Shown: positions 1-27,039 of the stretch, in pieces
Layout of the letters: each line of letters starts with the position of its first letter
How positions within the stretch are numbered: position 1 is the first letter of the stretch
Virus record (IMG/VR): IMGVR_UViG_3300026094_000662
Span: 1-27,039 of that record
Reading direction: 5' to 3' (one strand)
Source of the DNA: a virus
Length of the DNA: 27,039 bases
Program-made: the position numbers and the translations under genes
The notes under the pieces: model-generated
Told to the model about the DNA's origin: nothing
Database searches by the model: none
Seen by the model: only the letters and a program-made list of their open reading frames with translations

Positions 1-299
1 CCGCCTACAATAACATTATCCTCTGCACCGTCGCCTAAATTTATGTCGCCGGTTGCAGTTATAGTACCTGTAATATTAATATCACCAGTACCTACGATGT
101 TATTTCCATTTAGATCAAGGTTACCGCCTAATTGTGGTGATGTATCGTCTAGTACTTCCTTGGATAGTAATATTCCGCCCTCTGTGGTTCCATCACCTAT
201 ATAAACTTTTCCAGTGTCTGTAACATAGAGAGGTTCACCGGGTTTTGGTGTAATTTCAGTTCTTTCTACTTCGACACCACGTCTAAATTGAAACGCCAT
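1..299 (-). CDS. Tail-fibre-like structural protein, N-terminal part (cut by window edge)
   Basis: This frame opens at ATG 299 and runs off the window with no stop, so only about 99 N-terminal residues are visible. The product begins MAFQFRRGVEVERTEITPK, followed by a GEPLYVTDTGKVYIGDG stretch, then Gly/Asn/Asp-rich repeats of the N-ITGTI-TATGDI type. Such N-termini are typical of virion or tail-fibre-like proteins of marine T4-like phages, and the short repeats suggest a beta-structured fibre shaft. A clear ribosome site (AGGAG, 8 bases upstream) and a late promoter octamer at 330-337 fit late structural expression. The exact virion role (fibre, whisker or collar) cannot be told from the N-terminus. 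Confidence 0.75.
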   Translation of the reverse strand, partial: MAFQFRRGVEVERTEITPKPGEPLYVTDTGKVYIGDGTTEGGILLSKEVLDDTSPQLGGNLDLNGNNIVGTGDINITGTITATGDINLGDGAEDNVIVG

Positions 300-329
300 C
301 AATTTGCTCCTAGAATATTTTTACTAATA

Positions 330-337
330 TATTTATC
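330..337 (-). promoter_or_regulatory. T4-type late promoter octamer GATAAATA
   Basis: The minus strand reads GATAAATA, one base off the T4 late consensus TATAAATA. It lies about 30 bases upstream of ATG 299, leaving room for a leader with an AGGAG ribosome site. It sits in the 53-base gap after the gene at 353-655. T4 late promoters have no -35 element and use gp55 and gp33 with the sliding clamp; such use here is inferred. Confidence 0.7.
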
Positions 338-352
338 AATCTAGGATATATA

Positions 353-655
353 TTAACGGCGCTTTTTCATAAAGATTCGGGTGCGATTTGAAATATCTCG
401 TTTTACCTTTTCTGTATCAAGACGAAAATCTACGTGCGTAATATCTGCTTGATACTCTTCCATTACATCAGCAAGAGCATCTTCAACATTTACATCACTG
501 CTGTCCTTTTTTACATCAATGTCCCATGTAATGCCGTCGTCGAAAGTAATTCTAACAGAGTGAAGATACTCAATCGGAACCACGTCTACATCTACATCTT
601 CAAAAACCTCAGGCCAATGGTCAACTACTTCGGGAGGCAGTTTTTTATTAGCCAC
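353..655 (-). CDS. Conserved-type phage protein, 100 aa, GTG start
   Basis: The frame stays open far upstream, but the preceding gene ends at 648, so I choose GTG at 655, giving an 8-base overlap and a product beginning MANKKLPPEVV. The protein is acidic in the middle (a DVDVDVV stretch) and very basic at its C-terminus (ending FMKKRR). No enzyme motif is visible. It follows the genes at 1259-1498 and 648-1259 without a gap and precedes the structural gene, so it is probably late-expressed and virion-related. The start is inferred, because a longer ATG start at 763 would overlap the upstream gene by more than 100 bases. Confidence 0.6.
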   Translation of the reverse strand: MANKKLPPEVVDHWPEVFEDVDVDVVPIEYLHSVRITFDDGITWDIDVKKDSSDVNVEDALADVMEEYQADITHVDFRLDTEKVKRDISNRTRIFMKKRR

Positions 656-1259
656 TAGTGTCTTTTGTCTTCTTTTTTGTAGGAACAAGTGCTTCTGCTT
701 CTTCTCGCAGACGTTTTGCTTCTTTAAAAAGCCTGTTAGCATCACTGCGATACTTAGCTGCAATCTCCTCGTCTGTTAATGCGCCGTCTGTTGACGGTGG
801 TTGAACTTGTTCTTCAGGAGAGTTGTAATCTACAGTTTCTACAGTAGTCTGTCTTTCATTATCTGTAGTTGTACCGCCGCCGATTGCCAGATCTTCTACA
901 GACACGCCCTTTTGTTCGGCTATTTGTTTGTTAAGGTCGTCTAGCGAAATCGCAGTGTTACGATCTGGTACCATTTCTACTTCATTAGTAGCAACTTTCA
1001 TCATCCTACCAGTGGTATGGAATCCTGCTAGCATGTTTCTGCCATCAGGTAATTGTGTTCTAGACATTGCCTCAGCGAATTCGTTTGCAGTTTGCCCTGT
1101 ATTGCTTTCTACACATTTCATAAGAGCATCATGCTCGTCTGCCATAAGATTTTCTGTCGTAACTACTACACAGCTATCTGGATCTCCAGGAATTGTACGG
1201 TATGCAACTACAACTTTTTTTTGATTGTTTTTGATTCTTGCCACGTGCTTAAGAGCCAT
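648..1259 (-). CDS. Conserved-type phage protein, 203 aa, coiled-coil C-terminus
   Basis: Unrecognised function. The N-terminal half looks like a compact alpha/beta domain (MALKHVARIKNNQKK, then VVVAYRTIPGDPDSCVVV), with several Met residues around 100-110. A low-complexity linker rich in Thr, Pro and Gln follows at about 130-160. The C-terminus (about 165-203) is a Lys/Arg/Glu-rich heptad-like helix ending in basic residues. Its start overlaps the stop of the upstream gene as TAATG, which indicates translational coupling. It lies in the late-type cluster next to the structural gene, so a role in virion assembly is plausible but not shown. Confidence 0.65.
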   Translation of the reverse strand: MALKHVARIKNNQKKVVVAYRTIPGDPDSCVVVTTENLMADEHDALMKCVESNTGQTANEFAEAMSRTQLPDGRNMLAGFHTTGRMMKVATNEVEMVPDRNTAISLDDLNKQIAEQKGVSVEDLAIGGGTTTDNERQTTVETVDYNSPEEQVQPPSTDGALTDEEIAAKYRSDANRLFKEAKRLREEAEALVPTKKKTKDTSG

Positions 1260-1498
1260 TATGATTCTCCTTGTGCTCCTTGCTGCGCAGATACCGCAGA
1301 CAGGAATGTTTCTAATTTGCTATAGGTCTGACCAACAGTCATCATTTCGTTTGGTCTAAATGCACCTCTTTGACTAGCAACGTCGATAATCTGCTTGATT
1401 GCACTTAGATCTTGCACAGTAAGCTCTGCCCCAGACTCGCCAGCTGCTTCGGTGCCAGAAGTGTTTTCTACTTCTTGTGTGTCTTTTTCTTCCGCCAT
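1259..1498 (-). CDS. Small acidic phage protein, 79 aa
   Basis: Unrecognised by function. The first 25 residues are acidic and disordered-looking (MAEEKDTQEVENTSG). The rest is a helical region with a VQDLSAIKQIIDVASQRGAF stretch and a Gln/Gly-rich tail. The ATG is preceded by a strong ribosome site (AGGAGGATC) and, further up, a late-promoter-like octamer at 1525-1532. The stop overlaps the next ATG (TAATG). Its position as first gene of the last late cluster points to a virion or assembly role. Small acidic proteins of this style are common next to structural genes in marine T4-like phages. Confidence 0.65.
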   Translation of the reverse strand: MAEEKDTQEVENTSGTEAAGESGAELTVQDLSAIKQIIDVASQRGAFRPNEMMTVGQTYSKLETFLSAVSAQQGAQGES

Positions 1499-1524
1499 TT
1501 GATCCTCCTATAATGTGCGTGTTT

Positions 1525-1532
1525 TATTTACT
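1525..1532 (-). promoter_or_regulatory. Late-promoter-like octamer AGTAAATA
   Basis: The minus strand reads AGTAAATA, six of eight matches to TATAAATA. It is 26 bases upstream of ATG 1498 and overlaps the stop codon of the preceding gene (1531-1533). Placement matches the stronger octamers at 330 and 5026. The two mismatches make it the weakest of the well-placed late candidates. Confidence 0.45.
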
Positions 1533-1818
1533 AGTATTTAAGATAAGGACAACCTAAAGTGAATACAGATACCTCTTTTGCATCCTCAAATCCTATCTTG
1601 ATTACCCTGGCTTGTTTGTTGTTCTTATCTAATTCGTGGATTGAACCTACATAAAAACGGCCTTTCAAGTTCTTTTCAATCCACTTAACAATGGTCTGCT
1701 CAAGGTTATACCTCCGCATTTCGACGGTAACATATTCGAAATGCGGAGGCGGTACCTTTAGCTGTCTTATACCGTAGAAATTTAACGGATTTATCTTTGC
1801 AGGTCGATTTTTAAGCAT
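1531..1818 (-). CDS. Conserved-type phage protein, 95 aa
   Basis: The frame is open upstream, but the ATG at 1818 (product MLKNRPAKINPLNFYGI...) gives a short 8-base overlap with the stop of the VWA gene, so I prefer it. The product is a small basic alpha/beta protein: a helix around residues 30-45 (VEMRRYNLEQTIVKWIEKNL), then beta-type segments, ending CPYLKY. No catalytic motif is recognised. It is translationally linked to the VWA/metallopeptidase gene and probably shares its sigma70 promoter, so a partnership is possible. Nothing in the sequence proves it. Confidence 0.6.
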   Translation of the reverse strand: MLKNRPAKINPLNFYGIRQLKVPPPHFEYVTVEMRRYNLEQTIVKWIEKNLKGRFYVGSIHELDKNNKQARVIKIGFEDAKEVSVFTLGCPYLKY

Positions 1819-3076
1819 CTTCGTAGTATGTAGTAACTCCGAACGGTGCTTCTGGTGCTCGACCGTACACTGAATGAATGAGGAATACAGTGTCACAGTA
1901 GTCGGGATCACCCCAGCTGTTCCACGGCATACCATCCGTAAACATGATGAACTTCTTGGGCTGGATATCATGCTCCTTCATGTAGTTCCAGTTGCAGTCA
2001 AAGTCGGTTCCTCCGCCGCCTTTGATATCATATTCTGTAATATCGCGACCGTCGTCTGCTGAAAACTCGTCTTCGTTGTAGACTTCAGTGTCAAAACACC
2101 ACAGTTTAATGCGATAGTCTTCGTACTGATCCATGATGCCTTTGATTTCTGAAAGAAACACACGAGCCTGTTCGTCACTAATCGAACCCGACATGTCAAG
2201 CGCAATGCAGATATCAATTGTCTCGTCAAAGTTCTGACCAGGTAGTACAGCTCCCATGTGCCAGCCCTTGCGTGACGGACGAGCAAAAGTAAAATCGTTC
2301 TTGATAGTGCTCTGAATCTGCTGCTGAAGAATCTCACGCCAGTTCATCTTAGGCTCAGTAAGATCCTTGATCATACGTTCAATTTCGCCAGGTACGTTGC
2401 CGGCGCCTGCACCTTGTGCAGCAGAAATCATGTTTTCTTTAATCTCGTCTCTAATCTTTTCTAGTTCTTCACGGGTATACTGGGGACGCCCGCCTTTGCC
2501 TTCGCCGTCCTTTTGTTTGTTTCCGGAACTGTTGCCTTCTTGTTCTTTTTCCCAGTCAACATGCTCGTCAAGCATCTTGCCTAATTCATCAAGGTCGATC
2601 TTATCAGCCTGTTCATACAGTTCGTCGTAGATTTCTTCTGATGTCCAGCCGTCATATTTGAAATCCTGATAGATTTGAATCTCAGGAACATCACCGATTT
2701 TGTCACGTACTAGAGTGTTGTTTACTTTGTAGTCACAGGCAACGTTATACAACTGTGGGTTGCGTTCTTCACGCCGAATAATATGATCAAACACACAGTG
2801 AAGGATCTCATGTGCAATTACAAATTCAATTTGTTTGGTAGTGAGTTTGTTAAAAAACTGGGAGTTATAAAACAGATTGCGACCATCTGTAGCAGCAGTG
2901 GGACACCAGCCATCACATGGCTGAACTCGCAGGCGAGTCGCCATATTGCCAAACCACGGATGACGAAGAAGCAGTCCTACACGAGCAGTAATTACTTTTT
3001 CTTTTACGTCGTTTTGCAAAGCAGCAAGTGCTTCTTCAGAAAGTTCTTCGTGTTCGAGTAGAGTTTCGTCTGCCAC
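1811..3076 (-). CDS. VWA-domain protein with HExxH metallopeptidase-like domain (DUF2201-like)
   Basis: A 421-residue protein starting at GTG 3076 behind an AGGAG ribosome site. Residues 86-98 contain HEILH (His89, Glu90, His93), followed by an N-A-C-D-Y-K-V-N-N segment near 111-120, the pattern of the putative metallopeptidase domain joined to VWA domains (DUF2201 type). A charged linker (about 160-215) follows. The C-terminal VWA domain shows a MIDAS: D294-M-S-G-S298, a GGGGTD loop at about 353-358 and FTDG at about 379-382. Such proteins pair with MoxR-type AAA+ ATPases, and one is encoded directly upstream at 3164-4246. The partners act as chaperone or metal-insertion machines in bacteria; the phage role is unknown. 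It has its own sigma70 promoter. Confidence 0.85.
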   Translation of the reverse strand: MADETLLEHEELSEEALAALQNDVKEKVITARVGLLLRHPWFGNMATRLRVQPCDGWCPTAATDGRNLFYNSQFFNKLTTKQIEFVIAHEILHCVFDHIIRREERNPQLYNVACDYKVNNTLVRDKIGDVPEIQIYQDFKYDGWTSEEIYDELYEQADKIDLDELGKMLDEHVDWEKEQEGNSSGNKQKDGEGKGGRPQYTREELEKIRDEIKENMISAAQGAGAGNVPGEIERMIKDLTEPKMNWREILQQQIQSTIKNDFTFARPSRKGWHMGAVLPGQNFDETIDICIALDMSGSISDEQARVFLSEIKGIMDQYEDYRIKLWCFDTEVYNEDEFSADDGRDITEYDIKGGGGTDFDCNWNYMKEHDIQPKKFIMFTDGMPWNSWGDPDYCDTVFLIHSVYGRAPEAPFGVTTYYEDA

Positions 3077-3105
3077 AGTGTTCTCCTAATTACCAGTGTA
3101 TGTAT

Positions 3106-3134
3106 ATAATACACAATTTTGAGGGATTAGTCAA
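3106..3134 (-). promoter_or_regulatory. Sigma70-type promoter of the VWA gene
   Basis: Minus strand: TTGACT (3134-3129), 17-base spacer, TATTAT (3111-3106). It lies in the 87-base gap between the terminator of moxR and GTG 3076. The -35 begins at the end of the terminator U-run, so termination and re-initiation are directly adjacent. Confidence 0.8.
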
Positions 3135-3158
3135 GAAAAGGGGCGAACAAATCGCCCC
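3133..3158 (-). terminator. Rho-independent terminator after the MoxR-type gene
   Basis: Minus strand: stem GGGGCGA, loop TTTGT, stem TCGCCCC (3158-3140), a perfect 7-bp GC-rich hairpin followed by TTTTCTT (3139-3133). It starts 5 bases after the TAA of the 3164-4246 gene. It is the only strong intrinsic terminator I see in the window. Confidence 0.9.
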
Positions 3159-3163
3159 AATAG

Positions 3164-4246
3164 TTATGCCTTCTGAGCAGCAGTAATGTACTTGCCATAG
3201 CGCTCGTGGAACTCGTCGAAACACTCAATTGCGTCCGGATCAATTGGCAGACTGTACTGCGTCAGTGCCAGCTTGATACCCATGACAACTAACTCTGTCT
3301 CGAAATTATCCATTGAAAAGCGCAGAAAGTTGTTAACCTTGTCGTCAAACTTCTTGTCGCCTGCATCGCTGGCCTCTTTAAGCTCATAGCAAAGAGAAAC
3401 TGTGAGAGAATACATTGCGGAAATTTCTTTTGTGTTGAGCTCAGTTACCTTGCCTTCAAGAATATCGCCGGGATTAGGCATCTGCGATGCAACCTTGCGA
3501 TGTGCCATAAACTTCACAGCAAGGCCTTCGCCTACAGCACCTGACACAAGATCAGTAGTAGTGCTTTCGTCTAGTGAGTCCTCAAGCAGTTCGCTTACAA
3601 ACGACCACGAACGAGGCGTTGCAAACGAACGACTAGGCGACTTAGGATCAAAGTCGTAGAGGTCCTTCTTAGAAAAAGTAAGATAGCCTACAACGTCTTT
3701 GTGAATGTTATTGTCAACAGCCCACTGAAACCAGTCGTCAAAGTTAACAGCCATCTCAAGGTGAACAAAGCGATTAGCCAATGGTGCCGGCATGCGATAG
3801 GTTACACCCTTGTCCGCCTCACGGTTGCCTGCTGCTACAATGAATACATTGTCAGGCAGCGTATAAGTACCAACCTTGCGATTGAGAATCAGCTGATAAG
3901 CAGCAGCCTGTACAGCCGGAGCAGCAGAGTTCATTTCGTCTAGAAACAGAACAATATTGTCATGCTGTGCAGCCAATTCTTCGTCTGGCAGCTCAAGCGG
4001 CGGAGCCCAAACCATCTTGCCAATATTAGAATCAAAATAGGGAATACCCTTGATGTCAGTTGGCTCCCAAAGCGAAAGACGAACGTCAATAACCTTGGCA
4101 TTCATCTGCTCACCGATCTGATGAACAATATCACTCTTGCCAATGCCGGGAGGACCCCAAAGAAAGATTGGACGCTTCTTGCGAATAGCGTGATTAATAG
4201 ATGCCTTTGCAGAGTTAGGCGTAAGTTGACGAGTTGCAGTATCCAT
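3164..4246 (-). CDS. MoxR-type AAA+ ATPase
   Basis: A 360-residue AAA+ ATPase. Walker A is GPPGIGKS at residues 31-38. Walker B is IVLFLDEM at about 98-105, with the extended E-M-N-S-A form of MoxR-type proteins. A sensor-1-like AAGNRE segment sits near 155, followed by RMPAPLANRF, the usual MoxR arginine/lid region. The C-terminal third is a helical lid domain. MoxR ATPases remodel or activate partner complexes, usually through a VWA protein, and here that partner is the next gene (1811-3076). The gene has a consensus sigma70 promoter (4286-4313) and a strong terminator, so it forms its own unit, with the VWA gene re-initiated separately. The phage function is not known to me. Confidence 0.88.
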   Translation of the reverse strand: MDTATRQLTPNSAKASINHAIRKKRPIFLWGPPGIGKSDIVHQIGEQMNAKVIDVRLSLWEPTDIKGIPYFDSNIGKMVWAPPLELPDEELAAQHDNIVLFLDEMNSAAPAVQAAAYQLILNRKVGTYTLPDNVFIVAAGNREADKGVTYRMPAPLANRFVHLEMAVNFDDWFQWAVDNNIHKDVVGYLTFSKKDLYDFDPKSPSRSFATPRSWSFVSELLEDSLDESTTTDLVSGAVGEGLAVKFMAHRKVASQMPNPGDILEGKVTELNTKEISAMYSLTVSLCYELKEASDAGDKKFDDKVNNFLRFSMDNFETELVVMGIKLALTQYSLPIDPDAIECFDEFHERYGKYITAAQKA

Positions 4247-4285
4247 AAGTACCTCTAGTAGCAGTTGTGTTTAAGTACAAGTGTT

Positions 4286-4313
4286 ATTATACAGGAATGC
4301 AGGCGAGTGTCAA
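4286..4313 (-). promoter_or_regulatory. Consensus sigma70 promoter of the MoxR-type gene
   Basis: Minus strand: TTGACA (4313-4308), 16-base spacer, TATAAT (4291-4286), a perfect match at both boxes. The TGA stop of the preceding gene (4310-4312) lies inside the TTGACA box. The start ATG is at 4246, giving a leader of roughly 35 bases. Confidence 0.88.
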
Positions 4314-4702
4314 TCGTTTTTGGCTTCTTGTCTTGCCAAAGCTTTAGAAATACCATATTTTTTGATATCTCCAGAGAATAGATGAAGTTCCAGAGACTTC
4401 TTGTCGTCTGTCACAAAAATACTCCTCTTTCCAAGATAATAAGGACAATCTATGAAGTTGTCAAGCCAAATTATAATTTGTGTAGTAAAATGCATGTCGG
4501 GTGCGTAAGGCACTTCGTAGAAGGTTATGTCTAGGTCTTCTGTCATCATTCGGTATCCTTCTTCTGTGAGACGCATGCCACCTGTCTCTTTTGTTCGAGG
4601 GTTGCGCCACCATTCCGCGAGAGAAGAACGAATCGACAGATCGTTTACAGACTGGTCTAGCTGTTTGAGAAATACCTTTGTATAGCTTTCTTTCCAGTTC
4701 AT
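4310..4702 (-). CDS. Conserved-type phage protein, 130 aa
   Basis: Unrecognised function. The protein starts MNWKESYTKVFLKQLDQ, has an Arg/Trp-rich segment (LAEWWRNPRTKETGGMRL, about 29-46) and an aromatic-rich central part (ITFYEVPYAPDMHFTTQIII), ending in a charged helix. No catalytic motif is evident. The GGMRLTEEGY segment resembles a winged-helix-like turn seen in small phage regulatory proteins, but this is a weak impression. Start and upstream stop overlap as TAATG, coupling it to the 96-aa gene before it. Its TGA is part of the -35 box of the moxR promoter. Confidence 0.62.
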   Translation of the reverse strand: MNWKESYTKVFLKQLDQSVNDLSIRSSLAEWWRNPRTKETGGMRLTEEGYRMMTEDLDITFYEVPYAPDMHFTTQIIIWLDNFIDCPYYLGKRSIFVTDDKKSLELHLFSGDIKKYGISKALARQEAKND

Positions 4703-4992
4703 TAGTATAGAGGAATTTCTTCGCCCTGAGTCAACTTGACTACACTAAAGTCGTTACAACTATATAGAGAGTTTAGTTTTTTTGCAAGGTTGATAGCATG
4801 GCCCGGGTTCGAGAAGGAAGTTTTAGGATACTTAGGACCAGGATAGTTAGTCAGCATATTTGCCGATTTAAGATTGAATGCTTCGCCTTTATAGAACACT
4901 GCCCAAATGCCTTCACTTCGAAGTACCTGAGTATTTTTATAGCTTTTTTTATCTACATATTCTATTAATACTGTGGGCTTTGGACGACTCAT
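4702..4992 (-). CDS. Conserved-type phage protein, 96 aa
   Basis: Unrecognised function. The sequence looks like a small alpha/beta protein: VLIEYVDKKSY, then a WAVFYKGEAFNLK strand pair, a Pro/Tyr-rich turn (NYPGPKYPKTSF), an Ala/Leu helix (HAINLAKKLNSLY), and a C-terminal strand (DFSVVKL). The fold hint is a one-domain substrate- or nucleic-acid-binding protein with no visible catalytic residues. A late promoter octamer lies 34 bases upstream (5026-5033) and an AAGGA ribosome site precedes ATG 4992, so it can start a late transcript with the 4310-4702 gene. Confidence 0.62.
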   Translation of the reverse strand: MSRPKPTVLIEYVDKKSYKNTQVLRSEGIWAVFYKGEAFNLKSANMLTNYPGPKYPKTSFSNPGHAINLAKKLNSLYSCNDFSVVKLTQGEEIPLY

Positions 4993-5025
4993 ATGCGTAT
5001 TCCTTAAAAAAATTAACTACGCATA

Positions 5026-5033
5026 TATTTATC
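5026..5033 (-). promoter_or_regulatory. T4-type late promoter octamer GATAAATA
   Basis: The minus strand reads GATAAATA followed by TATGCG, in the 43-base gap between the genes at 5036-5284 and 4702-4992. It is identical to the octamer at 330-337 and has a similar distance to the downstream ATG (4992). Confidence 0.7.
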
Positions 5034-5035
5034 AA

Positions 5036-5284
5036 TTACCAGTCAGAACCTCCGTCCATCCTAATCTCAATAGTATCGTCTCCTGAGTTTTTTGCCTGTG
5101 ATATTAGCAATTCTTCAAGGTCACCGTTTAACCTTGTCATTACTTCTCCTAGACAGAATGCAAGTCTTTTTGCATTCTGTAGGTCAAGTTTTACTTCTTT
5201 GGCTTTGCCTGCATCAGCAGATTTTACCTGCTGAATAAAACTTTGAATTGGGGCTGTGTTAAGTGGTTCTGAATTATTTGACAC
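5036..5284 (-). CDS. Small phage protein, 82 aa
   Basis: Unrecognised function. It is mostly helical: a short N-terminal tail, then a Lys/Ala-rich helix (IQQVKSADAGKAKEVKLDLQ begins at about residue 16) and a second helix (LAFCLGEVMTRLNGDLEELL, about 41-60), ending in an acidic DDTIEIRMDGGSDW tail. It overlaps the upstream gene by 11 bases. The two-helix architecture suggests an oligomerising or accessory protein. It follows the RNase H gene by one gene, so a replication-associated role is possible. Confidence 0.6.
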   Translation of the reverse strand: MSNNSEPLNTAPIQSFIQQVKSADAGKAKEVKLDLQNAKRLAFCLGEVMTRLNGDLEELLISQAKNSGDDTIEIRMDGGSDW

Positions 5285-5729
5285 GACTCAGTTCCTCTCT
5301 TGCCTCTAGTTCTGTCTTTAAAGGCCCTTTGAAATTGTTCCGTTCAATCGTAATTAGCTTAGGACAAAAGCTTTTTACCCAGCCCTTGTCAAATTTCACG
5401 ACATAGTACCCAGCACAGTAAAGACTTTTAGATTTTGCAGATTTAGAAAAAAGGGGTAGTTTTCTCTTTACATCGTACATAGGATTGAAAGGTTTATAAG
5501 AAGTAGGAAATCCATGAACCTCATAGGAAATAGAATTTTCTAGCTGCTTATGCCCCCACTTGATACTGCCTAAAGATTTTTTCAATTGATTTTCAGAATT
5601 GAAAACGGTTGTGCCGTTTTTGTCACTGAGTATATATTTGTCTTCGTCGAGTGTGAGTGTTCCTACTTTTACGCCCTCGTTCTCGACGATCCAAAATTTT
5701 CCTTCTAGAATTGGTTTAGCTTTTGCCAT
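5274..5729 (-). CDS. Conserved-type phage protein, 151 aa
   Basis: The frame is open to 5780, but I choose ATG 5729 (product MAKAKPILEGKFWIVENEG), which overlaps the end of the RNase H gene by only 14 bases. The protein is basic and rich in aromatics: an N-terminal beta unit (FWIVENEGVKVGTLTLDEDK), a GFPTSYKPFNPMYD segment near residue 73, and a C-terminal helix. It contains no catalytic motif I recognise. Proteins of this kind are found next to the T4-like RNase H in marine phages, but I have no function for it. It is translationally linked to both neighbours. Confidence 0.65.
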   Translation of the reverse strand: MAKAKPILEGKFWIVENEGVKVGTLTLDEDKYILSDKNGTTVFNSENQLKKSLGSIKWGHKQLENSISYEVHGFPTSYKPFNPMYDVKRKLPLFSKSAKSKSLYCAGYYVVKFDKGWVKSFCPKLITIERNNFKGPLKTELEAREELSRVK

Positions 5730-6708
5730 TCGGATACCTCGCTGATAATGGTTTTGCAAAGGTAGCTGCTTGATCCGCAATCTTCTGCATATCCCACTTT
5801 GCGCAGAATTTCATAAGTCGCAGTCCTACCTGTGTTATGTCTTTGGGTTCTACATGAGTAGTTTCATGATCGATAATCTGTCTAATCTCTTCTGGTTGTG
5901 CAGTTAAATCACACAGCACCACATTTCTGTTATAGTCATCGATTACACGATGCTCCTCACCTTTATGGTCTACCCAGCGTTGCAGCATGAGGTTGTTCCA
6001 ATTGAATCCTTTTGTGTTCTTGTCGTCGAATGCTTCGAACAAACCCACCTTGCTTTTGGTACCTTTTTTTCTAACACCCGGGTAAGCGGAAAACACATTG
6101 TCTGAAGTATCGCCGCGCATACACTTCTCAAACAGCATCCACTCAGGGTTAGGAGCAGGCTTTTCTGCCTGCGTCTTTTTGTCTATCACTCGTTCGCCTT
6201 TGTCATCAAAGTAGCCTTCGTGTGTAATTGTAGTAGAAGTTACACCATTATACTGACGCACATTAGGCGCAATCAACTGCGCAAAGTCTCCGTCTGTGGA
6301 AATAATAACATGATTGTCATTGGGGTGATTCTGACACCAACCTGCTATAAGATCATCTGCTTCTAGTCTCTCGTGACGCAGTACAGTGACATTCGTCTTC
6401 TCAATAAGAAATGTCTTCAACTCGTCAAAGATTTCCCAAAATACTCGATCCTCTTCTTCCTCTTTAGCAGTCATAGCAGCGCGAGCGTCTTTTCTATTGC
6501 GCTTGTAAGGCTCGTAGAAATCCTTCCGCCAAGATCTACCTTCAAGACAGACTACAACATGATCACCGTCAAAGTCTTCCCATGCTTTCTTGAGAGACGA
6601 TAGCGTGATATGGATAGCCATGCCAACTTTAGTGTCAATGTCGCCGCGTACAACATGTCGAGCGCGGAAAAAAACATTCGCAGTGTCTAGCAAAATATAT
6701 GTGCTCAT
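5716..6708 (-). CDS. rnh: T4-type RNase H / 5'-3' flap exonuclease (FEN family)
   Basis: A 330-residue FEN/PIN-fold nuclease that would remove RNA primers and flaps from lagging-strand fragments. Visible metal-binding acidic motifs are LLDTAN (Asp8), an E-G-R-S-W-R-K-D segment at 56-63 with the basic YKRNRKD stretch, LEADDLIAG at 115-123, STDGDFAQL at 137-145 and GDTSDNV at 199-205, where FEN enzymes carry the second metal site. Length is close to T4 RNase H (about 305 residues). Its ATG overlaps the TGA of a 40-codon gene (ATGA). It works with the polymerase (16111-18783) and clamp (15229-15960) of this window. T4 RNase H is not essential but speeds replication; here the context agrees. Confidence 0.92.
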   Translation of the reverse strand: MSTYILLDTANVFFRARHVVRGDIDTKVGMAIHITLSSLKKAWEDFDGDHVVVCLEGRSWRKDFYEPYKRNRKDARAAMTAKEEEEDRVFWEIFDELKTFLIEKTNVTVLRHERLEADDLIAGWCQNHPNDNHVIISTDGDFAQLIAPNVRQYNGVTSTTITHEGYFDDKGERVIDKKTQAEKPAPNPEWMLFEKCMRGDTSDNVFSAYPGVRKKGTKSKVGLFEAFDDKNTKGFNWNNLMLQRWVDHKGEEHRVIDDYNRNVVLCDLTAQPEEIRQIIDHETTHVEPKDITQVGLRLMKFCAKWDMQKIADQAATFAKPLSARYPNGKS

Positions 6709-6827
6709 ACAGGATCCATTCCTAAGCTTTCAGTAACATCAAAGATGTCTCTACCTTCAATATAATACACAATAGCATCTCTCGGCTTAAGAAGCAAGAT
6801 CTCATTGTCTAAGAGATACAAATGCAT
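6705..6827 (-). CDS. Small phage protein, 40 aa
   Basis: A 40-codon frame found by reading the apparent gap between the genes at 6827-7210 and 5716-6708. Its ATG overlaps the upstream TAA (TAATG) and its TGA overlaps the RNase H ATG (ATGA), the same couplings used by neighbouring genes. The product begins MHLYLLDNEILLLKPRDAIV and ends ESLGMDPV: a hydrophobic first half, then an acidic helix. Unknown function. The double overlap and the absence of any other content in this stretch are strong signs that it is translated. Confidence 0.75.
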   Translation of the reverse strand: MHLYLLDNEILLLKPRDAIVYYIEGRDIFDVTESLGMDPV

Positions 6828-7210
6828 TAGGAAACTTCCGATCGTCCTTCGTCAAGTGGATTAACGTTTATATATCCCATGCCTCTTTCTGTGTCAACAC
6901 CTTCTTCTGCCAGCATTTGAGTTACTATGGTTCGAAACCAAGCGTCTACAATTTCTTCGTTTGTTTCACCTTTGTAACCAGCATCTAGCAGTCTTTCAAT
7001 AAACTCGTTATTCCAATCAAGTTCAAAGAAACCATTCCGAATGTTTTCAGGATTAACCTGCGTGTCGAGAACAGCAACCCAGGGTTCTCCTTTGCGGGTT
7101 GCTTCTGCCTTTTCCTGCTCTAGAGTTTCTCTGCGAACATCTTCTGAAGTTTTTTCTTCCGCAGGAACTTCTTCTTGGTTTGGTTTCAGTTTCTTCCAAA
7201 AGTTAAACAT
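6827..7210 (-). CDS. Conserved-type marine T4-like phage protein, 127 aa
   Basis: Unknown function. The first 45 residues are highly charged and disordered-looking (Glu/Lys/Arg-rich). The rest is a folded domain beginning WVAVLDTQVNPENIRNGFFE, followed by LDWNNEFIERLLDAGYKG and an acidic AWFRTIVTQMLAEEGVD helix. The pattern N-x-R-N-G-F-F-E-L-D-W-N matches a protein I associate with many marine T4-like phages, always annotated as hypothetical. It overlaps the DUF805 gene by 8 bases and the 40-codon gene by one. Confidence 0.7.
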   Translation of the reverse strand: MFNFWKKLKPNQEEVPAEEKTSEDVRRETLEQEKAEATRKGEPWVAVLDTQVNPENIRNGFFELDWNNEFIERLLDAGYKGETNEEIVDAWFRTIVTQMLAEEGVDTERGMGYINVNPLDEGRSEVS

Positions 7211-7535
7211 TTTCTACCTCTGCTGGCTTTGATTGGAGACAACCATATACAATCGTTGCTACAAAGTTCACATAAGGAATCAAGAATAGTAGCACCCACC
7301 AAGGTGAAATACCAGCGTCTCTGCAACGTCTAGCAGCCGTAGCAAACTGCAACCATAATGCTGCGATTACTAAAGCAATTAAGCCAATCACACCAATATA
7401 GATTCCTGTTGTGCCAGTAAACATTAAACCTTCTAGAATAATTGTACCAAAGAAAGTTACTGCAAAAGTAATGAATACTACCGCCCAATACTCCTGTCTC
7501 ATAGCGAGACCCATAAAACTAAAATACCTAGACAT
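7203..7535 (-). CDS. DUF805-type membrane protein
   Basis: 110 residues with three hydrophobic segments, at about 15-38, 43-66 and 80-100. The pattern is that of DUF805: RYFSFMGLAMRQEYW at the N-terminus (family form RYxxFxGRxxRxEYW), then TAARRCRDAGISPWW at about 66-80 (family form RRLHDxGxSGWW) and a LIPYVNF turn. DUF805 proteins are small inner-membrane proteins of unknown function. In this phage the canonical R-L-H-D is R-C-R-D, so the family's usual His is replaced. It is co-translated with its neighbours (8-base overlaps on both sides). A role in the membrane during infection or lysis timing is only a guess. Confidence 0.8.
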   Translation of the reverse strand: MSRYFSFMGLAMRQEYWAVVFITFAVTFFGTIILEGLMFTGTTGIYIGVIGLIALVIAALWLQFATAARRCRDAGISPWWVLLFLIPYVNFVATIVYGCLQSKPAEVENV

Positions 7536-7794
7536 TGTTAATCTCCTTTTTGTCGTTAATGATATCTGAATACTTCACGAGAAAGAATGTTTTCTTTTTT
7601 TCAGAAAAGAAATCCAAATGGAATACAGGAATGTTTTGTATTCCTCGTTCATTTACTAGTTGTCGTCGCGGAGTAAATCCCAGTGTTCTTTTCATTCTAG
7701 AACGAGAAAGCAACACACTGGGAGGATAATCTTCCTTAATCCTATTTTTCAGCGTGTCCCACTGTCGTTCTGTGATCATGATTGATTTTATCAT
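7528..7794 (-). CDS. Conserved-type small phage protein, 88 aa
   Basis: Unknown function. The product begins MIKSIMITERQWDTLKNRI and contains YPPSVLLSRSRMKRTLGFTP, a pattern I associate with small proteins in marine T4-like phages. The C-terminal half has beta-type segments (IPVFHLDFFSEKKKTFFLVK). Two in-frame ATGs (7794 and 7779) are both possible starts. It lies 36 bases after queE and overlaps the DUF805 gene by 8 bases. The basic N-terminal half could bind nucleic acid, but no motif proves it. Confidence 0.62.
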   Translation of the reverse strand: MIKSIMITERQWDTLKNRIKEDYPPSVLLSRSRMKRTLGFTPRRQLVNERGIQNIPVFHLDFFSEKKKTFFLVKYSDIINDKKEINNV

Positions 7795-7830
7795 TAAAAT
7801 CCACTCTTTCTTAATCTTTCTGTGGGATCA

Positions 7831-8700
7831 TCATGTTCCCCAGGCATTTCCGAAGAGGTCGATGTGGAGTCTCGGTGTGTATCTCCAGCCTTTTGACATT
7901 GCGAGTTTAGCGACTCGTTTCGTGTTAAACTCATACTCCTCAGATCGTCCGCCGAGTGGCATGATGTAGACTGGACATTCGATTCCTGCTTCTCGATATA
8001 ATTCTGTAGCTTGAGTAACTTCGTCCACGTCTTGTTCATCAGCAACCACAAACTTAAAATACTGGTCACTGTGAGGAGTGTCAAAGTATTGCCTAGCAAT
8101 CTCAGGCTTAATAGCATTATTCCAACGCTCTCCTGAAACGGTGAGCTTTGGTGAACACGAAAAGGTAACATGTATTCTGTCTTGAGTTCGAAGCCAAGCT
8201 TCAAAATCTGGCTGTAACTTCTGTGTTGTATTTGTTTCAATAGTGACATGTTTTAGATCCTGCATATCTGGGTGAGCAAACAGTTCTGGCCAAAACTTCT
8301 GCCAGAGCATGGGCTCGCCGCCTGTTAATATTAGATGAATATCCTGTCCGTTTGACTGTGTCCATCTACCTTCTGGAATGAGGGATAGCAAATGTTCTAC
8401 TACTTCATCTACAGTTTTATCCTGCATAAACTTCTTGAACTCTGGATAGATAGAAGCGTATGTGTCGCATCCTGTATGCACAATTGGTAGATCAGTAAAT
8501 GTTTTGGTATTTTCCACTACGCCGCTGTCTAGGAGTTCTTTGACTTCTGGATTATGTTTACCCATCTCTTCGTTTTTATCTCTGCCAAATGCCTTGCAAC
8601 GGAAGTTGCAACCGAATGTGCGTAAGAAGAGAGAAGGAACACCTACAAATCTGCCTTCGCCTTGTACTGAGTAAAATGCTTCTGAGTATCTTAGATTCAT
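7831..8700 (-). CDS. queE: 7-carboxy-7-deazaguanine synthase QueE (radical SAM), variant cluster motif
   Basis: I start at ATG 8700, which forms ATGA with the folE stop; the longer frame upstream lies inside folE. The 289-residue product shows SVQGEGRFVGVPSLFLR (QueE N-terminus), C31-N-F-R-C35, GGEP at 127-130 (radical SAM motif 2), and TPRLHIDLFG near the C-terminus. QueE converts 6-carboxy-5,6,7,8-tetrahydropterin to 7-carboxy-7-deazaguanine using SAM and a 4Fe-4S cluster. The third cluster Cys is not at the usual position: the C-D-T signature that follows it is found at Cys78 (GCDTYAS), so about 40 residues are inserted inside the CX3CX2C loop. It is co-operonic with folE and belongs with dpdA and the queD-like gene. 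Confidence 0.9.
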   Translation of the reverse strand: MNLRYSEAFYSVQGEGRFVGVPSLFLRTFGCNFRCKAFGRDKNEEMGKHNPEVKELLDSGVVENTKTFTDLPIVHTGCDTYASIYPEFKKFMQDKTVDEVVEHLLSLIPEGRWTQSNGQDIHLILTGGEPMLWQKFWPELFAHPDMQDLKHVTIETNTTQKLQPDFEAWLRTQDRIHVTFSCSPKLTVSGERWNNAIKPEIARQYFDTPHSDQYFKFVVADEQDVDEVTQATELYREAGIECPVYIMPLGGRSEEYEFNTKRVAKLAMSKGWRYTPRLHIDLFGNAWGT

Positions 8701-9383
8701 CGTGGAGCAAACTCCTGTTGTAGTTTGATATTGTGAAAGAATTCTTCTTTTACTGATGCGTCTTTCATGAACGCACCTTCTAGTACTGTTGTTTGTGTGA
8801 GTGAAGAATGTGCCATAATGCCTCTGTTTTCGCAGCAACCGTGCGTACACTGTATATATACGCCCACATTTTCTGAACCTGTTGCTCGCATAATTTCTCT
8901 AGCAATATCGTTAGCAAGTTCTTCCTGTAGTGTTCCTCTACGAGCACACCACTGAGCAATTCTAGTATATTTAGAAAGCCCGATCAGTTTTTCTGCTGCA
9001 ATAATGCCGATATATGCTACACCGGTAACAGGCTGATGATGATGCGAGCATACAGAACGCAGCTCTGAACGCACTACCAGCATTCCTTCATAGCCGTCTT
9101 TGGGATTGTTTGGAAAAGCAGTTGCGTTAGGCTGTGGATAATATCGTCCGCTCATTAGTTCGTTGATATACATCTTAGCAAGACGTCTGCCAGTGTCCTG
9201 TGAGTTAGGATCATTAGCTCTATCAATTACAAGAGAGTCGAGAACCGATTCAAACTTTTCTGTAAGTTCAGAAACTAGCTCTTCTCTTTCACCGTCTTCG
9301 ATGTACTGTGAGATATTATCTCCTGCCCAGTAACGAGCATCTGCTTGTTCTAATCTATTTTTTATTTTTTCTGATGTTTTCAA
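8697..9383 (-). CDS. folE: GTP cyclohydrolase I
   Basis: A 228-residue FolE type I enzyme, which converts GTP to 7,8-dihydroneopterin triphosphate, the first step to folate and to 7-deazaguanines. Visible motifs are RSVCSHHHQPVTG at about 110-121 (zinc Cys112 and His115; family form CEHH, here CSHHH), LIGLSKYTRIAQWCARRGTL at about 133-152, and CTHGCCENRGI at about 179-189 carrying the second zinc Cys183. Length is normal (E. coli FolE 222 residues). The next gene is queE with an ATGA overlap, so the pterin made here most likely feeds deazaguanine synthesis, not folate. A near-consensus sigma70 promoter (9424-9452) lies directly upstream. Confidence 0.95.
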   Translation of the reverse strand: MKTSEKIKNRLEQADARYWAGDNISQYIEDGEREELVSELTEKFESVLDSLVIDRANDPNSQDTGRRLAKMYINELMSGRYYPQPNATAFPNNPKDGYEGMLVVRSELRSVCSHHHQPVTGVAYIGIIAAEKLIGLSKYTRIAQWCARRGTLQEELANDIAREIMRATGSENVGVYIQCTHGCCENRGIMAHSSLTQTTVLEGAFMKDASVKEEFFHNIKLQQEFAPR

Positions 9384-9423
9384 TATCTTCTCCGAGTTAT
9401 AGACGAGGATGTCTATTATATCT

Positions 9424-9452
9424 ATTGTAGACAGTATTTAGGTTTTTGTCAA
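9424..9452 (-). promoter_or_regulatory. Sigma70-type promoter of folE-queE
   Basis: Minus strand: TTGACA (9452-9447), 17-base spacer, TACAAT (9429-9424). A second TATAAT at 9420-9415 has no fitting -35. The element fills the 84-base gap between the 88-aa gene (9468-9731) and ATG 9383. It gives the pterin/deazaguanine genes their own early, host-polymerase transcription. Confidence 0.82.
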
Positions 9453-9467
9453 GAAAGAGAATAAAAA

Positions 9468-9731
9468 CTATCCTCTTCTTCCTAGAATTGGCGCTCTACC
9501 TGCTTCCAGTTGCACATCTTCGAGACCCATGTAGGTATACAGTGCTTCTAGTTTGTCATGATAGTCAGCAACTTCTGCAAGCTCTTTTTCTAGTTCTTCT
9601 AGTACATCACCATTGTTGCCAACACCTGCTGCGTTTGTTGCCAGGATTTCTGCATTTGCTCTGTGCTTTTCAATGTGTCCTACAAAGTGGGCTTCAGCAG
9701 CCAGTAGAACTTCCGATCTCATATTCTTCAT
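9468..9731 (-). CDS. Small helical phage protein, 87 aa
   Basis: I start at ATG 9731, which has a very good ribosome site (AAAAAAGGAGACGACA) inside the end of the HIT gene, giving a 38-base overlap. The product (MKNMRSEVLLAAEAHFVGHI...) is almost wholly helical, with Glu/Leu-rich coiled-coil-like stretches (DVLEELEKELAEVADYHDKL, about residues 42-61), and ends RAPILGRRG. Function unknown. A helical bundle or oligomerising adaptor is the likely structure. Confidence 0.65.
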   Translation of the reverse strand: MKNMRSEVLLAAEAHFVGHIEKHRANAEILATNAAGVGNNGDVLEELEKELAEVADYHDKLEALYTYMGLEDVQLEAGRAPILGRRG

Positions 9732-10098
9732 TGTCGTCTCCTTTTTTGTAATTTCCCATGTGAGGAATAACATGTCTTACACCGCCTCTTGGGTCCGACA
9801 TGTCTCCTTCTCGTCTTGGTATGAGGTGAATGTGGGGATATTTAACAGTTTGTCCTGCCGCTTCTCCTACATTCATTCCTACATTAAATGCCTCACAGTA
9901 TCCTCTTTCAACCCAGTCTGTGCCCCATCTATACGCAGCCTCCCAGCACTTGGTAACATGCTGCCAATCTTCCTGCTGTGGTACAAAAAGAACGTGTCCT
10001 TCTGTAACAGGATAAGAATCACGATATACTGTATAGTCTCTCGTCTCTACGAGAATGTCGTCCCAAGGTGTGTCTGCTTCATTCAGCGTTCGGGTCAT
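9694..10098 (-). CDS. HIT-family nucleotide hydrolase/transferase-like protein
   Basis: 134 residues of the histidine-triad superfamily. The nucleotide-binding N-terminus (RDSYPVTEGHVLFVPQQE, about 26-43) is followed by GQTVKYPHIHLIPRREGD at 82-99 and the DPRGGVRHVIP tail of one bacterial HIT subfamily. Aligning on IPR, the triad HxHxH is Y87-P-H89-I-H91: the central nucleophilic His is kept but the first His is Tyr. HIT proteins hydrolyse or transfer nucleoside phosphates (dinucleotide polyphosphates, AMP conjugates). It sits between the phosphoribosyltransferase and folE, so a nucleotide housekeeping role in the deazaguanine region is conceivable. Overlaps both neighbours. Confidence 0.85.
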   Translation of the reverse strand: MTRTLNEADTPWDDILVETRDYTVYRDSYPVTEGHVLFVPQQEDWQHVTKCWEAAYRWGTDWVERGYCEAFNVGMNVGEAAGQTVKYPHIHLIPRREGDMSDPRGGVRHVIPHMGNYKKGDDNEEYEIGSSTGC

Positions 10099-10297
10099 AT
10101 TCTACTACCTTTACTAGATCTTCTTTGCCAGGCAAACGCCAAAAATCTGCTGCTCTTTCTGCATCTTCTCGGGTAGAAAAAGTCTTAACAGCAGGCGAGT
10201 GAAAATCCATGCCTTCAACAAATTCTGTGACGTAGACATAATCGTCTTCTGGCATAGGAACCATAATTGCCCAATCAGTCACAATACTCTCCCACAC
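10079..10297 (-). CDS. Small acidic phage protein, 72 aa
   Basis: Unknown function. The N-terminal half is beta-type (WAIMVPMPEDDYVYVTEFVEG), followed by a helix with TREDAERAADFWRL at about 42-55 and an acidic tail. The S-T-R-E-D-A-E-R-A-A pattern resembles small phage proteins with a SPOR- or RRM-like beta-alpha-beta layout, but the match is too weak to name. It overlaps the phosphoribosyltransferase gene by 23 bases and the HIT gene by 20, so it is translated as part of the same unit. Confidence 0.6.
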   Translation of the reverse strand: MWESIVTDWAIMVPMPEDDYVYVTEFVEGMDFHSPAVKTFSTREDAERAADFWRLPGKEDLVKVVEYDPNAE

Positions 10298-10823
10298 ATT
10301 CCCAGGGGTAAACTAGCCACTGTGGATTCTCTTGTTTGTTTATTTCGTGTGCGTAGTATGACACTGTGTCAAAGTTGCTGGTAACATTATTAGTTAGAAC
10401 AGCAAAGCGTACATTTCTTTCCCAGATACTGCCCCAGGCATATTCTTCGTTGGGGAAACACACACTCTGCCAGTCACGCTGTATCCAGTTTAGAGTATCG
10501 CCTGTGTCATTGATATCGTCTACTACTAGAATATTCTTTCTTAGATCCACATCCCAGCGGCTTTTATAATTATCGTCATACACTGTGCCAAACGCATCTT
10601 CTGCCATCCAGAGATTTGATTCACATTCAGCATTGTCTCTGAGAGCAACTTTTAATGCTTCGCAGCGCACATCCAGTATGTGAGAAATAATAGTAGCAGG
10701 TATATTGCCGCCTCTCGTAATGCCTACCACATAATCAGGACGCCATTTATTTTTTGCAATCTGATTTACGATTGATTGGCACTGCCGTTCTATATCTTGC
10801 CAACTGTAGTATACTTTTTTCAT
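10275..10823 (-). CDS. Type I phosphoribosyltransferase
   Basis: I start at ATG 10823 (product MKKVYYSWQDIERQ), which has a GGAG ribosome site and an ATGA overlap with the upstream stop. The 182-residue protein has the type I PRTase core: YVVGITRGGNIPATIISHIL (about 31-50) before the flexible hood, and ILVVDDINDTGDTL (98-111), the PRPP-binding loop with its two acidic residues. Substrate is likely a purine base (hypoxanthine/guanine/xanthine class), judged by overall layout; the base-recognition region cannot be read with confidence. Placed with dpdA, queD-like and folE-queE, it may salvage a purine or a deazapurine base, which is inference. Confidence 0.85.
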   Translation of the reverse strand: MKKVYYSWQDIERQCQSIVNQIAKNKWRPDYVVGITRGGNIPATIISHILDVRCEALKVALRDNAECESNLWMAEDAFGTVYDDNYKSRWDVDLRKNILVVDDINDTGDTLNWIQRDWQSVCFPNEEYAWGSIWERNVRFAVLTNNVTSNFDTVSYYAHEINKQENPQWLVYPWECVGEYCD

Positions 10824-11212
10824 TGGTTGTTCTCCGAATTCCAATCATCCTTCACAATGTTATAGGTATTTTTAAATTGAGCAAGTGCTTTTTCCAAAGC
10901 AGGATAGCGCTCACACATTTTTTTGAAATCTTCTACACCTTGTGTCTTGTCTATGCCAACATATTCACAGAATTCTTCCCATGGATTATAGAGAGTGATA
11001 TTATTATAATCAAATTCTGTTGCGCCAGCGTCTACTGTGAAATCATCAGGCAATTTGCCTATGCCGGTATGTGTTGTAACATCAAAATCTCGCATAATAT
11101 CGTCATCATCTAGGTCTACAGTAATTACGTCATCTGTATAGGTGGTGTTGGTAATTTTGTAATTTACTTCGTCGTATGCTTCTTCAAGACTTGGTTTCTG
11201 TAATGGCATCAT
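10820..11212 (-). CDS. Acidic phage protein, 130 aa
   Basis: Unknown function. Two adjacent Met codons (11212, 11209) begin MMPLQKPSLEEAYDEV. The middle is strongly acidic (ITVDLDDDDIMRDFDV, about 30-45). The C-terminal third is a helical segment with Trp/Phe residues (NPWEEFCEYVGI, then FKKMCERYPALEKALAQF). Acidic, charge-mimic-like composition is notable in a phage accessory region and could reflect a DNA-mimic or binding partner, but no family is recognised. It overlaps the glycosyltransferase by 29 bases and the phosphoribosyltransferase by four (ATGA). Confidence 0.6.
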   Translation of the reverse strand: MMPLQKPSLEEAYDEVNYKITNTTYTDDVITVDLDDDDIMRDFDVTTHTGIGKLPDDFTVDAGATEFDYNNITLYNPWEEFCEYVGIDKTQGVEDFKKMCERYPALEKALAQFKNTYNIVKDDWNSENNQ

Positions 11213-12266
11213 TTATCCTCTTGTATAATCGTTCGCCAGAGAAATAGTCTCTCTCTAGTTTCTGCCTCTGTTTTAACAGTGTAGGCAAATATTCATCATA
11301 GTTTTCCATTAGATATATCAGTCTATTTGCTACATGAGTGCGATATCTGTCATAACTTTTCCAACTCTGAGTCCATGCTGAGGGATATGAAAATGCGTCA
11401 ACTGCCATTTCTGAATAACTGAGCCTATCTGGCACCATTGGAATTGTGTTTACCAGGGAACCTTCATACCATGATATACCCAGTGTCTCTTGTAGGTTAG
11501 CAGAAAACACAATCTTTGCTTCTCCCAGTAGATTGTGATATTCATTCTTTGTTAGTTCCTGTTCTTGGCACATTACAAATTCATATTGCGGAAGAGTTTC
11601 TTTCAAATCTCTAAATATATCAGGTTGCTTTTCTGGCGCAATTCTATGCGGAAATAGCACAAGATTTCTCTTCTCCATACCTTCATACTGCGTAAGGCTG
11701 TGTTTGAGATACTCCATAGGCCAGCCTACTCGCTTTGTGAGTTTCTTTTTGGCTTTAGGAAAAGCAGCCTGAAACAGCTCAACATGAAAACGAGTAGCAA
11801 AAAAGTTGTCGTCATAGCAGTGATACATAGACTCTTCTGCATGTCTAACCCAAGGAGTATCACCTATAAGACGACCTAGAAAGTCTTGACTGTCATAACT
11901 GCCAGCATGCCATAAACCGCCAATTCGAATATCGACGCCAAGCAGTTCAGCCATGTAGCGTAACTGTATAACTGTGGGATTCCAAGCATCGGTGTAGAGG
12001 AAGTAGTCTCCATTCTTGATTTTGCCTTTTGTAAATAGTTCGCCAATCTGCTCTAACTGTTTCGATTTGTAGACATTAGTGCCACCAAAGTTAAGAAATG
12101 CCCCGGGCGTTGTAGTCTGTGGGACTTCTCCACCCGAGATAACTTCGATATTTGCGTCTACATTATTTTTCAATTGTTGTGGCAGATGTTCTTTCCACTG
12201 CGCAGTGTAGCGAGTATCAACCGCTTCGATATCTACTACATACACAGTTTGAGAATGTTTTGCCAT
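11184..12266 (-). CDS. GT-B fold glycosyltransferase (GT4-like)
   Basis: A 360-residue glycosyltransferase. The C-terminal donor-binding domain shows LVLFPHRIAPEKQPD at about 202-216 (the strand-loop of GT4 enzymes), then LPQYEFVM, LLGEAKIVFSANLQETLGISWYEG at about 246-269 with the E260-x7-E268 signature of GT4 retaining enzymes, and VNTIPMVPDRLSYSEM. The N-terminal domain (VVDIEAVDTRYTAQWKEHL...) is the acceptor half. Donor sugar and acceptor are unknown. Lying in one operon with dpdA and a QueD-like gene, it might glycosylate modified DNA, but it could equally modify a host surface or another phage molecule. Overlaps the next gene by 29 bases. Confidence 0.8.
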   Translation of the reverse strand: MAKHSQTVYVVDIEAVDTRYTAQWKEHLPQQLKNNVDANIEVISGGEVPQTTTPGAFLNFGGTNVYKSKQLEQIGELFTKGKIKNGDYFLYTDAWNPTVIQLRYMAELLGVDIRIGGLWHAGSYDSQDFLGRLIGDTPWVRHAEESMYHCYDDNFFATRFHVELFQAAFPKAKKKLTKRVGWPMEYLKHSLTQYEGMEKRNLVLFPHRIAPEKQPDIFRDLKETLPQYEFVMCQEQELTKNEYHNLLGEAKIVFSANLQETLGISWYEGSLVNTIPMVPDRLSYSEMAVDAFSYPSAWTQSWKSYDRYRTHVANRLIYLMENYDEYLPTLLKQRQKLERDYFSGERLYKRINDAITETKS

Positions 12267-12268
12267 TT

Positions 12269-12472
12269 CTAGTTCCTAAAGTTTCTGCCGTTGTTGTTGC
12301 GTCGATTCTTGTTTCGATGATAGGCTAGATAACGCTTGTATTCATGCCAAGTCTGATCGCCTTCACGATATAGACTGGCTTCGTTGTAAACTTTGCCTTC
12401 ATAGCGACAAAAGTCACGGAAACGATCTAGTTCGTCAAAAATTTCGTTCACGGGTGGAAAGTTATTGGCCAT
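12269..12472 (-). CDS. Small basic marine-phage protein, 67 aa
   Basis: I start at ATG 12472 (product MANNFPPVNEIFDELDRF), behind an AAGGT ribosome site; a longer frame runs into the queD-like gene. Content: an acidic helix with DELDRFRDFCRYEGKVYNEA (about 13-32), then WHEYKRYLAYHRNKNRRNNNG, ending Arg/Asn-rich. I associate this sequence type with marine T4-like phages, where it is called hypothetical. The basic tail suggests nucleic-acid or phosphate binding. It separates the QueD-like gene and the glycosyltransferase by a few bases on each side. Confidence 0.7.
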   Translation of the reverse strand: MANNFPPVNEIFDELDRFRDFCRYEGKVYNEASLYREGDQTWHEYKRYLAYHRNKNRRNNNGRNFRN

Positions 12473-12485
12473 TTTTATATTACCT

Positions 12486-12857
12486 TTATGTTGTTGTGAA
12501 TTGTGGAATGTGCTCAATAATACCATCACTTTCCCCGTCTTCAGAAACAACAATCTCATAGTATCGATTGTCTCCGTAGCAGGGAATAAGATGATTCTCT
12601 AGAATATCTGTCGCAATCATCTCACAAGATTTGTGATTTTGATTGCCAGACTCAATGTGTTCTTGAAGTGCCCATTTTACAAGAAAGAATTCAAGTTCTC
12701 TATCTAGATGGTTGACAGAAATTTTGACTTCTACTTTAAATATGTGACGATGTTCATTTTCAAGAAAACTAATACGTTTGTCGATGTCTGAGGCACCGAG
12801 ATAGTAATGGTAGCCTTCAAATTCTGTTCTTACTCGAATATAGGTTTTTGTAATCAT
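12486..12857 (-). CDS. QueD-like 6-carboxytetrahydropterin synthase family protein (catalytic Cys missing)
   Basis: 123 residues, the usual QueD length (E. coli 121). The zinc triad of the PTPS/QueD fold is visible: His17 in FEGYHYYLG, and His36 and His38 in NEHRHIFKVEVKI. The catalytic Cys expected four residues before the HxH (family C-x3-H-G-H) is Leu32 here. A SCEMIATDIL helix and an acidic SEDGESDG segment occupy the positions of the family's later conserved blocks. QueD makes 6-carboxytetrahydropterin from the FolE product, the step before QueE. With the Cys gone, this may be a diverged QueD with altered chemistry or a tailoring enzyme. It neighbours dpdA and the 174-aa gene. Confidence 0.7.
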   Translation of the reverse strand: MITKTYIRVRTEFEGYHYYLGASDIDKRISFLENEHRHIFKVEVKISVNHLDRELEFFLVKWALQEHIESGNQNHKSCEMIATDILENHLIPCYGDNRYYEIVVSEDGESDGIIEHIPQFTTT

Positions 12858-12866
12858 AATTGTATT

Positions 12867-13391
12867 TTATTTGTCTACGGGAGTGTCAAGACTATAGTCT
12901 GACCAGTCAGTGAATTTTGTTCTCGCCATTAAGTCGTGTAGACTGTGGCACCAAACGCCTGGATTGGAATGACGAAAGTCTTTATCATCAATTTTTACCA
13001 TGGTGTTGTAGTTCCAAAGTTTCACATAAGGGATAGGCACTCTAATCTGCGGAATAAAGTTGTCGTATTCACAGAGACAACTATCGTTGAATTGTTCTAC
13101 TTCAGAAAGAGGAATGTCCAGCGTACAGAGATAATCATTATCAAGGAAATAGGCAATCATTCTTTCCCACTGCTCCCACTCCGCGTAATCTTCGCTCGGT
13201 TGGAAAGAATGATTAGCACCAAAGAAAATGTGCTCACATTTATTACGATCGTATAAATCGATAATATTCTCCGCAGGCTGCAATCCTGTGACAAACAGAG
13301 TGTTCATTCCAAAGGCAGGGGTTTTCTCTACTTCCCAGCCAGTAAAGAATTCAACTGAGTCTGCTTCGCCGGTGCTATACGTCCTTTTCAT
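12867..13391 (-). CDS. Unknown protein linked to dpdA and queD-like gene, 174 aa
   Basis: I do not recognise a family. It starts MKRTYSTGEADSVEFFTGWE, overlaps dpdA by 17 bases and ends 9 bases before the queD-like gene. Visible pattern: a Gly-rich N-terminal strand region, NTLFVTGLQPAENIIDLYDR at about 30-49 (a Rossmann-like strand-turn-helix), HIFFGANHSFQP at about 54-65, a Trp/Glu-rich helix around 70-85, and C-L-C-E-Y-D near 109. It is compatible with an alpha/beta enzyme. Locked between dpdA and the queD-like gene, it is a prime candidate for a 7-deazaguanine tailoring or base-handling protein; this is inference from context only. Confidence 0.7.
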   Translation of the reverse strand: MKRTYSTGEADSVEFFTGWEVEKTPAFGMNTLFVTGLQPAENIIDLYDRNKCEHIFFGANHSFQPSEDYAEWEQWERMIAYFLDNDYLCTLDIPLSEVEQFNDSCLCEYDNFIPQIRVPIPYVKLWNYNTMVKIDDKDFRHSNPGVWCHSLHDLMARTKFTDWSDYSLDTPVDK

Positions 13392-14946
13392 TTTCCAGTT
13401 CCTCTAGTTTGTGTTCCTGCTCTTCTGTGAACTCACCATCTTCAACTATTGTACTATCTTTTTCTTCAATGTCAAATAGCGTGTCAAAGTAGGTAGATGA
13501 ATTTACAGTCTTTTTGCCAGTAGCACCTCTCGTCCCTGGTATTGCCATCCAGAAACGAGAATAGTCGTCTACTATCTTAAGTGCCTGTTCTTGATCATCA
13601 CAGGCAAATATCTCATTTACAACATCTCGAAAGTATACTCTATCAAACCGTTCTTGTACCAGCATCTTGGGCGTAATGCCCTTGTCATATCTTCTGTTTG
13701 CTCTCTGTACAGCATTGATATGGCTCCATACATTATGACCCATTTGAATAGCATACGCAAATGAATCCCACGCAGTCTTACCTTCTTTGCCGATCTTATT
13801 TAGGTCACCCGGAGCATAGATAGACACATCAGAAATTTTTAGATCTTCTGTTATAGGAGAATCTTCAAATACGTGATAGAATCCTTTCTTGCCTTTTGCT
13901 AATACATCGTCTTGTTCTACTACTTCTCTAAATGTGCGTGAATCTTTTGCATACTTTTTATCGTCAATAGAAGGAACCATTCGATAGGTCCACTTAGATC
14001 TGTCTTCTATTTCTGTTTGAATATAGATTTGTCCGTTTGCTGTGGCAAGGAACGGAGATGCACAATCAAATGTTATAGTAAAGTTTTCGTTGTGATGACG
14101 TCTAACTGCTCTCTGAATGTCAGTAAGCAAAACAGCCCATTCTAATTTAGAAGTGCCAAGAAAGTGCATGACATCGTGTATGCCTTTTTCTAGTAAGCCA
14201 TCAAATCGCAACGTGACAAGACGTTTTAGCACAAGGTGAATATCACACATGTTCTGACCGCCCATTGCCCATCCATTAAAGTGATTGTCAGGATACTGAG
14301 CAGGATCGCAGTAGTCTTTCATTCGAGAATACCAATCATCTGCATCAGCGTGATTCTCACCCTGTAGTACGTTAAGGAATTTACATGCACCTGTTCTATG
14401 ACGCATCCAGTAGTCATTGTTGATGCGAGTGGCTGTCACAGCGTCTTCGTAGTTGTTGATGCCGGTTGCCTTGGCGCCTGCGGGCGAACGTGCTACCCAG
14501 GCAGGAATATCCAGTATCATGCCATAGTCCATGTAAGCATCCATCCAACGCAGCACGCCGTCTCGCTTCTTCTGTGCCTTTGGACAGTTTGGATCTTTCC
14601 AATCACCTTCCCAAACACCTTTACCAATCTGAAATCCGCCCGAATCGCCCAGCACCCAAGTATTTGATCGATCTCTATTACGAATCATGTCTTCTTTGGG
14701 AGAGTCTTTTTGCGTATCCAGTTCAGCATGACCTGCAGAGTAAAGGCTCCATTTATAAGAAAATGCGCCCTCCTTTTCATTGAGATAGTTGAGGCTTTCT
14801 ACGCCGTTTTGAAAGTTTGTGGGAATGCGTGATTTTTCAACGTATTCTGCATTCTGCTGCTTGCCTACATAGGTGGCGTAGAACCCCGAAAGTGCCGGCA
14901 AGAAACGAGCATAGTCCTTTTGTTCTTGAGTTAAATTTGTTTTCAT
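13375..14946 (-). CDS. dpdA: DpdA-type DNA transglycosylase (TGT-like) inserting a 7-deazaguanine
   Basis: A 523-residue TGT-like protein. DSGGFQ at 101-106 equals the substrate-binding/catalytic DSGGFQ of tRNA-guanine transglycosylases. Further TGT-like blocks are DIPAW at 146-150, LQGE at 194-197, WAMGG at 226-230 (base-pocket Gly-Gly), HFLG near 261-264, and ITFDCASP at 291-298 where Asp294 matches the TGT nucleophile in F-D-C-x-x-P. A C-terminal CxCxxC zinc motif of tRNA TGT is not seen. Length, TGT pocket and genes for FolE, QueE and a QueD-like protein point to phage DpdA, which replaces guanine in DNA to resist restriction. Which DpdA subfamily it belongs to is not determined. Confidence 0.88.
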   Translation of the reverse strand: MKTNLTQEQKDYARFLPALSGFYATYVGKQQNAEYVEKSRIPTNFQNGVESLNYLNEKEGAFSYKWSLYSAGHAELDTQKDSPKEDMIRNRDRSNTWVLGDSGGFQIGKGVWEGDWKDPNCPKAQKKRDGVLRWMDAYMDYGMILDIPAWVARSPAGAKATGINNYEDAVTATRINNDYWMRHRTGACKFLNVLQGENHADADDWYSRMKDYCDPAQYPDNHFNGWAMGGQNMCDIHLVLKRLVTLRFDGLLEKGIHDVMHFLGTSKLEWAVLLTDIQRAVRRHHNENFTITFDCASPFLATANGQIYIQTEIEDRSKWTYRMVPSIDDKKYAKDSRTFREVVEQDDVLAKGKKGFYHVFEDSPITEDLKISDVSIYAPGDLNKIGKEGKTAWDSFAYAIQMGHNVWSHINAVQRANRRYDKGITPKMLVQERFDRVYFRDVVNEIFACDDQEQALKIVDDYSRFWMAIPGTRGATGKKTVNSSTYFDTLFDIEEKDSTIVEDGEFTEEQEHKLEELENEKDV

Positions 14947-14947
14947 T

Positions 14948-15229
14948 CTAGTTCAACATGTTTCCTGATGTAGTGTATTTAGAAAATGGCAGTTCTTTCT
15001 GCTGCTCTTTTATCTCCAACTCTCTCACTCTCATAGTAAGACTGTCAATGTGATCTAGAAGACTTTCTATAGAACCAGGCATGCGAGATCTATCGTCTTG
15101 ACTTTCTATCAGAGCAGTCAGAGTCATAAGGCGAGAAAATGCTCGCCTTATGTTTTCATCTTCCGAACACACAGCACTATCAATTAATCGTGCTAGGTCT
15201 CTTAAGTCGTCTGCGTCAAATTCCTGCAT
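14948..15229 (-). CDS. Small helical phage protein, 93 aa
   Basis: Unknown function. Nearly all helical: DADDLRDLARLIDSAVCSED (about 5-24), then NIRRAFSRLMTLTALIESQD, and a Leu heptad-like stretch (SIESLLDHIDSLTMRVRELE) followed by a polar tail. It lies between the sliding clamp and dpdA, with TAATG coupling to the clamp stop and a two-base gap to dpdA. A small coiled-coil adaptor, perhaps linking DpdA or a polymerase accessory to the clamp, is one reading of the position; there is no direct evidence. Confidence 0.62.
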   Translation of the reverse strand: MQEFDADDLRDLARLIDSAVCSEDENIRRAFSRLMTLTALIESQDDRSRMPGSIESLLDHIDSLTMRVRELEIKEQQKELPFSKYTTSGNMLN

Positions 15230-15960
15230 TATTTAGATTGTGCTGGAAGGATATAATCATACTTGGCAAGACCAGAATCAACAGTGATTTGCATGGCACC
15301 CTGATCTGAAATACTCATAGTGATATCGCCATCAAGATTCAAAATGCTCTGAGTTTGATTTACAGGCCAACTCCATGTATGTGATAAAGTACCTTCTACA
15401 TCATGCTGGAACACGAACTCACCTGCGTGTGTACTTGCGTCACCGAACGCAAACACAAGGTTGCCGTTGTCGGTTCTTACCGAAAACACGGGCTCGTCTG
15501 AGTGTGCAGCACTCATCAACTTCATTCTAGAAATAGCAGCAACACTAGGCTCAAATGTTACATTCCAACTAGCACCTTTGAACTTCACAGTTTTTAGTTT
15601 TTCTTCGATGATTGCACGATTCATAAAACGATAGTCGTTTTCGAAGTCGCCTTTTTCGTTTTCAAAGTGAATATGAGTAGGCACAGTTTCGCCGTTGCGT
15701 TCCTGTTCTACAACTTCTAGTTTTGCGTTTTCCTTGTACTCTGGGTTTTTCAAATGCAGTGCCAGTTTATCTAGATTTGGCATCCCGAACACTGTTTTGA
15801 ACTCTGCAACGGGCGAATGAGTCTCTGCAAACAGTATGACAGAACGATCCTCTGCCATAGATTCGAAACTGGTTGAGTCTCCTTCTCCGTTTACTCTTAC
15901 TAGGTCTAGAAATCCCAGTGCGTGTGTTTTAGAAACGATGTCTTGCAAAATGTCCTTCAT
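15229..15960 (-). CDS. 45: T4 gp45-type DNA polymerase sliding clamp
   Basis: A 243-residue protein with the gp45 layout (T4 gp45 is 228 residues): two similar beta-alpha-beta halves, an N-terminal TSFESMAEDRSVILFAETHS region, conserved VRTDNGNLVFAFGDAST (about 162-178) and the C-terminal AKYDYILPAQ, typical of gp45. The clamp is a trimeric ring that tethers DNA polymerase; in T4 it also activates late promoters with gp33 and gp55, matching the late octamers of this window. It has a perfect consensus sigma70 promoter directly upstream. The genes for clamp loader (gp44/gp62) that normally follow gp45 are not here; the dpdA operon takes that place. Confidence 0.88.
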   Translation of the reverse strand: MKDILQDIVSKTHALGFLDLVRVNGEGDSTSFESMAEDRSVILFAETHSPVAEFKTVFGMPNLDKLALHLKNPEYKENAKLEVVEQERNGETVPTHIHFENEKGDFENDYRFMNRAIIEEKLKTVKFKGASWNVTFEPSVAAISRMKLMSAAHSDEPVFSVRTDNGNLVFAFGDASTHAGEFVFQHDVEGTLSHTWSWPVNQTQSILNLDGDITMSISDQGAMQITVDSGLAKYDYILPAQSK

Positions 15961-15981
15961 TTATTAATCTCCTTATTGTGT

Positions 15982-16010
15982 ATTATATGTTGTAAGTTAT
16001 TGATTGTCAA
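15982..16010 (-). promoter_or_regulatory. Perfect consensus sigma70 promoter of the clamp and dpdA operon
   Basis: Minus strand: TTGACA (16010-16005), 17-base spacer, TATAAT (15987-15982), matching the consensus at all 12 box positions. It lies between the 36-codon gene and ATG 15960, and its -35 box overlaps the end of that gene. An AAGGAG ribosome site follows before the clamp. It should be strong and early, driving the clamp and, by gene order, dpdA to the HIT gene. Confidence 0.93.
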
Positions 16011-16107
16011 GGTTTTTTACTTCGCGAATTAGAGCCATCAATTGCTCTAGTAATTCTCTGTCATCCTGTTTATCTGTGTCAATAGTGGTTTTTATTTCAA
16101 TTTGCAT
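15997..16107 (-). CDS. Small phage protein, 36 aa
   Basis: A 36-codon frame found by reading the gap between polymerase and clamp. Its ATG is four bases after the polymerase TAA and uses the GGAGAA in the last codons of the polymerase gene as ribosome site, which implies coupled translation. The product begins MQIEIKTTIDTDKQDDREL and continues as a Leu-rich helix. It ends in the promoter for the clamp, its last codons containing the -35 TTGACA. Function unknown; a helical peptide binding the replication complex is possible. Confidence 0.7.
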   Translation of the reverse strand: MQIEIKTTIDTDKQDDRELLEQLMALIREVKNLDNQ

Positions 16108-16110
16108 TTT

Positions 16111-18783
16111 TTATTCTCCAAAATCAAACAGAGTGCTGAATGTGTTGTTTCTCTTGGTGTCTTCGAGATCCATATCCAACACGCCTATTAGATTTTTTAA
16201 TTTTAGGTCTATAATAGTTTCTGCCATTGCTGTGTCATCAAACGGTAATTCTTTGAACCAGTTTGGCAGTCTTAGTTCATCTGTAGGATAGGCGACTGAA
16301 GTGTACCCCAGCGGGTTCTGTTTCAGTTTACACACAATCACTTTCATACCGTCTACAATTTCCTGCGAGTATTTGTCACCATTCATGCGCTTGAGAGTAT
16401 TCCAGTTGATTGATGCTCTTACATGTCCGGGCATGTTTGCTTTGCCTTTCCTTTGTTCTTCTTTTTTGTAGTGTCCGATTTTGTTTGCTCGCTTGGGCGA
16501 TCCTTTCTCCCATCCCGGCATGTTTTCAAACTCTTTTCTGAAGGCTGTGATTCTTTCAAGCACATCAGAATCGTCATAACTTTGGAGTACCATAAGCAGT
16601 ATTTCCATGAGAAATTCCTGCATGTACACAGGAGTATCTGAACGACGCAAGTCAAGACCCATTGCTTTGACTTTGCCCGGCTCGCTCTCTACATCTTTGC
16701 GTTCTCCTTCGTCGTCATATACAAGAATAGCATAGCGCTTTTTCGTAATAAACAAGCCGCTTTCGCCTACAATCTCTCTGCCAGCAGCAATCACTTCCGA
16801 ACGTGTTTTTGGACAATGGAATGCTCTTTGCATAAATTCTCTGAACGAAGAGTTTACCTGTTCTGCTAATTGATCATACAATTGTACAACAGTTTCTTTT
16901 GTCCAAGGAACCTTGCCTGCTTCGATATCATCTTTCAGTATAGGATAAGCAGAGAAGTAAACCGAGTCAGTGTCACCATATATGACTGCTTCGCCTGTAT
17001 GATTATATTCACCCGTAATTGCTTTGTTTACTTCCGCACTCATGTGCTTGACAATCTGCCTACCTGTTAGCGTTGTTGATTGTCCTAAGCGTTTGTCATA
17101 GAATCTACAGCCAGGATTAAGAATAGCACCATACAGTGAGTTAAGGTTGATCTTTTTAACGAGCTGACGCTTGTCCCAGAACGCAGTTTCTACTGAATTT
17201 CCTGCGTCCTGTGCTTTTTTCTTTTTGGCCTGTAATTCCTTTCTTTCTGCGTACCAGCGTTTTAGCAAGCCAGGAATAACACCTTCAAATTCTGTTGTAA
17301 GAATTGTACCGTTTGCTGTCAGCATCATAGGCGCATGAGAATTATAGATTTTATCATAAACTTCTGCACCTGACAGCACTTCCTGTCTGCCATCTTCCCA
17401 ATCAAGAGTAATTGCAAGATCCTTTCTTCTCTCCATTACAGCATCATATTCAAGAGATCCAAAGTGATTTTCCCATGCTGCTGCGAAAGATTTTTTCTTG
17501 AGACCTGTTTCTTCCTGAATCATGTCTTCTGTATAATCCTGCCTTAACTGACCTATAATAGTTTCAGGCGCCATGTTAAGTGCGCGAATCACAGAAGGAT
17601 ATAGAGAGTTCAAGTCCATTGAACCTATCCATTTGTGCAAGCCTTTTTTGGGATAGGCAACATAGGCACCTGCTGCTCTTGTGTCTTCTTCTTCGTTCTG
17701 TTTGGGCCTATTAGGCACAACCAACCCTCTATGATGTGCTTCATTAATAATTGCCTGTTCTGTAACAGCAACAGCACCCATTGTGGTCTGCATAAGCACG
17801 GTGTTTGCGTGAGCAAGCTCGTTCGATAGATCAATAAATCTCAGTTTCTTGTCCAGTTTATCAAGCAGTGCAGTGTCCTGTCTATTGTATTCTATAAATT
17901 TTCTGAAGTCTTGGTTGTATAATTGATCTAGTGTACCTTCATACACAGTTTTTCTTTCACCTATCTCAATCTCACCAATTGCATCTAGTCGATATGAGTG
18001 TCTTTCTTCATAGGTGTATTTTCTATACAGTTGAAGAGAGTCAAGATGTATTCTACCTACCAAATCGAATGTTTCCGCAGTTTTGCCATAGCGTTCAAAT
18101 TCACGCTTCTTGGGCAACTGTTTCCATAGACAGAATCGTCGAGTGTCGTCTTTAGATAAAACACGTGATACTCTGTTCACAGTGTAGGGAATATCATAGC
18201 CTTCCGAGTTCCAGCCTGACAACACATCAGCATCTTCGATCACATCCAAGAATGCCTGCAGCATATCTGCTTCTTGTTCATAGAGAAAAGTATTTTCAAA
18301 CTCTTTCACACTTTCCTGTGCTTCTGCCATGGTCATTGTCTTTGGCGGAATAGCAAATGTGATAAGAGCATCCATCCATTGCAGATGAACTGTGATAGCA
18401 GTGATTGGCATAAACGGATCTGCAGGATCTGCGAATCCTCGTTCTGGATCGAAGTCTGTCTCAATATCAAAAAACGCGATATTCAGTTTAGGGGCGTCTT
18501 GATTGAGATAGTTTTCAGATAGGCACTGAAAGATTGGATTTACGTCTGATTCAAACAGGCCCTTGTTTTTGTTAATTGCAACTTCCTTGCGAAAATCTTT
18601 GGTTGATTTGCACACTATGCGTGACACAGAATCACCATATACAGATTTATATTTCCCTTTTGGATCTTCGTGATAGAATGTGTATTTGACTGGATAGTCT
18701 TGAAAATGTCTTTCGCCGTCGCGTCTTTCGACTACACGAATAACATCAGATTGTCTGTCGAAATAGCCATCGACATATGCCAT
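16111..18783 (-). CDS. 43: T4 gp43-type family B DNA polymerase
   Basis: An 890-residue replicative polymerase, nearly the length of T4 gp43 (898). The exonuclease domain carries DIE (106-108), GWNSEGYDIPY (190-200) and YNRQD (299-303). The polymerase domain carries motif A MDLNSLYPS (389-397, Asp390), motif B K543 with NSLYG (548-552) and motif C YGDTDS (602-607). The C-terminus ends FSTLFDFGE, equal in position and type to the gp43 tail that binds the gp45 clamp. Proofreading residues are intact. The leader contains a 5-bp/8-nt hairpin at 18802-18819 like the T4 gp43 autoregulatory operator. The following gene (36 codons) is coupled at its stop. Confidence 0.97.
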   Translation of the reverse strand: MAYVDGYFDRQSDVIRVVERRDGERHFQDYPVKYTFYHEDPKGKYKSVYGDSVSRIVCKSTKDFRKEVAINKNKGLFESDVNPIFQCLSENYLNQDAPKLNIAFFDIETDFDPERGFADPADPFMPITAITVHLQWMDALITFAIPPKTMTMAEAQESVKEFENTFLYEQEADMLQAFLDVIEDADVLSGWNSEGYDIPYTVNRVSRVLSKDDTRRFCLWKQLPKKREFERYGKTAETFDLVGRIHLDSLQLYRKYTYEERHSYRLDAIGEIEIGERKTVYEGTLDQLYNQDFRKFIEYNRQDTALLDKLDKKLRFIDLSNELAHANTVLMQTTMGAVAVTEQAIINEAHHRGLVVPNRPKQNEEEDTRAAGAYVAYPKKGLHKWIGSMDLNSLYPSVIRALNMAPETIIGQLRQDYTEDMIQEETGLKKKSFAAAWENHFGSLEYDAVMERRKDLAITLDWEDGRQEVLSGAEVYDKIYNSHAPMMLTANGTILTTEFEGVIPGLLKRWYAERKELQAKKKKAQDAGNSVETAFWDKRQLVKKINLNSLYGAILNPGCRFYDKRLGQSTTLTGRQIVKHMSAEVNKAITGEYNHTGEAVIYGDTDSVYFSAYPILKDDIEAGKVPWTKETVVQLYDQLAEQVNSSFREFMQRAFHCPKTRSEVIAAGREIVGESGLFITKKRYAILVYDDEGERKDVESEPGKVKAMGLDLRRSDTPVYMQEFLMEILLMVLQSYDDSDVLERITAFRKEFENMPGWEKGSPKRANKIGHYKKEEQRKGKANMPGHVRASINWNTLKRMNGDKYSQEIVDGMKVIVCKLKQNPLGYTSVAYPTDELRLPNWFKELPFDDTAMAETIIDLKLKNLIGVLDMDLEDTKRNNTFSTLFDFGE

Positions 18784-18801
18784 ATTGTGTCTCCTTTTTA
18801 T

Positions 18802-18819
18802 GGTTGCTTGTGGCCAACC
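18802..18819 (-). promoter_or_regulatory. Candidate RNA operator hairpin in the DNA polymerase leader
   Basis: The RNA reads GGTTG-GCCACAAG-CAACC: a 5-bp stem with an 8-nt loop, 18 nt in all, ending 8 bases before the Shine-Dalgarno GGAG and 18 before ATG 18783. T4 gp43 represses its own translation by binding an 18-nt hairpin of exactly this geometry at its ribosome site. The loop sequence differs from T4. Operator function is inferred from geometry and place. Confidence 0.55.
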
Positions 18820-18825
18820 TGCCTT

Positions 18826-19107
18826 CTACATGCTCGTCCTACGACTTGAGCGTGATTGATACCAGCGTACCAATCCATACATACTTAATCCAAACCAGAA
18901 CAGTTCTATGATAATACTGGATAAGTTAGGTTTGAAATAGAGATTGATGCCTAATAGTATAGCAACTACAAGATTGTTAAAAGAATACCAAAAACCTTTT
19001 GGATCCAATTTACCAAATTGTAAGCCCGCATACGAGCCTACTAACAGTGCTACACCTATATTGCCTATAAAATCAGTTAGTTCGTACTGATAATTAAGTA
19101 ATTCCAT
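18826..19107 (-). CDS. CBU_0592-type small membrane protein
   Basis: 93 residues with three hydrophobic segments, about 13-31, 42-57 and 62-81. The sequence DFIGNIGVALLVGSYAGLQFGKLDP..GFWYSFNNLVVAILL fits the CBU_0592-like family: a first helix, a Q-x-G-K-L-D-P loop, a second helix with Asn-Leu, and I-E-L-F-W in the third. The family is of unknown function and found in bacteria; I know no phage role. It lies between dsbA and the polymerase, so it may be expressed from the sigma70 promoter at 19397-19425. Its tail is basic and Ser/Arg-rich. Confidence 0.78.
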   Translation of the reverse strand: MELLNYQYELTDFIGNIGVALLVGSYAGLQFGKLDPKGFWYSFNNLVVAILLGINLYFKPNLSSIIIELFWFGLSMYGLVRWYQSRSSRRTSM

Positions 19108-19113
19108 AAATGC

Positions 19114-19374
19114 CTACTGGTCTTTGCCTACTGTGGTTACGATAGTTTCTAGATCTTCAAACTCGTCATAATGCTTGTGCCAATCACCATTTTTAGCAAC
19201 TTTTATTGCTTTGTTGATTAGGCTGGGCTTGATGTCTAGTTCTTCTGCTACTGCCTTCACAGTTTCTTTCAAACCTGTTTGCAGATCTTCTACTTCCTGC
19301 ATAACAGTCACGCCTTCATTCACGAGACGCTCGAGTTTTGCCTTCTCTTCGGCACCATAAGTTCTGTCGCTCAT
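19114..19374 (-). CDS. dsbA: dsbA-like double-stranded DNA-binding late-regulation protein
   Basis: 86 residues, close to T4 DsbA (89). The helical sequence with AEELDIKPSLINKAIKVAK (about 42-60) resembles the DsbA family: a short charged N-terminus, Leu/Ile helices, the ELDIKPSLINKAI block and an acidic end. T4 DsbA is a small dsDNA-binding protein that promotes late transcription. Late octamers in the window fit this. Confidence is moderate because the similarity is by pattern and size. A strong near-consensus sigma70 promoter (19397-19425) with a consensus AAGGAGG ribosome site precedes ATG 19374. Confidence 0.65.
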   Translation of the reverse strand: MSDRTYGAEEKAKLERLVNEGVTVMQEVEDLQTGLKETVKAVAEELDIKPSLINKAIKVAKNGDWHKHYDEFEDLETIVTTVGKDQ

Positions 19375-19396
19375 TAAGAACCTCCTTAGTGTGTTA

Positions 19397-19425
19397 AGTA
19401 TATGAAATGATTAGAAAAATGTCAA
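19397..19425 (-). promoter_or_regulatory. Sigma70-type promoter of dsbA-like / polymerase operon
   Basis: Minus strand: TTGACA (19425-19420), 17-base spacer, TATACT (19402-19397). The TGA stop of the preceding gene (19422-19424) lies inside the -35 box, as at 4308-4313. It drives dsbA, the membrane protein and probably DNA polymerase. Confidence 0.87.
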
Positions 19426-20060
19426 CCGGAAAATACTTTGCGATTATCGAAAGCGCGGTGCCAGCCAAAAAACTGTGCTTTGTAATCAGAATGATCATCT
19501 GAGGATAGGTTATACCATTCTGACTTGCGTTTGATTAGTTCTTGTGCCCCTGCTTCCCAGTCTGTGGTTTCGATGATGTGTTCTAGTTTTTGTTTTGCTT
19601 CTACTGCTTCTTCTATAGAAAGAAAATCTTGTTCTACATGCATAACTTCCATACAGATATCCTGTGACACATAGTCCAATGAAAAATCAATGCCCCACTT
19701 AGGTTTGATACCTAGTAATTTATACAATATAGGCCTTTCTTGTGCAACTTCTTCTAGCTGTGCTCTTGCTTCGCCTGCAAAGGCATACCTTTCTATTATC
19801 ATGCAGTGGTCTAACACCAACCCAACTTCAGAATCTTCGTCGTCAACATACCAGTATTGCGCCGGAGAACGAGTAAACTGTATTTCAGTATTCAACTGCC
19901 TGTTCATAGCGTCATAGTGCAGTTTTTCAATGGGAGTAAGAATTTCGTAGCCATCCTTATCAAAGTCTTGCAGTTTGAGAGTTTCTACAAGATGTCTTTC
20001 AATTGGCTGTGTTAGATATGGATTTTCAGTAAATTCAGGGTTAAGGTTTCTTAGTTTCAT
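19422..20060 (-). CDS. Conserved-type phage protein, 212 aa
   Basis: Unknown function. It begins MKLRNLNPEFTENPYLTQPI and is acidic with many Glu, Trp and Tyr residues: QYWYVDDEDSEVGLVLDHCM near 68-87, LLGIKPKWGIDFSLDYV near 114-130 and a YKAQFFGWHRAFDNR C-terminus. No fold or active site is recognised. It is coupled by ATGA to the 114-aa gene that carries the C-terminal tag, and it closes the head block before the dsbA promoter. The helical, acidic character fits a scaffold-like or assembly protein, but this is weak. Confidence 0.62.
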   Translation of the reverse strand: MKLRNLNPEFTENPYLTQPIERHLVETLKLQDFDKDGYEILTPIEKLHYDAMNRQLNTEIQFTRSPAQYWYVDDEDSEVGLVLDHCMIIERYAFAGEARAQLEEVAQERPILYKLLGIKPKWGIDFSLDYVSQDICMEVMHVEQDFLSIEEAVEAKQKLEHIIETTDWEAGAQELIKRKSEWYNLSSDDHSDYKAQFFGWHRAFDNRKVFSG

Positions 20061-20098
20061 ACGCCGTAACGATTTGTCTTCTTTTTTGCTACTGGACT
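20057..20098 (-). repeat. C-terminal tag copy A (SPVAKKKTNRYGV)
   Basis: The last 13 codons and stop of the gene at 20057-20401 encode SPVAKKKTNRYGV. The same 13 residues end the next upstream gene (20403-20747), but with seven silent base differences, so the peptide is conserved, not copied recently. Confidence 0.9.
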
Positions 20099-20401
20099 CT
20101 GTGTATTTGTTCCGGGTTGTTCATTACTGCCATCATTTGCTAGTAATTCGCTTTTTTGGCCTAGCTTTTTTTCAGTTGCAGAGATAATTTCGTCTTCTCC
20201 TCTCGAATATGCTACGGTTACTGCTTTGTTTTTTGCGGGACCGTTTTCGTGGTATTTGGTATGGTCTGCCATGCCCATGCCAAACCTATAAGTATCATAG
20301 GGACTAGAGCTTGGCATATCAGGATACATGCTTGATTTAGGTAACGGATCGCTGTACTTAGGAGTCATTTCTCTTTCTGTTATGAATTCTCTTGCCTTCA
20401 T
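20057..20401 (-). CDS. Probable capsid-targeted protein with C-terminal tag, 114 aa
   Basis: I start at ATG 20401 (product MKAREFITEREM), one base after the upstream stop; an earlier ATG lies in the preceding gene. The N-terminus is very like the T4 internal-protein capsid-targeting sequence MKTYQEFIAE: M-K-x-x-E-F-I-x-E with an I-T-E site for gp21-type cleavage. A Pro/Ser-rich linker (residues about 15-40) follows, then a Lys/Glu-rich part and the SPVAKKKTNRYGV tail. The T4 counterparts are packaged, cleaved and injected. Function of the mature part is unknown. Coupled by ATGA to the next gene. Confidence 0.72.
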   Translation of the reverse strand: MKAREFITEREMTPKYSDPLPKSSMYPDMPSSSPYDTYRFGMGMADHTKYHENGPAKNKAVTVAYSRGEDEIISATEKKLGQKSELLANDGSNEQPGTNTQSPVAKKKTNRYGV

Positions 20402-20402
20402 T

Positions 20403-20444
20403 TTAGACTCCGTAACGATTTGTTTTTTTCTTAGCAACTGGACT
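20403..20444 (-). repeat. C-terminal tag copy B (SPVAKKKTNRYGV)
   Basis: Last 13 codons and stop of the gene at 20403-20747. Peptide identical to copy A at 20057-20098; third-base changes at Val, Ala, three Lys, Gly and Val codons only. Confidence 0.9.
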
Positions 20445-20747
20445 GGTTATGTTGGTATCTTGAGTTTCGCCAGTGTCTTTTACAGGATCCCCTATATCAT
20501 TAAATGACACGCCTTTAGATCTGAGAAATTCTTCAAAATGTTGTTTTTCTTCGTCAGAATAGAACATCACCATAGCGTTATTGCCAACCTGATTGTAGGT
20601 AGGGGTCTCTGCTCTGTATTCTTTCATGAGAGTAGAAAGTTCATAAGGCAGTATAGGAATATTCAAAACATTTGTCTGAGAGATCATAGTCTCCATTAGT
20701 GAAAATCGTTCGAGTAAATCTCTCATCTTTTCTGCATCTGAGCTCAT
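20403..20747 (-). CDS. Phage head-region protein with C-terminal tag, 114 aa
   Basis: Unknown function. A helical N-terminus with MRDLLERFSLMETMISQT (about 8-25) is followed by ILPYELSTLMKEYRAETP, YNQVGNNAMVMFYSDEEKQ with a short beta hairpin, and the C-terminal SPVAKKKTNRYGV tag identical to that of its neighbour. The two proteins differ elsewhere, so the tail is a shared module. It has no clear capsid-targeting sequence. It lies 3 bases after the 231-aa gene and one base from the next start, so it is in the head operon. Confidence 0.68.
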   Translation of the reverse strand: MSSDAEKMRDLLERFSLMETMISQTNVLNIPILPYELSTLMKEYRAETPTYNQVGNNAMVMFYSDEEKQHFEEFLRSKGVSFNDIGDPVKDTGETQDTNITSPVAKKKTNRYGV

Positions 20748-20750
20748 ATA

Positions 20751-21446
20751 CTACTTTTGGCGTTTCTTTATTGTTTCTGCTAGTTTGCCGGAAAGCTGTT
20801 TGTTATATTCTTTCACAAACTTGCTTTCTTTTTTCATAGAGTCTGCAGCATCAATGTCAGCACTTATTTCTGAATCCATCGACTTCTCATAGCTGAGGTC
20901 GTGATACACAGCATCAATGTAATCTGCTGCTTTTGTGATATAACTCTGCTGCCAAGCCTGCAAGCCTTCTGCCTCTGAAATCGTTTTCAACAAATCGTGT
21001 AGTTTGATAGAATACTTGGAAAGCTTATATAGCTCGGAACGCGCCATTTGAATTTCGTGATCCTGTTCTGCTTTAGCAGCAAGATCAGCAAGTCCTTCTC
21101 TTATTTTTTGTTTTTTATTTTCTTTCATCTTTGTTCTCTTAATATCAAATGCAGTGTTACCGATAAATGACATAAGATTTTTATGCATGGATCTTACGTC
21201 AGGGTCATCTTTATCTACTTCGTCAGTCATATTTTTGAATGCTTTTGTTGACTGCCTATAATCTGGTTTTTTAGGCGGATTAAACTCTAAAGAACCCCGT
21301 TTATATTCTTCCCAGTCACTAGGAATAGTGTTTTTAAAACTGCTTACGCTGCTGACCATTCGCACTGCATCTTTAAAAACACCTGCATCGTTCGGATCGT
21401 CGAATGATATGGCCTTGCCAGCTTTTTTACTTACCAATGTAATCAT
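20751..21446 (-). CDS. Phage head-region protein with helical domain, 231 aa
   Basis: Unknown function. Residues 1-110 hold a basic N-terminal part (MITLVSKKAGKAISFDDPND) with many Lys and Asp. The second half contains MARSELYKLSKYSIKLHDLL, about residues 134-153, followed by a W-Q-Q-S-Y-I-T-K-A-A-D-Y-I-D block and VYHDLSY, a helical motif I associate with marine T4-like phage proteins of the head cluster. The C-terminus is Lys-rich and helical. No ribosome site is visible before ATG 21446; instead a late octamer lies 5 bases upstream (21452-21459). Confidence 0.66.
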   Translation of the reverse strand: MITLVSKKAGKAISFDDPNDAGVFKDAVRMVSSVSSFKNTIPSDWEEYKRGSLEFNPPKKPDYRQSTKAFKNMTDEVDKDDPDVRSMHKNLMSFIGNTAFDIKRTKMKENKKQKIREGLADLAAKAEQDHEIQMARSELYKLSKYSIKLHDLLKTISEAEGLQAWQQSYITKAADYIDAVYHDLSYEKSMDSEISADIDAADSMKKESKFVKEYNKQLSGKLAETIKKRQK

Positions 21447-21451
21447 AATTA

Positions 21452-21459
21452 TATTTATC
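21452..21459 (-). promoter_or_regulatory. Late-promoter-like octamer GATAAATA adjacent to ATG
   Basis: Minus strand GATAAATA, then TAATT and ATG 21446. It matches the octamers at 330 and 5026, but the distance to ATG is only 5 bases, so a transcript starting at the usual position would be leaderless. It overlaps the stop of the preceding gene (21455-21457). Confidence 0.5.
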
Positions 21460-21670
21460 GCTTAACAGTTTTACCGCCCATAAGGTTTTTGTCAACATTT
21501 AGAGCATTTTGAGCTGTGCCGTCTGGGTTTGTTTTTTGAGGAGCCTTAGGCACACCTTTCTTGTCTCTCTTAATTTTGGCTTTTGCTGCTGGCGGATTAG
21601 CAACACTCGCAACAGACCCTGCTGAAGTTGCTCCTGCTGTTGCTGCTTCTAGTATTTCTCTAAATCTCAT
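21455..21670 (-). CDS. Probable capsid-targeted small protein, 71 aa
   Basis: I start at ATG 21670, which forms ATGA with the stop of the 577-aa gene; an upstream ATG at 21706 lies inside that gene. The product starts MRFREILEAATAGATSAGSV, so the first eight residues look like a capsid-targeting sequence ending I-L-E, a T4 gp21-type (I/L)xE site. The mature part would be Ala/Ser/Thr-rich, then Lys/Pro-rich (AKAKIKRDKKGVPKAPQK), i.e. small, basic and disordered, like T4 internal proteins. Probably packaged with DNA. No enzymatic motif. Confidence 0.75.
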   Translation of the reverse strand: MRFREILEAATAGATSAGSVASVANPPAAKAKIKRDKKGVPKAPQKTNPDGTAQNALNVDKNLMGGKTVKR

Positions 21671-23400
21671 GACTTTTTCCTTCCTGACTTCATGTTTGCG
21701 CACCAATGTGCCATCTTCTGTTTTTCGCCCGAAGAGTTTTTTGCTTGTTTTCTTAGTGCTGTGACGCTTTTGGAACAGTCGACACCTGCTTTTTTTGCTC
21801 GACCAGGACGACTTTTGCCTTTCTTCTTACCGTCGGCAAAGTTTTCGCCTATTTTTGTACGTTGTAGGACATCTGTGTTCCATATTTGGTAAGCAATATT
21901 GTCACTGTCTACCATACGCACACCGTCATAGCCCATGTTTTCAAGTTCGCCTGTGCTGTATTTGTCTATGTCGTCATATGAAGCCAACTTTGCTTGAGGA
22001 GATATTTCAAACGCCATATCTACTCCCTTGCCTGTTGTTACAGTATTGTCCCAGTCGGTATTATCTACACCATTAAGCCAAAATGTTCCATCTGCGCTTT
22101 TACTTAGATCTATCACTGCAAAATCTTGAGAACTTCTGTGTATGCCAATCTCTCTGTTTTCATTTTTCTTCTTTCCAGCGCAGTGTGCTTTTTGAGAAAA
22201 ACCTTTAGGATTATTACAGTTTATAGAACCCTTATACTTTTTGCTCCACTTTTCCGATACATTATCTTCCGCATAAGTGTCTTTAGCAGTGTGAGAAAAA
22301 TCTCTTATCAGTTCCTCAATCGAAGCATCTTTTACTCTTATAACCGGCACTTTATCCATACCTAATTTTAGGTATGCGTCATATCGATGATGCCCGTTCA
22401 CAATAAAACCATTTTTATCAACTACTAGTGGCTTGTTGAAACCGTTCTTGATGCTTTTTACGGTTTTGTTTACCATGCCGGGGATTCTTTGGTCCTGCGA
22501 TGTTTCTAGTGTAGAAGGATCAACCATATCCGGTTCGAGGTCATAACTGCCTTTCAAGTCCTTTATGCTGACCTGAGGCATTTGATTTCTGGGAATATTT
22601 AACTCATCTAGAATTGATTCATTAGATTTTTTACTTAGACTCTCGTCTACTGGTTGATCTATATGCTGTTTGATGTTTTTTGCAGTTCTTTCGAACTTGT
22701 GATCCTTGTGTTTGAATCCTATGCCGCCTGCATCTTCCCATTTTGAAATATTCACACCGTAATCATCTATCAAGATATTAGGAGTCCCGTCAGGCTGTGT
22801 AGCATATTTTGCTTTATCGTGTGTAATTATTACGTCTTGTGGAGGGAAGAATTTTAGATGTTCTTTAACCCATAATCTTTTGTGTGGTTCAGAGTTTTTA
22901 TCACCTGGCAGAGGCGACGAGAGTATTTTGTATTTTCCCTTTACCTGTTTAATAAGATTAAGCAGACTGGATGCGTTTGCAGTCAAAGGAAGATTTATCC
23001 AAAAATCGTCTGTTTGTCTTATTCGATCAAGAGCATCGTCTATGTTGTATTTTTTGTTTATTTCCCGCCAATCGTCGACATTCATTAGATCAGCCCAGGA
23101 TCCGAAAAAGTCAGCAAGCACACCGTCCATGTCTACGAATATTTCTGTGGATTTTGAAATCTCACCTACAGCATCTTCAAAAAGTCTGTAATTGCGAGAT
23201 TCGGACAGTCCTAAATTAAACAGAACATTTGTTTTAGAACCTTTTGTTTTCTTTGAAAGAGTAGGAGGACGACCGTCTTTATCAACAGTATTACCAAACT
23301 TCGCAGCCTGTTTTTTAACTTCTTGTGGTCCAACATCTTGAGTTTGATTCTGTTTGGTTATCCTGCCAACACCGCCCTCCTGTAATTCTCTAAATCTCAT
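21667..23400 (-). CDS. Multidomain 'polyvalent' virion protein: capsid-targeting tag, HAD phosphatase, ParB-like domain, Cys motifs
   Basis: 577 residues, starting with MRFRELQEGG, a gp21-type L-Q-E site. Residues 85-235 are a HAD-type nucleotidase domain: IFVDMDGVLADF (Asp90, Asp92), Ser161-Ser162 after KYKIL, Lys196, and ILIDDYGVN with Asp212-Asp213. Residues about 270-360 hold a ParB-like domain with GFIVNGHHRYDAYLKLG (331-347). A basic Cys motif, Y-K-G-S-I-N-C-N-N-P-K-G-F-S-Q-K-A-H-C, is at 389-407. Residues 415-515 end in LENMGYDGVRM, an ART-PolyVal-like pattern. A second Cys/basic motif (SSGEKQKMAHWCANMKSGRK) ends it. Such mixtures resemble polyvalent proteins injected with phage DNA. 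Coupled by ATGA on both sides. Confidence 0.72.
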   Translation of the reverse strand: MRFRELQEGGVGRITKQNQTQDVGPQEVKKQAAKFGNTVDKDGRPPTLSKKTKGSKTNVLFNLGLSESRNYRLFEDAVGEISKSTEIFVDMDGVLADFFGSWADLMNVDDWREINKKYNIDDALDRIRQTDDFWINLPLTANASSLLNLIKQVKGKYKILSSPLPGDKNSEPHKRLWVKEHLKFFPPQDVIITHDKAKYATQPDGTPNILIDDYGVNISKWEDAGGIGFKHKDHKFERTAKNIKQHIDQPVDESLSKKSNESILDELNIPRNQMPQVSIKDLKGSYDLEPDMVDPSTLETSQDQRIPGMVNKTVKSIKNGFNKPLVVDKNGFIVNGHHRYDAYLKLGMDKVPVIRVKDASIEELIRDFSHTAKDTYAEDNVSEKWSKKYKGSINCNNPKGFSQKAHCAGKKKNENREIGIHRSSQDFAVIDLSKSADGTFWLNGVDNTDWDNTVTTGKGVDMAFEISPQAKLASYDDIDKYSTGELENMGYDGVRMVDSDNIAYQIWNTDVLQRTKIGENFADGKKKGKSRPGRAKKAGVDCSKSVTALRKQAKNSSGEKQKMAHWCANMKSGRKKS

Positions 23401-23702
23401 TCTATATCCATGTCCGCCAGTCTTCTATCAAGAAACACAGCAAGTTTGAAATCCTTATTCGTAATTGTGTTCTTATCATGGGTATGCAGACTTATCAGCA
23501 TTTCGTCATAGAAAATTACCGCATCAATAAAGTGATCCATTTCGGTCATCTTCTGTTCAATAGAAATTAGAAACCTAAGAGCATGGTTGTAGTCGGAAAA
23601 TGTTACTCTTTTTCTTAGGCGTTTGCCATTGTCAACTACTTCCCAGTTTTTCAGATAATTGTCTGCAAATTCTTGTGCTTTTTGAGGTGTGATCTTTTTC
23701 AT
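23397..23702 (-). CDS. Pterin-4a-carbinolamine dehydratase-like (PCD/DCoH) protein, active site altered
   Basis: I start at ATG 23702, giving an ATGA overlap with the upstream stop and a 101-residue product, the usual PCD size. The fold is recognisable: W20 in LKNWEVVDNGKRLRKRVTF (about 17-35), YNHALRFLISI, and the C-terminal LHTHDKNTITNKDFKLA (about 72-88), where PCD proteins have L-x-T-H-D-x-x-G-L-T-x-x-D. The catalytic HHP motif is HFI here (His57-Phe58-Ile59), so the second His and the Pro are lost. Enzyme activity is doubtful; a structural or DCoH-like binding role is possible. It sits in the head block, not with folE. Confidence 0.72.
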   Translation of the reverse strand: MKKITPQKAQEFADNYLKNWEVVDNGKRLRKRVTFSDYNHALRFLISIEQKMTEMDHFIDAVIFYDEMLISLHTHDKNTITNKDFKLAVFLDRRLADMDIE

Positions 23703-23929
23703 CGTTTTCTTCCTCTTAAACCCTGTGGCATGTTTAGTTGATGACCTGTCCAATATGGTCTAGAAAACCACAATTTGAACCATTCTTCTGTGCCCGGCTC
23801 AATACCTTTTTCTCTTTCTATCTGCTTTTTCTCTGTGCCTGTTACAGAAATATTGGAACCTTCATAAGGCTTATAGCCTGTGAATTCGTTTTTTATCCCT
23901 GCTAGTTTTTGTAGTTCAGCAATGTCCAT
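23699..23929 (-). CDS. Small phage head-block protein, 76 aa
   Basis: Unknown function. It begins MDIAELQKLAGIKNEFTGYK, then contains an acidic/basic mixed region and PGTEEWFKLWFSRPYWTGHQ (about 45-64) with several Trp residues and a basic C-terminus (GLRGRKR). The WFKLWFSRPYWTG part is a sequence I associate with marine T4-like phage head-region genes. No clear (I/L)xE-type targeting site. Start and upstream stop overlap as TAATG, and its stop overlaps the PCD-like start (ATGA). Confidence 0.65.
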   Translation of the reverse strand: MDIAELQKLAGIKNEFTGYKPYEGSNISVTGTEKKQIEREKGIEPGTEEWFKLWFSRPYWTGHQLNMPQGLRGRKR

Positions 23930-24261
23930 TAGTACTTGCCTTGCTGAATATTCGCCATCTCTTCTGTATAAATTCTGTTTATAATAGTCTGTCGATCCTG
24001 CATATCAAACACTCTAGAAGCATTCTTACCAACTTGAAATTTTTTGCAGTAGGTATTCATTGCCGAGTCAACTGCAGCACCAAACATTTTGCCGGCATCG
24101 ATTTTTTGTTTTTTGCCGCATGCATCTTTTAACCGCATAACTGCAGGATAATATGTTCTTCTGTAAAAATGAGGGTCATGTCGCATGAAAACAATAACGT
24201 CCTCAGTTACATCAAAAGGTAGTTTATTGTTATGCTGCTCAGCAAATTCACTAATCTTCAT
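23929..24261 (-). CDS. Probable capsid-targeted protein, 110 aa
   Basis: I start at ATG 24261 (product MKISEFAEQHNNK), overlapping the upstream gene by 11 bases; the longer frame lies inside that gene. MKISEFAE is similar to the T4 capsid-targeting sequence MKTYQEFIAE, although the residue before x-E is Phe instead of Ile or Leu. The rest contains DVIVFMRHDPHFYRRTYYPA (about 21-40), a basic, aromatic-rich segment, and a C-terminal helical part (TINRIYTEEMANIQQGKY type). Function unknown. Confidence 0.66.
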   Translation of the reverse strand: MKISEFAEQHNNKLPFDVTEDVIVFMRHDPHFYRRTYYPAVMRLKDACGKKQKIDAGKMFGAAVDSAMNTYCKKFQVGKNASRVFDMQDRQTIINRIYTEEMANIQQGKY

Positions 24262-24724
24262 CTGACTCGCCTTCGCTAGGAAAATCGGATTTTTTCTGCC
24301 AACTGTAGGAAGTTTTATCGTCTTCAATAGGACCGCCTTTTGCCCAGGTCCTGCAACTTCTAGCTGAATGGCATTTAAAGTGATGCATCCAACAGTAGCC
24401 TAGAACACCGTCTTCGTCTGATGTTGGACCAGGCAGGCAATCTTTCATTCTTTCCGAAATGTCAAATGCCACACAGTTACCACACAGCGAACTTTTTGCT
24501 GCTTTTGCTGTTGTGCTCCAAAATTCTGCAATTTCATCCCAAAAGTTGCCTGGTTCGTCTACGTTGAGAGGACCATACTGTACATGGTCTGCCTGTATTG
24601 CGTCATTTCTATTCACAGTATTGACTTCTAGATCCTTTGTTGCCGGGGGACAATCCATCTTTGCTTCAGTCAATCGCAGTGAAAATTCTCTATTTTGTAT
24701 TGTTGCTATTTCTTGTATTTTCAT
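24251..24724 (-). CDS. Cys-rich probable capsid-targeted protein, 157 aa
   Basis: The N-terminus MKIQEIATIQ and the following FSLRLTE (L-T-E at 18-20) give a possible gp21-type cleavage site. The core carries six Cys in the order C81-G-N-C84, C96, C111-W-M-H-H-F, C118-H-S-A-R-S-C124, together with RTWAKGGPI (125-133). The CxxC and later Cys spacing fit a metal or iron-sulfur centre (a HiPIP-like comparison is tempting, not proven) or a zinc domain. The T-W-A-x-G-G-P-I tail is a conserved-looking signature of this protein type in marine T4-like phages. Function unknown. Confidence 0.72.
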   Translation of the reverse strand: MKIQEIATIQNREFSLRLTEAKMDCPPATKDLEVNTVNRNDAIQADHVQYGPLNVDEPGNFWDEIAEFWSTTAKAAKSSLCGNCVAFDISERMKDCLPGPTSDEDGVLGYCWMHHFKCHSARSCRTWAKGGPIEDDKTSYSWQKKSDFPSEGESDED

Positions 24725-24727
24725 TTG

Positions 24728-25342
24728 TTAATCCAACATGTCTGATACTGTCTTGCCACTCTGCCACATCTTGCAGGACCAATAGCGAGCCTTGTCGTTT
24801 GGTCCTGGATTATCACAGTTGTGTCTTGCTCTGAAACTTCTACGTGCTTCAGGATCGTCGCGTTTAATTTCCATTTTGTCTGATCCAAAGTTTACCTTTT
24901 TGGCTTTTACTTTTCCATCTGCGGTCTTGTCTCCAGAGTTAACATAAACTTTGAATTTTTTAACATCACCTCTCATCGGTTGATTTAATTTAACTTTCTT
25001 GCCATCGTATTCTGCTTCCCAGAGAGGATCGTCTGGCACGTATCCTAGTATGCCGAACTCTTCATAAAAATCTTCGTCGTTTTCAAGAGTAATTTCGTCA
25101 GTTAATTCTACATCGTCAGCTGAAATCTCAATATCGAAATCATCATAGCCTTCTGAAAAGAAATAATTTGCTAGTTTTTCTGCAAACTTGTGTGATTCTT
25201 CCTCATTAAGAGATTTAGGCAGAGGTATTTCAAAAACTGTGCCTTCCTGTGCAGTTTCAAATATTTCATACTCTGAAAACACATCTTCATTCAATGAAAC
25301 TGTGTCTTGTTTTTCCATTACTACTCTTGCAAAGTGTTTCAT
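24728..25342 (-). CDS. Cys-containing head-block protein with RARHNC motif, 204 aa
   Basis: The product starts MKHFARVVMEKQDTVSLNED with L-N-E (17-19), a possible gp21-type site. The middle is very acidic (DDFDIEISADDVELTDEITL, about 67-86). The C-terminus has RRSFRARHNCDNPGP (167-181) followed by ARYWSCKMW (185-193), a signature I associate with small head or structural proteins of phages; Cys176 and Cys190 could bind metal. Starts from ATG 25342 with a GAGAGAAA ribosome site. The acidic middle and basic Cys end suggest a scaffold or DNA-contact role; not proven. Confidence 0.7.
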   Translation of the reverse strand: MKHFARVVMEKQDTVSLNEDVFSEYEIFETAQEGTVFEIPLPKSLNEEESHKFAEKLANYFFSEGYDDFDIEISADDVELTDEITLENDEDFYEEFGILGYVPDDPLWEAEYDGKKVKLNQPMRGDVKKFKVYVNSGDKTADGKVKAKKVNFGSDKMEIKRDDPEARRSFRARHNCDNPGPNDKARYWSCKMWQSGKTVSDMLD

Positions 25343-25350
25343 AATTTCTC

Positions 25351-25782
25351 TCAGTGATTTAGATAGATGCTTTCAACCGAACCATCGGTCCAGTTTTCCA
25401 ACCGTGCTCTTATGTGTACATAATTGCCAGTAAAATTAACAAGCTCGTTAGCATTTTCTTCAACGCCAGGAGTGCTTGTAAGATTGTAAGCGTCTTCGTA
25501 TATTGTAAACCAGTCAGCGTTAACAGGATCAACTGCAAGTGTTGCTTGTATTTTAAGTGTACCTACAAAACCTGAAAGGTTATATTGAACGGTGTGGAAT
25601 CCGTCAGCGCGACCGTAATAACCGTCGCCACGCACGGGATCAGATGTAGCAGTAAGAACTTCGTCGAAACCTGTAGCAGTTACAGGATATGAAATACCAA
25701 CACCCTCTTCGTTGACAGTGTCGCCTGATTCAGTATCAGTAAAACTATATTTCAGTAAGAATGTTTCGCTTTTTGCTGGCAT
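25351..25782 (-). CDS. Beta-rich probable virion protein, 143 aa
   Basis: A 143-residue beta-rich protein, rich in Thr, Val, Tyr and Asp. It contains YSFTDTESGDTVNEEGVGIS near the start, DGFHTVQYNLSGFVGTLKIQ at about 60-79, and NFTGNYVHIRARLENWTDG at about 115-133, ending IYLNH. The N-F-T-G-N-x-V-x-x-R-A-x-x-x-N-W-T-D-G pattern is one I associate with structural proteins of marine T4-like phages (tail or baseplate type, jelly-roll-like). No ribosome site precedes ATG 25782; a late octamer lies 4 bases upstream. Confidence 0.7.
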   Translation of the reverse strand: MPAKSETFLLKYSFTDTESGDTVNEEGVGISYPVTATGFDEVLTATSDPVRGDGYYGRADGFHTVQYNLSGFVGTLKIQATLAVDPVNADWFTIYEDAYNLTSTPGVEENANELVNFTGNYVHIRARLENWTDGSVESIYLNH

Positions 25783-25786
25783 GTTG

Positions 25787-25794
25787 TATTTAGC
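25787..25794 (-). promoter_or_regulatory. Late-promoter-like octamer GCTAAATA adjacent to ATG
   Basis: Minus strand GCTAAATA followed by CAAC and ATG 25782, six of eight matches to TATAAATA. As at 21452-21459, it is so near the ATG that a standard late start would give a leaderless mRNA, and no Shine-Dalgarno is visible. Confidence 0.4.
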
Positions 25795-25797
25795 ATA

Positions 25798-26379
25798 TTA
25801 TGCCTCACATACCAAACGATCTACTCTTCGAATATTATCCCAAATCATGAGATTGATAAGGCTGAGAATTTTATCATCTCTCAGATAAAAGTATAATCCT
25901 CCCACCATCCAACCGCGTTTTATGGCTCTGTACGCAGTGTCACCTATTGTTACTTTATCAGGATTTGCATCAATCCACTGTGTAAAATCACTGGCAATTC
26001 TTTTGTCATTCATTGTGACTCTAATAGGATGACTCGCAGGTTCTTTTACTAGGATGGTGTTAGGCTGTTTTAGAACGTGTATTTGTGAAGGATCAGGCTG
26101 CCATATTTCTTCAACAGTATCAGAAAATGTATTTTGAATTTCTTCGATCAGTTTCCTATTGTTGGTGAAAACAGAAATATGCGATCCTTCGCCTCGCGTT
26201 CTACAATCATCTTCTCTTATAATTTCAAGAAGGTGTTCAATCTCTTCGTTTAATTTCAACCGTAGCCCAGAGTACCTTGACGCAAATCCCATTCTGTATG
26301 CGTCTTGATTGCGAACAACTACCTTGTAGAGATATTTGTTATACCACAATTTTGTGGTTTCCATATACTGCACTGACAT
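25798..26379 (-). CDS. Conserved-type phage protein next to clpA, 193 aa
   Basis: Unknown function. Two Met codons near the start (26379, 26364); the first has an AGAGGCGA ribosome site. Segments: an aromatic N-terminus (LWYNKYLYKVVVRNQDAY), a Glu-rich helix LNEEIEHLLEIIREDD at about 43-58, a beta-type middle (SHISVFTNNRKLIEEIQ), and a C-terminus with RAIKRGWMVGGLYFYLRDD. The I-R-x-D-x-L-V-x-E tail suggests a helical end. It follows clpA with a 9-base gap, so it may be an adaptor or substrate of that ATPase, an idea from position only. Confidence 0.65.
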   Translation of the reverse strand: MSVQYMETTKLWYNKYLYKVVVRNQDAYRMGFASRYSGLRLKLNEEIEHLLEIIREDDCRTRGEGSHISVFTNNRKLIEEIQNTFSDTVEEIWQPDPSQIHVLKQPNTILVKEPASHPIRVTMNDKRIASDFTQWIDANPDKVTIGDTAYRAIKRGWMVGGLYFYLRDDKILSLINLMIWDNIRRVDRLVCEA

Positions 26380-26388
26380 ATTCGCCTC

Positions 26389-27039
26389 TTATTCTGCTTC
26401 TACTGTTTCTGAATTTAATACAATTTCGCTGTCTTGGAAATCTATTATCACTTTGCCACCGTCACGTAAATTGCCGAACAGCATCTCACGTGATAGCGGA
26501 GATTTGATCTCTCTGTCAATTACTCTCTGTAGAGGACGCGCCCCCATCTTGGGATCAAAGCCTACATCAACAAGATGATCAAGTGCTTCGTTTGTGATAT
26601 CAATCTCGATTGACTTATCCTTTACCATGTCCTTGAGTTCAAGCAGGAACTTGCCAACAATTTTAATCATAATCTCTTTGCTCAACTTGGCAAATGTAAC
26701 AACAGCATCTAGTCGATTGCGAAACTCAGGAGCAAAGAATTCTTTGAGTGCAGTGTCTTCGTATTCTTTTTCAAGATCTTCTACGAAACCAATTGTATTC
26801 TTTTCAGCATCTCTCGCGCCAAGATTAGTAGTAAGAATCACAATTGAATTTCTAGCATCTGCTTCTTTGCCGTTTGATCCTGTTACCATACCGTTGTCCA
26901 TCATCTGCAGCAGAATCTGTGACACATCAGGATGTGCCTTTTCGATCTCGTCTAACAGTAGAACACAACCAGGATTTTCCTGCAGTTTTGTTATTAGCAG
27001 TCCAGCATTGTCTTCGTAACCTACATAGCCAGGAGGAGA
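26389..27039 (-). CDS. clpA: ClpA-type AAA+ unfoldase, C-terminal part (cut by window edge)
   Basis: The frame enters from the window edge, so the 5' part is missing. Visible is the second AAA+ module of a Clp/Hsp100 ATPase: SPPGYVGYEDNAGLL (substrate pore loop GYVG), LLLDEIEKAHPDV (Walker B), TTNLGARD (sensor 1), FAPEFRNRLD (arginine finger), and GARPLQRVI (sensor 2). Before PEFRNRLD the loop carries I-G-F, the place and form of the ClpP-binding IGL/IGF loop, so the protein could dock on a ClpP peptidase (host or phage). ClpA-like genes occur in marine T4-like phages. Role in infection not known. Confidence 0.93.
   Translation of the reverse strand, partial: SPPGYVGYEDNAGLLITKLQENPGCVLLLDEIEKAHPDVSQILLQMMDNGMVTGSNGKEADARNSIVILTTNLGARDAEKNTIGFVEDLEKEYEDTALKEFFAPEFRNRLDAVVTFAKLSKEIMIKIVGKFLLELKDMVKDKSIEIDITNEALDHLVDVGFDPKMGARPLQRVIDREIKSPLSREMLFGNLRDGGKVIIDFQDSEIVLNSETVEAE

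Follow-up and report, generated by a model that had tools for sequence, protein, structure and literature searches.

Among the genes of a 27,039-nt stretch of viral DNA (the window), a block on the minus strand between positions 20057 and 25342 encodes proteins that are very likely directed to the capsid by N-terminal leaders, which would be removed by gp21-type cleavage (we assign to this reading a probability of about 0.82). T4 internal proteins (IPs) begin with the capsid-targeting sequence (CTS) MKTYQEFIAE, which is cut by gp21 at (I/L)xE. We considered leader targeting and cleavage well supported in the block on the basis of the enrichment of the site among relatives, a copy of a gp23 segment, the presence of gp21, gp22 and gp23 in relatives and a homologue found in S-SM1 virions, and from the sequence comparisons we infer both the cleavage itself and the virion location of the block proteins. 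The block would come from a T4-type marine phage and encode late, mostly basic proteins of the capsid interior: the leader would carry each tagged protein into the prohead core, a gp21-type protease would then cut after (I/L)xE, and the mature protein would stay inside the head. The long members would be chains of modules (a basic segment, a HAD phosphatase, a ParB-like domain and small Cys/His modules) with hydrophobic-x-E between them; since these sites separate modules, several products could arise from each precursor, probably through the same protease. Ejection of the block proteins into the host is a further step that we favour slightly.

All the N-termini listed in the initial annotation (MKAREFITE, MRFREILE, MRFRELQE, MKISEFAE, MKIQEIAT...RLTE and SLNE, the last being residues 16-19 of the 204-aa protein at 24728-25342) were found on the minus strand, together with sites that had been overlooked, namely KIRE117↓GLADLA in 20751-21446 (↓ indicates the predicted cut), DLLE13 in 20403-20747 and the internal ones of the 577-aa protein. 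The leaders, usually of 8-20 aa and longer in some members, have the consensus M[K/R][F/L/I]xE[L/I]xE and, by comparison, are common to otherwise unrelated proteins, the block proteins being mostly without relationship to one another.

We considered as a site any (I/L)xE with the E at residue 7-13. In the window, it was present in 4/10 block genes vs 6/35 other genes (P = 0.14), and with the E at residues 7-20 in 6/10 vs 6/35 (P = 0.013). Since the window alone is not clearly above chance, the question of enrichment was settled by a comparison over 80 related contigs, in which non-redundant block proteins were set against those encoded elsewhere. In this case, the site occurred in 92 of 214 block proteins vs 111 of 896 others (P = 7.5e-22) and, when counted by family, in 31/81 vs 60/491 (P = 7.5e-8); the enrichment peaked at E8 and internal control stretches had no excess. 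The motif alone is non-specific, as in the T4 control it was found at residues 7-13 in 38 of the 262 called genes, including IPII and IPIII (MKTYQEFIAE) and also gp21, gp22 and gp24. Comparison within the families of relatives showed that leaders vary in length while their junction with the mature part retains the E of the site; a column-based alignment score was too strict for leaders and was also high in small conserved families outside the block. Block proteins tend to be basic across relatives (median pI 8.7 vs 5.6, P = 1.5e-12).

A conserved (I/L)xE at the leader end was found in the genes with lower coordinates 20057, 20751, 21455, 21667, 24251 and 24728, and not in those at 23929 and 23397; part of the block genes have no site. 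The 114-aa basic protein of 20057-20401 (pI 8.8) has the leader MKAREFITE↓REM (predicted site codons, 20375-20383), kept as MKAREFITE↓KMM in the closest relative, L002. The neighbouring 114-aa protein of 20403-20747, which has the C-terminal SPVAKKKTNRYGV in common with it, carries the possible leader MSSDAEKMRDLLE↓RF (site codons 20709-20717), the corresponding sequences in relatives being IKDILE (G005) and MKMKDILLE (L004). In the 231-aa basic protein (20751-21446) a 117-aa N-terminal part is followed by KIRE117↓GLADLAAKAEQDHE (site codons 21096-21104); E117 is the first invariant column in an alignment of 43 sequences, and the relatives mostly begin with MREKDLKE↓GLADLA. The 76-aa protein (23699-23929) carries MDIAELQKLAGIKNE↓FTGY, a non-canonical copy in a family in which LAG(I/V/L)xE↓(F/Y/H) is found in 47/55. 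The 157-aa Cys-rich acidic protein (24251-24724) has the leader MKIQEIATIQNREFSLRLTE↓AK (site codons 24665-24673), leader and site being conserved in 3/3 copies found (the window and two relatives). The 204-aa acidic protein (24728-25342) has the leader MKHFARVVMEKQDTVSLNE↓DVF (site codons 25286-25294) and a C-terminal PHROG 7595 domain, and many of its relatives start with the T4-like MTKTFKDYLxE or else carry L(D/N)E↓S(V/I)FP. These last two window proteins are tagged yet clearly acidic, unlike T4 IPs.

The reading of the block as T4-like capsid targeting with gp21 sites, put forward in the initial annotation, held for most of the genes, given the enrichment, the junction E, the gp23 copy and gp21 in relatives, and was not supported for two of them. 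In the 110-aa protein of 23929-24261, the tag-like start MKISEFAE has F-x-E and not (I/L)xE, with no conserved cut site; (I/L)xE at residues 7-13 occurs in only 4% of its 50-member family. The pterin-4a-carbinolamine dehydratase of 23397-23702 (Pfam PF01329, 8e-17) has neither tag nor site and is an exception among the block genes.

In the 71-aa very basic protein (21455-21670, pI 10.6), the leader MRFREILE↓ (site codons 21647-21655) is followed by AATAGATSAGSVA (21608-21646), a copy of the stretch with which gp23 continues after its cleavage site. Precisely, the window protein reads ILE↓AATAGATSAG, and LxE stands directly before an ATAGATSAG-type segment in the gp23 of G003, G004 and 39 further distinct N-termini. 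These two near-complete relatives both carry the block and encode gp21 and gp23 (PHROG/Pfam), with gp22, assigned by gene order, adjoining them. Finding the gene 21 protease had been proposed as a check: it is present in G003 and G004, and was found neither in the 27-kb fragment nor in its closest relative, the 106-kb contig G005, where gp20, gp22 and gp23 were not found either. The PF03420 search had no match in the control genomes as well, hence it does not demonstrate absence.

The 577-aa protein (21667-23400) proved to be multidomain, as annotated, in Pfam, PHROG and Foldseek searches: it has the leader MRFRELQE↓ (23377-23385), a conserved basic segment, a HAD domain, a ParB-like domain and two Cys/His modules, and no peptidase domain of its own (Pfam, PHROG). 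The HAD phosphatase domain (22657-23154, residues 83-248) is 5'(3')-deoxyribonucleotidase-like (PHROG 2643, E = 3e-20; Pfam NT5C; Foldseek best PDB 2i7d, E = 3e-5), and the ParB-N/sulfiredoxin-like domain (22291-22593, residues 270-370) matches PHROG 620 (E = 3e-14) and, in Foldseek, ParB-N 5k5d. The candidate internal site LSE67↓S (23200-23208) separates the N-terminal segment from the HAD domain; E67 is nearly invariant, residues 66-70 form a low-confidence linker in the model and, in the relative L001, the HAD domain is missing exactly from this boundary onward. The other sites are VSE383↓, ahead of the module KWSKKYKGSINCNNPKGFSQKAHCAGKKK (22165-22260), and IGE519↓, ahead of the C-terminal module NFADGKKKGKSRPGR...HWCANMKSGRKKS (21670-21852), which in other phages is the only module after a leader. 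Most internal sites fall within predicted disordered linkers. On account of its internal sites the protein is a candidate polyprotein, that is, cargo that may be cut apart by the prohead protease. Residues 413-519, of which only three near-identical copies were found, had been regarded by eye as an ADP-ribosyltransferase; this idea was dropped, there being no Pfam, PHROG or PDB match and a low-confidence model. No DNA-level match of the window to phage isolates was found.

Comparison also places module boundaries at xE. The three small modules are always preceded by E, in 38/38 distinct contexts from 13 families for the C-terminal module, in 19/19 and, for the module after VSE383, in 7/7; position -3 is hydrophobic in 27/38, 17/19 and 7/7, respectively, and positions -2, -4 and -5 are near background. 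About 30% of the NFADG contexts have no hydrophobic residue at -3. In a second set of NFADG contexts -3 was hydrophobic in 37/42; as the seed ENFADGKK served in part to find this set, the E is ascertained in it and only -3, perhaps slightly biased by tblastn ranking, counts as evidence. The small modules sit behind N-terminal tags and also inside long proteins, and among the window, L001 and L002 modules are gained or lost precisely at the E boundaries. In a blind test, internal sites coincided with BLAST start points in 19.5% of cases vs about 12.9% at shifted positions, a real and modest excess; the module-by-module context test is much sharper than this one. The NFADG module was looked for in isolates and not found there. 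On the whole, we consider internal cleavage of the long block proteins fairly likely.

The P = 0.14 of the window alone and the 38/262 T4 genes agree with a short common motif picked by eye, whereas the P = 7.5e-22 across relatives refutes chance for the families with many relatives; this explanation, which could still apply to MKISEFAE and small families, is extremely improbable in general. We also judged it very improbable that the shared N-termini are a recombination remnant or a favourable start context, with no targeting or cleavage. Recombination is active here, as neighbouring genes share segments, both at their 5' ends and elsewhere (e.g. the C-terminal sequence common to 20057 and 20403); leader sequence and length, however, vary where the (I/L)xE junction does not, and the same signature is found before modules deep in proteins and at the gp23 maturation site. 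For the long proteins, it is conceivable, if rather unlikely, that the internal E is merely the first residue of a homologous module and that the N-terminal leader alone is cut. Common descent would explain an invariant E without cleavage, and the 577-aa protein could work whole as a multidomain 'polyvalent protein' (PMC5512222), but the hydrophobic -3 recurs in unrelated contexts with its neighbours near background, the modules are found behind leaders as well as behind internal sites, and these sites lie mostly in predicted disordered linkers.

The block proteins might instead belong to the prohead core, where scaffold-type proteins determine head shape and are mostly broken down by gp21 and lost; they would then not be cargo that is retained and injected. 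In fact, the head cluster of relatives has, in the gp67/gp68 position, an 80-aa protein that begins with MILREFFYF, like the cargo leaders, the gp22 of relatives starts with MLDALKNLFE and ends with LAGLN, resembling the LAG motif of the block family cl1, and T4 gp22, gp67 and gp68 are each processed to several fragments (PMC9026906). We regarded a core function as unlikely because a scaffold would hardly need folded enzyme domains (HAD, ParB-like, nucleotidyltransferase), because the fast turnover and mosaicism of the block resemble accessory cargo, and because a nucleotidyltransferase homologue is present in mature virions. The latter is T4-GC190, a cytidylyltransferase of the cyanophage S-SM1, which carries the T4-style tag MKKFSAFLNE↓A (predicted cut), is homologous to the block family cl5 of relatives (the window itself has no copy) and was detected in S-SM1 virions by mass spectrometry (PMC3037559).

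Returning to targeted and cleaved cargo, the block is similar to T4 IPI, IPII and IPIII in its short N-terminal leaders ending in (I/L)xE, late genes, often basic products and the use of one leader on unrelated mature parts, and in some relatives the leader comes close to that of T4 (MKTFQEYLKEAG, MTKTFKDYLxE). Unlike T4 IPs, it is a whole operon that spans dozens of families and includes large multidomain members and enzyme domains, with a usually shorter consensus (E at residue 8) and internal sites. T4 Alt, an ADP-ribosyltransferase, is packaged and injected, with gp21 cleavage at both ends (PMC9026906); the 577-aa protein is likewise large, with an enzyme domain, a predicted N-terminal gp21 site and a further one near the C-terminus, but no ADP-ribosyltransferase homology was found in it. 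With the polyvalent proteins of phages and conjugative elements, for which delivery with DNA was proposed (Iyer et al. 2017, PMC5512222), it shares several unrelated domains in one polypeptide, including a ParB-like one; it differs in its T4-type leader and in that, where an own (auto)peptidase is common among them, its processing at (I/L)xE is predicted to depend on the prohead protease, acting in trans. In phiKZ-like phages (phiKZ, SPN3US) a gp21-related protease removes the propeptides of many head proteins by cleavage after xE (PMC9026906); propeptides and xE cleavage, as predicted for the block, recall their inner-body/ejection proteins, whereas the block comes from a T4-type marine myovirus and has other leaders and mosaic modules.

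It is reasonably likely that widespread uncultured marine T4-like phages have capsid cargo polyproteins, in which gp21 would not only remove leaders but also cut multi-module cargo at hydrophobic-x-E, releasing in the head enzymes together with small, basic Cys/His peptides (some of them copies of the N-terminal segment of mature gp23), with modules shuffled between genes at these points. If so, the T4 internal-protein system, a few small proteins in enteric phages, would extend to abundant marine phages in the form of a large and rapidly changing cargo operon, and the rule of leader plus (I/L)xE would predict what virions carry into cells. The internal sites would add the new idea of cargo that is synthesized as a polyprotein and divided by the capsid protease, and the exact mature N-termini predicted can be directly checked in virions of cultured relatives.

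TAAATA elements conserved across relatives point to late transcription of the block genes. A T4-type late-promoter-like GATAAATA (21452-21459, minus strand) lies 5 nt ahead of the start codon ATG (21446), and 67% of the relatives of gene 20751-21446 have the same element upstream. Upstream of the block, the late-promoter-like GCTAAATA (25787-25794, minus strand) precedes the structural-type gene 25351-25782 by 4 nt, and 37/37 relatives of this gene have TAAATA upstream.

The fragment derives from an uncultured T4-type myovirus, carries a T4-like DNA polymerase gene (16111-18783) and has nearly all its genes on the minus strand; a DNA-level search with it gave no match among phage isolates. The block at 20057-25342 (minus strand) holds ten genes, and the N-termini quoted in the initial annotation, which proposed a capsid-targeted, possibly injected cargo with gp21-type sites, were confirmed in the window genes. 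Within the window alone, (I/L)xE at residues 7-13 was not clearly above chance (4/10 block proteins versus 6/35 others, P = 0.14), the figures for residues 7-20 being 6/10 versus 6/35 (P = 0.013), and in T4, considered as a control, the motif was present in 38 of 262 called genes, including IPII, IPIII, gp21, gp22 and gp24. A wider test of this pattern was therefore needed.

A search of IMG/VR with the 577-aa protein (21667-23400) gave 212 relatives; a simple custom caller predicted the genes of 80 loci and of six large contigs, the longest 156 kb. Block limits were set by the flanking conserved genes, independently of the motif, and proteins were counted in a 70%-non-redundant set. (I/L)xE with its E at residue 7-13 was found in 92/214 block proteins versus 111/896 others (Fisher P = 7.5e-22) or, counted by family, in 31/81 versus 60/491 (P = 7.5e-8); as a control for this N-terminal enrichment, stretches further inside block proteins had no excess. 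The motif positions peak at E8 and secondarily at E5, giving the consensus M[K/R][F/L/I]xE[L/I]xE, and some relatives have leaders (MKTFQEYLKEAG, MTKTFKDYLxE) that nearly match T4 MKTYQEFIAE. The tagged proteins are for the most part mutually unrelated, and basic (median pI 8.7 versus 5.6, P = 1.5e-12).

Members of several families differ in leader sequence and length but keep the E directly before the conserved mature start (a slash marks the predicted gp21 cut): E/(x)GR(I/V)VKGVN in the 577-aa family, E/GLADLA in the 231-aa family (20751-21446), LFE/AP in the nucleotidyltransferases, E/NFADG in a 67-aa family and L(D/N)E/S(V/I)FP in the 204-aa family (24728-25342). Aligning 43 sequences of the 231-aa family places the first invariant column at E117, the position predicted as P1. 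The capsid-cargo proposal is partly supported: the block shares the tested sequence features of the T4 CTS/gp21 internal-protein system, and its tagged proteins are predicted to be packaged and cleaved, and may be injected, in the same way. The MKISEFAE protein (23929-24261; site in only 4% of 50 relatives) and the leaderless pterin-4a-carbinolamine dehydratase inside the block (23397-23702) fail the junction test. Two genes related to this dehydratase lie nearby in G005, a large related genome.

In T4, the first 10 residues of IPIII are enough for targeting, gp21 cuts after L/I-X-E, and separate leader residues govern targeting and processing (PMC9026906). Two near-complete, block-carrying relatives (G003 and G004) encode a gp21 prohead protease (Peptidase_S77, 1e-27; PHROG 207 'head maturation protease', 2e-57), gp23 (PHROG 138, 5e-97) and, between them, a gp22-type protein assigned by gene order. 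Their gp23 proteins read YLAE/AATAGASSAGNVA and YLAE/NATAGATSAGNVA, and L-x-E stands just before this segment in 39/39 distinct gp23 N-termini from other contigs. The 71-aa window protein (21455-21670), MRFREILE/AATAGATSAGSVA, copies this gp23 segment at the same cut point. At the gp67/gp68 position, an 80-aa gene begins with the cargo-leader-like MILREFFYF. LAG(I/V)xE, at the N-terminus in 47/55 of the 76-aa family (23699-23929), recurs inside proteins of family cl11, and an LAG motif forms the C-terminal end of G003 gp22 (locus L088, 7910-9007); the motif may serve in core binding or in processing.

Mass spectrometry of purified S-SM1 virions detected gp21 and the putative cytidylyltransferase T4-GC190 (Sullivan et al. 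2010, PMC3037559). The gene of the latter, SSM1_190, starts MKKFSAFLNE/AERSF (MKSFSQFLTE/TTATQ in its P-SSM2 homologue); homology links it to block family cl5 (PHROG 395/3041), hence a cl5-type protein with a T4-like leader is present in virions of a cultured relative. Similar starts are seen in a Melnitz P-loop kinase (MKTFAELQE/GVYDP) and in S-SM2_108, whose gene is flanked by those for gp16 and gp17 (MKTLKQFLKE, with a C-terminal CSNPKGFSQKAHC module).

Unrelated proteins share three small modules. The module NFADGKKKGKSRPGR... is present in 13 families; of its 38 distinct upstream contexts, 38/38 have E at -1 and 27/38 are hydrophobic at -3 (P = 2e-7). The corresponding values are 19/19 and 17/19 (P = 1e-7) for xATAGATSAG (8 families, including gp23) and 7/7 and 7/7 for KWSKKYK...CNNPKGFSQKAHC, positions -2, -4, -5 and -6 being near background. 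In a second NFADG set of 42 contexts, whose E belonged to one search seed, -3 was hydrophobic in 37/42 versus 5-19% at -2, -4, -5 and -6. NFADG, KWSKK and ATAG-type modules are found in two settings: alone in a gene, directly after a leader (MRVLEIVE/NFADG, MRAREFIKE/KWSNKYK, MRFREILE/AATAG), and embedded within long proteins.

Alignment of the 577-aa protein with its two closest relatives revealed whole modules gained or lost at E boundaries: one (L001) lacks the HAD domain from LAE/S onward, and in the other (L002) the ParB part is missing and the joins read PVEE/KWSKK and KKNE/NFADG. Its AlphaFold model is confident for HAD (about 80-248), ParB-like (270-370) and last helical (530-572) parts; sites 67, 266, 383 and 519 fall in low-confidence linkers, site 8 adjoins one, and sites 75 and 363 lie outside them. 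The protein would be a precursor, which gp21 probably cuts into several products. Operon size and diversity and these putative internal sites would be new relative to T4.

T4-type late-promoter elements (TAAATA) are placed at 25787-25794, ahead of the block (37/37 relatives), and at 21452-21459, within it (67% of relatives). In five large related genomes, TAAATA stands exactly 5 nt before ATG in 19 genes; distances of 7-15 nt are rare, and another, broad peak covers 16-28 nt. This spacing suggests leaderless late mRNAs.

As for function, the HAD domain is 5'(3')-deoxyribonucleotidase-like (Foldseek 2i7d, E = 3e-5) and is followed by a ParB-N/sulfiredoxin-like domain; blocks in relatives add nucleotidyltransferases and peptidoglycan-binding proteins. 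By analogy with T4 IPI, Alt and polyvalent proteins (PMC5512222), the cargo could plausibly act in early takeover or protect the incoming DNA. Large block-adjacent proteins of two related loci (L021, 8341-11112; L010, 5078-7525) have peptidoglycan-binding domains and endolysin PHROG matches. The adjacent, otherwise different genes 20057-20401 and 20403-20747 share identical last 13 residues, SPVAKKKTNRYGV. Elsewhere in the window, QueE-like radical SAM and GTP cyclohydrolase I genes (7831-9383) could belong to 7-deazaguanine synthesis, and a DUF2201/VWA-like protein adjoins a MoxR-type AAA ATPase (1811-4246).
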